Shown here in pieces: positions 1-64,000 of a DNA stretch of 64,000 nucleotides. The stretch is from Akkermansiaceae bacterium. Its GTDB lineage: Bacteria > Verrucomicrobiota > Verrucomicrobiia > Verrucomicrobiales > Akkermansiaceae. The notes beneath the pieces are model-generated. The model was not told the origin of the DNA. It saw only the letters and a program-made list of their open reading frames with translations, and did no database searches. The DNA is taken from assembly GCA_025354565.1 (NCBI GenBank), contig JANXMQ010000029.1, positions 1-64,000 on the forward strand. The letters run 5' to 3'. The first letter of the stretch is position 1. Every line of letters begins with the position of its first letter. Both the position numbers and the translations under genes were made by a program.

Positions 1-42
1 GATCAAAATTCGTACAGCCGATTCTCAGCGCGTTAACTCGCT

Positions 43-66
43 AAGTCCGACAGGCTGCTAGGACTT
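43..66. repeat. Short hairpin AAGTCC...GGACTT
   Basis: AAGTCC at 43-48 is answered by GGACTT at 61-66 across a 12-base loop. It lies in non-coding DNA left of the first gene. It may be a small dispersed palindrome or part of the 3' region of a gene outside the window; nothing further can be read from it. Confidence 0.3.
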
Positions 67-118
67 CTCATTTGCGGGCTTGTTGGCGGGTGGCTAGCCA
101 AGCGGATGAAGCCAACAG

Positions 119-144
119 GCGGATAATCCAAATAATCCGCTTTT
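119..144 (+). terminator. Possible intrinsic terminator
   Basis: GCGGAT (119-124) pairs with ATCCGC (135-140) and is followed directly by TTTT. The stem is only six base pairs, so it is a weak candidate. It would end a transcript that starts left of the window. Confidence 0.3.
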
Positions 145-195
145 GAAAAGAGAATCGCCGCTTGGAAAATTTCCCCAGCGGTCTATTATGAGGCC

Positions 196-366
196 ATGGA
201 ACTCGCCCAAGTCACCTGTCCGACCTGTTTTGAAGTCTTTGAAGTGGCGGTGCCGCACCCGGATGAAATGCCGACGGAAGTGGACTACGATTGTGAAATC
301 TGCTGCCGCCCGATGCTCATCGTTTTCACGGAAGACGAGGTGTATGCGAAGGGTTTGGGGGAGTGA
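196..366 (+). CDS. CPXCG-type cysteine-rich small zinc-ribbon protein
   Basis: A 56-residue protein with a CPTC motif near residue 9 and a CEICCRP motif near residue 35. This spacing and the acidic Y-D-x-x-C-x-x-C-C-R-P block match the 'CPXCG motif-containing cysteine-rich protein' family, whose members are 55-70 residues and presumed to bind one zinc ion. No function is established for the family. The gene sits 69 bases before ilvD on the same strand and may be co-transcribed with it. The ATG at 196 gives the family's usual length; no clear Shine-Dalgarno site precedes it. Confidence 0.8.
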   Translation: MELAQVTCPTCFEVFEVAVPHPDEMPTEVDYDCEICCRPMLIVFTEDEVYAKGLGE

Positions 367-435
367 ATTACGAAGCGTGAAATAAATCTCCCGTTCTTGA
401 CGCAGACCCCGATCCGGCAAGATGCTCCTCACGCG

Positions 436-2136
<1,701 letters not shown>

Positions 2137-2242
2137 ATTGAAATCGCTACTCGCGCCCAAATGGAGCGGACGCGACGAATCCTAACTGATCTGGATTTCA
2201 CAGTTTATGAGTCATCCCTATGAAACCTCATTGCCCATTCGA

Positions 2243-3856
2243 TCAGGCGGAGCGGGAGACTTCGATGCCTAGCAGACAGACGTCGTCGTCGAAGTGCTGG
2301 CCCTCGGAAAAGGCGAGGACGCTGGAGAGGATGCCGTCGAGGAGGTTTTCCAGCGGGGTGGTGGCGTGGCGGTCGATGATTTCCATCAGGCGCTTTTCGA
2401 AGAAAGGCTCGCCGCTCTGGTTCTCGGCTTCGAGGACGCCGTCGGTGAAGAGGATCATGCGGTCGATTTCCGCGAGGTTTAATTGGTTGCACGGATAGAC
2501 CGCGCCGCGGATCAGGCCGAGGCCGGGGCCTTTTTCCGCGCGTTCGCAGGCGATCTGTCGGATGCCGTTAGGGCCGGTGACGATGGGGCCGGGGTGGCCG
2601 GCGCAAGAGTATTTGAAAGTGCCGGCGGTGAGGTCGATGACGCCGAAGAAGGCGGTGGCGAACATGGTGGTGCGCGAGCGTTCGAGAATGGCGGCGAGGC
2701 CGTCGTTGAGGCCCTGGAGGAAGAGGCTGGGTTCGTGGGTTTGGGCGCGTTGCTTTTCTAGCAGCCCGCGCAGCATCGCGACGATAAGCGCGGAGCGGAC
2801 GCCGTGGCCCATGACATCGCAGATCAGGACGCCGAAGCAGTCTTCGTTGATTTTCATGACTTCGAAGAAGTCCCCGGCGAGGCCGGAAATGGGGATGTAG
2901 CGGGCACCGAAGTTCAGGTGGCGGAGGTGGGTGGCGGTCGAGGCGGGGAAGCCCTCGACGGCGAGGGCTTGCTGGATTTCCCGGGCCAGCATGAGTTCCT
3001 CCTCGTAGGCTTCGTTCTGCAACTGGAGCTGGTTGGCGAGGTCGGTGGCTTCGCGCTCGGCCTTGACCAATTTCGTGACATCGCTGGAGACGCCGAAGGT
3101 GCCCTTGATCCGGCCTTGACGGTCGCGCCAGGGGAATTTGGACGTGATGACCCAGGTTTCCTCGCCGTGGCTGCGGGTTTCGCGTTCGAGTTGGTCGATG
3201 ATGGCATCGCCGGATTTGATGATGCGGCGTTCATCGGCAGCGGCGGGTTGCCAGTGGTCGGGATCGAAGAAATCGCGGTCGTGCTTGCCGGTGAGTTCCG
3301 AACCCTTGGAGAAGCCCATCCACTCGGCCATGCGTTGGTTGGCCATGGTGATTTTAGAGTCGAGGTCCTTGAAGTAAATTTGCAATGGGACGTGGTCGAT
3401 CAACTGACGGAGGAGGAAACGCTCTTCCTCGATCTGGGCCTCGGCGGCTTTGCGCAGGCTGATGTTGATCATCGAGCCAGCGATGCGGATGGCCTTGCCC
3501 TCGCGACTGCGGACGATGGTGCCACGGATGCGCAGCCAGCGCCAGTCGCCGCCACCGGTGCGGACCCGGGCGTCCACGGCGAGGGTTTCCGGGCCGCCGT
3601 CTTGGAGGGCATTTTTTACGGCGCGCTCGAAGGCGGGCAGTTCCTCGGGGTGGATTTGCGGGAAAGGTGCGAGAAACAGGTGGGGCGCGTGGTCTTTGCC
3701 GCATTCCAGGAATTCCAGGATACGGCGCGAGTAGAAGATTTCCCGTTGATCCGTCTGCCAGTCCCAGATGCCTTCGTTGGAGGCCCGTAGCGCGAGTTCG
3801 AGGCGTTCGAGTTTGAGGCTGTTGCGTTGCTCCACTAGCTCCGGATCTTCATTCAT
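2243..3856 (-). CDS. PAS-PAS-PP2C (SpoIIE/RsbU-type) serine phosphatase
   Basis: A 537-residue soluble signalling protein. Residues about 20-140 form a PAS/PAC module, about 145-270 a second PAS domain (IYFKDLDSKITMANQRMAEW), about 272-300 a likely coiled-coil linker, and about 310-535 a SpoIIE-type PP2C phosphatase. Metal-binding phosphatase motifs are visible: LICDVMGHGVRSA, YSCAGHPGP, LFTDGVLEA and HFDDDVCLL. Such proteins typically dephosphorylate anti-anti-sigma factors in response to a ligand or redox change sensed by PAS. No STAS-domain or anti-sigma gene lies next to it, so the partner is encoded elsewhere or the protein acts otherwise. The start gives an N-terminus without a signal peptide or membrane segment. 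Confidence 0.88.
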   Translation of the reverse strand: MNEDPELVEQRNSLKLERLELALRASNEGIWDWQTDQREIFYSRRILEFLECGKDHAPHLFLAPFPQIHPEELPAFERAVKNALQDGGPETLAVDARVRTGGGDWRWLRIRGTIVRSREGKAIRIAGSMINISLRKAAEAQIEEERFLLRQLIDHVPLQIYFKDLDSKITMANQRMAEWMGFSKGSELTGKHDRDFFDPDHWQPAAADERRIIKSGDAIIDQLERETRSHGEETWVITSKFPWRDRQGRIKGTFGVSSDVTKLVKAEREATDLANQLQLQNEAYEEELMLAREIQQALAVEGFPASTATHLRHLNFGARYIPISGLAGDFFEVMKINEDCFGVLICDVMGHGVRSALIVAMLRGLLEKQRAQTHEPSLFLQGLNDGLAAILERSRTTMFATAFFGVIDLTAGTFKYSCAGHPGPIVTGPNGIRQIACERAEKGPGLGLIRGAVYPCNQLNLAEIDRMILFTDGVLEAENQSGEPFFEKRLMEIIDRHATTPLENLLDGILSSVLAFSEGQHFDDDVCLLGIEVSRSA

Positions 3857-3923
3857 TGCTTTAGTAGGCTAACGTCCCCGCCCCGGATCGCAACCCGATT
3901 TCACGGGGATGTCATGAGTTGAC

Positions 3924-6900
3924 TCACTTCACATGTAGCACGCCGCGCATGACGAGGTGGTGACCGGGGAAAGAACAAATGAACGGGTAGTCACCGGGGG
4001 TGGCGAAGGTCACGTCGATGGCCTGTTCACCGCCGTTGTCGAGCATTTTGGTATGCGCGATGATGTCCGGTGTCTCGGGGATGAAGCCAACATCGAAGCC
4101 CTTGGCACCGAGCGTCAGTGCGAGGTTGCCGACTGTATCTGCCGTGCCGGGTTTCACGATCACAAAGTTGTGGGGCATGAAATCCATGTTGGCGAAGGTG
4201 ATGTGATTTTTCTTGCCGACCTTGAGGGTGAGTTCCTTCACATCGTAAGACATGTGTTCCTGGATGGTGGCGATGCGGATTTCCGTTAGGTCCGCACGGT
4301 CGGCGATGATGCCGGATTTTTTCGCGGCGGCTCCGGCGACTTCGGCGATGACTCCGCCGTGTTGGGTGGCGGCGTCGGTCGTCCAGAAATGCTTAATGGT
4401 GGCGGCGGCGATGCGGGCGTGGGGTTCCGGGGATTTCAACAACTGGCCAAGCAGTTCCTCATTGTGAGAATTGTGTTGTTGCTCGATCCAGAGTGCTTCA
4501 AGCAGCGGGTGGGCGTCCTCTTTTTTGTTCGGATTAAATTGTTTCAGCCACTGCTGAGTGGCGGCGACCACTTCTTTCGAATCGCGCCCGCTCAGCTCGA
4601 TGTGGGTGCGGTGGCGGATGCCGTCGATGGGGGATTTCAAGTTTTCCAACAGCGCGGGGATTGGTTGGCCAGCGATGGCGACGGGTTTCTGCAAAGGGCG
4701 TCCGGTGGCGGTGATGCGATAGATCCGGCCATGCGTGTGGTCGCGGTTGGGGTCGCGGACGTTGTGCTGCATGTGGCCGATGATGACGTTCTGCCAATCG
4801 CTCACGTAAAGTGCGCCGTCGGTGCCGAAGACCGCGCCAGAGGGACGGAAGTTCTTGTCGCCGCTCATGAGCAGGCCGCGGGATTTCTCCTCCGTCTTGG
4901 TGCCGTCGGCATTGAGCGTGGTGACGGTGAGTTCGTCGCCATCGGGTTCGCCCCAGACCTCGCCATTATCGGGGTTGCGAGTCAGGTGGTATTGTTTCAC
5001 GCCGAGGAAACCAATGACGTTGCAGATGAGGAAATCGCCCTGCACGGCCTCGGGGAAATTCGCGCTGGAAACGATGGTGCTGGCGGTGACGGGGCGCACT
5101 TCCTTTTTCAGGAGCTCGTGCATTTTGAAACCGTTGCCCTCGGGACGGACTTGGAAGGCGCGGCCGCTGGTGCCGTCGGTGGCGTATTGATAGCCCCAGT
5201 AGTCGAAGGCCGTGCCGTGGGAATTCGGCGAGTTTGCCGCGTGCATGGTGATGGTGAAGCGGCGCGGGTCGAAGCGATACATGCCGGCCACGGAGCTTTG
5301 CAGGGAGGAACCCCAAGGGTGCTCGTAGTTGTGTTGCATGAAGACGCCGCTTTGCCAGTAGATGCCGCCGTCGGGTCCGTAGATGAGGTTGTTTGCGCCA
5401 TGGTGGGTGTCGGCGGTATCGAGGCCTTGGAGGAGGATGGTCCGGACATCGGCCTTATCGTCGCCGTCGGTGTCCTTGAGGAAGATGATTTCGGACATGC
5501 AGGTGACGATAACGCCGCCGTTCCAGAACTCGAAGCCGAGTGGGTTTTGGACTTTTGCGAATTCCGTGACGCGGTCTGCGATGCCGTCGTTGTTGTCATC
5601 ATGGAAAATGAGCAGGGCGTCGTTCATTTTCTTGAGCGGCTCCCATTTCGGATAGGTCGGCCATACGGCGGCCCAGATGCGGCCCTTGGGGTCCACTTGC
5701 ATTTGCACCGGGTTGGCGAGTTCCGGGAAGCGTTTCTCGTCGGCGAAGAGGTTCACCTTGTAGCCCTTGGCGACGGCCATATGTTTGATGGCCTCCTCGC
5801 CGCCGAGGTAGGTCAGGCTGCCTTCCTTGACGGCGCTGGAACTCTTGCTGCCACCGCCGACGTTGGAAATGACCGGGACGGGTGCCGGCACCTTGCTGTC
5901 ATCGGGCCGCTTGTCCTTACCTTGGGCGCGGGCCCAGATGACCTCGTCGCGGTTGGCGGTCATCACGTCGAGCATGGACAATTCATGTTGGAGCACCTCG
6001 GCGTTGTTCTGCTCTTTGACGAATTTGAGGACGGAGCGGCTGCCCCACACGTCATTGCCATCGGAGGCCCGGTAGCGATTGTGCCAGTGGAGATCCTTAT
6101 CGAGCACGGCTTGGCGCAGTGGCTCCATGGACGGCGAGGCGCTGATTTGTTTGCCGAACAAGTCGGTGGCGATGACCTCGGCGAGCTGGCGGTTGCCCTC
6201 TTCCGTGAGGTGGACGCCGTTGACGGTGAGCGGGGTGCTGGATTTTTTGAACAGCGCCAGCGAGGGATGGAACAGGTCCACGTAGGCGACGCCGGCTTCC
6301 TTGGCGGCGGCCTCGGTGGCTTGGGTGTAGGCTTCGAGTTGGACGTTGTGGGCCTTGCCGTCCGGGACGTTGGGGTTGTGGGTGTCCTCATGCGCGATGG
6401 GGCTGAAAAGTACGATGCGGGGGAATGAGGTGCCGTTGGCCTTCGAGCCACGGGTTTTTTTCACGAAGGCGACGAGTTTCTTGCGGAAATCATCGGCCTT
6501 GGCCACGCCGTCATACGACTCGTTGTAGCCGAAGAAACCGAAGACGACACCAGCTTGCACATGCTGGAGGTAATCGGTTGTCGAGGTCCAGCCGCTGCTG
6601 CGGGGGAAAGAATCCGGGCGGTCGCCACTGACGCTCATGTTGCGGAAACGGACTTGTTGGTCGGTCAACTGGCTTTGGAGCAGGGTTTCCATCCAGCCGT
6701 CATGTTGCATCCGGTCGGGCAGGCCGTTGCCGAGGATGGCGACGACCTCGCCTTTTTTGAATGCGAACGGCAGGGGATCGTGATAGTCGGCAGGGACGTC
6801 GGCAAGGGCGGGTTCCTTGGTGGGTGCGCGGGCATCTCCGGCATGCTTCTTGGCGTCCGCTTTGGCTTCTTTGGCCGGTTTGGCGGGTGCGGCTGGGGCG

Positions 6901-7934
6901 GGAGATGCCGCCGGAGCCTTTTCGGGAGCATTCCCGGTGTTGTTATTCGCTGGGATCGGGCTGTCGTAACCGGCATACATTTCCGGTTTGACGCCCTTGG
7001 CGTTCGCGGCCTGGCCGAAGGTGTTAGGTTGGTAGCGGCCGACGAGATCGACTTTTAAGTCCGGCTTGATGGCGGTTTCCATGCCAAGCGCCCAGAAGCA
7101 GCCATTTACTAACAGACGGCGGTAGCCTTCGTTCGTGATGTCCTCGGAGGCACCGTAGAGCGTGGTGAAAACGCGACCGGTTTTGCCGTTTGCCGCCTTG
7201 TAGGTGCGGGTCCACTCGGATGGCATCGGGGCCTTGGTGGTGTCGGGCGGGGAGTCTGCGGTCATGCCATTGAGCGGCTGGGCCATGGTGAGGATTTCGC
7301 CGTCCGTGGGCTTGCCGACATAGGCACCGGCATGGACCCAGACGTTTTTCACCCCGCGTAGGATTGGATTTGCCTGCTGGGCGGCCACCGGTGTGATGAG
7401 CGTGCTTTGCTTATGGTTTGTGCCGTAGTGGCCGACCCAAGTTTGCCCGAGCACCTGATGGCCGAAGCCGTTCTCGTAGCCGCTGACCTTGCTGTCGTAG
7501 GAGTATTTCGCGAAGGGATCCTGCTTGGTGGTCTTGAAGGCATGGGTTGCGGTGCGCAGGCCGACGACCGGTCCGCCGCGATTCAGGTAGGCGTCCAGAT
7601 ATTTCATCTGGTCCGCCGGGAAGGCTTGGAAGCGCAGGAAGACCACCGCGAGATCTGCCGTTTCGAGCGCCTCCAAACCGGGCATGTTCGAGTTGCCGGC
7701 GGTGATTTCGCCCGTCGCTTGGTCGATGTTGAAGAGCACGGTACACTTGAAGCCGAGATTCTTGGCCAGCAGGCGGGCCATTGCCGGCAGCGTTTCTTCG
7801 GACCGATATTCGTGATCGCCGGCGAGAAAGACGATGTGCTTGCCCTTGCCAGGGCCGGAGGTGCCTTCATAGACGAGCGGTGCGGCGTCGGCAAAGGCGG
7901 CTAACGCCAGGAGCGCGAGGAGGATTTTTTTCAT
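3924..7934 (-). CDS. Secreted ThuA - SGNH-like - beta-propeller - cupredoxin protein
   Basis: A 1336-residue exported protein. Residues 1-18 are a signal peptide ([16 protein letters not shown]). About 20-290 is a ThuA-like domain ([18 protein letters not shown]). About 330-380 is an Ala/Pro/Lys linker. About 390-615 is an SGNH-hydrolase-like fold. About 700-1070 is a propeller of the Verrucomicrobia/Planctomycetes 'membrane-bound dehydrogenase' type ([30 protein letters not shown]). About 1225-1336 is an azurin/auracyanin-like domain. Type-1 copper ligands are visible: His in MPHNF, then Cys, His and Met spaced as in azurin ([10 protein letters not shown]). No CXXCH haem motif is present. 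In the SGNH part the nucleophile block reads GNG rather than GDS, and the C-terminal block NGVH rather than DxxH. Likely a periplasmic or surface sugar-oxidising or electron-transfer protein; substrate unknown. Confidence 0.85.
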
Positions 7935-7945
7935 CGCCGCCTTTT

Positions 7946-8078
7946 ACGTGGAGGGGTGTGAGAATATTTCTATCAAATTTCGACGTGCCGGACTAACATC
8001 TGGCGGAGGCCGTTCAGGTAGGCGCGGATGGTGCAGGCGAAAATGAATTCTGGCGAAGCACCTGCTTGGCTCGTCGGG
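7946..8078 (-). pseudogene. Diverged copy of the 3' end of the metal ATPase gene
   Basis: Bases 7946-8035 match 10156-10245 at a constant offset of 2210, with roughly a dozen mismatches. Bases 8036-8078 match 10327-10370 after about 80 bases missing from this copy. The match includes the stop codon: read on the minus strand it still encodes the ATPase's last residues (RHVEI-stop against RHVKI-stop). It is a decayed fragment with no gene body. Together with the intact gene end it forms direct repeats around the lyase islet. Confidence 0.75.
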
Positions 8079-8250
8079 GATCATTGGCCTTCTGATCCCG
8101 AGCCGCAAAGGAGATCCCCGGAAGGTGGCCTTGGCTTCGGTGCTCAAAGGGCACATCAGCGTCGGCAACGAATGGCTGGCCAAACGGCTGGAAATGGGCC
8201 ATAGCCACTCCGATCCCCGTCTTGGGCCGACACGGTCCGCTAACCCAAAA
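8079..8250 (+). pseudogene. C-terminal scrap of a REP-associated tyrosine (Y1) transposase
   Basis: Reading forward, this stretch encodes a peptide with RKGDPRKVALASVLKG followed by VGNEWLAKRLEMGH. This resembles the C-terminal helix region of REP-associated Y1 transposases in Verrucomicrobia, where a KGDP..KV.LA.. segment precedes a W-[IL]-A-x-x-L-x-M-G motif. No HUH or catalytic tyrosine region is present, and the reading frame has no start. It abuts the ATPase-end fragment on one side and the lyase gene on the other. The family match is from memory. Confidence 0.5.
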
Positions 8251-8276
8251 GCAAATTTCCAACAGCAAGCAATCCC

Positions 8277-9926
8277 ATGAAAGCGCACCGCCCATTCACT
8301 GCACTGATATTTTTGATCGCCGCTATCTTCACGCCGATGCGCGCGATGGGCGCGTTTGGCTTGGAGGACAAAGGAAAGGTTCTCGTCGTCGATTCCGGTG
8401 CGGGACTGGTTTTTCATGTGGACAAAACGACCGGCGACATCGTTTCCATCCGCTTCAAAGGCGGCGCGGAGTTGCAGGAGTCGAAAAAAGGTTCGCACAT
8501 CGCATCGGGCCTCGGCTCGGCGACGAAGGTGACGGGCGCGCTCATCGGAGGCAATGTCGTGAAGGTCACTCTGGCCACCAACGAGTCGAACGGCGCGGTG
8601 AAAGGTCTAACACATTATCTGATCGTCAGGAAAGGCGTGAACAATATCTTCATGGCGACGTTTCCGCGCGCCGAGCCTTTGGTCGGGGAGCTGCGCTGGA
8701 TCACGCGGCTGGAAAAGCAGCCGTTTCCGAACAGTCCCGAACCGTCGAACATTCGCGTCACCACGAAAACCATTGAGAGCAAGGATGTGTTCAGGCGCGA
8801 CAACGGGACGACGCGCTCGAAGTATTACGGCGATGCGAACTCGCACGGAAAAGATCGCGCGATGGACATGACTTATTGCGGCGTTTCGGGAAATGGAGTC
8901 GGCGTGTGGATGGTTTACGGAACGCGAGAGAGCAGTTCGGACGGGCCTTTTCACCGCGACATCCAGAACCAGACCACCGAGGTTTACAACTACATGAACT
9001 CGGGACACAACATGACCGAACCGCCGCGATTGAATGTGTTGCATGGTCCTTACGCGCTCGCCTTCACCAATGGCCAGCCGCCGACGCCCGTGGACTTTTC
9101 CTGGATCGAAGCGGCACACCTCGATCTCATCGGCTTGGTGCCAGCGTCGCAGCGCGGCTCAGTGAACGGCATCGCGAGCGGCGTTGCGGCGGGATCGCAA
9201 GGTGTCGTCGGATTTTCTAACATGACCGCTCAATACTGGGCGGTCGTTGCGGTAAACGGCACTTACATAAGTCCGTTGATGAAGCCGGGAATTTACGACG
9301 TGAAACTCTATCAAGGCGAACTCGCCGTAGTCACCGGCACGGCGACTGTGAGCGCCGGCACCAAAACGAAGCTCGACCTTGCCGCGACGCCATTTCCTCC
9401 GGCGATTTTCAAAATTGGCGAATGGGATGGAACTCCCGCGAAATTCCTCAACGGCGACAAGATCGTTACGATGCATCCGTCCGACACGCGGATGAGTCCG
9501 TGGGTGCCGGTCACTTTCAAAGCTGGCGTCGATCCGGTCGGGAAGTTTCCCGCGATACAAATGCGAAAGGCGAACAGCCCGGCGACCATCCAATTTCAAC
9601 TCACGCAGGAACAAATCGCGGATCACGTGCTGCGCATCGGGATCACATGCGCGTATGGAGGCGCGCGCCCGTCGATCAATGTCAACGCGTGGAGTCCGTC
9701 GAAGCCGCCCGAAGGCACGGAACAGCCGCGCAGCCGCAGCTTCACCATCGGAACGTATCGTGGCAACAACGCGCTGTTCACTTACGAAATTCCCGCGAGT
9801 GCATTCGTGAAGGGGCAGAACACGCTGACGATTTCACCCGCAAGCGGCAGCAGCGATCTCGGCCAATGGCTGAGCGCGGGATGGGTTTACGACGCGATCC
9901 AGTTAGACGCTGCGTCCGCGAAATGA
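8277..9926 (+). CDS. Secreted rhamnogalacturonan endolyase, PL4-like
   Basis: A 549-residue exported protein with a signal peptide at residues 1-26 (IFLIAAIFTPMRAMGA). The body resembles polysaccharide lyase family 4: an N-terminal beta-sandwich catalytic part with the conserved MNSGHNMTEPPRLNVLHGPY block, a fibronectin-like middle (GIYDVKLYQGELAVV), and a carbohydrate-binding-like C-terminal sandwich ending in QWLSAGWVYDAIQLD. PL4 enzymes cleave the rhamnose-galacturonate backbone of pectin by beta-elimination, which implies use of plant or algal polysaccharide. No other pectin gene is nearby. The gene lies in an islet between two copies of the ATPase 3' end, next to a transposase scrap and a REP-like hairpin, which suggests acquisition. 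Family assignment is fairly firm; exact substrate is not. Confidence 0.78.
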   Translation: MKAHRPFTALIFLIAAIFTPMRAMGAFGLEDKGKVLVVDSGAGLVFHVDKTTGDIVSIRFKGGAELQESKKGSHIASGLGSATKVTGALIGGNVVKVTLATNESNGAVKGLTHYLIVRKGVNNIFMATFPRAEPLVGELRWITRLEKQPFPNSPEPSNIRVTTKTIESKDVFRRDNGTTRSKYYGDANSHGKDRAMDMTYCGVSGNGVGVWMVYGTRESSSDGPFHRDIQNQTTEVYNYMNSGHNMTEPPRLNVLHGPYALAFTNGQPPTPVDFSWIEAAHLDLIGLVPASQRGSVNGIASGVAAGSQGVVGFSNMTAQYWAVVAVNGTYISPLMKPGIYDVKLYQGELAVVTGTATVSAGTKTKLDLAATPFPPAIFKIGEWDGTPAKFLNGDKIVTMHPSDTRMSPWVPVTFKAGVDPVGKFPAIQMRKANSPATIQFQLTQEQIADHVLRIGITCAYGGARPSINVNAWSPSKPPEGTEQPRSRSFTIGTYRGNNALFTYEIPASAFVKGQNTLTISPASGSSDLGQWLSAGWVYDAIQLDAASAK

Positions 9927-10018
9927 CGGTGTCAGTCGAACTCCGCTATAAACCTTACAAAATCCATAAATCTTATACCATTTATCACCTATAAAACGAA
10001 GCTTGCGGGACGATCATC

Positions 10019-10046
10019 TGGAGCGCGGAATTTATTCCGCGCTCCA
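10019..10046. repeat. Perfect 13-bp hairpin, REP-like
   Basis: TGGAGCGCGGAAT (10019-10031) and its exact complement ATTCCGCGCTCCA (10034-10046) are separated by TT. It is downstream of the lyase gene with no T run, so a dispersed REP palindrome is at least as likely as a terminator. A Y1 transposase scrap, the class of enzyme that moves REPs, lies 1.8 kb away. Confidence 0.55.
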
Positions 10047-10182
10047 ATTGAAGAGTCACATCATTTTCGAGATTTGGTATTACAGGTTTCATCAATGGAT
10101 TTCTATATCAAAAGTTAGAAAAATTCAAATCCAAGGACTGAGCCGATAGAATTCCACGTGCAGGGGTTTGCTAATATTTCTA

Positions 10183-12549
10183 TCAAATTTTGACGTGCCG
10201 GACTAACAGCAGGCGGAGGCCGTTCAGGCAGACGAGGACGGTGCTGCCTTCATGGCCAACCACGCCGAGCGGCAGGGCCAGCGAAAAGCCGAGCGCGGCG
10301 CAGATCAAAACGACGATGACGGCGCTGGCGAAAATGAGATTCTGGCGGAGCACCCGTCTGGCCCGTCGGGCGTGATTGAGTAGCAGCGGGATGTTTTCCA
10401 AGCGGTCGCCCATCAGCACGATGTCGGCGGTTTCCATCGCCACGTCGGTGCCAGCCGCGCCCATGGCGACGCCGATGTCGGCGATGGCGAGGGCGGGGGC
10501 GTCGTTCACGCCGTCGCCGATCATCATCACGGTGCCCTCGTTTTTCAACTCGCGGATGACCTTGAGTTTGTCCTCTGGGAGGAGTTCCGCGTGGACTTCA
10601 TCGACCTTGGCTTCACGGGCGATGGCTTCGGCGACGAGGCGCTGGTCACCGGTGAGCATGACCACTTTTTTCACGCCGAGGCGGTGCAGCTCTGCGGCGA
10701 GTTGGCGGGCGGCGGGACGGATGGTGTCGGCCATCACGAGCACGGCCTGCGCGGTGACGGCATCGCCTGTGCGGAGACCCAGCCAGACGCAGGTTTTGCC
10801 CATCGCCTGGAGCGGTTGGGAAACGGCGGCCAAGTCCGTTAGACCGACGGCATCGAGTTCGCGGAACAGGCGTTCGCTGCCGATCAGATAGCGGGCGGCT
10901 TCGATGGTGGCTTCCGCGCCTTTGCCAGCGGTGGATTGGAAATCGGAGGCGACGGGCAGGGTGAGGCCGAGACTGGCCGCGCTGTGGACGATGGCATGGG
11001 CGAGCGGGTGCTCGGACTTTTCCTCCAGGGCGGCGGCGGTGCGGAGCAGGGACAGGACCGGAGCGGGTAGGGGATCGGCGGTTGCGTGAATGCCGTCCGG
11101 CGTTACGATTTCCGTTAGGGAGGGTTTGCCAACCGTTAGAGTGCCGGTTTTATCAATGGCTACGATATCGATTCGCGCCGCGCTCTCGAGGTGGGAGCCG
11201 CCCTTGATCAGAATGCCTCGGCGGGCGGCGCCACCGATGGCGGAGAGCACGGTAGCGGGAGTGCTGATGACTAGTGCGCAGGGTGAGGCGACGACCATGA
11301 TCGTCATGGCCCGATGGAAGGCGTGGGCAAAGGTTTCCGCCCAGAACAGGTAGGGGACCAGAAACACGCCGATGGTGAAGAGGATGACCCCCATCGCGTA
11401 GAATTGCTCGGCGGTTTCGAGGAAGCGCTGGGTCTCGGATTTTTCCGCCTGGGCCTCGGCGACGAGCTTGACCATGCGGGCGAGCGCGGAGTCTTCGGAG
11501 CGCTTGGTCACGCGGAGTTCGATGCCGCCGCTTTGGTTGAGCGTGCCGGCGAAGAGTTGACTGCCGAGGGTTTTAGCAATCGGCATGGACTCGCCTGTTA
11601 GGGAGGACTCGTCAACATAGGTGCCGCCCTCGGCGATCACGCCGTCCACCGGGATCTGCTCGCCGGGGCGGACGATCACGATGTCGCCAATCACCAACTC
11701 CTCGACCGGGATTTTTTCCGTGCCGTCGGCGCGCTTCACGAGTGCCTCCTTGGGCCGGAGTGTGAGCAGGGATTCGATGGCCCGTTGCGTCCGCTCCATG
11801 GCGTGGCGTTGCAGGACGTTGGAAAAACTGAAGAGAAACAACAGCAGCGCGCCCTCGAAGGGGGAACCGATGATCGCCGCCCCGAGCGCCGCCAGAACCA
11901 TCAGCACGTCCACGTCCAGCACCCGTTCGCGCAGCGAAGCGTAGGCCGAGCGCACGCCTTGCTGACCGGCGAAAATATACGCTCCTAGATAAAGACCGTG
12001 GGTGATGATACTGAGCCCCAAGGCTTTTCCCACGATCAGTGCGGCAGTTAGAAAAGCCAGTCCGAGCCCGCAGGAAATTTCCTCATTGAGTTCACCCGCA
12101 CGGATCTTTTCCCAGAGGGCGCGGTGGTCGGTTTCATGTTTGAGTTCCAGAGGTCGGATGTCGGCTCCGGTGGTTAGCACTTGGTCGAGGACGCTGGCAT
12201 CCTTGGCCATCGCGGAGTCGAATGTGACGGATAGCACTTTCCCGAGATAGGTGGCGGAGGCGCGGCGGACGCCGGGGATTTTCTCCACCTTTTTCTCCAG
12301 CTTCAACGCGCAGGCTTCGCAGGCGCTGCCTTGCAGTCGGAAGATCGATTTTTCAACGACGGCGGTAACCTGGTCACTGTGCTCGCGGACCAACTCGCGG
12401 ACCTCGCTCTCGGTTAGGCGTTGCGGGTCGAACTCGATTTCCACCCGGGCATTCACCAGATCTGGCCTGACCTTGAGGATGCCGGTATGGTCCGCGAGGT
12501 CGTGATCGTGGGCGTCCAGGCGGGTGTCATCCAAGGGTGAGTGGTTCAT
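10183..12549 (-). CDS. Heavy-metal P1B-type ATPase, P1B-4-like (SPC motif)
   Basis: A 788-residue inner-membrane metal efflux ATPase. The N-terminus is His/Asp-rich (residues 5-20), followed by a degenerate ferredoxin-like repeat without cysteines and then an HMA domain with CEAC. Core motifs are present: TGES (actuator), SPCALVISTPATVLSA in the metal-binding helix, DKTGTLT phosphorylation site, MLTGD and MIGDGVNDAPAL. The terminal helix has HEGST. SPC plus HEG[ST]T is the signature of the P1B-4 (cobalt/zinc/iron-type) group, unlike the CPC of the copper pump at 51.4-53.7 kb. ATG 12549 is preferred over a TTG eleven codons upstream. It is divergent from a two-component system 155 bases away, which may control it. 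Confidence 0.9.
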   Translation of the reverse strand: MNHSPLDDTRLDAHDHDLADHTGILKVRPDLVNARVEIEFDPQRLTESEVRELVREHSDQVTAVVEKSIFRLQGSACEACALKLEKKVEKIPGVRRASATYLGKVLSVTFDSAMAKDASVLDQVLTTGADIRPLELKHETDHRALWEKIRAGELNEEISCGLGLAFLTAALIVGKALGLSIITHGLYLGAYIFAGQQGVRSAYASLRERVLDVDVLMVLAALGAAIIGSPFEGALLLFLFSFSNVLQRHAMERTQRAIESLLTLRPKEALVKRADGTEKIPVEELVIGDIVIVRPGEQIPVDGVIAEGGTYVDESSLTGESMPIAKTLGSQLFAGTLNQSGGIELRVTKRSEDSALARMVKLVAEAQAEKSETQRFLETAEQFYAMGVILFTIGVFLVPYLFWAETFAHAFHRAMTIMVVASPCALVISTPATVLSAIGGAARRGILIKGGSHLESAARIDIVAIDKTGTLTVGKPSLTEIVTPDGIHATADPLPAPVLSLLRTAAALEEKSEHPLAHAIVHSAASLGLTLPVASDFQSTAGKGAEATIEAARYLIGSERLFRELDAVGLTDLAAVSQPLQAMGKTCVWLGLRTGDAVTAQAVLVMADTIRPAARQLAAELHRLGVKKVVMLTGDQRLVAEAIAREAKVDEVHAELLPEDKLKVIRELKNEGTVMMIGDGVNDAPALAIADIGVAMGAAGTDVAMETADIVLMGDRLENIPLLLNHARRARRVLRQNLIFASAVIVVLICAALGFSLALPLGVVGHEGSTVLVCLNGLRLLLVRHVKI

Positions 12550-12704
12550 GCGGGAAAAATGAGAGGTGGGACAAGTTGGCAAAAACCGATGTCACACGAA
12601 GCCTTTCAGCGCTGAGTCCGGTCCGCAACAACTAAAGATTTCCAACCATTTGGTTACTCGTCTTCGCTTGCTGTCAGGGTGGGGAAAGCCTCTATTGAGG
12701 TCGG

Positions 12705-13382
12705 ATGGATATTTTACTAGTCGAAGATGAGCCTCAACTTGCGGATGTGGTGAATCGTGCCCTCGTGCGGGCGGGACATGTGGTTAGTCGGAAAGAAGAT
12801 GGATTGTCGGCACTTAAAGCGGTGATGAATCATCGGTTCGATTTGGTATTGCTCGATGTGAATTTACCGGGGATCGACGGCTTTGAAGTGCTCGCCAAGA
12901 TTCGTCAGGCGGGCTTGACCGTGCGGGTGCTGATGCTTACGGCGAGGTCTGAGGTCGGGGACCGGGTGGCCGGCCTGAAGGCGGGCGCGGATGACTATCT
13001 AACGAAGCCGTTCGCGATGGAGGAACTGCTAGCACGTGTCGATGTGCTAGGACGGCGTGATGTTTCCACACAGGTATCTGCCATCCTTCAGGTGGGCGAT
13101 TTACGGATGGATATTAGCAAGCGGAGGGTGACGAGGGGGGATGAGAAAATCGAAGTTTCGCCAAGAGAGTTCGATGTGTTGCAGATTTTCATGAAGGAAC
13201 CGGGCCGGGCGTTTTCCAGGGACGAGCTATGTGAACGGATCTGGCAGCGTGAGCATGAATATGACACCCGCACCGTGGAGATTTTCATCATGCGGCTACG
13301 AAAAAAACTCGACCAACCGGGGCGGGAATCCCTAATCCGAACGATCCGGGGCGTGGGCTATATGTTGGAATCCGCGCCATGA
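12705..13382 (+). CDS. OmpR-family response regulator
   Basis: A 225-residue two-domain regulator. The receiver domain (1-120) has the acidic pair in DILLVEDEP, the phospho-acceptor Asp in LVLLDVNLPGIDG, and the conserved Lys in DDYLTKPF. The C-terminal 125-222 is an OmpR/PhoB winged helix (EVSPREFDVLQ, RTIRGVGYML). A TGAGG Shine-Dalgarno-like site lies five bases before the ATG. The stop overlaps the start of the kinase gene by four bases (ATGA), so the two are translationally coupled. Divergence from the metal ATPase suggests metal-responsive control of the CusR/CopR type, but no operator was recognised. Confidence 0.93.
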   Translation: MDILLVEDEPQLADVVNRALVRAGHVVSRKEDGLSALKAVMNHRFDLVLLDVNLPGIDGFEVLAKIRQAGLTVRVLMLTARSEVGDRVAGLKAGADDYLTKPFAMEELLARVDVLGRRDVSTQVSAILQVGDLRMDISKRRVTRGDEKIEVSPREFDVLQIFMKEPGRAFSRDELCERIWQREHEYDTRTVEIFIMRLRKKLDQPGRESLIRTIRGVGYMLESAP

Positions 13383-14728
13383 AACGTTGGTCACTCAAAG
13401 TTAAAGTAGGGCTATATGCCGCGTTGCTCACGATGGTCGCGCTGGTCGCTGGGGTGGTGGTGATGATGGTAACGACGTATTTCTATCAAATATCTGAACT
13501 CGACAAATCGTTGCATGGTGATGCTGTAGAGTTGGTGTGGGATCTGAAAAATTTCCGCGACGGACCGAAGAACCCGCGTGAACCCCTGCGCGAGGAACTT
13601 ATCCCCTTGGACATGCGGGACCATTACCTGATGATCGAGGGACCAGAAGGGCAGCTTCTCTATAAATCATCCAATATCAAACATTCAAATCTGACGGGTA
13701 AATCAGGCCAAGTTCAGACGCAAGATGTGGATGGATACTCCTCGCGGGTGGGCACCTGGCAGGTCGATGACTATCTCATCCACTTGGGCGAACCCTTGAA
13801 CGTCGTCGAGCGATTTCAAAAAATGCTCGGGCTTGGTTTCATGACCGCCTTGCCTGCGGTGGGCTTGGTCGTGTTCTTCGGCGGCGTGTGGCTGGGGCGG
13901 CGGGCGGTTGCCCCGGTCGCCCGCTTGAGTGCTGCCGCAGAGCGCATCAGTGCGAGCAATCCGCAGGAACGCCTGCCAGCGCCCGGAGCCAAAGATGAAA
14001 TCGCCATGCTAACTGAGGTATTGAACCAGAGCTTTGATCGGCTTCAGGCCTCCTACGATATTGCGACCCGCTTCTCGGCCGATGCCTCTCATCAATTGAA
14101 AACTCCCTTGACGATTTTGCGCGCTGGGCTCGATCACCTGTCACGCGATACCGACATGAGCGAGGCGCAGGCCGCGGAAGTCTCACTGCTCACCCAGCAG
14201 ACCCGGCGGCTGACCTCGCTCATTGAGGATCTGTTATTGTTGGCACAGGTGGACATGGGGCGGATGTTTCTGGAAGCAGAGGAGTTCGATCTGAGAACCC
14301 TGATCCATGCCGCCAGCGATGATCTCCTCGTATTGGTCGAGGGCAAAGGGATCTCGGTGGAGGACGAACTTCCAGCCCCTTTACCCGTGAATGCCGACCG
14401 CCGCTTGATCGCCATGGTTTTGCAAAACCTCATCGAAAATGCCGCCAAATACACCTATCTGGGTGGTCAGATCCGGATCACCGGGTTTCACGAAAGCGAC
14501 TGGATCGTCGTTAGAATTGCCAACACCAGCAAGGACATCCCGGCGGTGGACCGCGAACAAATCTTCGAGCGTTTCCGCCGTGGCTCGGGGGTTGGCGGCA
14601 ATGTCCGGGGCCACGGTCTGGGCTTGAACATCGCCAGGGGCTTGATCCGGGCGCACGGTGGGGAAATCCGGCTGAATCCCACCGTGCCGGGCTGGATTGA
14701 ATTCGAAATGCGACTGCCTGCCGGTTAG
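13379..14728 (+). CDS. Sensor histidine kinase
   Basis: A 449-residue inner-membrane kinase. Membrane segments are near residues 12-35 and 153-175, with a periplasmic sensor loop of about 115 residues between. A HAMP linker follows (ARLSAAAERISASNP), then HisKA with the phosphorylated His in SADASHQLKTPLTILRAG. The HATPase_c domain has NLIENAAKY (N box), FERFRRG and GHGLGLNIARGLIRAHGG (G box). The architecture is that of heavy-metal or QseC-type sensors. It overlaps the regulator gene by four bases. The ligand cannot be read from the loop; the neighbouring metal pump makes a metal plausible. Confidence 0.92.
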   Translation: MKRWSLKVKVGLYAALLTMVALVAGVVVMMVTTYFYQISELDKSLHGDAVELVWDLKNFRDGPKNPREPLREELIPLDMRDHYLMIEGPEGQLLYKSSNIKHSNLTGKSGQVQTQDVDGYSSRVGTWQVDDYLIHLGEPLNVVERFQKMLGLGFMTALPAVGLVVFFGGVWLGRRAVAPVARLSAAAERISASNPQERLPAPGAKDEIAMLTEVLNQSFDRLQASYDIATRFSADASHQLKTPLTILRAGLDHLSRDTDMSEAQAAEVSLLTQQTRRLTSLIEDLLLLAQVDMGRMFLEAEEFDLRTLIHAASDDLLVLVEGKGISVEDELPAPLPVNADRRLIAMVLQNLIENAAKYTYLGGQIRITGFHESDWIVVRIANTSKDIPAVDREQIFERFRRGSGVGGNVRGHGLGLNIARGLIRAHGGEIRLNPTVPGWIEFEMRLPAG

Positions 14729-14823
14729 GTGCGGAAGAAGCCGGACTCCTTTCCTAATGTGTCCCCGAAACAGGCTGACGGTGGAGTTATAAAGTCGTCA
14801 AGGCCTTCAGCGGATATGCAAAA

Positions 14824-14853
14824 CAAGCCGATCCTCTTTCGAGAATCGGCTTG
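14824..14853 (-). terminator. Intrinsic terminator of the PEP-CTERM gene
   Basis: CAAGCCGAT (14824-14832) pairs with ATCGGCTTG (14845-14853), with extra CTC/GAG pairing inside and one mismatch. Read on the minus strand the hairpin is followed by a T-rich tail (TTGTTTTG). It lies about 50 bases past the end of the minus-strand gene at 14901, and may also stop transcripts from the histidine kinase gene. Confidence 0.6.
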
Positions 14854-14900
14854 GGATGAGTCGTGGGGCAAGGATGGTGCGCTGTGTCGCGATGCGGCAA

Positions 14901-15569
14901 TCACGCTTGGGCACGGCGTTTGCGACGGGCGACGAGACCGAGCACACCGAGGGCGAAGACGCTCAAGGTGGAGGGTTCGGGAACCGCTGCCACACCGGAG
15001 TAGGCACCCGTGCCGGAAAAGCTACTAACCATCGCGTAGGACGTGTTAGAGATTTCCCCGGACAACAAGGTGAGCGTGTCGGGCGAGTTCGTGGTGATTT
15101 GCGCCGGGAACCCAAGCGAGCTGTCGAGGATTCCGACGGTGAACAAGTCCGGGGTGAGTCCGGGGTCAATGTTCAGAGTGGTCGTCACGTCAAAGCCAAT
15201 GGCCGTGGTCGTGGACGAGAACTGCTGATAGATTTCAGCAATACTGAGTGAGTCCGTGAGTGTCGCGCCGGAGGAAAAATCTCCAGTCGCGGTGTCGAAG
15301 ACGCTGGCGAAGCCGATGACGCCACCGCCAGTTCCCAGATAGGTGAAATTGCTGAGGCTGATGGTGTTGTTGCCAGTGGCTCCGCCGCCGTCCGAGAACT
15401 GCATGTCCAGATAGAACGGAGCGGTTCCGCTGGTGCCGAGGGATGCGGTGTTGATGTCCACATGGTAGCTGTATGTCGCGGCGTCTGCGCCGACTTGGAA
15501 CAGCAGGAACGATGCACTGATGGCGAGGATGCCGGCAGTTAGGTGATTTTGCGAGGTGATGCTTTTCAT
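14901..15569 (-). CDS. Exported PEP-CTERM sorting-signal protein
   Basis: A 222-residue protein with a signal peptide (residues 1-31, ILAISASFLLFQVGADA) and a C-terminal PEP-CTERM signal: VPEPSTLS, a hydrophobic stretch (VFALGVLGLVA) and a basic tail (RRKRRAQA). Such proteins are exported and processed by an exosortase, usually in exopolysaccharide-making bacteria. The middle is Ser/Thr/Gly-rich and beta-predicted, resembling the small single-domain PEP-CTERM families, but I cannot name a subfamily with certainty. No exosortase gene is in the window. It sits just downstream of the double phosphatase on the same strand. Confidence 0.85.
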   Translation of the reverse strand: MKSITSQNHLTAGILAISASFLLFQVGADAATYSYHVDINTASLGTSGTAPFYLDMQFSDGGGATGNNTISLSNFTYLGTGGGVIGFASVFDTATGDFSSGATLTDSLSIAEIYQQFSSTTTAIGFDVTTTLNIDPGLTPDLFTVGILDSSLGFPAQITTNSPDTLTLLSGEISNTSYAMVSSFSGTGAYSGVAAVPEPSTLSVFALGVLGLVARRKRRAQA

Positions 15570-15654
15570 AATGTGAATTTATAGTTTGGTGGAAGTGAAA
15601 TTATCCGGGAAGAGCCGGGCGGCGGATGGAACGTCGCCCGGCCCAAGGATTTGA

Positions 15655-18600
15655 TTATGGATTCTGCGTGCCTGAGAAGGTGGATGCAGTGTAGGTGATG
15701 GTGCCAGTCCCTGCCGCTGGCCTGATGAACCGCAGTGCAGCGCTAACTGTAGCACCTGGTGCGAGGTCACTATTGGAAACCTTGACGTAGCTCGAACCAA
15801 GCGGGGCGGTGGTGGCCGTGGTGCCGGTGGCGTTGAGCAGCGAGGTATTGGCTGATAGGTTAGTAATATCAATATAGATCGGGCCGACCATTGGCACGGT
15901 GCCGCCGTTAGTGATCTTCACGGTTTGTGTCATGGTATTGCTAATCCGATTCAGCACGTAACCACTGCGGCTGATCCTCAGGTTAGTGAAGATTTCCGAC
16001 ATGCTTGGTGCACTGCCATCACGGCCATTGAGCGAAGGAAGGCCGAAACGTTGCTCGATGGTCGAGAGGATGGACGAGGTATCTAGTGGCGCATGGTGGA
16101 CATAGCCTTTCTTGGCGTATGGCGAAATCACGATGGTAGGGACGCGGACTCCCGGACCCCAGATATCGCGGGTTGGAGGCGTGACGTGATCCCAGCGACC
16201 ACCGTGCTCATCATAGGTGATGATGATGGCGGTATGTGCCCACAAGGTAGGATTGGCTTGGACTGCGGCGACGAGGTCGGCGACGTGCTGTTGCCCCTGT
16301 TGGAGGGAGGCGTAACCGGGGTGCTCGTTGTTGTCTCCGAGGAACTTCACAAACGAGACCTGTGGGAGGGTGCTATTGGCAATGTCGGCGTAGAGATGTG
16401 CTGCTTCGTCCTGCAAGTGCGCCTTGGCATACAAGGCGAGGCCGTCGGGCTGGGCTGCGTCAAAAGGCTTTGTCTTATCGAAATAAGCAAACGCCTGGTG
16501 ATGCCACTGGAAGTTGGTGTCTGCGGCAACCGGGCCATTGGCACCAAGATGCAGCGGATTGGACTTGGACGCGGCAAGCGCCTTGTCCCATCCGCCGGAA
16601 TACCACTTCCATGAAACACCACCTGCGTCGAGGATGTCGCCGATGTTTTGGGTGTATTCGACTCCCGCAGGATTGGTGTTGTTCAGCGAAGGCATGAGCG
16701 CTTGGTTAATGACACTGAATGTCGGGCACATGTTAGCGGTGAACGTGGTGTTCACAACGTAGTGCTTGTTAAAGTGCGAGCCGTCCGCGAAGACGGCGTC
16801 GCTCGGTGTGCCGCTGGGGATGACTGTGGCGGATTGTCCCGAGACGCCATTGATGGTGAGTCCGGTCAGGGAATCACCGACGACTGGTGTGATGCTACCG
16901 TCACGGATGAACTTGCCCGCACTGCCACCGGATGTGTTCAGCCCGAACAAACCGGTGCTATCAAGATAGGCGATGGCACCATTGTTCGAAGTTGGCATGC
17001 TCGGGTAAACCGGCGGTGCAGCCGCGATGAGGAACTGGTGGTTTAGGAACGAGCCGCCAAAGGCCGAGTGGAAGAAGTTGTCGCACATGGTGTATTGTTG
17101 CGCAAGCTTGCCTTCCGGCAGATTGGTGGCGTCAAAGAAGCTCATGACCAAGCCCGGATTGTCCGACCAAGTGACGAAACCGCTATTATTACCCAAGTCG
17201 CTGTCACTGGAGAGCGCACCGGCTGCTTGGAATTGCTCCTGCCAGTATTTATGAACGATGTCGCCCGTGGTTGAGCTGGCTGGAATATAGCTTGCCACAT
17301 CATAGGGTGCCAGAGTGTTCAGGCTTGTCGGGAAGTGGGTATCGATCACGTTGCTGGCGTTGAGTGGCTGTGGTGGAGTGTTTTGCAACGGTGAGGTCTT
17401 GGCCACGTTGTTGTAATTGTTCGTGCCACTCTCGGTGGAAAGGGAGGCCCCCGTGAGGCGGTCCTTCTGGTCGAGGGATGCGGCAGTCGCGTTCGCCCGG
17501 CCATTGGCACCGGGGAAGCTGCCGTAAAGCGCGTCGAAGCTCCAATTTTCCTGATACACCACGATGAAGTTAGTGATGTTGTTGAGCGGGTTCGCAGCAT
17601 CCACTTGGAAGCTGAAGATGGTGTGCGGCGCATTGGTCGCTTGGTTGCCAGTGCCAGCTTCCACGCGGTTGTTCTGCGCGTAAGAATTCACGCCGACGGA
17701 TTTCACTGACAGCGTTTTCCCATCCGCACTCACGTCGAGCACGTTGTAGTTAAACGTATCCGGGCTGTAGAAGTCGGCAAACTGCGGGGTGGCTTCGTTG
17801 ACGAGCGTGCCGTCCTGATCGCGCTTCACATCGTGCAGGCCGGGGTAGCCAGCGAGACCGATGGGTTCGACGCCAGCGGCGCTCTGCTTGTTGGCCAGAT
17901 CGTCGGCGATGGTCTTGATGTTGCTGAAGCTGTGATTCGTGATCGTCTCAGGGCCGGTGGCACCGAATGGACCGTCCACGACTTCAAAACAGTAAGGCAC
18001 CTTCACGTAGCTCGACTGCACATTGGTCTGACCAGTGGGCGAATAGAGAATTTCGTTGATGCGATTCTGGTGATCGTCGGTGGTGAGAAAGACGACGTTC
18101 TGGATCTGATGATCCGCGATGAACTTAAGAAGCTGATTGCGCTCGTAGCGGTAGCCGCCCATGAGCGCCTTGCCGCCGTCGCTGTTGACGCCCGTGAGAG
18201 TACCGGTCAGCACACCGCCGATCGGACCGATCTGATCGATCGGGTCGGAGATAGCGACGAACTTCCAAGGTGTGCCCGTATTCTGCGCGGTGAGGAGCGT
18301 CTGCTCGATCCATGCGAGCTGCGTCGCGCCAAAGTAAGTGCGAGCAACATTATCTGCGCGGGAGCCGGTGTCGTCCGCATTGCCAGCGGTGCGGAGGCGA
18401 ATATCGCGATACGAGCGTGTGTCCGTGTTGAGCAGGATCGCATTTTTGCCCCACTGCTGGGACATGTAGAGTTGCTGCGTGCCGTTCGTGCGCAGATCGC
18501 TCGGCGCATTGATCAGGCCGCGATTTTTGATCGGCTGGTAATCGCTGTAAGCACCGACGAGCGTCGTGAAGCCGGCGGTCTTATTGATGAATGTGCCGGT

Positions 18601-19473
18601 CGTGTTGACGTCGTTCGCCGTGTTCGCGGGGTCCACGCCTGCGCCGGGGATGAGGGATGAACTCACGTTGCCGCCTGCGGCAGCGCCCCCGTGCATATAC
18701 TGCTTGTTACCGAGTTCGTGGTTGTCGAGCAGCGTGTAGTTGCCTTGCGCGGCGAAGAAATCCTGAAGGCAGTTCTGGCCGCCAGAATTGATGGCGACGA
18801 ACTGCTCGCGATACTTGCGTGTATAGTCCGTGTAGAGCGTTGTCGGTGTAGCGCCGGACGTATTCGTCGGGGAACCGGCGGCAAATGCACCGCTCGCGGC
18901 AACCGCTGCGGAGCCCGTACTCGCGGTCTCATAGATCGTGTCGCCGATGTTCATGAAGAAGTCGAAGCTGTTTGCCGTGAAACCATTTCCTAGCGTGTAG
19001 GGGCGCATGAGGCCGTCGTAGTCGCCGCTGAAGGCGAAGTGTAAGGGTGCCGCCGCGCTGGGTGCTGGCGGTGTCTTGAACTTGCCAATGTTGCTCAGCT
19101 CGCCGCCGGAGCCAACGAACTGATAGTAATAGACGGTCGCCGGAATCAGGCTGCCGACAGTCACTTTACAGGTGAAATCGTGCGCCGTATCCGTGGTCTG
19201 GCCCGCGAGTGTAGTCACGCCGCTCGCGAGCGTCGGACTCGTGGGGGAGATCTTGAGCGTGAGCGTGGTTGACGATGTCGGAGCCGCGCTGTCAATCGCG
19301 CGGGTCCAGACGATGGCGTCCGAGCTGGTCGCGTCGCCCGCAGCGACACCCAGGAATGACACGGTTGCGGATGCTTCGGTGATGAGCAACTGACAGAAGC
19401 TGGCAGTGCCGATGGCGATAACAAACGACCGAATGAACGGCGATTGTTTGCGTGGCTGATAAATTGGTTTCAT
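15655..19473 (-). CDS. Secreted fusion: PhoD-like phosphatase + phospholipase C/acid phosphatase-type phosphoesterase
   Basis: A 1272-residue exported protein (signal region about 1-37). Residues about 38-600 resemble PhoD alkaline phosphatase: an N-terminal Fn3-like part (GVAAGDATSSDAIVWTRA), then the metal-binding motifs SGDYDG, NIGDTIYE and LLDNHELGN. Residues about 615-1165 resemble the phosphoesterase family (PF04185) of phospholipase C and acid phosphatases: NFIVVYQENWSFDALYG, a CDNFFHSAFGGSFLNH block, IIITYDEHGGRWDHV and VPTIVISPYAKKG. The last 100 residues are a beta-sandwich tail without a recognised anchor. Each half is about the length of a free-standing enzyme. The likely role is scavenging phosphate from organic phosphate outside the cell. 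A Pho-box-like repeat lies upstream. Confidence 0.85.
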   Translation of the reverse strand: MKPIYQPRKQSPFIRSFVIAIGTASFCQLLITEASATVSFLGVAAGDATSSDAIVWTRAIDSAAPTSSTTLTLKISPTSPTLASGVTTLAGQTTDTAHDFTCKVTVGSLIPATVYYYQFVGSGGELSNIGKFKTPPAPSAAAPLHFAFSGDYDGLMRPYTLGNGFTANSFDFFMNIGDTIYETASTGSAAVAASGAFAAGSPTNTSGATPTTLYTDYTRKYREQFVAINSGGQNCLQDFFAAQGNYTLLDNHELGNKQYMHGGAAAGGNVSSSLIPGAGVDPANTANDVNTTGTFINKTAGFTTLVGAYSDYQPIKNRGLINAPSDLRTNGTQQLYMSQQWGKNAILLNTDTRSYRDIRLRTAGNADDTGSRADNVARTYFGATQLAWIEQTLLTAQNTGTPWKFVAISDPIDQIGPIGGVLTGTLTGVNSDGGKALMGGYRYERNQLLKFIADHQIQNVVFLTTDDHQNRINEILYSPTGQTNVQSSYVKVPYCFEVVDGPFGATGPETITNHSFSNIKTIADDLANKQSAAGVEPIGLAGYPGLHDVKRDQDGTLVNEATPQFADFYSPDTFNYNVLDVSADGKTLSVKSVGVNSYAQNNRVEAGTGNQATNAPHTIFSFQVDAANPLNNITNFIVVYQENWSFDALYGSFPGANGRANATAASLDQKDRLTGASLSTESGTNNYNNVAKTSPLQNTPPQPLNASNVIDTHFPTSLNTLAPYDVASYIPASSTTGDIVHKYWQEQFQAAGALSSDSDLGNNSGFVTWSDNPGLVMSFFDATNLPEGKLAQQYTMCDNFFHSAFGGSFLNHQFLIAAAPPVYPSMPTSNNGAIAYLDSTGLFGLNTSGGSAGKFIRDGSITPVVGDSLTGLTINGVSGQSATVIPSGTPSDAVFADGSHFNKHYVVNTTFTANMCPTFSVINQALMPSLNNTNPAGVEYTQNIGDILDAGGVSWKWYSGGWDKALAASKSNPLHLGANGPVAADTNFQWHHQAFAYFDKTKPFDAAQPDGLALYAKAHLQDEAAHLYADIANSTLPQVSFVKFLGDNNEHPGYASLQQGQQHVADLVAAVQANPTLWAHTAIIITYDEHGGRWDHVTPPTRDIWGPGVRVPTIVISPYAKKGYVHHAPLDTSSILSTIEQRFGLPSLNGRDGSAPSMSEIFTNLRISRSGYVLNRISNTMTQTVKITNGGTVPMVGPIYIDITNLSANTSLLNATGTTATTAPLGSSYVKVSNSDLAPGATVSAALRFIRPAAGTGTITYTASTFSGTQNP

Positions 19474-19608
19474 TACTTAGTGGGATTGGTAGATTTGTTT
19501 TGAGTTGGAATTGTGCAATCGCACCCTCGGAGATTATTCGGTGATTTGGAACAAGCGCGATGGGGCAGACACTAGGGAGAGTGCCCAGCGCATGGATAGG
19601 ATTGATGT

Positions 19609-19640
19609 ATGACATAAAAGACACATGTCATAAATGTCAC
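19609..19640 (-). promoter_or_regulatory. Pho-box-like TGTCA repeat cluster
   Basis: Bases 19609-19640 contain four TGTCA or TGACA-like half-sites in both directions (ATGACAT, GACACATGTCAT, ATGTCAC). The right part reads ATGTCATAAATGTCAC, close to the enterobacterial Pho box except that the repeats are 9 rather than 11 bases apart. It lies 136-167 bases upstream of the phosphatase start. PhoB control is inferred from the motif and the gene's function. Confidence 0.35.
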
Positions 19641-19817
19641 ATTGGCTCCTGGCTATTTTCTTGTAAGCCGTAAGTTGGGTATATTTAGCAAATAGCCACT
19701 GCAGATAATCTCCGGCAGGACCTCCGCCGCGTGCTCCGCGTCCTGGCGCTAGTTGCGGAGCTGAAGTCTAATTCCCACTGGACGAGGGGATAGAAATCTG
19801 CAAACCATCAAGCCACC
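19641..19817. other. Non-coding spacer
   Basis: Spacer between the divergent phosphatase and AIM24 genes (whole gap 19474-19817). Apart from the TGTCA cluster it holds no recognisable gene, terminator or repeat. Confidence 0.5.
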
Positions 19818-20513
19818 ATGCAACATGAAATCATTGGCAGCACCATGCCCGTTCTCAACATCAATCTCGAAAACAACGAGAAAGTCATCGCTGTCTCAGG
19901 CGAACTCTCATGGATGTCACCCAGCATCCAGATGACCACGACCACCCAGTTCGGCGGTGGCGGCGGGATCTTCGGAGCCCTCAAGCGCGTCGCGGGCGGC
20001 GGTTCTCTATTTATGACCGAATACTGCGCCCAAGGCAGCGCAGGCAACGTCGCCTTTGCCGCCAAAATCCCCGGCCACATCCTTCCCGTGGAGGTCAGCG
20101 CGGGCCAGACCTACATGGTCCACCGTCACGGCTTCCTCTGCGGCACCCCCGGCGTCGAGCTCAGTGCCGGTTTCCAGCAATCCCTCGGCGCAGGCGTTTT
20201 CGGCGGCAACGGCTTCATCTTACAGAAATTGAGCGGCACCTGCCATGCCTGGGTCGAGTTGGGTGGCGAAACCGTCATCCGCGACCTCGCTGCCGGTGAG
20301 ACCCTGCGCGTCCATCCCGGCCACGTTGGCATGTTTGAGGGCAGCGTGCAGTTTGAAATCACCCGCATCAAGGGCATCAGCAACATGCTCTTTGGCGGCG
20401 ACGGCATCTTCCTCGCCGAACTCACCGGGCCGGGCCGGGTGTGGCTACAATCTTTGACCCTCTCCAATCTAGCCCACGCCCTGAGTCCCTACCTGCCCTC
20501 GAAAGGCGGCTAG
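19818..20513 (+). CDS. AIM24 / TIGR00266 family protein
   Basis: A 231-residue cytoplasmic beta-rich protein without signal peptide. Family blocks are visible: a long N-terminal strand set with VIAVSGELSWMSPSIQM, a glycine run (GGGGGIFGALKRVAGG), the SLFMTEYCAQGSAGNVAFA block, and GETLRVHPGHVGMFEGSV. Bacterial AIM24/TIGR00266 proteins form trimers of double-psi-like beta barrels; the biochemical role is unknown and in some genomes they accompany stress or tellurium-resistance genes. Here no such partner is adjacent. The start gives the usual length (220-260). Confidence 0.85.
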   Translation: MQHEIIGSTMPVLNINLENNEKVIAVSGELSWMSPSIQMTTTTQFGGGGGIFGALKRVAGGGSLFMTEYCAQGSAGNVAFAAKIPGHILPVEVSAGQTYMVHRHGFLCGTPGVELSAGFQQSLGAGVFGGNGFILQKLSGTCHAWVELGGETVIRDLAAGETLRVHPGHVGMFEGSVQFEITRIKGISNMLFGGDGIFLAELTGPGRVWLQSLTLSNLAHALSPYLPSKGG

Positions 20514-20689
20514 TAATTGTCCCGACGGCTTAGGAAATGAGGAGAAGGGGGTTTCAACCAAGTGGGTTTGGCATCCAGAGAGTTTACATCTTTTTGGAAG
20601 GATGACGAAAACGTCACTGGTACTTTTGCCGGGGATATGGACGATGTCCTCTGTTGAAAGCAGACCGAATCAGGCATGAAGACATCATC

Positions 20690-20880
20690 CAGTAGGATCT
20701 GGGGTTCTTCCGCCTGCTGCGCGAGTTCCGCGAGGAACTCGTCAAGGCCTCTATCGGGCGCGGCCCATCCCAGCTTCGAGGATCCGCGCCGTCTCCTCGA
20801 CATGGGCGACTACCTCTGACTCATGCTCTTCGGCCTTCTCAATCCCGTCGCCGACACTGGCCCTAACAAGATTACCCCGG
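20690..20880 (+). pseudogene. Frameshifted N-terminal scrap of an IS4-like transposase
   Basis: In one frame from 20705 the sequence encodes FFRLLREFREELVKASIG and GPSQLR. After a one-base shift near 20775 it encodes FEDPRRLLDMGDYL, an in-frame stop, then LMLFGLLNPVADT. These look like the N-terminal helices of IS4-type transposases (a D-x-L or MLF.LLNPV.DT pattern). No catalytic DDE region follows. The rest of the gap 20514-20947 shows nothing I can name. The family match is from memory. Confidence 0.42.
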
Positions 20881-20947
20881 CTCCTCTCAACCCGATTTCC
20901 AATTGCTGCAAGTGCAACTTCAGATTCTTTAACAAATTATTTACCGC

Positions 20948-21403
20948 TCACTTCATCACGCAGAACCCGTCGCCACACTCCGCAGCCTCCATGCAGTGCA
21001 GTTCCTCCCGCACCTTCCGCTCCTTGCTCCGGAAAAACACCTTGCTCAGCGCATGACGATTCGCCGCTAACACCCGACAGGCGTGAATTGCGACGGGCAG
21101 CAATCCCGGCCCGCCCAGTCTTCGCGCCGCTGCCTGATAGTTCGCGCAACTGTAAAGGCACCAAACCCAGGCCTCGGCTCCCCGGTAAATTTCGTTCGCG
21201 CTTGTTCTCACGATCATTTCCCGAGCCGGATCCAGCGTGCCCAACCCGGGGAAAACCCGCTCGGCATGAGCCGCTTGATAAGGAATGAACTCAATCCCGA
21301 AAGCCCGTGGCTGCTGATTGATCCATTCATGAAAACTGCAGCACATCCCGCAGCGACCATCGTAAAACACTTCAATTCCCTTGATTTGGCTCGGTAGATT
21401 CAT
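20948..21403 (-). CDS. DCC-family (DUF393) thiol-disulfide oxidoreductase-like protein
   Basis: A 151-residue protein with the family's N-terminal FYDGRCGMCC block, the place of the usual YDGxCxxC. The region after it (FIPYQAAHAERVFPGLG) and the later RGAEAWVWCL block also fit the family. DCC proteins adopt a thioredoxin-like fold and are thought to act in redox chemistry; the true substrates are unknown. An unusual cysteine-rich C-terminus (HCMEAAECGDGFC) is present. It is convergent with the transposase scrap and divergent from the TOTE-type gene. Confidence 0.78.
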   Translation of the reverse strand: MNLPSQIKGIEVFYDGRCGMCCSFHEWINQQPRAFGIEFIPYQAAHAERVFPGLGTLDPAREMIVRTSANEIYRGAEAWVWCLYSCANYQAAARRLGGPGLLPVAIHACRVLAANRHALSKVFFRSKERKVREELHCMEAAECGDGFCVMK

Positions 21404-21528
21404 GGTATTTTACTTTCTGTTTTTTCAGTATTATCTGAAAACTAGGAATGCGCAAGATGAATTTTAAGTGTCGTCTCTTAATTCTAGAAATCGCCCATTT
21501 CTCGACATCAAGAAACCATGATGTCACG

Positions 21529-21548
21529 ATTCCTGCATGTGCGGGAAT
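21529..21548. repeat. Palindrome over the annotated start of the TOTE-type gene
   Basis: ATTCCTGCA (21529-21537) faces TGCGGGAAT (21540-21548) with one wobble mismatch. A second inverted pair, GACATC (21504-21509) and GATGTC (21520-21525), lies just before it. The most upstream ATG of the following gene is in the centre of this palindrome, which makes that start doubtful. Confidence 0.5.
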
Positions 21549-24365
21549 GCGAACGGTCATTCAAAGGAGGCTGATCCTGTCGGTATTCACGACCGCAGCC
21601 CGGTGGCCGGAAAAATCGCCCTGTTCCGTGCGCTATTCAAAGGCCGCGAAGAGGTTTATCCGCGCCGTTTCGAAAGCAAGAAAACCGGCCGCTCCGGATA
21701 TGCCCCGGCCTGCGGCAACGAGTGGGTCCGCGGCATCTGTGAGAAACCCAGGATCAAATGCGGGGATTGCCTACACCGCGCGTTTCTGCCCGTGACTGAC
21801 GAAGTCATTCGATGGCATCTTTCGGGCCGGGATAAGTCTGGACAAGACTTTGTCATCGGGGTCTATCCGATGTTAGCGGACGAGACTTGCTATTTCCTCG
21901 CCATGGATTTCGACAAGGAATCGTGGCATGAGGACGTGCTCGCGGTGATGGAAACCTGCCGGTCCCTGCAAATCCCCGCCGCGCTCGAGCGTTCGCGCTC
22001 CGGCAATGGCGGGCATGTCTGGCTGTTCTTTACAGCGGCTATTCCGTCGACACTCGCGCGTCAGCTCGGCTCGTTCATCCTAACGGAAACCATGGAGCGC
22101 AGGCCCGAACTCGGTCTCGCATCCTACGATCGGCTATTTCCTAACCAAGACACGCTGCCCAAAGGGGGCTTTGGAAATCTAATCGCACTGCCGATGCAGA
22201 AAGGCCCTCGCGACAAGGGCCACAGCATGTTCGTGGATGAAAATTTTACCCCCTGGCCGGATCCGTGGGCTTTCCTTCACTCGATTCAGCGCCTGTGCAG
22301 GGAGCGTATCGAAGCCATCATCCAAGATGCGGCAAGCCGCGGCAGTGTCGTCGGCGTGCGCTTCGCCCTGTCACCCGATGACGACCCGGAGCCATGGAAC
22401 TCTCCACCTTCCCGACGGCACCGCGAGACGCCTATCAGTGATCCTTTGCCAAAGGAAATTGAAGTCGTGCTCGGCGATGGGATTTATCTGTCAAAAGACG
22501 TTCTCCCGCCCGCATTGCGTAACCGCCTGCTGCGCCTTGCCGCATTTCAGAACCCGGAGTTTTACCGTGCCCAAGCCATGCGGCTAACGACCTTCGAAAA
22601 ACCCCGCATCATCGCCTGCGGGGAGGATCTCCCGGCACACATCAGTCTGCCACGCGGCTGCCTAGAGGAAATTCTCGCGCTTTTCTCGCAGTTGAAAATC
22701 AAGCCCCTGATCCGCGATCAACGCGTAGCCGGAACACCACTGGGTCTACAATTCACCGGCATTCTCCGCCCGGAACAGGAAACCGCTGCGGCCGCGATGC
22801 TCACGCACGATATCGGCGTGCTGTCCGCAACCACGGCCTTTGGTAAAACCGTGCTTGCCGCCCACCTCATCGCCACCCGCGGGGTGAACACGCTGGTCCT
22901 CGTCCACCGCCAGCAACTGTTGGAACAATGGATCGAACGCCTCTCCTCGTTTCTCGGACTGCCCGCCAAGTCCATTGGTCGGCTCGGGGGTGGGCACAAA
23001 AAACTTACTGGCGGAATCGATGTCGCTCTGATCCAAAGCCTCGTCCGCAAGGGCGTCGTCGATGACCGCGTGGCGGACTACGGACACTTGATCATCGACG
23101 AATGCCACCATCTATCCGCCCAGAGTTTCGAACTCGTCGCCCGCCGCGCCAAGGCCCGCTTCGTGCTCGGGCTTTCCGCCACCGTAGCGAGGAAAGACGG
23201 CCATCACCCGATCATCTTCATGCAGTGCGGCCCCGTTCGCCACCGGGTGGATGCGAAACAACAGGCGGACGCCCGACCATTCACCCATCATGTCATCGTC
23301 CGCCCCACCGGCCTCCGATCGATGGCGGAACCCGATCCAGACCGCCGCATGGAATACCAGAACCTCTGCGCGGAAATCATCCGCTCGGAGCAAAGGAACG
23401 CGATGATCCGCGACGATGTGATTTCCGCCCTGCGCGAAGGCCGCTCGCCGCTGGTTCTAACCGAGCGCACCGAACACGTTACCACTCTGGCAGATCTCAT
23501 CCGTTCGCACGCCCCACACCTGATCATTCTCCAAGGCGGCATGGGCCGTAAATCCCTGCGCGAGGCGATCACACAACTCGCCGCCGTCCCGGAAAACGAA
23601 ACTCGAGTCGTCATTGCGACCGGCAAGTTTGTCGGCGAGGGTTTCGACGACTCCCGCCTCGACACTCTTTTCCTCACCATGCCCGTTTCTTGGCGCGGCA
23701 TCATCGCCCAATACGCCGGACGCCTTCACCGCCTCCACGACGGCAAGCGAGAAGTTAGAGTTCACGACTATGCCGATCTGGACATCCCGATGCTCTCACG
23801 GATGTTCGACAAGCGATGCGCCGGTTACGAAGCCGTCGGCTACACCATTTTGTTACCTGCTAGTGCCTTACCCGGCTGGCCGATTGACGTTCCGCTGCCG
23901 ATTGACCCCGCGTGGAAACAAGACTACGCCGCCAGCGTCCGCCGCTTAATCCGCGACGGCATTGATGTCCCTCTCGGCAATCTCTTCGTCACCGCCACTC
24001 GCCCTAACAACGATTACGAACGGGCTCGCAGTGCCAGCGAAGCTTTTCTTTTTCAACGCCTCGAATCCCTTGCGGAAACCACCGACCTGTTCCTGCTCAA
24101 TGCGAAACTCCCAATCCCCTTCGATGGCTGGAGCGAGATGGAGATCGATCTGTTTTGCGCCGATCTTAAGCTCGCCATCGAGATCGACGGTCCACAGCAC
24201 CTCGCCGATCCAGCGGCCTACCGCCGAGATCGGCGCAAGGATGCCTTGCTTCAGGAAAGCGGCTGCCATGTCCTCCGCTTTCTAGCTGAAGATCTGGGAA
24301 AAAATCTGGATGCCACGCTCGACGCCATCCTCCGTGCGATAGCCCATCTGCGCAGGTCTCGGTAA
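21537..24365 (+). CDS. TOTE-type primase - helicase - nuclease (candidate anti-mobile-element system)
   Basis: A 942-residue multidomain protein. Residues 59-78 hold four cysteines of a zinc knuckle (ACGNEW..GIC..KCGDC). About 85-280 is an archaeo-eukaryotic-primase-like domain with the acidic pair in AMDFDKESW and the SGNGGHVW histidine motif. About 410-790 is a superfamily 2 helicase with ATTAFGKT (Walker A) and IDECHH (motif II), and GRLHR in motif VI. About 865-930 is a DUF559 endonuclease-like domain (EMEIDLFCADLKLAIEIDG.QH). This is the architecture of TOTE conflict systems, proposed to attack invading nucleic acids. The start is uncertain: the first ATG lies in a palindrome, and a GTG at 21603 fits the family's start near KIALF. 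A perfect AAGGAGG at about 21561 has no well-placed in-frame start. Confidence 0.85.
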   Translation: MCGNANGHSKEADPVGIHDRSPVAGKIALFRALFKGREEVYPRRFESKKTGRSGYAPACGNEWVRGICEKPRIKCGDCLHRAFLPVTDEVIRWHLSGRDKSGQDFVIGVYPMLADETCYFLAMDFDKESWHEDVLAVMETCRSLQIPAALERSRSGNGGHVWLFFTAAIPSTLARQLGSFILTETMERRPELGLASYDRLFPNQDTLPKGGFGNLIALPMQKGPRDKGHSMFVDENFTPWPDPWAFLHSIQRLCRERIEAIIQDAASRGSVVGVRFALSPDDDPEPWNSPPSRRHRETPISDPLPKEIEVVLGDGIYLSKDVLPPALRNRLLRLAAFQNPEFYRAQAMRLTTFEKPRIIACGEDLPAHISLPRGCLEEILALFSQLKIKPLIRDQRVAGTPLGLQFTGILRPEQETAAAAMLTHDIGVLSATTAFGKTVLAAHLIATRGVNTLVLVHRQQLLEQWIERLSSFLGLPAKSIGRLGGGHKKLTGGIDVALIQSLVRKGVVDDRVADYGHLIIDECHHLSAQSFELVARRAKARFVLGLSATVARKDGHHPIIFMQCGPVRHRVDAKQQADARPFTHHVIVRPTGLRSMAEPDPDRRMEYQNLCAEIIRSEQRNAMIRDDVISALREGRSPLVLTERTEHVTTLADLIRSHAPHLIILQGGMGRKSLREAITQLAAVPENETRVVIATGKFVGEGFDDSRLDTLFLTMPVSWRGIIAQYAGRLHRLHDGKREVRVHDYADLDIPMLSRMFDKRCAGYEAVGYTILLPASALPGWPIDVPLPIDPAWKQDYAASVRRLIRDGIDVPLGNLFVTATRPNNDYERARSASEAFLFQRLESLAETTDLFLLNAKLPIPFDGWSEMEIDLFCADLKLAIEIDGPQHLADPAAYRRDRRKDALLQESGCHVLRFLAEDLGKNLDATLDAILRAIAHLRRSR

Positions 24366-24383
24366 AGGAAATGCTCGGTGCCC

Positions 24384-26768
24384 TCACCGGAACTTCACTC
24401 CGAGTTCTTTCGTCAGCGCTTCGAGGACTTTCTGGTGGGCGGCGTCGAACTCAGCGGCGGTGCGGTTGCCTTTAGCGTCGCGGTAGTGGAAGCGGTAGGC
24501 GACGGATTTGCGGTCGGCGGGGATTTTCTGGCCGGTGGGGTCGGTGAAGACGTCGAAGCATTCTGAGGAAACTAACAGAGGTTCGGCGAGTTTGGCGATG
24601 ACGGCTTCGATCTGGGCGTTAGGCGTGGTGAGGGGGAGTTCCATCGCGGCGTCGCGGGAAGAGCCGGGGAATTGCGGGAGGTCTTCAACGTGGCTGATGC
24701 CGTTGAGGAGCTTGCGGAGTTTTCCGAGGTCGAGTTCGGCGACGAAGACGGGTGTGGTGAAATCAAGTTCGCGTTCGCGGGCGGGGGTTAGGCGGGCGAA
24801 GACGCCGATGGTTTGATCGTCGATTTTGATGTCGCAGGCGAGGACGAAGCCGGGGCGTTCCTTCGGGACGAATTTGATTTCGCGACCGCCTAACAGGGCG
24901 GAGAGAATGCCTTTGAGATCGTAGAGATCGGTGGTGCGATCAGCTTGGGACCAACCGATGGGCAGGGCGGAACCGGAGAGCAGGAGGGCGAGGGTTTCGC
25001 TTTCTTGGTCCTTGGCTTTGCCGCCGCCAGCATTGCGGAAGACGCGGCCCATTTCGAAGAGGCGCAGTGATTTTGCTTGCTGGCGGACGTTTCTAACGGC
25101 GGAGGCGATCAGGCCGGGGACGATGCTCGGGCGCATGACGGCGTGGTCCTCGCTGAGCGGGAGTTTCACGCGGATGACATCGCCGTCCTGCATCGGCCGC
25201 AGCGGGAGAATGTCGTAAACCTGTGCGTCCGCAATGAGCTTGATGGTCTGGCACTCGTGCAGGCCGAGGGCTGCTAGGCGGCGGCGGAGAACCATGTCCG
25301 CATCGTAGGCGGCATCGACTGTGCTGGCGGGGACGAAGGTGCCGAGGAAACGCGACGGCACGTTGTCGAGACCGTGGACGCGGGCGATTTCCTCCACGAG
25401 ATCGATGTGGCGTTGGAGGTCGGCGCGGAAGGAGGGGATGTCCCAGGTGCCGTTAGTGAGTTTGGTTAGACCGAGACGGGTGAGGATTTCCTCTGCGTCT
25501 GCTAGAGCGATGGAGCCGCCCATGAGCTGGTCGAGTTTTTGGGCATCGAGAGTGACGGGCTTGACGAGAACGGGAGCTTCACCGGCGATTTGAGTCGCAT
25601 TTTCGACAGTGCCACCGGCGATTTCGAGGATGAGTTTCACGGCGAAGGCGGAGGCGGGTAGAACTCCGGCGGGATCGACACCGCGCTCGAAGCGGTAGGA
25701 GGAATCCGAGGAAAGCGAGGTGCGGCGCGAAGTGCGGCGGATGCCTTGCGGGGTGAAGTACGCCGATTCTAGTAGAATGGCTGTGGTGGTTTCGGTCACG
25801 CCGCTGTCCGCTCCGCCCATGACGCCTGCTAGAGCCAATGCCGCGCCTGATTCGTCGGAGATGAGGAGGTCGTCGGGCGTTAGGACGTGGGTGGAATCAT
25901 CGAGCGCGAGGAAATTTTCGCCTTCGTTGGCATTGCGCACGATGATGTTGCCGGTGAGCTTCGCGGCATCAAAGGCGTGGAGCGGTTGGCCGAGTTCGTG
26001 GAGGACGTAGTTCGTGATGTCCACGATGTTGTTGATGGGGCGCAGGCCGATGGATTCGAGGCGTTGTTTGAGCCAGGCGGGGGATTCTGCTACTTTGACG
26101 CCGGTGATTTTGTTGACGGTGTAGAATGGGCAGGCGGCGGGGGATTGAAGTTGGATGGAAGAGGAAGCTACAGGCGAGACGCCTGTGCCCCCATCTTGGA
26201 GAGGCTTCAGAGGCGTTTTCAGCAAAGTGGCAAGCTCGCGGGCCATACCTCGGTGGCTGAGGAGATCGGGGCGGTTCGGGGTGACTTCTAGCTCTAACAG
26301 GGTGTCGGAGTCGAAGAGTTGTTTGACGGGTTTGCCGATTTCAGCATTGGGCGGAAGGATGAGCAAACCGTCCTCGCCTGCGGGCAGGCCGATCTCTGAT
26401 GCGGCGCAGAGCATGCCTTTGGATTCCACTTTTCGCATCACGGTTTCGCTGATCGTGAAGCCACCGGGAAGCTCGGCACCGGGGAGAGCGCAGGGAACTT
26501 TGTCGCCGACTTTGTAGTTTTGCGCACCGCAGACGATTTGGCGGAGCGTGGCTTCGCCGCAGTTGACTTGGGTGACTTTTAGGCGGTCCGCATTCGGGTG
26601 TTGGACGGCTTCCATGATCTGGGCGACGACGATTCTATCGGATGCAATGCCTTTGGAAATGATGCCTTCGACTTCAACTCCTGCGAAGGTGAAGAGGTCG
26701 TCGATTTCCTTGATGGATTTTCCGGATAGATCGAGGTGGGTGGCGAGCCAGTTGAGGGAGATGTTCAT
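24384..26768 (-). CDS. pheT: Phenylalanine-tRNA ligase beta subunit
   Basis: The 794-residue beta chain of the alpha2-beta2 enzyme that charges tRNA-Phe. In order: N-terminal tRNA-binding OB domain (VVAQIMEAVQHPNADRLKVT, about 40-150), B3/B4 editing region (about 210-370), B5 domain (about 400-475), the core synthetase-like domain, and the C-terminal ferredoxin-fold anticodon-binding domain (LPQFPGSSRDAAMELP onward). Length is normal. It is downstream of pheS on the same strand, but the spacer is nearly filled by a GxxExxY unit with terminal inverted repeats, so coupled expression of the two subunits may be altered. Confidence 0.97.
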   Translation of the reverse strand: MNISLNWLATHLDLSGKSIKEIDDLFTFAGVEVEGIISKGIASDRIVVAQIMEAVQHPNADRLKVTQVNCGEATLRQIVCGAQNYKVGDKVPCALPGAELPGGFTISETVMRKVESKGMLCAASEIGLPAGEDGLLILPPNAEIGKPVKQLFDSDTLLELEVTPNRPDLLSHRGMARELATLLKTPLKPLQDGGTGVSPVASSSIQLQSPAACPFYTVNKITGVKVAESPAWLKQRLESIGLRPINNIVDITNYVLHELGQPLHAFDAAKLTGNIIVRNANEGENFLALDDSTHVLTPDDLLISDESGAALALAGVMGGADSGVTETTTAILLESAYFTPQGIRRTSRRTSLSSDSSYRFERGVDPAGVLPASAFAVKLILEIAGGTVENATQIAGEAPVLVKPVTLDAQKLDQLMGGSIALADAEEILTRLGLTKLTNGTWDIPSFRADLQRHIDLVEEIARVHGLDNVPSRFLGTFVPASTVDAAYDADMVLRRRLAALGLHECQTIKLIADAQVYDILPLRPMQDGDVIRVKLPLSEDHAVMRPSIVPGLIASAVRNVRQQAKSLRLFEMGRVFRNAGGGKAKDQESETLALLLSGSALPIGWSQADRTTDLYDLKGILSALLGGREIKFVPKERPGFVLACDIKIDDQTIGVFARLTPARERELDFTTPVFVAELDLGKLRKLLNGISHVEDLPQFPGSSRDAAMELPLTTPNAQIEAVIAKLAEPLLVSSECFDVFTDPTGQKIPADRKSVAYRFHYRDAKGNRTAAEFDAAHQKVLEALTKELGVKFR

Positions 26769-26784
26769 GAGATGGAAGAGTTTT

Positions 26785-27250
26785 GAACCGCCAAGACGCC
26801 AAGAGCGCCAAGGAAAAGAAGGTTAGGATTCTTGGAATTGATTGGCGATGCGGCGGATGCCGTTTTTGATGAGCGGGACGTTGAAATTGATGAGCAGGCC
26901 GAGTGTTTTCCGGGACAACTTGAGATAAGTGGTAAGCTGGGCCTGATGGATGGGCGCGAGTTCCGTGACAGCTTTCAGCTCAATAATCACCAAATCGTTC
27001 ACGAGAAAATCTAGGCGATAGCCCACATCGATGATGATACCATCATAGTGGACTGGCTGCGTTTTCTGGCGTTCCACGAAGAACCCCCTCTTTTTCAACT
27101 CATACTCAAGACACACCTCGTAAGCACTTTCCAGCAATCCCGGACCGAGTTCCTTGTGGATCTTGAAAGCGGAGTCAACAATCTGCGAGGCAGTGGAATC
27201 TATCGTATTCATCTCTTAAAAACTTGGCGCTCTTGGCGTCTTTGCGGTCC
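26785..27250. mobile_element. GxxExxY unit with 28-bp terminal inverted repeats
   Basis: Left end 26785-26812 (GAACCGCCAAGACGCC...) and right end 27223-27250 are inverted copies of each other over 28 bases with two mismatches, both pointing inward. They enclose one gene, the GxxExxY nuclease-fold protein at 26823-27212. The unit occupies almost the whole pheS-pheT spacer. No clear target duplication is seen. A third copy of the repeat, alone, is at 42388-42418. A non-autonomous mobile cassette is inferred. Confidence 0.65.
26823..27212 (-). CDS. GxxExxY family protein (PD-(D/E)XK-like nuclease fold)
   Basis: A 129-residue protein with the family's name motif in GPGLLESAYE and a nuclease-like core: RLDFLVNDLVIIELKAV supplies the Asp and the ExK of a PD-(D/E)XK fold. 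The C-terminal INFNVPLIKNGIRRI block is also typical. Function is unknown; members are scattered in bacteria and often sit in short repeat-flanked insertions. It lies between pheS and pheT on the same strand, inside inverted repeats. Its codons are more A/T-rich than those of the pheS and pheT genes, in keeping with an inserted gene. Confidence 0.88.
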   Translation of the reverse strand: MNTIDSTASQIVDSAFKIHKELGPGLLESAYEVCLEYELKKRGFFVERQKTQPVHYDGIIIDVGYRLDFLVNDLVIIELKAVTELAPIHQAQLTTYLKLSRKTLGLLINFNVPLIKNGIRRIANQFQES

Positions 27251-27258
27251 AGACAATT

Positions 27259-28275
27259 TCAGGCGAATTGTTTGAGGAAACGCGTGTCGTTTTCGATGAG
27301 CAATCGGATATCCTTAATGCCCCACCGGATCATGGCGAGGCGGTCGAGGCCCATGCCGAAGGCGAAGCCGGTGACTTTTTCGGGATCGAAGGCGTTGTCC
27401 TTGCGGGAGGTGTTGATGGCTTCAAAAACCGCAGGATCCACCATGCCGCAGCCGGCGACTTCGATCCAGCGCGGGGCCTGGCCCTTGATGGTTAGTTTCA
27501 CGTCGATTTCGAAACTCGGCTCGGTGAAGGGGAAAAAGTGCGGGCGAAATCTAACTTCAGTCTGCGTGCCGAAGAGTTCGCGGAGAAAATATTCCAGCGT
27601 GCCTTTGAGGTCCGGCAGCGAGACATCGGTGCCGACGTAGAGGCCTTCCAATTGGTTGAAAACGGATAGATGCGTCGCGTCGATCTCATCGCGGCGATAG
27701 GCGGAGCCGGGGGCGATGATGCGGATCGGGGGCGTTTGCGACTCCATGGTGCGGACTTGCACGCTGGAGGTGTGGGTGCGGAGGAGTTTGCCGGAGTCGA
27801 AATAGAACGTGTCCTTTTCGTTGCGGGCCGGGTGGTCGGCGGGCGTGTTGAGCGCGTCGAAACAATGGAACTCGTCTTCGATTTCAGGTCCATCGGCGAG
27901 GGCGAAGCCCATACGACGGAGGATACGGATCGCTTCATCGCGGATCAGTGTGAGTGGATGCAGCGAGCCGACAGCCACCTGGCGAGCGGGCAATGTCACG
28001 TCTATTCCAGCGAGGGCGGCGCGGTCGGCGATTTCGCGGAGGGCGAGTTGCTTTTCCTCAAGCGTGGCGGTGATCGCGGTGCGGGCGGCATTGAGAAGCT
28101 GGCCGACGGCGGCCTTGTCCTCTTTCGGCACGTCCTTGATGCCTGCGGCGACGAGGGTTAGCGTGCCCTTTTTGCCGAGCACGGCCACGCGAGCGTCATC
28201 GAGCGAACGTTCGTCGGCAGCGGCGGAAATTTGCGCAAGCGCTTCAGTTTGGATGGCTTCGATTTGCTCCTTCAT
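27259..28275 (-). CDS. pheS: Phenylalanine-tRNA ligase alpha subunit
   Basis: The 338-residue catalytic chain. An N-terminal coiled coil (about 1-85) that contacts tRNA is followed by the class II synthetase core: motif 1 around GFALADGPEIEDEFHCFDALN, motif 2 around VRTMESQTPPIRIIAPGSAYRRD, and motif 3 in GFAFGMGLDRLAMIRWGI. Length is normal (about 327-350). It is the upstream member of the pheST pair. Confidence 0.97.
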   Translation of the reverse strand: MKEQIEAIQTEALAQISAAADERSLDDARVAVLGKKGTLTLVAAGIKDVPKEDKAAVGQLLNAARTAITATLEEKQLALREIADRAALAGIDVTLPARQVAVGSLHPLTLIRDEAIRILRRMGFALADGPEIEDEFHCFDALNTPADHPARNEKDTFYFDSGKLLRTHTSSVQVRTMESQTPPIRIIAPGSAYRRDEIDATHLSVFNQLEGLYVGTDVSLPDLKGTLEYFLRELFGTQTEVRFRPHFFPFTEPSFEIDVKLTIKGQAPRWIEVAGCGMVDPAVFEAINTSRKDNAFDPEKVTGFAFGMGLDRLAMIRWGIKDIRLLIENDTRFLKQFA

Positions 28276-28377
28276 GGGAAAGCGAGGGGAATAGACCGAA
28301 ACCCGCCAGTGGTCAAAGACAAGCTGTTTTCTGTGAAATCTGATACCCTTTCATCAGCGGTGGCGTATTGTCGAGCG

Positions 28378-29175
28378 ATGCGATTGATTAGTCTGTTTGC
28401 CTGCTTGTTTTTGCCATCCGTGCTGAGTGCGGAGCTTGAACCGAACCCGTTGGAAGTCCGCCTGATTTCCGAAACCAAGAGCATCGTCGCAGGCAAAACT
28501 CTGCAACTCGGCTTACACTTGAAGCATCCGCCGGGTGCTCACAGTTATTGGAAACATCCGGGGATCGTCGGGATAGCGACGAAGATCGAGTGGGAATTGC
28601 CACCCGGTTTCAGTGCGGGGGAAAGCCAGTGGCCCGTGCCTCACATCGTCAAGATGGCGAGCTACGAGGCGCAGGGTTATGAGGGCGAAACGTTGATCCT
28701 CATCCCGATCACCATACCGGAAAAACTGACGGCCCAAGCCGTGACACTTACCGCCAAAGTTTCCTGGATGTGTTGCGGTAGGACCTGCCAACCCGCGTTG
28801 GATATGCCATTTTCCCTAACGCTTCCAGTCGCTGCGGTGGCGGAACCGGAGCCTGCGACACGGGACTTGTTTGAAAAATTCCGTGCCATGGTGCCCAAGC
28901 GTGATCGGATTTTGAAAGCCTTGGTCAAGCGGGAGCAGGAGAAAATTATTCTAACGATAATGCCGCCCGCCGCAATTTCCACTGCTGCCGGGATTCACTT
29001 TTTTACGAGCGATGGGCAGGTGGATTCCAATCAAAAACAGCAAGTGGAGATGTTAGTGGATGGGACTCTTCGGATGACACTCATGCAATCGGCAACGGGT
29101 CCGAAGAATTCAGTCACTCTACCCGGGGTGCTTGTTTTCACGGATCGATCGTTGGAGATCGATCCAAGATATTGA
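28378..29175 (+). CDS. Exported DsbD N-terminal-like (DsbC-domain) protein
   Basis: A 265-residue protein with a signal peptide (LISLFACLFLPSVLSA, residues 3-18). The rest resembles the periplasmic N-terminal domain of protein-disulfide reductase DsbD/ScsB: AHSYWKHPGIVG, the redox or metal-binding VSWMCCGRTCQP, and a beta-rich tail. The transmembrane and thioredoxin parts of DsbD are absent, so it is a free-standing domain; an extra pair of cysteines sits in MCCGRTC. It could pass electrons to, or bind copper with, a membrane partner encoded elsewhere. ATG 28378 was chosen for the signal peptide over a longer upstream extension that overlaps the pheS 5' end. Confidence 0.75.
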   Translation: MRLISLFACLFLPSVLSAELEPNPLEVRLISETKSIVAGKTLQLGLHLKHPPGAHSYWKHPGIVGIATKIEWELPPGFSAGESQWPVPHIVKMASYEAQGYEGETLILIPITIPEKLTAQAVTLTAKVSWMCCGRTCQPALDMPFSLTLPVAAVAEPEPATRDLFEKFRAMVPKRDRILKALVKREQEKIILTIMPPAAISTAAGIHFFTSDGQVDSNQKQQVEMLVDGTLRMTLMQSATGPKNSVTLPGVLVFTDRSLEIDPRY

Positions 29176-29180
29176 TCACA

Positions 29181-29211
29181 AAAAACCCCACGTCTCTAGC
29201 GGGTCGTGGGG
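29181..29211 (-). terminator. Intrinsic terminator of the giant cupredoxin gene
   Basis: CCCCACG (29186-29192) pairs with CGTGGGG (29205-29211). On the minus strand the hairpin is followed by a run of T (complement of 29179-29185). It lies 12 bases past the stop of the minus-strand gene at 29223 and may also help stop the convergent gene. Confidence 0.8.
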
Positions 29212-29222
29212 CTTGATAGGCT

Positions 29223-32200
29223 TTACGGGTGGGCTGATAGAAAGGCCTTCACATCCTTGGTGACGATGAGTTCGCCTTTCATGATCGCCCAGTGGCCGGG
29301 GAAGGTGCAGACGTATTGATAGGTGCCTTCCGTGGTAGGAGCGGTGAGTTTGAGCGTTTCCTTTTGACCGGCCTCGACGAGTTTGGTGGCGTCGATGATA
29401 CGCGGGTCGTTCTCCAACATGTAGGCGCGGCCCTTGCTATCGAGCTTGGTTGGCGGCTGGGTTTGCACGGCCTCTGCAATGGCCTGCAAGGTGCCCGGTT
29501 GCACAAAGACGAGGTTGTGGGGCATGGCGTCCGTGTTTTCAAAGTTCACGACAAAGGCTTTTCCTGCTTCCACGACCAGACGCGGCGTGTCGTAACGGAG
29601 TTGCTCACGGACGGTTTTGATGGTGAAAATTTTCACTTCTAGGCTAGCGAGAGCGCTGGTCGCGGCGGCGGCCTCAGTCGCAGGGAGCATGGTGATGAGC
29701 TTGTCAGCCACCTTGATCGTCGCGACGTAGTCCGCGGAGCTGCGAGCATCCGCAGACACAGTCCGCGCCCATTCGACGATGCCGCCGGCGACGGGGCCGA
29801 CCTGGTCTTTCGGCCAACTGCCGTTCGGTATCAGAGCCATCGCTTGGGCGGCGGCGCTGACCATGTCGTTCTTTTTGATCAACTCCGCGAGAGCCGTGAA
29901 GACTGCGGCGGGCTCCTTGCCGAGTGTTGGCAAGGCATGGATCGCGGCGGCGCGGACGAGATCGACAGCGGGCTTCTGGGTTTTGAATGCCTCCATGCCA
30001 TCGGGCAGGCCGACCAGTAGTTTGCTAACCGGTGGATAGGCGGTGGCGCGAAGCTCGGCATCCGGGATGAGCGTTAAAGCGTTCACGTAGGCAGCGAGTG
30101 ATTCCGGGGTCTTGACGGCAACGTGCCACGCGGCGACGACCGATCCCTCAACGATCATCAGCGCTGCGGCCGTGCTTTGGGCGACGCTATCGGCCGTCTT
30201 GGCAGCAGCGAGATTCTGCAGCGATTCTTTGGCGGCCTTGAGTTCGGCAGCGGGCTGGGAAACGAGCAATTTACCCAAATCCTGAGTGACTCGGTCGTTT
30301 TGAGTGGGCAGGGTTACCAGCACAGCGATCAGACATTCTGCGGGAGATTTTTTCTCGAGTTTCGCGAGCATGGCAAGCGAGTCCGTCCGCTGTTGGGCAG
30401 TGGCGTCGGGGCGCTTGATCAATGCGGTGAGGGCGGCCGGATCTTTTTTCATTTTTGAAAGGTCGGCACCGTTGGTCGAACCTAGCAGATATTCCATACC
30501 GGCAGGATTGTCAGCGGCGATGGTTTTGCCTTCCGCGACGGCGTTTTTCCACCAGGGTTGGAGCTGCTTCATGGTTTCCTTGAGGCAGTAGTCGATGTAG
30601 TAGTCGGTCGGATGTTTGAGCGCTGTTAGAGCGACATCGGCGGCGGCGGTTTCCCGGAAGAAGCTGGCAACACGGACGGCTTCGAGACGGACGCGGGGGG
30701 CATCATCATCGGCGGCGGCCTTGAGCGCGACGAGAGCGTTCGGCACGCGGTCGCGCCAGTATCCGAGCACGCGGACACCTTGGGCGCGGGCGCGAGGTTC
30801 GGGCGATTTCAAGACGCGATCCAACAGTGGGAGGTTGACCACGTTGTGCCATTGGTGGACCCAGAGCGCTTCTAGCAAGTTGTGTTCATAGGTTGGCTCC
30901 TTTGGATCGAGGCCTTTGACCCAAGTGGTGACGGCATCGGTGACTTGTTTGGGATCCCGGTTTCCAAGTTCGATCTTGGTGCGTAGGCGGACGTCGTTCT
31001 CAGGCTCTTTGAGCAAGTCAAGTAGCGCGGGGATTGGCTGGCCGGAGATTATTTTCGGGACCATCAGTGGGCGACCTTCGTAGGTGATCCGATAGAGACG
31101 ACCGTGTTGGTGGTCGCGGTTGGGATCGCGCAGGTGGTGTTGGAGGTGGCCGATGAGCATTTGCGACCAGTCCATGAAATAGAGTGAGCCATCGGGAGCG
31201 ACGGTGATGCCAGAGGGGCGGAAATTCGGGTTCGCCTTGATGTCATCAGTGACTAGATTGTCGAGGGTCTCGCCCTTGAGGCCGGAGCCGTCCTCGGTGA
31301 TTTTGGCGCGGAAAATTCCTTGGACGCTGATGACGTTGGTATTGAGGAAAAGCCCCTGCCAGTCATCCGGGAAATGACGGCTGGTGAGGATGGCCGTGCC
31401 CGGGCATGGCCGCGAGGGACGATCCCAGAAGGCCTTCATCGAAGGGTGGGAGCCCTCGTCCAAATGGCCGCTGAAGGCCGGGCCGAAATAGTTGGTATTG
31501 CCGGTGGCGTCGGTGATCAGGTCATTGCCCCAGTAGTCGAAAACGCGGCCGTGCGGATTGGCAAAGCCGTAGGGGACGTGGCGCATGAATTTTCCAGAAG
31601 TCGGTTCGTAACGGTAGATGCAGCCGTTGCTGTTGCGGACCGGGCCGTTGAAGGTCTCGACATTCGTGCTGTGGAATACCCCGTCACTCAGATAGACGGC
31701 ACCGCCGGGTTCATAACAGATCGAGTTGGTTTCATGGTGGGAATCTGCGGCATCGAGGCCATGGAGCAGGCGCTCGCGGGTATCGGCCTTGCCGTCGCCA
31801 TCGGTGTCGCTGAGATAGATCAGATCAGGCGACTGCATGAGAATGATGCCCTTCTTGTAAATTTGGAATCCGGTGGGGCAGTTCAGGCCATCGGCGAAAG
31901 TGGTGACCTTGGCGACTTTGCCGGTTTTCGGATCAAGATCGAGCACAAGGATCTTGTCGAATACTTTGGTGGTGGGAGAAATTTCCGGGTAGTTCGGCCA
32001 GACCGCAATCCAGAGGCGGCCTTTGGGGTCGAAATTCATTTGCACCGGGTTGATCAAGTCCGGGATAGATTTTTCGGAGGCAATTAGCTCCACCTTGCAG
32101 TTTGGTGGTAAGGTCAGATGTTTGATTGCCTCTTCGGAATCGGTGTAGGCTACGGGTTCTTTATTGTTGGGCGGGGTGGCATCAACGAGTGGCAGGTTGT

Positions 32201-33218
32201 CGTCGGTGACTTTGAAATTAATGCCCTTGGCGGTGGCCCAGACGAGCTTGTCGCGGTTGGCGGTTTTCACGTCGCGCTGGGCCATTTCCTGACCAAGGAT
32301 AAAGGCGTTGGTGATTTTTTCATAAGCGATGCGTGAGCGGTCGCCGTAGATGTTATATTGATCCACCGTGCGATAGCGATGACGCCACTCGTCATTTTTT
32401 TCTAACACAGCGGCACGGAGTTTCACGACGGAAGGATCGCTGGTCGGCGTGGCTTTTTTGCCGAAGACCGCCTCGAACTGGATGGGCGCGAGGAGTTTGT
32501 CGCCCTCGTCGGTGAGGTGGATACCGTTGATGGTCAGGGGTGTTTTGGAAGTCTGATAGAGTTGCTCGGAGGGTTTGAAGAGATTGACGAAGGGCACGTT
32601 CTTCGACTTTGCAACTGCGGCCATGGCCTCGGTGTAGAGGGCGAGATTGCGGTTGTTTTCCTCACCGTCGGAGAAATTCGGATTGTGCAAGTCTTCTTGG
32701 GCGATGGGCGAGAACAGGACAATCCGCGGCGCGCCGTGGCCGCTGTAGTTGGCGGCTTGGAGGTTGGATAGATAGCCGTCGAGGTTCTTCTTGAAGTTCT
32801 CCAATTCCTGTGGTCCCCGGAAGGATTCGTTGAAACCCCAATAGGCGAAGATCACGTCTGCGCCGAAGTCGGTGCCAGCCTTGTAAACAACATCCGCTTT
32901 ACCGGGCGGGGTGCTGTCGCCTTTTTTCATCGAGAGGAACCACTCGGTCGGTGGGACATCTTTGGAGCGCGGGTGGATGTTGATTTCGTCGGCGACGAAG
33001 CCAAGGTCGCGGATCGTTAGTTCCGCATCTGGATAGGCCTTGTGGATGAGTGCCTCGAACCAGCCTTGATTCTGTTGTCGGTCCGCGAGGCCGCTGCCGA
33101 CAATGGCAATGTGGTCGCCTTTTTTAAGCTGGACGAGCGGTTCGGCGGCGTTGCCAAGACTGAGGGATGCGAGGAATACTCCGGCAATTCCGAAGCGAAG
33201 GGCGGGGTTCAATGTCAT
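29223..33218 (-). CDS. Secreted SGNH-like - beta-propeller - HEAT - cupredoxin protein
   Basis: A 1331-residue exported paralogue of the protein at 3.9-7.9 kb, lacking the ThuA part. Signal peptide residues 1-25; SGNH-like about 30-265 (block I GSGLADR, C-terminal block NGIH in place of DxxH); propeller about 360-710 (FDPKGRLWIAVWP, RPSGITVAPDGSLYFMDW); HEAT-like helical repeats about 730-1200; cupredoxin about 1215-1325 with MPHN and CTFPGHWAIM giving the azurin-type His, Cys, His and Met. No CXXCH is present. ATG 33218 was chosen over an upstream ATG because it begins a clear signal peptide. Likely surface electron-transfer or sugar-oxidising protein; substrate unknown. Confidence 0.85.
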   Translation of the reverse strand: MTLNPALRFGIAGVFLASLSLGNAAEPLVQLKKGDHIAIVGSGLADRQQNQGWFEALIHKAYPDAELTIRDLGFVADEINIHPRSKDVPPTEWFLSMKKGDSTPPGKADVVYKAGTDFGADVIFAYWGFNESFRGPQELENFKKNLDGYLSNLQAANYSGHGAPRIVLFSPIAQEDLHNPNFSDGEENNRNLALYTEAMAAVAKSKNVPFVNLFKPSEQLYQTSKTPLTINGIHLTDEGDKLLAPIQFEAVFGKKATPTSDPSVVKLRAAVLEKNDEWRHRYRTVDQYNIYGDRSRIAYEKITNAFILGQEMAQRDVKTANRDKLVWATAKGINFKVTDDNLPLVDATPPNNKEPVAYTDSEEAIKHLTLPPNCKVELIASEKSIPDLINPVQMNFDPKGRLWIAVWPNYPEISPTTKVFDKILVLDLDPKTGKVAKVTTFADGLNCPTGFQIYKKGIILMQSPDLIYLSDTDGDGKADTRERLLHGLDAADSHHETNSICYEPGGAVYLSDGVFHSTNVETFNGPVRNSNGCIYRYEPTSGKFMRHVPYGFANPHGRVFDYWGNDLITDATGNTNYFGPAFSGHLDEGSHPSMKAFWDRPSRPCPGTAILTSRHFPDDWQGLFLNTNVISVQGIFRAKITEDGSGLKGETLDNLVTDDIKANPNFRPSGITVAPDGSLYFMDWSQMLIGHLQHHLRDPNRDHQHGRLYRITYEGRPLMVPKIISGQPIPALLDLLKEPENDVRLRTKIELGNRDPKQVTDAVTTWVKGLDPKEPTYEHNLLEALWVHQWHNVVNLPLLDRVLKSPEPRARAQGVRVLGYWRDRVPNALVALKAAADDDAPRVRLEAVRVASFFRETAAADVALTALKHPTDYYIDYCLKETMKQLQPWWKNAVAEGKTIAADNPAGMEYLLGSTNGADLSKMKKDPAALTALIKRPDATAQQRTDSLAMLAKLEKKSPAECLIAVLVTLPTQNDRVTQDLGKLLVSQPAAELKAAKESLQNLAAAKTADSVAQSTAAALMIVEGSVVAAWHVAVKTPESLAAYVNALTLIPDAELRATAYPPVSKLLVGLPDGMEAFKTQKPAVDLVRAAAIHALPTLGKEPAAVFTALAELIKKNDMVSAAAQAMALIPNGSWPKDQVGPVAGGIVEWARTVSADARSSADYVATIKVADKLITMLPATEAAAATSALASLEVKIFTIKTVREQLRYDTPRLVVEAGKAFVVNFENTDAMPHNLVFVQPGTLQAIAEAVQTQPPTKLDSKGRAYMLENDPRIIDATKLVEAGQKETLKLTAPTTEGTYQYVCTFPGHWAIMKGELIVTKDVKAFLSAHP

Positions 33219-33346
33219 GGAGTGGGTTGGCTTGATTTGATAAAATGAGGAGTTCTGGCGGAAAGTCGGCGGTGTCGTGAGGCCGTGGATACGAGGAGGC
33301 GCGAACGAGTTGTTCAAAAGCGGAGTTTTTGTCCAGCGCAACTGCA

Positions 33347-34159
33347 TCACAAGGTTCCGGCGATCGATTCGGCGGCGGCGATGAAGGAGGGGAAATTTGG
33401 CTGCCAGCCAGTGGCTTGAAGTTTCTCGCTAGAGACGCGTTTGTGCGTCCAGCCGCGTTTGCGGTCCAGATCGCGCGGGCCGGATGGTGGAAGTGGGCGC
33501 GAAAAAAGCGCGGCAAGTTGCTGATAGCAATCGAACTGCGTGAGCGGTGTGGCATCGCAGAGGTTGAAAATTTCCCCGCGCGGGATGGGGCTGGCGGAGG
33601 CGAGATGAAAAATCGCGCGGGCTGCGTCGTCGCGGTGGATTTGATTGAGAAATCGCCGCCCGTCCTCCTCGATGATGGCCTCGGCGGTGAGGAATTTTTT
33701 CAGAATCACGCTGCGTCCGGGGCCATAGATACCGGCCAGACGCGTGACGATGCCGCCCGCCGCAAGCGTGATCCGCTCCGCCTCTAACAAGCATCGCCCG
33801 GTTTCGCGGTCGGGCATCGCAGGGCTGGTCTCGGTGACCTCGGAGCCGTCGGTCTGCGCGTAAACCGAGGTGCTGGAGGTGAACAGCAGCGGGGTTCCAG
33901 GAAAGCTCGCTGTGAGATTCCGGCAGCCCGCGACATAGACTCGCTGATAGACTTCCGCTCCACCACGACCGGAAGCGGCACAGTGGACGATGAAATCGGC
34001 GGCGGGCAATTTGCTAACCGCCTCAGGGTCGGAGACGTCGGCGGCGAGCGAGCCATCACCGCCGGACAGCGAGACCGTCGTCACGTCCCAGCCATGGTCG
34101 CGAAACTCGCGGGTGATCGCTTGGCCGAGGTAGCCGTGGCCGATGAGCAGGAGTTTCAT
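33347..34159 (-). CDS. NAD(P)-dependent epimerase/dehydratase-like protein (extended SDR)
   Basis: A 270-residue cytoplasmic protein. The N-terminal nucleotide site is GHGYLGQAIT (GxGxxG). TSSTSVYAQTDG follows, where the SDR Tyr falls. Later come LAGIYGPGRSVI and the NQIHRDDAARAI and IFNLCDATP blocks of YeeZ-like sugar-nucleotide epimerases. The usual YxxxK is not obvious: the segment after ETSPAMPD reads RETGRCLLEAERI. So catalysis is uncertain and it may act on a non-sugar substrate. It is 128 bases upstream of the giant cupredoxin gene. Confidence 0.8.
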   Translation of the reverse strand: MKLLLIGHGYLGQAITREFRDHGWDVTTVSLSGGDGSLAADVSDPEAVSKLPAADFIVHCAASGRGGAEVYQRVYVAGCRNLTASFPGTPLLFTSSTSVYAQTDGSEVTETSPAMPDRETGRCLLEAERITLAAGGIVTRLAGIYGPGRSVILKKFLTAEAIIEEDGRRFLNQIHRDDAARAIFHLASASPIPRGEIFNLCDATPLTQFDCYQQLAALFSRPLPPSGPRDLDRKRGWTHKRVSSEKLQATGWQPNFPSFIAAAESIAGTL

Positions 34160-34591
34160 GGATCGTGGGTGGTGGAGTAAGACATAGGCGAGGTTCGGGT
34201 ATCATTTTGATGCCGGAATCGAAGCACAGTCAAATGCTGCGACTGGATTACTGGAAATTTGAGGTTAAATTCTGACAAGCAAGTCTGCATAGCCAAACCG
34301 TTGAATACCCATGATCAATAATCGGCGAATATGATGATTTCGTCACATAATAAATAATTGACACAGAGGGGCGATTCAAGTTAGACCCAAATCAACATGA
34401 AATTAAAGATGTCATTGCAACCGCTGCCGTTCTGCCGTTCTGGCAAGTCTGCTGTGCCTAACAACCCACGCGGCAAATCCCGCATTATTTCCGCCTGATC
34501 CACCGCATTGGCCCCTGGCGGAAGATTTGCTCGAAAATGCGAAGCGTGCCTTGAGGGCACAGTGCGCTATGCACGAAGAACAGGAGGGAAA
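34160..34591. other. AT-rich non-coding gap
   Basis: 432 bases, noticeably richer in A and T than the flanks between about 34180 and 34400. It separates two divergent genes and so should hold promoters, but I could not pick out a confident promoter, repeat or RNA. Confidence 0.5.
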
Positions 34592-34990
34592 ATGAAATTT
34601 TGGCTGTCTGCATGTGCCGCGCTGTCCGCGTTGTGCGTGGGTCTTGTGGCGGTGCTGGCCTACTGGTGGTGGCGAGCTGGCAGCATCGTGATGAGCAACG
34701 AAGAATACCACATACGGGTGCGAGAAATTCCCTATGTTCGCGAAGGTGCTGTATTGGATTCGCCTCCTGGCGTAGCTCAAAGCGCTTTCATCATCGAGGT
34801 TGGCAAGCCACTCGTAACGACATATCTAATTCTTCCTGAGAGCACACGGCATGGACCAACCTCAATTGTCAAAATTGGATCTAACGAGGACACTGTGTAT
34901 CAGGTTGAGTTCAGCAACGGATATCGAATCAATGTACGTCTTATCCATGGGGCGGTGACGTTGGCTGAATGGTTCAGAGGCAATCCATGA
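34592..34990 (+). CDS. Small membrane-anchored hypothetical protein
   Basis: A 132-residue protein with one N-terminal membrane segment (residues 5-25, rich in Ala/Leu/Val and ending in YWWW) and a 105-residue outer part of mixed charge. I do not recognise the family. The start is well supported by an AGGAGGG Shine-Dalgarno site four bases before ATG 34592; longer upstream extensions lack one. The gene is alone on its strand, in an AT-rich setting, opposite the U32 peptidase gene, which may mark an acquired gene. Confidence 0.7.
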   Translation: MKFWLSACAALSALCVGLVAVLAYWWWRAGSIVMSNEEYHIRVREIPYVREGAVLDSPPGVAQSAFIIEVGKPLVTTYLILPESTRHGPTSIVKIGSNEDTVYQVEFSNGYRINVRLIHGAVTLAEWFRGNP

Positions 34991-35037
34991 CGGAAAGCAA
35001 CATTACGATCTCTGGGTAGTGCAAATTTTTCATGCAG

Positions 35038-37524
<2,487 letters not shown>

Positions 37525-37617
37525 GCGGGAATGAATCACGGGATGCGCTGGAAAAACAGAGCCGAATTTCAAGTGAATTCCGCCTTCCCGCGAAGTCCGA
37601 GGGACGGATGCGGAGTA

Positions 37618-38625
37618 TCAGGCTTCGAGTTTCCAGTCGTGATTCACGCCTTTGCTGAAGGCGTGGCAGATTTTTCCGGAGGAGTCGAGATGGCGGAGAT
37701 GGAGGCGTTTTTCCGCGATGAAGAGATGGCTGAAGCCGAAGGTGGACTTGATGACGGCACCGGTGCGGGCCTTGGTGTTAGGGCAGAGGGGGGCACCGCC
37801 GCCGCCGGAGAGGACGAAGGAGGTTTTCTGGCCCTCGAGTTCGAGGTGTTGGAGGTCGTGATCGTGCCCGCAAAGATACATGTGAACGGCGTGTTTTTCC
37901 AAAATGGGCGCGAGTTCGGTGACGAGCTCGGGGGTGTCACCGTGGCTGCCGTCCGAGTAAACCGGGTGGTGGCCGACGACGACGGTGAAGGGCGCACGCT
38001 TGGAAGTGAGCTGAGTTTCGAGCCAGGCCATTTGCGTGGATTTTTCCTCTGCGGTCATCCAGCAGGGTTTATCAGGATGGATGCGGTGATTGATCGATTC
38101 CCAATCGGTGTCGATCATGAGAAAAGTGACCATTGGATTTTCTGCGGGGAGATCGAGGCGGTAGTATTTCCCCGGCATGGTCCAGCGGGTTTTGTGCTCG
38201 CGGAAGGCGGGGTATCCGAGCTGGATTTGCTCGTTGCCGGTGGTGTCGTGGTAGTCGTGATTGCCGAGGATCGCCCAGAACGGGCAGGGGAAAATGGCCG
38301 CCGGATACATGTCTGAGAAGCCGGTTTTCCAGCGCTCGGATTTAAAGCCGCCGGGCATCGGGTGGTAGAAATTATCGCCGAGAAGGAGCACGCCATGGAG
38401 CTTGTTTTTCATTGCCTTGGCGTAGTTGCCGAAAGTGAGGGCGAGGGCTTTTTGAGGTGGGTCGGCGGTGCCGAAATCACCGAGAGTAAGGAGGTCGAGG
38501 GTTCTGGCAAGGGCAGGCTCGGCGGCGGAGGCATCCTCAATACGCAGGTTCAGGCCCATCGCAATGCTGGAACAGAAGAGCGTCTTAATCAGACGGCGGC
38601 GGGAGACGGGCGGATCGAATGACAT
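37618..38625 (-). CDS. Tat-exported metallophosphatase (purple acid phosphatase-like)
   Basis: A 335-residue protein with a twin-arginine leader (SRRRLIKTLFCSSIAMG). Calcineurin-type metal motifs follow in order: LTLGDFG, LLGDNFYH, ILGNHDYHD, VVGHHPVYSDG and CGHDHDLQ. The order and spacing fit tartrate-resistant (type 5) purple acid phosphatases, which hydrolyse phosphomonoesters outside the cytoplasm; the Tyr ligand would be YHP in FYH. It is 37 bases or more from the U32 gene and on the same strand. Together with the fused double phosphatase this is the second secreted phosphatase of the window. Confidence 0.85.
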   Translation of the reverse strand: MSFDPPVSRRRLIKTLFCSSIAMGLNLRIEDASAAEPALARTLDLLTLGDFGTADPPQKALALTFGNYAKAMKNKLHGVLLLGDNFYHPMPGGFKSERWKTGFSDMYPAAIFPCPFWAILGNHDYHDTTGNEQIQLGYPAFREHKTRWTMPGKYYRLDLPAENPMVTFLMIDTDWESINHRIHPDKPCWMTAEEKSTQMAWLETQLTSKRAPFTVVVGHHPVYSDGSHGDTPELVTELAPILEKHAVHMYLCGHDHDLQHLELEGQKTSFVLSGGGGAPLCPNTKARTGAVIKSTFGFSHLFIAEKRLHLRHLDSSGKICHAFSKGVNHDWKLEA

Positions 38626-38738
38626 GGGTTACAGAGAACCTGAATCGGACGGGAAATCTTGCAATCATTATCCCGGCCAGAAAAGTGTCGGGAATGCTTG
38701 CGCCGTATCAATAGCGGTGGGTGAAATGGTTTTTTAGA

Positions 38739-39620
38739 TCAGTATTCTCGTTTCAGGAGGTGGCTGGCGATTTCCCGCAGGCGGGCTGCTTTTGTACCCA
38801 GGGGCGTGAGGGCGTCCATCGCGGCTTTTGTGAGTTTCGCTGCTTCTTTGCGAGATGCGTCCAGCCCGAGGATAGAAGGATAGGTGGATTTTTCCACAGC
38901 GGCGTCCTTGCCCGCAGTTTTTCCTAAAATGTCAGTGCTTTGAGTCACGTCCAGGATATCGTCAATGACTTGGAAAGCTAGTCCGAGCGCGTGGCCGAAG
39001 CAGGTGAGTGCGGCCAGTTTCGCCGGGGTCGCATTGGCGGTCATTGCGCCGAGGCGGAGGGACGTGGTGAGCAGGGCAGCGGTTTTCGCCTCGTGTATTC
39101 GGATAAGACCGCGCTTGGTTAGATTTTCTCCTTCGCCTTCGAGGTCCATCACTTGGCCGCCAATGAGTTTCCTGCTGCCGCCGGTTTCCGCCAACTCCGA
39201 GACGTAATTTCGCGTGCCGTAGCGTGGCGATGGCGTGGTTTGGGCGAGGACGATGAATGCTTCCGTTAGGAGTGCGTCGCCACACAGTACGGCCATCCCC
39301 TCGCCATAAACCTTGTGACAGGTCGGTCGGCCACGGCGGAGGTCGTCGTCATCCATCGCGGGCAGATCATCGTGGACTAGCGAATAAGTGTGCATCAGCT
39401 CCACCGCACAGGCCGGGGCGAGGGCGTTGGGTATTTCACCCCCGCACGCTTCCGCCGCCGCCAGACAGAGCACGGGCCGCAGGCGTTTGCCGCCGGCGAA
39501 GACGCTGTAACGCATCGCCGCATGGATCGTGGGCGGGCGCTCTTTGGCTTTCGGTAGAAAAGCATCCAGCGCCGCGTCCACTTCTGCGGCGCGGGTGGAA
39601 AGGTAGGTTTTCAGATCCAT
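38739..39620 (-). CDS. ispA: Polyprenyl (farnesyl/geranylgeranyl) diphosphate synthase
   Basis: A 293-residue trans-prenyltransferase that condenses isopentenyl with allylic diphosphates. The first aspartate-rich motif is HDDLPAMDDDDLRRG; the second is FQVIDDILD, followed by TAGKDAAVEKSTYP. Also GGKRLRPVLCLAA near the N-terminus. Length and motifs fit the IspA/GGPP group; chain length cannot be fixed from sequence alone, so the symbol is tentative. Confidence 0.9.
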   Translation of the reverse strand: MDLKTYLSTRAAEVDAALDAFLPKAKERPPTIHAAMRYSVFAGGKRLRPVLCLAAAEACGGEIPNALAPACAVELMHTYSLVHDDLPAMDDDDLRRGRPTCHKVYGEGMAVLCGDALLTEAFIVLAQTTPSPRYGTRNYVSELAETGGSRKLIGGQVMDLEGEGENLTKRGLIRIHEAKTAALLTTSLRLGAMTANATPAKLAALTCFGHALGLAFQVIDDILDVTQSTDILGKTAGKDAAVEKSTYPSILGLDASRKEAAKLTKAAMDALTPLGTKAARLREIASHLLKREY

Positions 39621-39630
39621 AGCAGGGAAG

Positions 39631-39720
39631 AAGTTGATGGTCTATGGTTGATGGTTGATCGTGAAGAGGAATTCATTCAATTTCTTACCATCAACTATCA
39701 ACTCTCAACCATTGACCTCC
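39631..39720. repeat. Imperfect inverted repeat of TTGAT/GGTTGA units
   Basis: A left arm about 39631-39660, built of TTGATGG and GGTTGAT units, faces a right arm about 39687-39720 built of CATCAAC and ATCAAC units. About three quarters of 30 positions pair. It fills the spacer between asd and the polyprenyl synthase. A similar structure is at 57871-57958. Confidence 0.55.
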
Positions 39721-40719
39721 TCAAAGAATCTCCGCGATTTGCACGGCGTTGAGAGCCGCACCTTTTCGCACCTGATCGCCGACGACCCACAGATCGAGGG
39801 CGTTGTCGAAGACCAGGTTCTTGCGGATGCGGCCGACGAGGCAATCGTCCTTGCCGGTGGTGTCGAGGGGGACCGGAAAAATCTTATTTGCGATGTCATC
39901 GACGACCTGAACGCCGGGCTTGCCCGTATAGGCAGCACGAGCGGCGGCCACGTCCACTGGGCGCTCAAACTGCGCGGTGATCGAGACCGAATGCGACCGA
40001 TAGACCGGCACGCGCACGCAGGTGCAGGAGACTCGGAGGTCCGGTAAATTCATGATTTTCCGGCCCTCGTTGAGCATCTTGAGTTCCTCCTTGGTGTAGC
40101 CGTTTTCAGTGAAGCTGTCCACCTGTGGGATCACATTGAAAGCGATCTGGCGTGGATAGACTTTTGGGGAAAACGGTTGGTCGTTCGCGATGGCCCGCGT
40201 TTGTTCTTCCAACTCGACGATGCCTTGTGCGCCCGAGCCCGACACCGCCTGATAGGTTGAGGCGATGATCGACTTCAGGCCGAACGCCTGATGCAGCGGC
40301 GCGAGGGCCATGAGGGAAATAATGGTCGTGCAGTTCGGATTCGCGATGATGTTCCGGGGATGGTTTTTCGCGGCATTCGGGTTGATTTCAGGGACCACGA
40401 GCGGCACGTCAGCGTCCATGCGGAAGGCTGAGGAATTATCAATCACCACCGCGCCGGCCTTCGCAGCGGAGGGGCCGAACTCTAGCGAAATACCGCCACC
40501 CGCGCTGAACAGTGCGATGTCCACGCCGGCGAACGACTTGTGGGTGAGTTCCTCGACCACGATTTCCTCCCCGCGAAACATCATGCATTTGCCAGCCGAG
40601 CGGGCCGAGGCGAGCAACTTTAATTTTCCAAGCGGAAAATTCCGCTGTTCGAGACAAAGGAGCATTTCAACACCGACGGCACCCGTCGCACCTACGATCG
40701 CTACATGGGGATGATTCAT
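39721..40719 (-). CDS. asd: Aspartate-semialdehyde dehydrogenase
   Basis: A 332-residue cytoplasmic enzyme that reduces aspartyl phosphate to aspartate semialdehyde for lysine, threonine, methionine and diaminopimelate. VAIVGATGAVGVEML is the NADP-binding turn; the catalytic Cys is in NPNCTTI. GSGAQGIVELEEQ, the PQVDSFTENGYTKEE block and the late RSHSVSITAQF histidine block also fit. Length is normal. Confidence 0.95.
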   Translation of the reverse strand: MNHPHVAIVGATGAVGVEMLLCLEQRNFPLGKLKLLASARSAGKCMMFRGEEIVVEELTHKSFAGVDIALFSAGGGISLEFGPSAAKAGAVVIDNSSAFRMDADVPLVVPEINPNAAKNHPRNIIANPNCTTIISLMALAPLHQAFGLKSIIASTYQAVSGSGAQGIVELEEQTRAIANDQPFSPKVYPRQIAFNVIPQVDSFTENGYTKEELKMLNEGRKIMNLPDLRVSCTCVRVPVYRSHSVSITAQFERPVDVAAARAAYTGKPGVQVVDDIANKIFPVPLDTTGKDDCLVGRIRKNLVFDNALDLWVVGDQVRKGAALNAVQIAEIL

Positions 40720-40898
40720 TTTTCAAAGACCGACGTCGTTTGCCGGGGCGGGGAGCATAGCGGCTTCCACCGCGCTGGCAACCGATTCGTTTTGAACGTG
40801 AATCCTGGCTCAAATGTGATGCTTGAACACCCGCGGCGCTTGGGATCCCGTCGTATCAGCGAAGGAATAACCGCCCCACCTCTTCCCAAAGAATCAAC
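40720..40898. other. Non-coding spacer before the inverted-repeat element
   Basis: No gene in 40720-41155. The part 40720-40898 shows nothing I can name; the remainder is the nested inverted-repeat element. Confidence 0.5.
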
Positions 40899-41150
40899 CT
40901 ATACTGCCGCGCATCAGGATTTGTGAATAGGGGATGATTCTATTGTAGGTGGGCTTTAGGCGGCGTGCAACCTGACAGCAGGCGGTTCTAAAGCGGCTAC
41001 AAGGAATGTGTCCCGGCTGTCTCAGCCGGATCTTCTTGGGTTCCGCATCCGACTGAGACAGTCGGAACACGTTCTTGCTGCCGCTTTACCGATGCAACCT
41101 GCTGCAGGCGACTTGGCAAATTCACAAATCTTCACGCGCAGCAGTATAAA
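40899..41150. repeat. Nested inverted-repeat element, about 250 bp
   Basis: Outer arms: CTATACTGCCGCGCAT..GATTTGTGAAT near 40899-40928 and its complement near 41121-41150. Inner arms: about 42 bases each (40990-41031 and 41046-41087), carrying CTGTCTCAG and its complement with a few symmetrical substitutions. A direct pair TGCAACCTG..GCAGGCG flanks the inner arms. No open frame. It resembles a MITE or a BIME-like palindrome cluster. It ends five bases before the stop of the leucine-rich-repeat gene. Confidence 0.75.
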
Positions 41151-41155
41151 GCGCT

Positions 41156-42115
41156 CTACGGTGCTCCCATTCCAGTGAGCTTGATGTCAAAGGGGTTTTC
41201 GTCCGCATCGTTGCTCCCGATATGGATGATGGCGCTGCGGGTGCCGGTGGCAGTGGGCTTGAAATTGACTTTGAATGTCGTTTGGCCGCCTGGATCCAGG
41301 GAAGTTTTGGAAAGGGCGGAGACGATGAAGTCGTTGGGGTTGTTGCCGGTTGAAGAAATGGCAAGGTTTATTAGTTGGGTGGTCCCGGTGTTTTTGATAG
41401 TGAAGGTTTTTGCACTGCTTGTTTCACCGACCTTGACCGTGCCGAAACTCTTCTTGGCGGTGCCATCGACAAGGCTGCTTCCCGCAGGTTGCTGGACGTC
41501 GATCTCAGCGCTGACGGGAACTCCTACGCACGGATGGCCCTTCCAGTTCGGCGAGGTGAATCCCGTCGCGCCCGTCACATAGTAGATCGTGAAGCCGGAT
41601 GCGGCAGGGGCAAAGACCCCCGTACCCATAGCGGGCGCGTTTCCCATAAACTTGGCCGACGTCAGGCCACTGCAATACCTGAACGCGGCATCCCCGATGC
41701 CGGTGACGCTGGACGGAATCGTCACGCTGGTCAGGCCGCTGCAACCCTGGAACGCGGAACCCCCGATGCTGGTGACGCTTGAGGGAATCGTCACGCTGGT
41801 CAGGCCGCTGCAATAGCCGAACGTGCCATATCCGATGCGGGTGACGCTGGAGGGAATCGTCACGCTGGTTAGGCCGCCGCAATAGCTGAACGCGGAATCC
41901 CCGATGCTGGTGACGGGCTTGCCCGCAATGGCGGCGGGAATGACTACAGCGTCGGTGGCATTATTGGGATAGTCGGTGATAGTGATCGAACTGCCTTCAT
42001 CGGTGTAAGTGAAGTCGCCGAAGGTCGCGGCTTGCAAGGAACCCGCAGTCAGGCAAATAGCCGCAATGACCGTTGCTAGGGGGAATTTGAGGATGGCTTT
42101 CGGATGGGAGGTCAT
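41156..42115 (-). CDS. BspA-like leucine-rich-repeat surface protein with choice-of-anchor D domain
   Basis: A 319-residue exported protein with a signal peptide (residues 1-29). Residues about 60-150 are four near-identical 23-residue LRR_5 repeats of the form LTSVTIPSSVTxIGxxAFxxC, also visible as 69-base direct repeats in the DNA. About 215-319 is an immunoglobulin-like choice-of-anchor D domain (FGTVKVGETSSAKTFTIKNTG). BspA-type proteins are cell-surface adhesins. No C-terminal anchor or sorting signal follows. The stop lies beside the inverted-repeat element, so the original C-terminus may have been lost to it; equally the domain may end there naturally. Confidence 0.85.
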   Translation of the reverse strand: MTSHPKAILKFPLATVIAAICLTAGSLQAATFGDFTYTDEGSSITITDYPNNATDAVVIPAAIAGKPVTSIGDSAFSYCGGLTSVTIPSSVTRIGYGTFGYCSGLTSVTIPSSVTSIGGSAFQGCSGLTSVTIPSSVTGIGDAAFRYCSGLTSAKFMGNAPAMGTGVFAPAASGFTIYYVTGATGFTSPNWKGHPCVGVPVSAEIDVQQPAGSSLVDGTAKKSFGTVKVGETSSAKTFTIKNTGTTQLINLAISSTGNNPNDFIVSALSKTSLDPGGQTTFKVNFKPTATGTRSAIIHIGSNDADENPFDIKLTGMGAP

Positions 42116-42387
42116 GATTTTATGAATTTGTTAGGAAAAATAAGGGAGATCGTCTTCCGCGTCAAGAAAACACCCAAGGCAAACGCATCATCATTCGTGT
42201 ATCAGTGGATTTAGCCGCAAAAAGGCGAAAAAGACCGCAAAAACCAGTCCTATCGCCTGTTTGAGCACATGAGGATCGATTGGAGGGATTCATGACAAGT
42301 GTGATTCGGGGGTTTAGAATCAGGTCTCCGCCGGGGTTCCTCCATGAGGGATCGTGACCTGAACAAGCCCGCACGAATGAGAAGAAT
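42116..42387. other. Non-coding gap left of the solo repeat
   Basis: The gap between genes runs 42116-42685. Near 42207-42240 a stretch rich in CCGCAAAAA and GCGAAAAAG resembles a worn relative of the CCGCCAAGACGCC repeat at 42388. From 42420 to 42685 open frames exist on both strands but none looks like a known protein. Confidence 0.4.
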
Positions 42388-42418
42388 TTGAACCGCCAAG
42401 ACGCCAAGTGCGCCAAGG
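42388..42418 (+). repeat. Solo copy of the GxxExxY-unit terminal repeat
   Basis: TTGAACCGCCAAGACGCC... matches the left end of the unit in pheST over 31 bases with one mismatch (T for A at 42409). No inverted partner or GxxExxY gene is nearby. Confidence 0.7.
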
Positions 42419-42685
42419 AAACTTCTGATGATAACCGGCTGCCGGGCCGGGCTGCGTGGTTTACACCACAGGAGTGGTGGCCGCCAGCATGGGAGGTGTG
42501 GATGCCCCCGCCGGATCCGCAGCGGCGGGCACCGGATTTCCCTCTCTCCGAACCAGGATCGGGCCGATGCCGCCCTTTCCCATGGCGACGCGAAGCCATG
42601 CAGGGGGTCCCGCGTGACGGTCAGAGGTTCGGCTTGCCTCGCAAATCGGGGTGGAAAAATCCCCGACCAGTGCCAGCTTCCGGCG

Positions 42686-43441
42686 ATGCCCGGCACCACC
42701 CCCATCCTCGAAGCGGATCGACTCGTCAAAACCTTCGGCACGTCCACCGCGCTCGACGGGCTCTCATTCACCCTGGCGGAAAGCGAATCGCTGGGCCTGC
42801 TCGGTGTCAATGGGGCGGGAAAAACCACCGCCATGAACCTGTTGCTCGGCCTCACCACGCCCACTTCCGGCACGATCCGCATCTTCGGCCTCGATCTGTG
42901 GAAACACCGCATCGAGATCCTGCGGCAGGTGAATTTCTCCTCCGCCTACACCGCCCTGCCGTCGAATCTCCTCGTTTGGCAAAACCTCAACGTCTTCGCC
43001 AAACTCTACGGCGTGGCCCGCCCGAAGCAGCGGATCGAGGAGTTGCTCGAACTCCTCGACATCACCCACCTTCGGAAATCCGTCACCGGCACGCTCTCCG
43101 CCGGGGAATCGACCCGCGTCAATCTCGCCAAGGCCCTTCTCAACAAGCCCCGGCTGCTCCTGCTAGACGAGCCCACTGCCTCACTCGATCCCGACATCGC
43201 CGACCGCGTGCGAAAACTCCTCCGCAAGCTCCAACACGAAAACGGCCTCTCCATCCTCTACACCTCCCACAACATGCGCGACATCCACGAAGTCTGCGAC
43301 CGCCTGATTTTCCTCCATGGCGGCAAAGTCCTCGCGGAAGGCACGCCGGATCATATCGCGGAAAAATTCAACCGCAGTTCTCTCGAAGACCTCTTCATCG
43401 GCGTTGCTCGCGGCGAGGTGGATGCCATCGGTTTGAAATAA
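42686..43441 (+). CDS. ABC transporter ATP-binding protein (exporter type)
   Basis: A 251-residue ATPase. GVNGAGKTT is Walker A, LSAGESTRVNLAKALL is the signature (SAGES in place of SGGQ), LLLLDEPTASLDP is Walker B, and the switch His is in YTSHNM. It resembles the NodI/DrrA group of daunorubicin- or polysaccharide-type exporters. The membrane partner follows after 12 bases. The substrate is not evident. The ATG at 42686 begins the conserved part; upstream in-frame codons look unrelated. Confidence 0.9.
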   Translation: MPGTTPILEADRLVKTFGTSTALDGLSFTLAESESLGLLGVNGAGKTTAMNLLLGLTTPTSGTIRIFGLDLWKHRIEILRQVNFSSAYTALPSNLLVWQNLNVFAKLYGVARPKQRIEELLELLDITHLRKSVTGTLSAGESTRVNLAKALLNKPRLLLLDEPTASLDPDIADRVRKLLRKLQHENGLSILYTSHNMRDIHEVCDRLIFLHGGKVLAEGTPDHIAEKFNRSSLEDLFIGVARGEVDAIGLK

Positions 43442-43453
43442 CTTTTATCAACC

Positions 43454-44257
43454 ATGCCCTTCTCGATCAACACCGTCCACGCCCTTGTCCTCCGCTACCT
43501 CTATCTCTACACCCGCCATCCAGTTAGACTGGTGGAACTCGTTTTCTGGCCGCTGGTCGATCTGCTGGTCTGGGGATTTCTAACGACCTATCTGCAACGC
43601 CACGGCGCGGGGGACTTTCCCTCCTCCATCAGCTTCCTCATCGGCGGGATGATCCTGTGGGACGTGCTTTTCCGCTCGCAGCAAGGCGTCGCCATCTCGT
43701 TTCTCGAAGACGTGTGGACCCGTAATCTGCTCAACGTCTTCGTCGCCCCCGTTCGCACCGCCGAATACGTCGGTGCCACCTGTGTCGTCGGGCTCCTGCG
43801 GGTCGGTGTCACGCTGGTCATCCTCACCCTCGTCGCGGCGCTGGCCTATCAATTCCACCTCACTAGCCTCGGTCTCGGGCTGCTACCGTTTTTGGGAAAT
43901 CTGATTCTCTTCGGCTGGTTTCTCGGCATGATTTCCACCGCCCTCATTATGCGCTACGGCCAAGCCGCAGAAAGCCTCGCCTGGGCCATTCCGTTTTTCA
44001 TCCAGCCGCTCGCCGCCGTTTTCTATCCGGTCTCGGTGCTGCCCTCATGGCTCCAGCCCATCGCCCTAACACTACCCTGCACACCCATTTTTGAAGGCAT
44101 GAGAACCGTCCTCTCCGGCCACCCCGTCCCATGGGCAAATGTCCAATCCGCCCTCGTCCTCAACCTTGTCTGGGGAACCCTCGCCGCCCTCTTCTTCGCC
44201 GCGAACCTTCGCTACGTCCGTAAATCCGGCCTGCTCGTCAAGGTCGCCACCCAGTGA
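43454..44257 (+). CDS. ABC-2 type transporter permease
   Basis: A 267-residue inner-membrane protein with about six hydrophobic segments. The N-terminal RLVELVFWPLVDLLVWGF block and the later PLAAVFYPVSVLPSWLQPI block are typical of ABC-2 permeases of the NodJ/DrrB type. It follows the ATPase gene by 12 bases and forms the exporter with it. The 3' end is about 100 bases from rodA. Confidence 0.88.
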   Translation: MPFSINTVHALVLRYLYLYTRHPVRLVELVFWPLVDLLVWGFLTTYLQRHGAGDFPSSISFLIGGMILWDVLFRSQQGVAISFLEDVWTRNLLNVFVAPVRTAEYVGATCVVGLLRVGVTLVILTLVAALAYQFHLTSLGLGLLPFLGNLILFGWFLGMISTALIMRYGQAAESLAWAIPFFIQPLAAVFYPVSVLPSWLQPIALTLPCTPIFEGMRTVLSGHPVPWANVQSALVLNLVWGTLAALFFAANLRYVRKSGLLVKVATQ

Positions 44258-44360
44258 CTTTCAAGGTACGGCGGGACTTTTTCCGCCCGGTGGCTCTACG
44301 AAATTTCAAGCCTGTCTTGCCATGGCCACTTGGCCGCGTATGGTCGGCGGCGGACCTGCC

Positions 44361-45554
44361 ATGACACCGTTTTTGAGGAAAATCCTGGGGATGAATTGGG
44401 TGCTCGTGCTGGTGATGTACGGGCTCCTGATTTTCGGCGTGTTCATGATCGAGAGCGCCGCTCGGCACGTCCCCGTGAGTAAGGATAATCTTGCCACGTT
44501 CGGAAGTGCCGGAGCGTATTGGGCGTCCAAGCAAAAGATGTTCGTAGTGATTGGTAGCGTGGGGTTTTTCGCGGCCTCCTTCGTCGATTACCGCTGGATC
44601 AAGTGGTTGGGCATCCCGTTTTATGTCGTGAGCTTGGGCTGTTTGGTCTATGCGATGAAACAGAATGACGCGGTCTATCAACTGGGGATTGGCGGAATTT
44701 CCTTCCAACCGGCGCAGTTGGGGATCACGTCCGGGATTCTGCTGATTTCGTGGCTAGTTCAGGATTTGCCGAAATTGCACCGCTGGTTCGCCTCGCCATT
44801 CATCCGCATCGGCATCATCGGTGTGACGGCGGCGGTGCCATTTCTGATGGTGATGAAAATGGGCGACATGGGATCGGCGCTGGTTTGGATCCCGGTGTCG
44901 ATCGTCGCGTTGCTGATCGGCGGCATCCCATTTCGGTATCTGACGTGCATGGCGTTTATCGGTGCGGGGGTGCTTCCCTTGCTTTATTTCGTAGTTCTGC
45001 CGCTGGTTTCCAAACGTGGGCCGGAGCGGATCGATATCTGGCTGCGGATGATGGAAGGCCGGGAAGTGGATACGAATGGTGCCGCCTACGCGCCCTACAA
45101 TGTTTCCATGGCGATCGGCAAGGCGGGCTGGAAAGGCGTGGGCTATAAAGCGACCGTGGAACAGGGATCGCTCCATGCCAAAGGCTTCATCCCGCGTGAA
45201 ACGGCGCACAACGACTACATCTTTGCGGTGATCGGAGAAGAACTCGGTTTCAGGGGCAGCCTGCTGCTTCTAACTGCCTTTGCGCTATTGCTCATCCAAG
45301 GGCTGTTCGTCGCGTTTTACAGTCGGGATGTGTCCGGACGTTTGCTGGTATGCCTTATTGTTGCGGTGTTTTTCGCGCATATTTTCGAGAGCATCGGCAT
45401 GTGCATTTTGATCATGCCGATTACGGGGATTCCGCTGCCGCTCATCAGTTATTCAGGAACTTTCGTGGTGATCTGTATGTTTTTGTTAGGGCTGGTGCAG
45501 AGCGTGTGGATTCACCGGAATTGCAAGCTTGAGGGTAACCAGGCGGAGGCTTGA
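44361..45554 (+). CDS. rodA: FtsW/RodA/SpoVE-family peptidoglycan glycosyltransferase
   Basis: A 397-residue protein with about ten membrane helices. MGSALVWIP, a large loop with the RIDIWLRMMEG block, HAKGFIPRETAHNDYIFAVIGEELGF and the IPLPLISYSGTFVVI block are SEDS hallmarks; ETAHNDYIFAVIGEE is the conserved RodA/FtsW stretch. SEDS proteins polymerise lipid II with a class B PBP. The N-terminal MNWVLVLVMYGLLIFGVFMI and the lack of a division partner favour RodA, but FtsW cannot be excluded. ATG 44361 gives a normal first helix. Confidence 0.88.
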   Translation: MTPFLRKILGMNWVLVLVMYGLLIFGVFMIESAARHVPVSKDNLATFGSAGAYWASKQKMFVVIGSVGFFAASFVDYRWIKWLGIPFYVVSLGCLVYAMKQNDAVYQLGIGGISFQPAQLGITSGILLISWLVQDLPKLHRWFASPFIRIGIIGVTAAVPFLMVMKMGDMGSALVWIPVSIVALLIGGIPFRYLTCMAFIGAGVLPLLYFVVLPLVSKRGPERIDIWLRMMEGREVDTNGAAYAPYNVSMAIGKAGWKGVGYKATVEQGSLHAKGFIPRETAHNDYIFAVIGEELGFRGSLLLLTAFALLLIQGLFVAFYSRDVSGRLLVCLIVAVFFAHIFESIGMCILIMPITGIPLPLISYSGTFVVICMFLLGLVQSVWIHRNCKLEGNQAEA

Positions 45555-45564
45555 ATGCCGTTTT

Positions 45565-46899
45565 TCAGACTTCGGCCAGCGCCTCGTCGATGACTGCTAG
45601 CATGAAATCGGCGTCTGCTTGATGGATGCACATCGGGGGTTTGATGCGGAGGGTGTTGCCGTAGAGTCCGCCTTTGCCGATCAGCAGGCCAAGTTCTTTG
45701 CAGCGCTCAAAAATGGCAGCGCACTCGGCGGTCGCGGGTTCCTTGGTGGTGCGGTCCTTCACGAGTTCGATGCCTAACATGAGTCCCTTGCCGCGGACTT
45801 CGCCGATGATGGAATGTTTTGCCGCAAGCAGGTGGAAACCGTTTGTTAGGTAGGCGCCGATTTCGAGTGAATTTTTTTGGAGTCCTTCTTTTTCGATCAC
45901 TCGGAGCACGGCGCGGCCTTGCGCCATTGAGACGGGGTTGCCGCCGAAGGTGTTGAAATGGATGCGGGTGGCGAGAGCTTTGGCGATTTGCGGGGTGGTG
46001 ATGACGGCTGCTAGAGGACAACCGTTGCCGATGCCCTTGGCCATGGTGACGATGTCCGGGGTGGCACCTTGCGTTTCAAATCCCCAGAAGTGCGTGCCGG
46101 TCCTGCCGAAGCCCGCCTGCACTTCATCCGCGATGCAGAGTCCGCCGAACGAGCGGGCTTGGGCGTAGGCTTCCTTGAGATACCCATCCGGGAAAACCAC
46201 GGTGCCGCCGACGCCTTGGATCGACTCCGCAATGAAGGCAGCGATTTTTCCCGAGGTGGCAAAGCGAACGGTCTCGCCAATATCGGCTGCGTAGTTTTTT
46301 CCGGCATCACGATCATTCATGCCGAAGGGGCCGCGATAGCTGTCCGGCATCATCGCGTGGTGGACGCCGTGGGAATGGGGGACGTTGAATTTCCAAGTGT
46401 GATGGGAGGTGAGGGCCATCGCGCTCGGGCTGCCGCCGTGATAGGCGTTGCGCAGGGCAATGACATCGTAGTTCTGCGTGTAAGCGCGAGCCATGAGGAT
46501 GGCGAGGTCGTTGGCTTCGGAGCCGGAGTTCACGAAATAACAGACCTTGAGTTCGCCCGGCATTTTCGCGGCGAGTTCCTTCGCATAAAGCGCGACCTGC
46601 GGATTCAGATAGATCGTGGTGGTGTGATTGATTGTCTCATTCTGGAGCGTGGCGGCGGCGAGGACTTCCGGATGACAATGCCCCACGCTAACAGTCACGA
46701 TGCCGCCGAAGCCATCGAGATAGCGCCGGCCGGTTTCATCAAAGAGATACTGCGCCTTGCCCTCGACGATGGTGATGGGCTTTTTATAATAATGAAAAAT
46801 CGCAGGGTTCACGAATTCCTTGCGCAGCGCGAGAATTTCCTCGGGCGATGGGCCATCGTAGGGTTTCGGAATATAATCAAAAGGAGGCAAGCTGGCCAT
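45565..46899 (-). CDS. Class III aminotransferase, likely beta-alanine/3-aminoisobutyrate transaminase
   Basis: A 444-residue PLP enzyme. The cofactor site includes NSGSEANDLAI, the DEVQAGFGRTG block and the Schiff-base Lys in TMAKGIGNGCPLAAVI. The resemblance is to AGXT2-type transaminases (DGFGGIVTVSVGHCHPEV). In context with hydantoinase, ureidopropionase and CoA-acylating semialdehyde dehydrogenase, the likely substrate is beta-alanine or 3-aminoisobutyrate, giving the semialdehyde taken by the dehydrogenase. It is the last gene of the minus-strand cluster, 12 bases after the truncated permease. Confidence 0.88.
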   Translation of the reverse strand: MASLPPFDYIPKPYDGPSPEEILALRKEFVNPAIFHYYKKPITIVEGKAQYLFDETGRRYLDGFGGIVTVSVGHCHPEVLAAATLQNETINHTTTIYLNPQVALYAKELAAKMPGELKVCYFVNSGSEANDLAILMARAYTQNYDVIALRNAYHGGSPSAMALTSHHTWKFNVPHSHGVHHAMMPDSYRGPFGMNDRDAGKNYAADIGETVRFATSGKIAAFIAESIQGVGGTVVFPDGYLKEAYAQARSFGGLCIADEVQAGFGRTGTHFWGFETQGATPDIVTMAKGIGNGCPLAAVITTPQIAKALATRIHFNTFGGNPVSMAQGRAVLRVIEKEGLQKNSLEIGAYLTNGFHLLAAKHSIIGEVRGKGLMLGIELVKDRTTKEPATAECAAIFERCKELGLLIGKGGLYGNTLRIKPPMCIHQADADFMLAVIDEALAEV

Positions 46900-46911
46900 G
46901 GGTTAAGTGAG

Positions 46912-47550
46912 TTAGATTTTTACAACAGCGGGTGAGAGTTTGCGGAAAAGCAGATATAGCACGAACGCGAGACCGAAGCTGATAAACCACGCCTGCTGAT
47001 AGATGGCGGTGAATGTCGGGTGGGTATTGGCCAAGACTCCAATTTGTAAGAGAAAACCCGGCAGGCAAGGCAGCGCGGCTAGCAGGAATGCGGCGATCCC
47101 CGCGTAGCTGAAGCCGGAATGATAACGGTAGATGCCCTCGGCGCGGTAGAGATCAGCCGTGTCTAACTTGCAGCGGCGGATGACGAAGTAGTCGGCGATC
47201 GCGCCGAGCGTGCCGAACGAGGCGCGGCAATAAACGGGGAAAGGGATGCCGTATTTTGTGCCGGCGTGGGCGTTCAGCATCATCGGAATCAGCACGATGA
47301 CATTGCCAAGGAAAACCGTTAGGACAGCCTGCCACCAGTTCATGCCTGCGGCGATGAGCGAGGAAGCGAGCATGTAGGTGGGAATGCACGCGGCCATGGA
47401 AGTCCACAGCGCGGCGTAACTCCACATGGTCCACGTCCGTTGGTCCAATGGAACAGGCGCGAGATCCTCGTTGATTAGATTTCGGTCGGATTGCAAGGAA
47501 GTTACAATGTTAGATATTGGGCTTGCGTGATAGGAAATTCCCCCAGCCAT
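46912..47550 (-). pseudogene. NCS1 nucleobase/allantoin permease with internal deletion
   Basis: The first half (INEDLAPVPLDQRTWTMW, the first membrane helices, FPVYCRASFGTLGA) and the last part (IADYFVIRRCKLD, SYAGIAAFLLAALPCLPGF, a final helix) match NCS1 cation-nucleobase symporters, which have about 450-500 residues and 12 helices. Here the two parts are joined at about 47199, so most of helices 3 to 10, including the substrate site, are gone. The frame is kept and there is no stop, so a short protein may still be made; transport is not expected. ATG 47571 and TTG 47496 are other possible starts; the first overlaps the hydantoinase gene. Confidence 0.75.
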
Positions 47551-48943
47551 TGTCACCGGTCCATTCACCATCGCGGACCATGATTTTTCCGCGAACGGTC
47601 ACCAGTTCCGCCCGGCCTAACACCTCACGGCCTTCGAAGGCGGAATAATCGGTGGCCATCGAGTGGGTGGTGACGGAAATTTTCCCTTTCCACTCCGGGT
47701 CCCAGATCACGAGATCCGCGTCGCTGCCCACGGCGATGGTGCCTTTTTTCGGATAGAGTCCGAAAATCTCGGCGGCGCGGGTGCTGGCGACGCGAACGAA
47801 TGTTTGCAAGTCGATGCGGCCACGGCAGACGCCCTCGGTGTAGAGGAGTTTCACGCGCTCCTCCACGCTCGGGATGCCGTTGGGGATGAGGGTGAAATTT
47901 CCGGCCTTCCCGGTCGGTTTCAGGCTGGCGTCCACGCACTTGCCAGCATCGGGATGACCCATGTGTTTTTGAGTCGCGAAATCGAAGGGTGCGTGATCGG
48001 TGCCCACGGTGTCCACGGTGCCATCGGCGAGACATTTCCAAAGGAAATCCTGGTGTTCCTTCGAGCGGATCGGCGGACTCATGACATATTTAGCGCCCTC
48101 GAAATCAGGTTGCTCCGCGTAGGAACTATCAAGTGTCAGGTAGGGCGCTACGGTCTCGATGAAGACTTTCACCCCACGTTTCCGAGCAGCGGTGATCGCC
48201 TCCACCGCAGGGATGCAACTGGTGTGGACGACATAAACCTCAGCCCCTGTTAGTTCGGCGAAAGTCATCAAATGGTGGCAGCCTTCCGCCTCCACCGTGA
48301 CCGGGCGCGAGGGCTCGTGCCACTCGGGGCCGGTCTTGCCCTCGGCGACGAGTTTTTTCTGTGTCTCCGAAACCAGATCCGCGTTTTCACAGTGCGCCGT
48401 CACCACCACGCCGAGTTCCTTGGCAAGTGATAGAGTCTGATAGAGTTCGGTGTCTTCAATGCCGAACGCGCCCTTGTAAGCGAGGAAAACCTTGAATGAT
48501 GATATACCTTCCTCGACCACGATGGCCCGCAGTGCGTCGGCGGTGCCTTCACCAAAACGCGTGATGCCCATGTGAAATGTATAATCGCAGGATGAAATTC
48601 CAGCCGCCTTGCTTTTCCACAGTTGGATCGCCTCGCGCGGGTCTTCGCTGCGGGACGGGCAGCACATTTCTATCAGAGTTGTCGTCCCGCCCATGAGCGC
48701 GGCCTTGCTGCCGGTGGCATAGTCGTCCTTGGAAAACGTCCCCATGAACGGCAGATAGATATGCACATGAGGATCGATGAATCCGGGGAAAACATATTTC
48801 CCCGTCGCGTCGATCACCTCCGCATCCGCTGGGACTTCGAGATCCGGACCGACTGCGACGATGATCCCATCGCGGCATAAGACATCGCCCTTGAATCGCG
48901 TTTCAGCCGTGATTATTTCTCCGTTTTTAACTAGCAGACTCAT
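47510..48943 (-). CDS. Dihydropyrimidinase / hydantoinase
   Basis: A 477-residue amidohydrolase. The metal site motifs are in order: GFIDPHVHI, the carboxylated Lys in FKVFLAYKG, TAHCEN, VVHTS and GTDHAPF. It opens the ring of dihydrouracil or 5-substituted hydantoins to N-carbamoyl-beta-amino acids. The neighbouring beta-ureidopropionase gene supports the pyrimidine reading. The 3' end overlaps the permease remnant. The start ATG is 7 bases from the dehydrogenase stop, so the two are an operon. Confidence 0.92.
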   Translation of the reverse strand: MSLLVKNGEIITAETRFKGDVLCRDGIIVAVGPDLEVPADAEVIDATGKYVFPGFIDPHVHIYLPFMGTFSKDDYATGSKAALMGGTTTLIEMCCPSRSEDPREAIQLWKSKAAGISSCDYTFHMGITRFGEGTADALRAIVVEEGISSFKVFLAYKGAFGIEDTELYQTLSLAKELGVVVTAHCENADLVSETQKKLVAEGKTGPEWHEPSRPVTVEAEGCHHLMTFAELTGAEVYVVHTSCIPAVEAITAARKRGVKVFIETVAPYLTLDSSYAEQPDFEGAKYVMSPPIRSKEHQDFLWKCLADGTVDTVGTDHAPFDFATQKHMGHPDAGKCVDASLKPTGKAGNFTLIPNGIPSVEERVKLLYTEGVCRGRIDLQTFVRVASTRAAEIFGLYPKKGTIAVGSDADLVIWDPEWKGKISVTTHSMATDYSAFEGREVLGRAELVTVRGKIMVRDGEWTGDNGWGNFLSRKPNI

Positions 48944-48949
48944 GTTTTT

Positions 48950-50449
48950 TTATTTTGCCCAGATTTCCCCATCGCCGAAGCCGAACCAGCGGGTGGTGGT
49001 CGTTTTCCGTTGGGTGTAAAACTCGACCCCTTCCTTGCCTTGGATGTGGAGGTCGCCGAAAAACGAATCGTTCCAGCCGCTGAAAGGGAAGTAGGCGAGC
49101 GGTGCGGGAACGCCCACATTGATGCCCACCATCCCGGCGCTCACCCGGCGGCGGAACTCGCGCGCGGCCTTCCCTGAGTTCGTGAAGATGGCTGCGCCAT
49201 TGCCGAAGGCTTGTCTGTTAGCTAAATCAATCGATTCATCGAGAGTCTTCGCCCGCATCACGGCCAGCACCGGGCCGAAGACTTCTGTTTCCATCAGCGG
49301 ATTGCCTTGTTCCACATGATCGATCAACGTAGGGCCGAGGAAAAATCCTTCCGGGGCCTCGTCCACTTTCGTCGCGCGGCCATCTGCCAGAATCTTCGCT
49401 CCGCCGCGTTCGCCGGCGTCGATCAGCCCTGAGACGCGGGTCTTGTGCTCTGTGGAAATCACCGCGCCCATGTCCGGCTGGGTTTCTCTAACATCCGTAG
49501 GGCCGACCTTCATTGCTTTCACCAGATCCACCAGGGCGGGCAGCAGTTTTTCCCCCGCATCACCTACGGCGACCGCAGTAGATCCAGCCATGCAGCGTTC
49601 TCCGGCGCAGCCGAAAGCCCCGTCCTTCACGGCTTCTACCGTGCGGCCCACATCGGCGTCCGGCATGAGGATGATGAAATTTTTCGCCCCACCGGCGGCT
49701 TGCACGCGCTTGCCGTGAAGCGTGCCCTTGCGGTGGATTTCACGGGCCACGGGGGTCGAGCCGACGAAGCTGATCGCCTTCACATCGGGATGTTCGAGGA
49801 TCGCATCCACACATTCGCGACCGCCGTGGACGATGTTCATCACGCCGGGTGGCAGTCCGGATTTTTCTAGCAAGGCGACCACTCGTTGCATGGTTAGAGG
49901 CACTTTTTCGCTCGGCTTGAGCAGGAAAGTATTGCCGCAGGCGATGGCGATGGGCCACATCCACATGGGCACGAGGGCGGGGAAATTGAAGGGACAAATC
50001 CCGGCGACCACCCCTAACGGATGACGGTCCGTGTGGCAGTCGATGCCGCGGGCGATGTTTTCCAAACTCTCGCCCATCAGCAGGGTGGGGATGCCGCAGG
50101 CGTATTCCACTACCTCGATGCCGCGCCGCAGATCGCCGCGTGATTCTGATAGGGTTTTACCATGTTCGGTGGCGATGCCGAGGCAGAGTTCCTCGAAGGC
50201 GTCTTCCAGTAAAATTTTCGCCCGGAACAACACCTGCGCCCGCTCGTTCGGCGGCGTGTCGCGCCAGGCAGGGAAAGCGGCTTTTGCTGAAGCGACTGCC
50301 AAATCGACCTCCGCCGCGCCGCACATCGGGACGCTGGCGATGATTTTTCCGCGCGAGGGATTGAAGACCGGGCTGTCGGTTTTTCCGGTGATGTTGACCC
50401 ATTTTCCCGAAATATAGAGCGGGCAGACTTGATTTTCAGAAGCAATCAT
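48950..50449 (-). CDS. mmsA: CoA-acylating (methyl)malonate-semialdehyde dehydrogenase
   Basis: A 499-residue aldehyde dehydrogenase. PFNFPALVPMWMWPIAIACGN is the cofactor stretch; FVGSTPVAREIH and the nucleophile Cys in FGCAGERCMAGS (the AGERCM pattern of MMSDH) identify the CoA-acylating branch, which converts malonate or methylmalonate semialdehyde to acetyl- or propionyl-CoA. It fits the end of reductive pyrimidine breakdown. ATG 50449 was chosen over an upstream one. It is divergent from the nitrilase-family gene, with 93 bases between starts. Confidence 0.9.
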   Translation of the reverse strand: MIASENQVCPLYISGKWVNITGKTDSPVFNPSRGKIIASVPMCGAAEVDLAVASAKAAFPAWRDTPPNERAQVLFRAKILLEDAFEELCLGIATEHGKTLSESRGDLRRGIEVVEYACGIPTLLMGESLENIARGIDCHTDRHPLGVVAGICPFNFPALVPMWMWPIAIACGNTFLLKPSEKVPLTMQRVVALLEKSGLPPGVMNIVHGGRECVDAILEHPDVKAISFVGSTPVAREIHRKGTLHGKRVQAAGGAKNFIILMPDADVGRTVEAVKDGAFGCAGERCMAGSTAVAVGDAGEKLLPALVDLVKAMKVGPTDVRETQPDMGAVISTEHKTRVSGLIDAGERGGAKILADGRATKVDEAPEGFFLGPTLIDHVEQGNPLMETEVFGPVLAVMRAKTLDESIDLANRQAFGNGAAIFTNSGKAAREFRRRVSAGMVGINVGVPAPLAYFPFSGWNDSFFGDLHIQGKEGVEFYTQRKTTTTRWFGFGDGEIWAK

Positions 50450-50542
50450 GGTTTTACAAAGGCGCGAATTGGCACGATTGGAGCTATCAAAGCGCATTCC
50501 GTGCCACCCCGGCAAGTCCTTAACTCTGAAATATCAACCACC

Positions 50543-51412
50543 ATGCCACGCCTTGTCAAAGCCGGCCTCATCCAAGCCACTTCCACCCACACCGGTAATG
50601 CCGATCCCGCCGCGATCCGTGTTGCGATGATCGACAAGCACATGGCGCTCATCGAAGAAGCGGCGGCGCAGGGCGTGCAGGTGCTGTGTCTCCAGGAGTT
50701 GTTCTACGGCCCTTATTTCTGCGCCGAACAGCAAATCCGCTGGTATTCCATCACCGAGCAAATCCCTAACGGCCCCACGACCCAGCTCATGATGGAAACC
50801 GCGAAACGCCTCAACATGGTGCTCATCGTGCCGATCTATGAGGTGGAAAATACGGGGGTCTATTACAACACCGCGGCAGTGATCGATGCGGATGGCACTT
50901 ACCTCGGCAAATATAGGAAACATCACATTCCGCATTGCCATCCGGGGTTCTGGGAGAAGTTCTATTTCCGCCCCGGCAATCTCGGCTACCCGGTGTTCCA
51001 GACGGCTGTTGGAAAAATCGGAGTTTATATATGTTATGACCGCCACTTCCCGGAAGGCGCACGGTGCCTTGGTCTGAACGGCGCGGAAATCGTGTTCAAC
51101 CCTTCCGCCACCGTCGCCGGTCTCAGTGAGTATTTGTGGAAACTCGAACAACCTGCACACGCCGCTGCTAACGGTTATTTTGTGGGCGCGATCAACCGTG
51201 TGGGAATGGAAGCGCCATGGAACATCGGTGAGTTTTACGGTCAGTCGTATTTCTGCGATCCACGCGGCCAGATGGTGAAAGTCGGCAGTCGGGACCAGAC
51301 GGAACTCATCGTCGCCGATCTCGATTTGGAAATGATCGAGCAAGTTAGAAATACGTGGCAGTTCTATCGCGACCGCAGGCCGGAATCTTATGGTGCCATT
51401 GTCGCCCCCTAG
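50543..51412 (+). CDS. Nitrilase-family beta-ureidopropionase / N-carbamoyl amidase
   Basis: A 289-residue C-N hydrolase. The catalytic triad is visible: Glu in CLQELFYG, Lys in KYRKHHIPH, and Cys in [10 protein letters not shown]. It probably hydrolyses N-carbamoyl-beta-alanine to beta-alanine, ammonia and CO2; N-carbamoylputrescine amidase is the main alternative, made less likely by the hydantoinase next door. It is divergent from the minus-strand operon and convergent with the copper ATPase, with which its stop codon shares a CTAG. Confidence 0.88.
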
Positions 51413-53664
51413 TCCGCTCCTCGCAACCGGAGGGCATTGATGATGACGGAAACACTGCTCAGGGCCATTGCTCCTCCCGCGATCATTGGATTGAGGAGCC
51501 AACCGGTGAAGGGGTAAAAAATCCCCGCTGCCAGCGGCACGCCGACCGCATTGTAGATAAACGCAAAAAACAGGTTCTGGCGGATGTTTCGCATGACATC
51601 CCGGCTGAGTTCCAGTGCACGGACGATGCCTAGCAGATCGCCTTTCACCAAGGTTAGACCGGCGCTCTGGATCGCCACATCCGTCCCGGTTCCCATCGCG
51701 ATGCCCACATCGGCCTCGGCCAGTGCGGGTGCGTCGTTGATCCCGTCGCCCGCCATGCCGACCACCGCGCCCCCGGCTTTCAGCTCGCGGATGATGGCGA
51801 GTTTATCTTCCGGGTTGAGTTCCGAGCGCACGTCATCGATGCCAAGTTCGCGGCCCACGGCTTGTGCGGTTTGGGCATTGTCCCCGGTGAGCATCACCAA
51901 TTTAAGACCCATCGCGTGAAGCTTTTTCACGGCTTCCGGCGAGGATTTTTTAATCGGATCCGCCACCGCGATGAAGCCGCTGATTGCCGCGTTTTCGGCA
52001 ATCCAGATCACCGTATGCGCCTGTTCCTGCAAGTCTTTTGCCTGATCTCCCAGTGCTGGGGAAATCGCGATGCCTTGTGATGTCAGCCAAGTCAGGTTGC
52101 CCGCCTGCACCAAGGCTCCATCGATTTGGCCAAACACCCCCGCTGCCGTCACGGATTGGAAATCCTTCACTTTGGGCAGCGGTAACTTGTCCGCCCGGTC
52201 CATGATAGCCCGCGCCAGCGGATGCTCGCTCAGTTGCTCCAGTGCGGCGGCCAGTACGAGGACTTGATCTTCCCGCCCGGCTTCCGCGGTCACGATTTTC
52301 CTAACAACCGGATGGCCTTCCGTTAGAGTGCCGGTTTTGTCCGTGACGAGATGGGTGATTTTTTCCGCCCGCTCCAGTGCCGCCGCATCGCGCACGAGCA
52401 CGCCCAGCCGCGCGCCATTGCCCACGCCGACCAGGATCGACATCGGGGTCGCTAGACCGAGGGCGCAGGGGCAGGCGATGACGAGCACCGCGACGGCATT
52501 GGAAATTGCAAGAGCCAGGCGCGGTTCTGGTCCCCACATCAGCCACGCCGCGAAGGTCAGCAACGCCACCAGCACCACTGCCGGGACGAACCAGCCGGAA
52601 ACCTGATCTGCTAGTCGCTGGATCGGTGCGCGGCTGCGTTGGGCGTTCGTCACCATTTCCACGATTCGAGCTAACAGAGTTTCCTCACCGATTTTCTCCG
52701 CTCGCATGAGAAACGCGCCCGTCTGATTGATCGTCGCGCCAGTCACGGGATCGCCGGTTTTTTTCGCCACCGGCATCGCCTCGCCGGTGATCATCGACTC
52801 GTCCACCGTGCTTGCGCCCTCGGTGATCACGCCGTCCACTGGGATTTTTTCGCCGGGTCGCACCCGTAGGAAATCGCCTGGCACCACCTCGTCTAACGGC
52901 ACATCCTGCTCATTGCCCGCAACCACGCGGCGAGCAGTTTTCGCCGCCAATTGCATCAGCGCCCGCATGGCCTCACCGGTCTTGGCGCGGGCCCGGGCTT
53001 CGAGCAATTGGCCGAGGATCACCAACGCCGACACCACCGCCGCCGCCTCGAAGTAGAGCGGAGTTCCGCCATGTCCCACGCCGTGTGGAAACCAACCGGG
53101 TCGAAGCAAGGCCACCGTGCTATAGAGCCACGCGGCTCCCACTCCCAGCCCGACCAGCGTGAACATATTCAAACTGCGGTTTTCTAATGACCGCCATGCT
53201 CTAACGAAAATAAACCCGCCCGGCCACGCCACCACCAACGTCGCCAAGACCATCTGCACCCATCCGGAGGTCATGGTATGCATTTGTAAAAATGGCAGCA
53301 TTTCCCCCATTGCCAGCAGCAATACCGGCAGCGCGAATGCTCCGGCCAGCCACAATTTTCCCTGCATCTCAACTTCTCCGCCGTCGTCGGTTTCCGCCTC
53401 AGACATCGACTTCGACTCCAGCGCCATCCCGCAGATCGGACAAACGCCCGGCCCATCCCGCTCGATATCCGGGTGCATCGGACAGGTGTAAAGCGTCCGC
53501 GTATCCGCCTTCCATGTCGGATTCCGCTCCAAGGCCATCCCACATTTTGGGCAAGCGCCCGGCTTGTCCGACTCCACGCCTGAACACATCGGACAGCAAT
53601 ACTTCGCTCCGGCTGATGGCTTTACCTCGGCGTGATCGTGTCCGGTATGACAGCAATGGCTCAT
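51409..53664 (-). CDS. Copper-translocating P1B ATPase (CPC) with two HMBD zinc-ribbon-like modules
   Basis: A 751-residue inner-membrane pump. Instead of HMA domains the N-terminus has a His/Cys stretch (HCCHTGHDH) and two HMBD modules (CPMCSG..CPKCGM; CPMHPD..CPICGM). The core has [19 protein letters not shown] (CPC), [11 protein letters not shown] and [18 protein letters not shown] plus the M/S-rich last helix fits copper or silver export (CopA/CopB-like). ATG 53664 starts the His/Cys stretch; a longer form begins 17 codons upstream. Its stop interlocks with the ureidopropionase stop in one CTAG. A small membrane ORF lies just upstream. Confidence 0.92.
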
Positions 53665-53728
53665 GATTGTTAATGGGCTCGAACCCGCGCCATGATCATG
53701 CCGGAAACCTTTCACCGCAATGTGGCAT

Positions 53729-53863
53729 TCACATTACCATTTCACGCGCCCGCGTCACCCGCTCGGCTTTGCGCAGCACGACCATCATGCCCCAAGTCGC
53801 AAGGCCAGGAACGATTAAACCCAAGGGCAGGAAAACCAGCGAATGAAGGCCACTCCACTCCAT
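53729..53863 (-). CDS. Small single-pass membrane protein ORF
   Basis: A 44-residue frame with one hydrophobic helix (residues about 7-29, including [19 protein letters not shown]) and a basic C-terminal tail ([12 protein letters not shown]). It lies 65 bases upstream of the copper pump on the same strand, the usual place for small accessory membrane proteins. No Shine-Dalgarno site is evident and no family is recognised. Too short to be certain. Confidence 0.42.
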
Positions 53864-53973
53864 CAAGCGTGACAAGTGGCGCGGCCGCTGTGGAACTGAA
53901 AATCATAAATCTATGTTAGATCTGGCGTTTTTCCTGTCGCGTAGGAATCCGGGGTGGAGCATGTCGATTCGAC

Positions 53974-56151
53974 TCACTTTGCGGCGACACGGAACTTCGC
54001 GGAGGCGAAACCAGGGACCTCTGCGGTGAATTCCCAAGCACCTCCGGGTTCTGCGTTGGCAGGCTTCGGGGCGAGCTGGAGTGTGCCATTCAGGCTGCCT
54101 TTGATTTCACTAACACCTTCTGCTAGACCGAGAATGGCGCGCAGGATGGTGTCGGCGTCATTGTCTTTGAGGGCGATCTGAGGTGGCATCGGAACCTCGC
54201 CCCAGACCCCCTTGCCACCGGCCTTGACCTTGTTTTTCAAATAGTCGAGGGCCTCGGGATGGCCGCGATATTTGAGGGCGACATTGACGTATTTCGGGCC
54301 CACGGAATTTTGGTCCACCTGATGACAGGCGAGGCATAGATTGGCAGTAACGAGGGCGGTAGTGGTTGGGGAAAACTGCGGCCCACCCGCATCGTGCCCG
54401 GTCGCGGGAATGTAACGGGCGCGGACACTGACTTGGGCAGCGGTGGGTGCGGTGGCACTCGTGAGAGTGAAAGCGACGTCTTGACCAAAAGCGAGGGCGT
54501 CGGGCTTGCCGACGAGATTGAGTTGCAGCTCGGGGGCGGCTTTTTCTTTGACCAGTGAGAGGCGAGCGACGGCGGGCGGGCTGTTCCCATCGGTGGCGAC
54601 GGCCCGAATTTCGCTGCCTTCGTGTGCGGGAAGGGTGATGGTGGAGCCGGTGCCGAGCTGGCGTTCGGTGGCTCCGGTGGTGAGCCACCAGGTGACTGTT
54701 AGTTTGTCATTGTCGGGATCGGTGGCGGAGGTGACGGTGAAGGTGCGGTCCTTGCCCGCGACTGGGCCAATGGCGATGACGGGCGAGTGGTTTGTCGTTG
54801 GCGGCAGGACGCGGAGGAGTTTGCCGTCGTTGTTGAAATACCAATTCTTGCCGTAGCTGAGAATTAAGAGGCTGCCATCCGCCGCCATTTCCATGTCCAT
54901 CGGATGAGTGAGTCCCTCATCGAAAACTTTGAGGCTTTGGAGTTTTTCGTCTTGGCCGAGTTTGACATTCCAGATTTTTCCACGGCTCCATTCGTAGATG
55001 AGCAGAGTGTGGTCATCCTCCTTTGGCAGCAGGTTGAATTTGCGGGCGGGGTCGTGATAGAACACGGGACCGGCCATGGCGCAACGGCCGCCCTTGCCCA
55101 TGATAGGGAATTCTGGGCTCTCGGCATAGGGATACCAAATGAAGGCGGGCACGGCAGGTGGCAGCACGCTGAGGCCGGTGTTGCGAATTCCCGGGTTACG
55201 CGGGGCCGCAGGGTCGGTCATGGGGCCGGGCTTGCCTGAGGCGAAGTCGTAGATGGGGTAGGGCTTGTTGTTCGCGACGAGGAAGGGCCAGCCGAAATTT
55301 CCAGCGGCTTGGGCTTGGTTGATCTCGTCATGGCCGGCGGGACCCCGCGCCGATTCCTTGCCTGCATCTGGACCGACTTCGCCCCAATAAACGATGCTGT
55401 TCTCTGGGTCGATGGATATGCGGAAGGGATTCCGGCAGCCCATAGCGTAAATTTCCGGGCGCGTCTTCGCGGTGCCTTTCGGGAAAAGGTTGCCAGTCGG
55501 GATGTCGTAGCCGGTCTCGTTGGGGCGGATGCGGAGGACTTTCCCACGCAGGTCATTGGTGTTGCCGGCGCTGCGTTCGGCATCCCACGGGGTTCGGTCC
55601 GGGCGGTTGTCGATAGGGGCGTAGCCGTCGCTCTCAAAGGGATTCGTGTTGTCGCCGATGCTCAAGTAGAGCAACCCATCCGGGCCAAACTGGACCGAGC
55701 CGCCGTGATGGCAGACGAGGTCGGAGCGCTCCAAAGGCACCTCGATCAAGACGAGCTCGGTGGAGAGATCGAGCTTTCCATCGCGCAGGGTGAAGCGGGA
55801 AAGGCGGTCCTCCACTTTCTCCGGGTGGCTGTAGTAGAGGTAAACTCGTTGGTTTTTCGCGAAATCCGGGTCGAGCGCGATGCCTTGGAGTCCATCCTCG
55901 GCCGCATACGGACTCTTGGCATCGCTGGCACGTCGGGCGGAGACGACCATATTTGCGACTTCAAACACGCCACCGGTTGACGGGCGGATGCGCAGGATGC
56001 GGCCCTCGCGCTCGACCACATACACATCGCCATCCGGGGCGGGTGCCATGGACATCGGATCGTGAAATCCATCGGCGATAGTCTCCTTCTGGAGCGGGGC
56101 GGCGCTGGCGGCGATGGTGCCAAGGAGGAGGAGAGTCAGGATTTTGCGCAT
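53974..56151 (-). CDS. Secreted PQQ-type sugar-dehydrogenase-like propeller with Ig-like and cytochrome c domains
   Basis: A 725-residue exported protein (signal residues 1-17). About 25-440 is a soluble glucose/sorbosone-dehydrogenase-like propeller (DPMSMAPAPDGDVYVVEREG, DGLQGIALDPDF, CHHGGSVQFGPDGLLY, MGCRNPFRISIDP). About 445-590 are immunoglobulin-like strands. About 595-670 is a cytochrome c domain with one haem site, CLACH at about 605, and MPPQ supplying the axial Met. The C-terminus is a further beta domain. It likely oxidises a sugar or alcohol and passes electrons to haem c. Substrate unknown. Confidence 0.87.
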   Translation of the reverse strand: MRKILTLLLLGTIAASAAPLQKETIADGFHDPMSMAPAPDGDVYVVEREGRILRIRPSTGGVFEVANMVVSARRASDAKSPYAAEDGLQGIALDPDFAKNQRVYLYYSHPEKVEDRLSRFTLRDGKLDLSTELVLIEVPLERSDLVCHHGGSVQFGPDGLLYLSIGDNTNPFESDGYAPIDNRPDRTPWDAERSAGNTNDLRGKVLRIRPNETGYDIPTGNLFPKGTAKTRPEIYAMGCRNPFRISIDPENSIVYWGEVGPDAGKESARGPAGHDEINQAQAAGNFGWPFLVANNKPYPIYDFASGKPGPMTDPAAPRNPGIRNTGLSVLPPAVPAFIWYPYAESPEFPIMGKGGRCAMAGPVFYHDPARKFNLLPKEDDHTLLIYEWSRGKIWNVKLGQDEKLQSLKVFDEGLTHPMDMEMAADGSLLILSYGKNWYFNNDGKLLRVLPPTTNHSPVIAIGPVAGKDRTFTVTSATDPDNDKLTVTWWLTTGATERQLGTGSTITLPAHEGSEIRAVATDGNSPPAVARLSLVKEKAAPELQLNLVGKPDALAFGQDVAFTLTSATAPTAAQVSVRARYIPATGHDAGGPQFSPTTTALVTANLCLACHQVDQNSVGPKYVNVALKYRGHPEALDYLKNKVKAGGKGVWGEVPMPPQIALKDNDADTILRAILGLAEGVSEIKGSLNGTLQLAPKPANAEPGGAWEFTAEVPGFASAKFRVAAK

Positions 56152-56243
56152 GGCTGGGCTTTTACGAGAACTCGTCCCGGCGGTCTTTCAGGTAATGCAA
56201 CATCGGCAGGGGCGAACAGACCCTAGGAACAGACCGGGGCGCC

Positions 56244-57857
56244 TTATTTCTGCGAGTGTTCGAGCGCGGCTGCGACGAACCCGGCGAAGAGCGGATGCGG
56301 GTGGTTCGGCTTGGATTGGAACTCGGGGTGAAACTGTGCGCCGAGGTAAAACGGGTGCTCGGGCAGTTCGATGATTTCCACGAGCCCGGCCTCTGCAGAA
56401 ACGGAGGAGATTACTAAGCCGGCGTCCTGCAAGCGTTCCTGATAGTCCGAGTTGAATTCATACCGGTGGCGGTGGCGCTCGTGGATGCGTTCGATATTGC
56501 CATAGAGATCGGCGGCCTTGGTGCCGGTGAAGAGGATGGACTCGCAGGAGCCGAGGCGCATGGTGGCTCCCATATCTTCGATGCCTTTCTGCTCTTCCTG
56601 CAAACAGATGACTGGATACTTGGCCCCTTTGTTAAACTCAGTGGAATTCGCGCCCTTCAGGCCACACACATTTCGGGCGTATTCGATGGTCGCGATTTGC
56701 ATCCCAAGGCAGATGCCGAAGTAGGGAATCTTGTTCTCGCGGGCATATCTTGCTGCTTGAATTTTTCCTTCGATCCCGCGGTCGCCGAAGCCGCCGGGGA
56801 CGAGGATGCCATCGACATCGCCAATGACTGACTTCGCGCCGTGGTCTTCGATGGCTTCCGCTTCCACACGGACAATATGCACTTTGGTATCATGATGGGC
56901 ACCGGCATGAATCAGGGATTCGTAAATGGATTTATAGGCGTCCTGAAGTTCGATATATTTACCCGCGACGGCGATGGTGACTTTATGTTTCGGATGAATC
57001 ACGCGTTGGACAAATCTTTCCCAATCCTCAAGTGCGGGCGATGGCGTGTGGCCTAGGCCGAGCTTGTCCACCACGAGGCGGTCGATCTTGTCGCGCCGCA
57101 GATCGAGCGGGCATTCGTAAATCGTGTGCGCCACGTCGCGGAAGGCGACGACGTTCTTGCGTTCGACATTGCAGAACATCGCGATTTTTTTGCGGTTGTC
57201 CTCGTCCAGATCCGCCTCGGTGCGACAGATGATGATGTCCGGCTGGATGCCGAGCTCGCGGAGTTTCGCCACGGATTGTTGGGTGGGCTTGGTTTTCACC
57301 TCACCCGCGGCCTTGATATACGGCAGCAGGGTGACGTGGATGAAGCAGACATTTTCCTTGCCGACTTCTAACGCGAACTGGCGCAGCGCCTCGATGAACA
57401 GCAGGCCTTCCATGTCGCCGACGGTGCCGCCGATTTCGGTGATGAGGACGTCGGTTTCGGGATTATTCTCCGTGACCTGGTGCATCCGGAGTTTGATCTC
57501 ATCGGTGACGTGGGGGATGAATTGGACGGTTTTCCCGAGAAACTCACCGCGTCGTTCCTTTTTGATGACGGTATCAAAAACCTGACCGGATGTTAGATTG
57601 TTCATCCGCGAGAGCACGCCAGAGGTGAAACGCTCGTAGTGGCCGAGATCGAGATCGGTCTCCGCGCCATCGTCGAGGACATAGACCTCGCCATGCTGAT
57701 AGGGTGACATGGTACCCGGATCGACATTCAGATAGGGATCGAATTTCTGCATCAGCGTCGTCAGCCCGCGATGTTCTAGCAGCGTGCCGATGGAGGCTGC
57801 GGCGAGGCCCTTGCCGAGGGAGGAAACGACGCCGCCGGTGACGAATATGTATTTCAT
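56244..57857 (-). CDS. pyrG: CTP synthase
   Basis: A 537-residue two-domain enzyme making CTP from UTP with glutamine. The N-terminal synthase has [20 protein letters not shown] and [20 protein letters not shown]; the C-terminal amidotransferase has the Cys in [10 protein letters not shown] and the His-Glu pair in [11 protein letters not shown]. Length is normal. It is upstream... on the minus strand it follows kdsB, whose product uses CTP, so the two form a functional pair in one direction. Confidence 0.97.
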
Positions 57858-57870
57858 GATTTTGCTAAAA

Positions 57871-57958
57871 GTTATTGGTTAAGTGTTATTGGTTATGAAT
57901 GGAAAAGGAGGGACGAAGTAAAATCTTCACCCATAACTTCTAACTCATAACCTTTAAC
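57871..57958. repeat. Imperfect inverted repeat of GTTAT/GGTTA units
   Basis: Left arm 57871-57902 (GTTATTGGTTAAG..) and right arm 57931-57958 (CCATAACTTCTAACTC..) pair at about 20 of 28 positions. The right arm runs into the 3' end of kdsB and encodes its last five residues. It resembles the structure at 39631-39720 in design. Confidence 0.5.
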
Positions 57959-58698
57959 ATCCTTTCGATTTCGCGAGCTTGTTCGGGAGTATCGACTCCG
58001 GGCGAGGTGTCGGATGTTAGAAGAACTTTGATGGTGGCTCCGTTTTCGAGGGCGCGGAGTTGTTCGAGCGACTCGGCCATTTCCAATGGTGAGGGCGGCC
58101 AGGTGACGAAGCGTTCGAGGAAACTGCGCTGATAGGCATAGATGCCCTTGTGGCGGAGCACTGGCAGGCCGGCGACGGGATTGCGGAAAAACGGGAGGGG
58201 CGAGCGGGAGAAATACAGCGCCCGGCCATCGAGGGTGACGGCGACTTTTACCACGTTCGGATCTCGCACCGCTGGGTCGGATGGATCGAGCGGGTTGGCG
58301 GCGGTGGCCATGTCGAGCGTGGGATCTGCGATCATCGCGGCGGCGAGTTCGTCGATCAACGCGGGGTCGATTAGCGGTTCATCGCCCTGGATGTTGATGA
58401 TGTGGGTGGCCTTGGAGACCGCTCTAACGGCCTCCGCGATACGGTCGGTGCCGGTGGGATGGTCCGGCGAGGTCATGGCGACCTTGCCACCGAAGGCCAA
58501 CACGGCGTCTCGAATCCGCATGTCATCGGTCGCGACGATGGTTTCATCCAGCAGCGAGCATTGCCGACAGCGCTCCCAAACGTGCTGAATCAAGGGTTTT
58601 CCGGCGATGAGATGCAGCGGTTTGCCCGGAAAACGGGTGGAGCCCCAACGCGACGGAAGGACTCCGAGGATGTGGGTGGTGGGGGAGGAAAGGGACAC
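57940..58698 (-). CDS. kdsB: 3-deoxy-manno-octulosonate cytidylyltransferase
   Basis: A 252-residue enzyme that activates Kdo with CTP for lipopolysaccharide synthesis. GVLPSRWGSTRFPGKPL is the nucleotide site; IINIQGDEPLIDP and HKGIYAYQRSFLERF are family blocks. It implies an LPS-bearing Gram-negative cell. It precedes pyrG on the same strand, with an inverted repeat between. Confidence 0.95.
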   Translation of the reverse strand: MSLSSPTTHILGVLPSRWGSTRFPGKPLHLIAGKPLIQHVWERCRQCSLLDETIVATDDMRIRDAVLAFGGKVAMTSPDHPTGTDRIAEAVRAVSKATHIINIQGDEPLIDPALIDELAAAMIADPTLDMATAANPLDPSDPAVRDPNVVKVAVTLDGRALYFSRSPLPFFRNPVAGLPVLRHKGIYAYQRSFLERFVTWPPSPLEMAESLEQLRALENGATIKVLLTSDTSPGVDTPEQAREIERMLKVMS

Positions 58699-58909
58699 GC
58701 TTGGTAGAGGTTGGGCAAACGTAAGGCGGGGACAAGCCTGCGGACAAGAGCGGTTTCGGAAAAATGCGCGAAACCCAAGCGGATACTGTCAGACATTGAG
58801 AAAATGGCGGCACCACCGCCGAAGCATGTCGGACACGCCGCTTTCCGCTGGCGGGGCGGCTGGAAATGAGCTAGGAGCAGGAGATGAATCAAAGCTCAAA
58901 TCTTATACC

Positions 58910-60076
58910 ATGATCCCGAACCGCCTCACGAATTCAGTTAAAATCCAAGAGCTGGCACATTTTCCCTGGTCTCTTCTGGCGCGGCTGATGCTTCTCTTCA
59001 CCGTACCGGTCGTCGCTCAGACTCAGGTAGCCACGACCGTTTCCTCATGGTCTTCAGTCAGCTCGATCCTGCCGAGCGGGCAGGACGGCTATTTCGAGGA
59101 TATGGCAATCACCCCGAACGGCACGGTCTGGGCCACGGGCTACCGGGTGGCTTATCTGCCTGGCGCGGTGGAGTTCCGAACGAACGTGATGCGCTTCAAT
59201 GGCACTCTGTTCGAGCCGGTGGCGGCACCTGACATCGAGGCTGCCCCCGCCGTAAATTTCCTTCAGGGCATCACCGCAGTTTCGGACACGTCAATTTACA
59301 CCGTTGGTTGGTCGGCCACTCCTGGTACTCGCATCAACCGCACGCGGATTCTGCACTACGATGGGACGCAGTGGACGGCGATGATTTCGGCCAATGCCAG
59401 CACCGGCAGCAACGTGCTGTATGACGTGACGCACTTTGGCGAAAGGCTGTGGGCAGTGGGGGCAGTTGTTCTAACTGGCGACTTTTATGAGAGCCCGCTT
59501 ATCGAGATTTACAATGGTTCTAATTGGATCGTTACGCTGCCCGGTCGTCCGGCACCGGGGACCGGCCACATGGAACTCACGGGTGTCTATGCGGTCAACG
59601 CCAGCACCGTTTATGCCGTAGGAAATTGCGATCAGGGAGGCTTCGTGCTCAAGGGGGTGAGGGGCGTCTGGTCGGTCCTGATGGCACCAGGTACGCTTCC
59701 GACTGGTGGCCATTTAACTCGTGTCGCAGGGCTAGGAAAACGGGTGCTCGCCCTCGGCTACACCAACAGTGGCGGACTCGCGATCCGGCTCGATGTTTCA
59801 CCGCCACAGATCATCGCTAACACAAGCGATGGCGCAAGCTGGGCTGACGCAACGACTGCGGTGAAATCTACGTTTATGACGGTCGGCAGCGGGCTGGTCC
59901 CCGGCACCTCGTTCGCCAGTCCAGCCATCGGACATCGCGACGCGACTGGTTTCAAGCCCGAGACGATTGGGCCAACATTCGGCTATTTCAATGCCGCCGC
60001 CACCGCGCCCGACGGGACGCTCTGGGCAGTCGGCGCGACGAGTGGCAAGCCGCTCGCCATGCGCCGCGCACCCTGA
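58910..60076 (+). CDS. Secreted propeller-like hypothetical protein
   Basis: A 388-residue protein with a hydrophobic N-terminal export segment (LARLMLLFTVPVVAQTQ near residues 23-39). The body has repeated W-A-[TV]-G and D-G-T-x-W motifs about 45-60 residues apart (NGTVWATGYR, SIYTVGWSA, RLWAVGAV, TVYAVGNC, DGTLWAVGAT), which suggests a beta-propeller of six or seven blades. I do not recognise a named family. The ATG at 58910 was chosen because it starts the export segment; 209 bases upstream are non-coding and overlap the kdsB 5' region. Confidence 0.7.
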   Translation: MIPNRLTNSVKIQELAHFPWSLLARLMLLFTVPVVAQTQVATTVSSWSSVSSILPSGQDGYFEDMAITPNGTVWATGYRVAYLPGAVEFRTNVMRFNGTLFEPVAAPDIEAAPAVNFLQGITAVSDTSIYTVGWSATPGTRINRTRILHYDGTQWTAMISANASTGSNVLYDVTHFGERLWAVGAVVLTGDFYESPLIEIYNGSNWIVTLPGRPAPGTGHMELTGVYAVNASTVYAVGNCDQGGFVLKGVRGVWSVLMAPGTLPTGGHLTRVAGLGKRVLALGYTNSGGLAIRLDVSPPQIIANTSDGASWADATTAVKSTFMTVGSGLVPGTSFASPAIGHRDATGFKPETIGPTFGYFNAAATAPDGTLWAVGATSGKPLAMRRAP

Positions 60077-60156
60077 TCGGTCGCATGGGTTTGATACACC
60101 ATGTCGCAGTGGTTCTAACTTGGGCTCGCATCGGAAATCCCCGGGCGGTGCTTTTT

Positions 60157-60630
60157 CTAACTGCGAGACGCCTCGAAGCCGACGTCTTCTATCAGTCCAA
60201 CGCTTGCGATCGCGAGATTCGCCAGTTCGTCGCAGCGTTCGTTTTCCGTGTGGCCGGCATGGCCTTTCACCCAGCGCCAGTCGATTTTGTGATCTGCGAT
60301 CACCGCCAACAGCCGCAGCCAGAGGTCTTGGTTTTTCACCGGTTGCTTGGCCGCTGTTTTCCAGCCGCGTTTTTTCCAACCGGTGATCCAGTGCTTGGCA
60401 ATCGCGTCGATCAGGTATTTGGAATCCGAGTGAAGTTCGACATCGCATGGCTCTTTGAGAGTCTCCAGTGCCGCGATGGCGGCCCGCAGTTCCATCCGGT
60501 TGTTAGTCGTCAGTCGATAGCCTGCGGACAATTCCTTGCGGTGTTTGCCACACACCATCACCACGCCGAACCCGCCCGGTCCAGGGTTTCCCTTGCAGCC
60601 GCCGTCGGTGTGGATGATCACGCGCTTCAT
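60157..60630 (-). CDS. rnhA: Ribonuclease HI
   Basis: A 157-residue enzyme that cuts RNA in RNA-DNA hybrids. Catalytic acids are visible: Asp in [15 protein letters not shown], Glu in [10 protein letters not shown], Asp in [12 protein letters not shown], and the late Asp in ENERCDELA with the His of [10 protein letters not shown]. Length is normal. ATG 60630 was chosen over one six codons upstream. It is convergent with the secreted hypothetical. Confidence 0.95.
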
Positions 60631-60741
60631 CGGCTGCGAGGCTGGCAATGTGTTCAGGGCATGACAAGCGAAACGGGGCGGGAATTTTTTACGCCGGGTG
60701 CGTAGGGTTGCGGGTTTGGGCGGGATGTGTAGAATGCGGGC

Positions 60742-61524
60742 GTGGCGGATTTTTCCTTAACATTTTTGGGGTCGGGGACATCGGTGGGGGTGCCGGTGAT
60801 CGGGTGCGATTGTGCGGTGTGCCGCTCGGCGGATGTGCGGGACAAGCGGACGCGCGCCTCGGTAGTGGTGCAGGGTGGGGGACGAACGCTGTTAGTGGAC
60901 ACGGGGCCGGATCTGCGGACGCAGGCGCTGCGGGAAAATCTGCGGGAGATCGACGCGGTGATTTATACGCACGGGCATCTGGATCATGTGGCGGGCTTCG
61001 ATGAGTTGCGGGCTTTTTGCTGGCGGCGTAAGGAGAAACTACCCTTGCACGCGACGGCGGGCTGCATGGGGATTTTGCGGGGTATGTATGGCTGGGCCTT
61101 CGACGAAGAGCCGCGGAAGGAAGGCTATGTCTGGCCTGAGGCGCGCTTGATCGAGGGGCCGTTCGCTTATGAAGAGTTGGTGGTGACGCCGCTGCCGGTA
61201 GAGCATGGGAATGTGGAAACCGTGGGATTTTTATTTCAATGCGGCAGTGGGAAGCGACTGGCTTATCTGCCGGATGTGAAGCGGATTCCCGAGCCGACAA
61301 TGGCGCTGATAGAAAACGTGGACGTGCTGGTGGTGGATGCGCTACGGACGGTGCCGCATTGGACGCATTTTTCGCTGGAGGAGGCGCTGGCGGCGGCGGC
61401 GGCGATGGGGGCTGGGGAGACGTGGTTGACGCATCTGACTCACGAATACGAGCATGCGGCGTGGGAGGAAAAACTCCCGCCGGGTGTGCGGATGGCGTGG
61501 GATGGGTTGCGGATTTCGCTTTAA
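60742..61524 (+). CDS. MBL-fold metallo-hydrolase (PhnP-like)
   Basis: A 260-residue protein starting with [22 protein letters not shown] carries a cysteine-rich zinc site as in Phn[17 protein letters not shown] is the HxHxDH motif; LPVEHG, LPDVKRI and THLTHEYEH supply later ligands. PhnP is a cyclic phosphodiesterase of phosphonate use, but this wide group also contains housekeeping members; no phn gene is near. The next gene starts close downstream. Confidence 0.87.
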
Positions 61525-61573
61525 AACCATGCTGAGTCTTGCATGGGACGGGGATACGGGCATGATCGCGGGC

Positions 61574-63169
61574 ATGAGAATGTGGGTCGTGGGTTTGCTG
61601 CTGCTGGAGGGGATACTGTCGGTGGTGTGGGGCGAGATCCTGCCAGGGGCGGTGGCGGTGCTTTTCAACGCGGCGGTTCCTGAATCCCGGAAGCTGGCCG
61701 AGGAATACCGGGCGGCACGGGAGATCCCGGTGGAAAATATGATTGGCTTGGACATGCCGGTGACGGCGGACATCTCGCGCGAGGATTATGAAAAATGGAT
61801 TCTAACACCGCTGCGCCACGAGTTCGAGTCGCGGGCGTGGTGGAAGCGGCAGACCGAAACCGGCGGCGTACTGGTGCCAGTCATGAACCGCATTCAGGTG
61901 CTGGTGACGATGCGCGGGGTGCCGCTGCGGATCATGCCAAAGCCGAAACCGCCGGAAAAAGCGGCGGCACCGGGAGCTGCGCCGCCCGCGCCGGTGGCGA
62001 ATCCCATCGCCGTGCGGGATGAGGCCGCAGTGGACTCGGAACTGGCGTTGTTCGGCGTGGAGGGTCTGCCGATGGAAGGTGTGTTGCAGAATAAATTTTA
62101 CAAGTCAGAGCGGACGTTTTCCGAGGCGCGACTGCCTTACATGGTCCTGACCGCACGGATCGACGCCCCGACTATGGCGACCTGCGAGCGGATGATCCGG
62201 GACACGTTGGAGGTGGAGAAAACCGGGTTGTGGGGGCGGGCCTATGTGGACATCGCTAACAAATTTCCGCAAGGCGACGAGTGGCTGGAAACCGTGGTGA
62301 AGGCGGACCTCGCGAGCAGTATCCCGACGGTGGTGGACCGCTTCAACGACACCCTGCCGAAGAACTATCCAATGACTGAGGCGGCACTCTATTACGGCTG
62401 GTATGACTATCAGGTGAGCGGGCCGTTTTTGAACAGCCGCTTTCAATTTCGCAAAGGCGCGGTGGCGATGCACTTGCATTCGTTCAGCGCGGAGCAATTG
62501 ACGGACAGCACAAAGAACTGGAGTGCCCCGCTGTTAGAACGCGGGGCAGCGGTGACGATTGGCAATGTCTATGAGCCGTATTTGCACCTCACGCATGATT
62601 TCGGCATCCTCCAGCAACGCCTGCTCGATGGCTTTACTTGGGTCGAGGCTTGTTGGATGGCGATGCCGGTGGCGTCGTGGCAGGCGGTGGTGTTAGGCGA
62701 TCCGCTCTATCGCCCCTATCAGCATTTGGACGGCGGCGGGGTGAAGCAGGAGGGGGATTTGGAATTCCGCGCGCTGCGGGCTGCGGCGGCGGAGTGGAAG
62801 AACAACCCCTTGGAGCGCGAGAAGCAGTTGGAAAAAGCGGCGGAGCGGATGAAGAGCGGGACGCTGGCGGAGGCGGCGGGGCTGGATTTGATAGAGAGGA
62901 AAGACCCGGAGGGTGCGGCGCGGTGTTTCCGCCGGGCGAAGTGGTTTTTCGTAAAAATGGAGGACAAACTGCGGCAGGATCTGGAGTTGGTGGCGCTGGA
63001 CCGGGCGGCGAACCGCAAGGATGTCGCGGTGCGTGGCTTGCGGGACGCGCAAACGGCCTACGGCGATTTGCCTGAGGCGGAGTCGTTGAAGGGCTGGCTG
63101 GATATTCTAGACCCGCCGCCGCCACCACCGGCGGATCCGACGAAGCCACCGGTCATCAAGAAACCCTGA
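61574..63169 (+). CDS. TIGR03790-family exported protein
   Basis: A 531-residue exported protein with signal peptide (MWVVGLLLLEGILSVVWG). The blocks AVLFNAAVPESRKLAEEYR, IPVENMIGLDMP, the LVTMRGVPLRI strand, and VTIGNVYEPYLHLTHDF with VVLGDPLYRPY fit the TIGR03790 family of unknown function, common in Verrucomicrobia, Planctomycetes and Acidobacteria. An Ala/Pro-rich insert lies near residues 120-145, and a proline run ends the protein. ATGs at 61529 and 61562 are alternative starts; 61574 gives the most typical signal peptide. Confidence 0.8.
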   Translation: MRMWVVGLLLLEGILSVVWGEILPGAVAVLFNAAVPESRKLAEEYRAAREIPVENMIGLDMPVTADISREDYEKWILTPLRHEFESRAWWKRQTETGGVLVPVMNRIQVLVTMRGVPLRIMPKPKPPEKAAAPGAAPPAPVANPIAVRDEAAVDSELALFGVEGLPMEGVLQNKFYKSERTFSEARLPYMVLTARIDAPTMATCERMIRDTLEVEKTGLWGRAYVDIANKFPQGDEWLETVVKADLASSIPTVVDRFNDTLPKNYPMTEAALYYGWYDYQVSGPFLNSRFQFRKGAVAMHLHSFSAEQLTDSTKNWSAPLLERGAAVTIGNVYEPYLHLTHDFGILQQRLLDGFTWVEACWMAMPVASWQAVVLGDPLYRPYQHLDGGGVKQEGDLEFRALRAAAAEWKNNPLEREKQLEKAAERMKSGTLAEAAGLDLIERKDPEGAARCFRRAKWFFVKMEDKLRQDLELVALDRAANRKDVAVRGLRDAQTAYGDLPEAESLKGWLDILDPPPPPPADPTKPPVIKKP

Positions 63170-63187
63170 GCAACCCTGGCTGAGATC

Positions 63188-64000
63188 ATGACTTACGCTT
63201 ATTTGCTAGAATCGGTTTGGCATCCCCCGCTGGCGTTCGCGGAGACCGTAGCGGGCGGGCTACCGCCGGAGTTGGAATTGCAGGCCCTATGGTTCGCAGG
63301 GACGCTTGGCAGAGTGTTCCGAACGACGACCGGAAAGGCTGTTAGGATTATACAGTTCGGCGAGTGGAACCGGGGTGCGGGGCCGGATTTTATTCAAGCG
63401 GCGGTGGAAATCGACGGCGAACTCCGGACCGGGCCGCTGGAACTGGACCCTCAGGCGGGGGATTGGGAGGCGCACGGCCATGCCGAGAATCCGGCGTTCC
63501 GGGATGTGGTGCTGCACGTGGTTTTCAAGGCGGATGCGCGGCGGCCATTTACCCGGACCTGCGATCATGGCGAAGTTCCGCAGGTGGTGATTACGGAAAT
63601 GCAGCTATCGGACGCGATGAACCGCCCGCAGCGCGAGGTGGCCATCGCACATCCGGGGCGTTGTGTGTTTCCGCTGAAAAATCTGCCGTTGGGGGCGATC
63701 GAACGCTTGTTAGACGAGGCTGCGGTTTTCCGCGCGAACGGGAAGGCGTCGCGCTGGCTGCGGACGGCGGACGCGCACGGTTGGGATGCAGCCTTGTTCC
63801 AAGCCACGGCGGAGACGCTGGGCTACCGGGGCAACGCGCTGGCAATGCGGCTGTTAGCCCAACGCGCGCCACTAGCCCTACTCAAGGCGGACGACGCGGC
63901 AGCAGAGGCGGTTTTGTTCGGGACTGCGGGTTTCCTCTCCTCCGATCTGCACGAACAGGCCCCGCCGGATACCCGCGACTATTTGCGCGGACTGTGGGAT
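63188..64000 (+). CDS. DUF2851 family protein (cut by window end)
   Basis: The frame opens at ATG 63188 and is still open at 64000, giving 271 residues. FGEWNRGAGPDFIQAAVEIDG, the LDPQAGDWEAHGH block and DVVLHVVFKAD are the N-terminal landmarks of DUF2851, whose members are about 420-460 residues, so about 60 percent is present. Function is unknown; a distant nuclease-like fold has been suggested for the family, which I cannot verify here. It follows the TIGR03790 gene by 18 bases. Confidence 0.85.
   Translation, partial: MTYAYLLESVWHPPLAFAETVAGGLPPELELQALWFAGTLGRVFRTTTGKAVRIIQFGEWNRGAGPDFIQAAVEIDGELRTGPLELDPQAGDWEAHGHAENPAFRDVVLHVVFKADARRPFTRTCDHGEVPQVVITEMQLSDAMNRPQREVAIAHPGRCVFPLKNLPLGAIERLLDEAAVFRANGKASRWLRTADAHGWDAALFQATAETLGYRGNALAMRLLAQRAPLALLKADDAAAEAVLFGTAGFLSSDLHEQAPPDTRDYLRGLWD

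Follow-up and report, generated by a model that had tools for sequence, protein, structure and literature searches.

Introduction

PhoD enzymes are chiefly phosphodiesterases, and AcpA stands for a family of monoesterases. The cohesin-dockerin pair is the anchoring system of the cellulosome, and for most PEP-CTERM proteins we know of no assigned job. In Bacillus subtilis PhoD, seven metal ligands have been mutated, and the alanine variants N272A and D266A were inactive or nearly so. PhoD subfamilies with either Cys or Asp at the Fe-site position have been named (PMC4223295), and the PEP-CTERM/exosortase (EpsH) sorting system has been described (PMC1569441).

Here, we analysed a protein encoded in a 64,000-nucleotide stretch of DNA from an Akkermansiaceae bacterium (hereafter, the window), in which a PhoD-like and an AcpA-like domain are fused and followed by a C-terminal domain (Ct), and the PEP-CTERM gene downstream of it. 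The Ct domain and its PEP-CTERM partner are more unusual than the double phosphatase and were absent from a preliminary description of this locus.

Results

A single reading frame encodes two phosphatase domains and Ct

The preliminary description placed the fusion at 15655-19473 with no strand. The plus strand contains 14 stops in this interval, while 19473-15655 on the minus strand is a single uninterrupted ORF, i.e. a complete CDS (15655..19473) of 1272 aa plus stop. The N-terminal residues 1-36 (19366..19473; minus strand, as for all features below) resemble a signal peptide by eye, with a hydrophobic run and A-x-A at 34-36, and no twin-arginine pair was seen in them on the same inspection; the protein is probably exported by Sec. 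A PhoD_N beta-sandwich domain (residues 41-134; 19072..19353), a PhoD-like metallophosphatase domain (135-626; 17596..19071), an AcpA-like phosphoesterase domain (627-1150; 16024..17595) and Ct (1155-1272; 15658..16011) follow. The domain search over the whole protein that had been proposed returned three Pfam domains, all past their curated cut-offs: PhoD_N (PF16655; 41-134; 1.1e-13, 52 bits vs. 30), PhoD (PF09423; 166-513; 7.9e-30, 104.6 bits vs. 27) and Phosphoesterase (PF04185; 633-1146; 6.7e-72). The first half therefore belongs to both the PhoD_N and the PhoD family, and the claim that a single exported chain combines two phosphatase folds holds, the folds by Pfam and the export by the appearance of the N terminus.

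The fusion recurs among Verrucomicrobia

A survey of how often the fusion occurs, likewise called for earlier, yielded 13 distinct intact fusions, a lower bound with about two candidates scored per genome. Carriers are found among soil and freshwater Verrucomicrobia and include Chthoniobacter flavus Ellin428. The near-linkerless joint is common to all 13; 170-176 residues separate TDDHQN and YQENW in 12 fusions, and 189 in the remaining one. Moreover, the divergence of the two halves is correlated (Mantel r 0.575; 1 of 9999 permutations equally high), and in a tree the phosphoesterase halves of the fusions group in one supported verrucomicrobial clade that also contains two genes cut by contig ends and the phosphoesterase-only proteins L030 and L082. 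On plasmids, none of 84 matching records had a place covering 80% of a 300-aa query spanning the joint.

The second half is AcpA-like

The preliminary description had called the second half phospholipase C-type, which proved too broad. The best fold match of its model was AcpA (2d1g; Z 31.1, rmsd 2.4, 380 aligned), and it scored below the cut-off of TIGR03396, the phosphocholine-specific phospholipases C (125.4 bits vs. 580.25). The nucleophile position holds Ser in the window protein and Thr in the phospholipases C 8yk5 and 9gy2. A phospholipase C identity was therefore rejected in favour of an AcpA-like one. Because the TIGR03397 score is also under its cut-off (336.3 bits vs. 362.75), we name the domain AcpA-like and claim no membership of that family. 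Its site residues are E642, N643, S808, H991, H992, H1051, D1088, E1089 and H1096; S808, the Ser nucleophile, is invariant in 41/41 aligned sequences, and the metal ligands align with those of the AcpA fold. The Francisella AcpA residues that we take to be E43, N44, His and D386 have equivalents here, and what is presumably the D387 position is Glu.

The PhoD half has a conserved but altered metal site

The PhoD half was modelled with moderate confidence (pLDDT 62.5) and matched 2yeq (Z 26.2, 429 aligned). Its site residues are D151, D178, Y181, D250, N251, N256, K257, D466 and H468. In 21 alignment columns of catalytic residues compared across the 13 fusions, 19 are identical in all, position 257 is K or R, and D410 is variable; D151, D178, Y181, D250, N256, D466 and H468 are among the invariant residues. 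Aligned to 2yeq, D151, D178, Y181 and H468 supply the Fe3+ site (Cys or Asp, Asp, Tyr, His) in 13/13 fusions, i.e. the iron ligands of the purple-acid-phosphatase type are kept. By contrast, the full set of Ca ligands of B. subtilis PhoD (D265, D266, N271 and N272) is not present: D250 and N256 retain D265 and N271, while D266 is replaced by N251 and N272 by K/R257 in all 13. Thus, the statement that both metal motifs are intact stands for the phosphoesterase half and fails for the PhoD half, in which two of the seven ligands tested in B. subtilis are replaced. The identical altered motif is retained in the paralogue, which is a separate protein.

Ct is a separate domain found on diverse enzymes

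Ct makes up the final ~115 aa of the fusion as a separate domain that is predicted to be beta-rich. No Pfam family reached its cut-off (best DUF4352, E 0.016) and no PDB chain matched by sequence below E 0.1; assignment to a known family was therefore dropped. Beyond the fusions, Ct is carried by single phosphatases, a GH5 cellulase (L156) and proteins without family assignment. Among the latter, ~635-aa proteins (L039, L041, L042, L060, L150-L154) looked PhoX-like by eye; this was rejected, as neither Pfam (with an E threshold of 0.01 for L039, L041, L042 and L060, and of 1 for L150 and L152), NCBIfam (two proteins) nor a PDB search with profile A5 (seven proteins) supported it.

Ct is absent from 5/13 fusions, and the double enzyme therefore does not need it. 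This count includes L078, which was first placed in the class of fusions with Ct (8/9 of that class have a partner) and is treated as lacking Ct because its tail reads ..FYRLVRP and its genome gave no match to the Ct profile; the 674 bp downstream of it contain no PEP-CTERM.

Ct is paired with an NF038129-family gene

A gene for a 222-aa protein (14901..15569) lies 86 bp downstream of the fusion. The protein belongs to the PEP-CTERM family NF038129 (82.8 bits vs. cut-off 65; PF07589, 30.4 vs. 20.7), the members of which behind Ct genes are ~215 aa, and has a signal peptide, a PEP motif, a hydrophobic helix and a basic tail; a PDB search with its profile gave no chain, even with E values of up to 10 allowed. 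A terminator-like hairpin of 13 pairs with a T tail follows this gene (14824..14853), and none lies between the two genes on the minus strand, consistent with their probable co-transcription. An RR/HK pair, considered as a possible regulator, is found by Pfam at 12705-14728. The genome contains one exosortase gene (G000:C174; PF09721, 157 bits).

Ct matches classed as strong (E < 1e-30) and NF038129 genes scoring above the cut-off share one set of 11 genomes among the 73 of the genus. In a sample in which many genomes are MAGs and several Ct/NF038129 pairs are near-duplicates, a Ct match precedes 20 of 21 NF038129 genes at a distance of 70-153 bp, measured from match to match; the exception, G689:C126, is preceded by a SCO-like gene. 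Conversely, four of 24 Ct matches are not immediately upstream of NF038129: a PhoD-Ct gene in G305 has its same-strand partner two genes further, a second copy in G278 is a fragment with a stop situated behind the partner, the match in G689 has no adjacent NF038129, and that in G691 is in a genome without an NF038129 match. These counts omit the weak Ct matches in G259, G309 and G683, the below-cut-off NF038129 matches G254:C185, G319:C33 and G688:C92, and G165 and G093, whose PEP-CTERM neighbours were identified by motif.

The GH5 cellulase L156 likewise has the Ct and PEP-CTERM pair. By contrast, no PEP-CTERM ORF was found within 1600 bp downstream of Ct-less fusions (0/4) or Ct-less phosphoesterases (0/41), i.e. 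0/45. This survey dropped ORFs open at the 3' end, those with <50% coverage of every part, and the duplicates L067 (=L058), L068 (=L059), L070 (=L029), L073 (=L028) and L080 (=L030).

Discussion

The fusion may be an enzyme of three modules that scavenges organophosphates, with its gene opening a two-gene surface-display unit that the NF038129 partner completes, a model to which we give an even chance. The PhoD-like half, with its Asp-Asp-Tyr-His Fe site and altered second metal site, would most likely cleave phosphodiesters, and the almost linkerless AcpA-like half would dephosphorylate the monoesters released nearby via its Ser nucleophile. That diesters are attacked before monoesters, as suggested earlier, is plausible; because the PhoD family acts mainly on diesters and the second half resembles a monoesterase, the PhoD half would cut first, the reverse of what a phospholipase C-type second half implies. 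Ct would be a non-catalytic beta-sandwich that tethers the fusion protein to its NF038129 partner, which would be processed by exosortase and sent to the cell surface or the exopolysaccharide layer. The pairing thus suggests that Ct and NF038129 act as a plug and socket by which enzymes are kept at the cell surface. More tentatively, and at rather less than an even chance, they may represent an undescribed bipartite exoenzyme-display system of Verrucomicrobia in which any enzyme that acquires Ct is captured by a dedicated, adjacently encoded exosortase-sorted partner, with the fused PhoD half a variant that has a purple-acid-phosphatase-like Asn and in which Lys/Arg takes the place of the third (CaB) metal.

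Ig-like stabilising tails are common on exoenzymes. With Ct predicted to be beta-rich and five fusions lacking it, the locus could encode an ordinary phosphate-scavenging double phosphatase in which Ct is such a generic tail and the PEP-CTERM protein a co-transcribed matrix protein that does not bind it. The near one-to-one pairing, however, spans GH5, PhoD, phosphoesterase, fusion and unassigned proteins, and the presence of the partner follows Ct independently of enzyme type; we regard this explanation as doubtful, though a serious contender. The PhoD half might be degenerate, i.e. mainly a structural or binding module, with catalysis by the AcpA-like half only. Two published Ca ligands are replaced in every fusion, and alanine at either lowered or abolished the activity of B. 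subtilis PhoD; therefore, judging from the sequence, the PhoD half may be impaired or work differently. Yet, seven site residues are unchanged in 13/13 fusions and the separate paralogue shares the altered motif, so that a working variant fits better than decay, which we consider quite improbable.

A joining of two genes by an assembly or sequencing artefact has practically no chance of being correct. The PhoD part, with Ct, is a gene of its own in the relative genome G305 and the phosphoesterase part stands alone in G076, which speaks for such an artefact; but the 13 distinct fusions come from separate assemblies with a constant joint, one of them from a cultured isolate. The intact single ORF in 12 other distinct genomes also excludes the missed stop or sequencing error near residue 600 that the preliminary description had considered, and a frameshift.

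In total, because Ct accompanies a single PEP-CTERM family on enzymes that are otherwise unrelated, NF038129 gains a testable role as an enzyme anchor; if this role is true, Ct would be a tag for surface display that could be moved between proteins in Verrucomicrobia. For organic-phosphorus cycling, the fused phosphatase is a candidate for turning diesters into phosphate within one chain, and the altered site of its PhoD half provides a test of whether a cationic residue can replace the third metal of PhoD.

Compared with Francisella AcpA (2d1g; TIGR03397), the second half has the same fold and Ser nucleophile position, but here forms the C-terminal part of a larger fused protein. It shares the PF04185 superfamily and the metal-site E/N/D/E with phosphocholine-specific and non-specific phospholipases C (TIGR03396; 9gy2, 8yk5, 8hav), and differs from 8yk5 and 9gy2 in its nucleophile. 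The first half resembles B. subtilis PhoD (2yeq) in fold, in the order of PhoD_N and PhoD, in the Fe-site Asp/Tyr/His and in the equivalents of D265, N271 and D436; it differs in having Asp for Cys180 (a subfamily named in PMC4223295), Asn for D266 and Lys/Arg for N272, in its fusion to a second enzyme, and in that a twin-arginine signal was not seen. Ct/NF038129 resembles cohesin-dockerin in concept, in that a small module at the C terminus of an enzyme would be matched by a surface-anchored protein from another gene, a match known here from gene pairing; it differs in that there is one partner gene per enzyme, located next to it, and in that PEP-CTERM/exosortase sorting would take the role of a scaffoldin. 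Finally, the partner conforms to the PEP-CTERM/exosortase system (PMC1569441) in its signal peptide, PEP motif, helix and basic tail, with an exosortase in the genome; unlike in that system, the enzyme has no PEP-CTERM of its own and instead carries a Ct tail that co-occurs with a PEP-CTERM neighbour.

The fusion is real and conserved

On the minus strand, a single open frame of 1272 aa (19473-15655) contains PhoD_N (residues 41-134), PhoD (residues 166-513) and Phosphoesterase PF04185 (residues 633-1146), all above the Pfam cut-off, bearing out the claim of the preliminary description that two phosphatase folds lie in one chain; the plus strand across this span has 14 stops. Judged by eye, the N terminus resembles a Sec signal peptide and lacks twin arginines; for B. 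subtilis PhoD, Tat export is described (PMC4223295).

Using an alignment of three fusions as the query against 84,980 species, each represented by a single genome, we obtained 62 loci, among them 12 full-length fusions (L067-L075 and L077-L079), four of which are from the genomes that also have the handles G323, G320, G069 and G278. One further fusion (L076) is truncated by a contig end within the PhoD part. The proposed survey of how often the fusion occurs thus gave 13 distinct intact fusions, i.e. these 12 and that in the window, including one in the isolate Chthoniobacter flavus Ellin428. The fusion was present in 4/73 genomes of the window's genus, in 3/288 genomes of the order sample, and, among 387 genomes of the phylum sample, in the own genome alone, the order and phylum counts being lower bounds because few candidates were scored per genome.

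The joint is almost linkerless, with a TDDHQN to YQENW spacing of 170-176 residues in 12 of the 13 fusions and 189 in the remaining one (L058). Distances between PhoD halves and between phosphoesterase halves are correlated (Mantel r 0.575; 1/9999 permutations as high). In the tree of the phosphoesterase half, every fusion falls within one supported verrucomicrobial clade (100/99), which also takes in two genes cut by contig ends and the PhoD-less phosphoesterases L030 and L082. A single old fusion event, after which the PhoD part was lost or swapped, would explain this tree most simply. L082 (4462-8427; 1321 aa) has three consecutive PF04185 stretches, two short-type and one AcpA-type. In total, we conclude that the fusion is real and conserved.

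The phosphoesterase half is nearest to AcpA

The second half had been described as phospholipase C-type. Francisella AcpA is its top phmmer and profile match, and in VIA-align the predicted model, which is good (pLDDT 84.7), matched AcpA with Z 31.1 (rmsd 2.4, 380 residues), while phospholipase C (PLC) structures followed with Z 25-29. Foldseek alone, in E-value order, placed PLC chain 8yk5 and PlcN slightly ahead of AcpA. The NCBIfam model acid_phos_Burk scored 336.3, under its cut-off of 362.75, and PC_PLC scored 125.4, far under its cut-off of 580.25. S808, which aligns with the AcpA nucleophile Ser175, is invariant in 41/41 aligned proteins, while PLC chains 8yk5 and 9gy2 have Thr at this position. 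We conclude that this half is nearest to AcpA rather than to a PLC. The own genome has a second, weak PF04185 match (53 bits; G000:C19:1273-2082) within a 908-aa frame.

The metal site of the PhoD half is altered

The preliminary description gave the metal motifs of both halves as apparently intact. This applies to the phosphoesterase half, in which E642, N643, H991, H992, H1051, D1088, E1089 and H1096 are identical in 13/13 fusions; by contrast, two calcium ligands of PhoD are substituted in 13/13. In a profile alignment, D265, D266, N271 and N272 of B. subtilis PhoD correspond to D250, N251, N256 and K/R257. The iron ligands D151 (for Cys180), D178, Y181 and H468 are retained in all 13. The model of this half, which is of moderate confidence (pLDDT 62.5), matched B. 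subtilis PhoD with Z 26.2 over 429 aligned residues (rmsd 3.3), whereas purple acid phosphatases (PAP) reached Z 21.8 at most.

In our reading, the PhoD half is a variant of PhoD whose site would take two metals as in PAPs, with a cationic residue at the would-be CaB position; N251 resembles the Asn of the GNHE motif of PAPs. The same two-ligand replacement is present in a single-gene PhoD-Ct protein of G305 and in an own-genome paralogue (WDNHELGNRK). Of eight further verrucomicrobial PhoD domains that we inspected, seven (two in short enzymes, five in giants) retain DDHE and, after it, N and N/D in a standard-like pattern; the eighth (L037) reads WDDHEFSDDN. The rival reading is a decayed site rather than a working variant. 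In B. subtilis PhoD, the variants C180A, D265A, N271A, N272A and D436A are reported to be inactive, and D207A and D266A to have drastically lowered activity; the family is split into Cys and Asp subfamilies (PMC4223295).

The own-genome paralogue (L031:2941-10293; G000:C110:33000-52000) is a 2450-aa protein with Flg_new repeats, LTD, DUF11, Phytase-like PF13449 and PhoD, the best stretch of the latter being 59% identical to the fusion PhoD; it is a second mode of joining PhoD to another phosphatase-like module. Giant verrucomicrobial ORFs of 2300-3850 aa (L032-L038, L040, L046, L047) also have an embedded PhoD-like stretch, and those scanned contain LTD, Ig-like or propeller-type domains.

The C-terminal domain tracks an NF038129-family partner

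Residues 1155-1272 (Ct) form a separate beta-rich domain in the predicted model and matched nothing in Pfam above cut-off. Ct is present on 8/13 fusions, the other five (L071, L072, L074, L077, L078) having a different tail. It is also the C-terminal part of a phosphoesterase that lacks PhoD (L030) and of a PhoD protein that lacks phosphoesterase (L060). Further proteins ending in Ct are a GH5 cellulase that also has CBM46 and CBM_X2 (L156), a protein of 913 aa (L155) and a group of ~635-aa proteins that fall in no recognised family.

On the same strand, 86 bp downstream of the fusion, lies a gene for a 222-aa NF038129-family PEP-CTERM protein; a motif search of the 64-kb window found no other PEP-CTERM-like ORF. 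By motif scan, a partner lies behind 8/8 true Ct fusions (8/9 by the script's own classes, which include L078) and 3/3 phosphoesterase-Ct genes (two contig-edge-cut); within 1600 bp downstream, a PEP-CTERM ORF was found for 0/4 Ct-less fusions and 0/41 Ct-less phosphoesterases, 3 of the 41 offering <900 bp. Apart from the one in the window, seven PEP-CTERM neighbours were scanned, and each scored above the NF038129 cut-off.

In profile searches of the 73 genus genomes, strong Ct and above-cut-off NF038129 coincided exactly in the same 11; weak Ct matches (E about 1e-8) occurred in G259 and G309, neither of which has NF038129. In phylum samples of 387 and 194 genomes, Ct or NF038129 was found in the own genome and G460 only, the latter having two of each, paired. 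Among 16 genomes of fusion relatives, eight have both a strong Ct match and NF038129 above cut-off, one (G691) has Ct only and, at these thresholds, seven have neither. NF038129 follows a Ct match at 70-153 bp (match to match) in 20/21 cases; of 24 Ct matches, 20 directly precede NF038129, and of the remaining four, one has it two genes downstream, one is a fragment that lies behind it and two have none adjacent. Because the genomes are related and the events are not independent, we claim no p-value.

The clearest exception is L195 (G691:C36), a short-type phosphoesterase with a divergent Ct in a genome without an NF038129 match. At L028:5698-6387 (G278:C224:21601-21933), the partner gene is followed by a Ct-bearing fragment with an internal TAG, which may be what is left of a second enzyme, and at L154 (G093:C25) two successive PEP-CTERM ORFs lie 25 and 686 bp downstream of the Ct protein. 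A SCO/SenC-like gene, recognised by eye, lies near several Ct loci (L029:7290-8216, L030:10489-11493, L069:5056-5694, L081:2630-3577, L194 before 2611) and directly precedes the sole NF038129 gene without an adjoining Ct gene. Elsewhere in the window (10183-14728), an HMA-type P-type ATPase adjoins a divergent pair of response regulator and histidine kinase, with a probable link to metals.

Because various enzymes carry Ct and Ct-less fusions lack the partner, we conclude that Ct tracks the partner, not the enzyme. This fits a docking tail with a dedicated exosortase-sorted anchor: Ct would bind the partner protein, which would be sorted by exosortase, for which the own genome has one gene, and would place the enzyme at the surface, where the two halves might act as a relay from diester to monoester. 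On the strand of the fusion, no terminator-like hairpin was found between the two genes, and one lies 3' of the partner gene, fitting a single transcript.

Comparison with known systems

Our literature searches on PhoD fusions, multidomain PhoD and PhoX, verrucomicrobial PEP-CTERM, NF038129, and PEP-CTERM anchors, operons and phosphatase partners returned no description of either this PhoD-phosphoesterase fusion or a Ct/NF038129 pair; the one on NF038129 gave no paper. In the founding paper on PEP-CTERM, these proteins are described as typically without homology beyond the sorting domain (PMC1569441); a role as one member of a pair would therefore be new. The component parts are of known kinds, and their combination and pairing are new within the reach of these searches.
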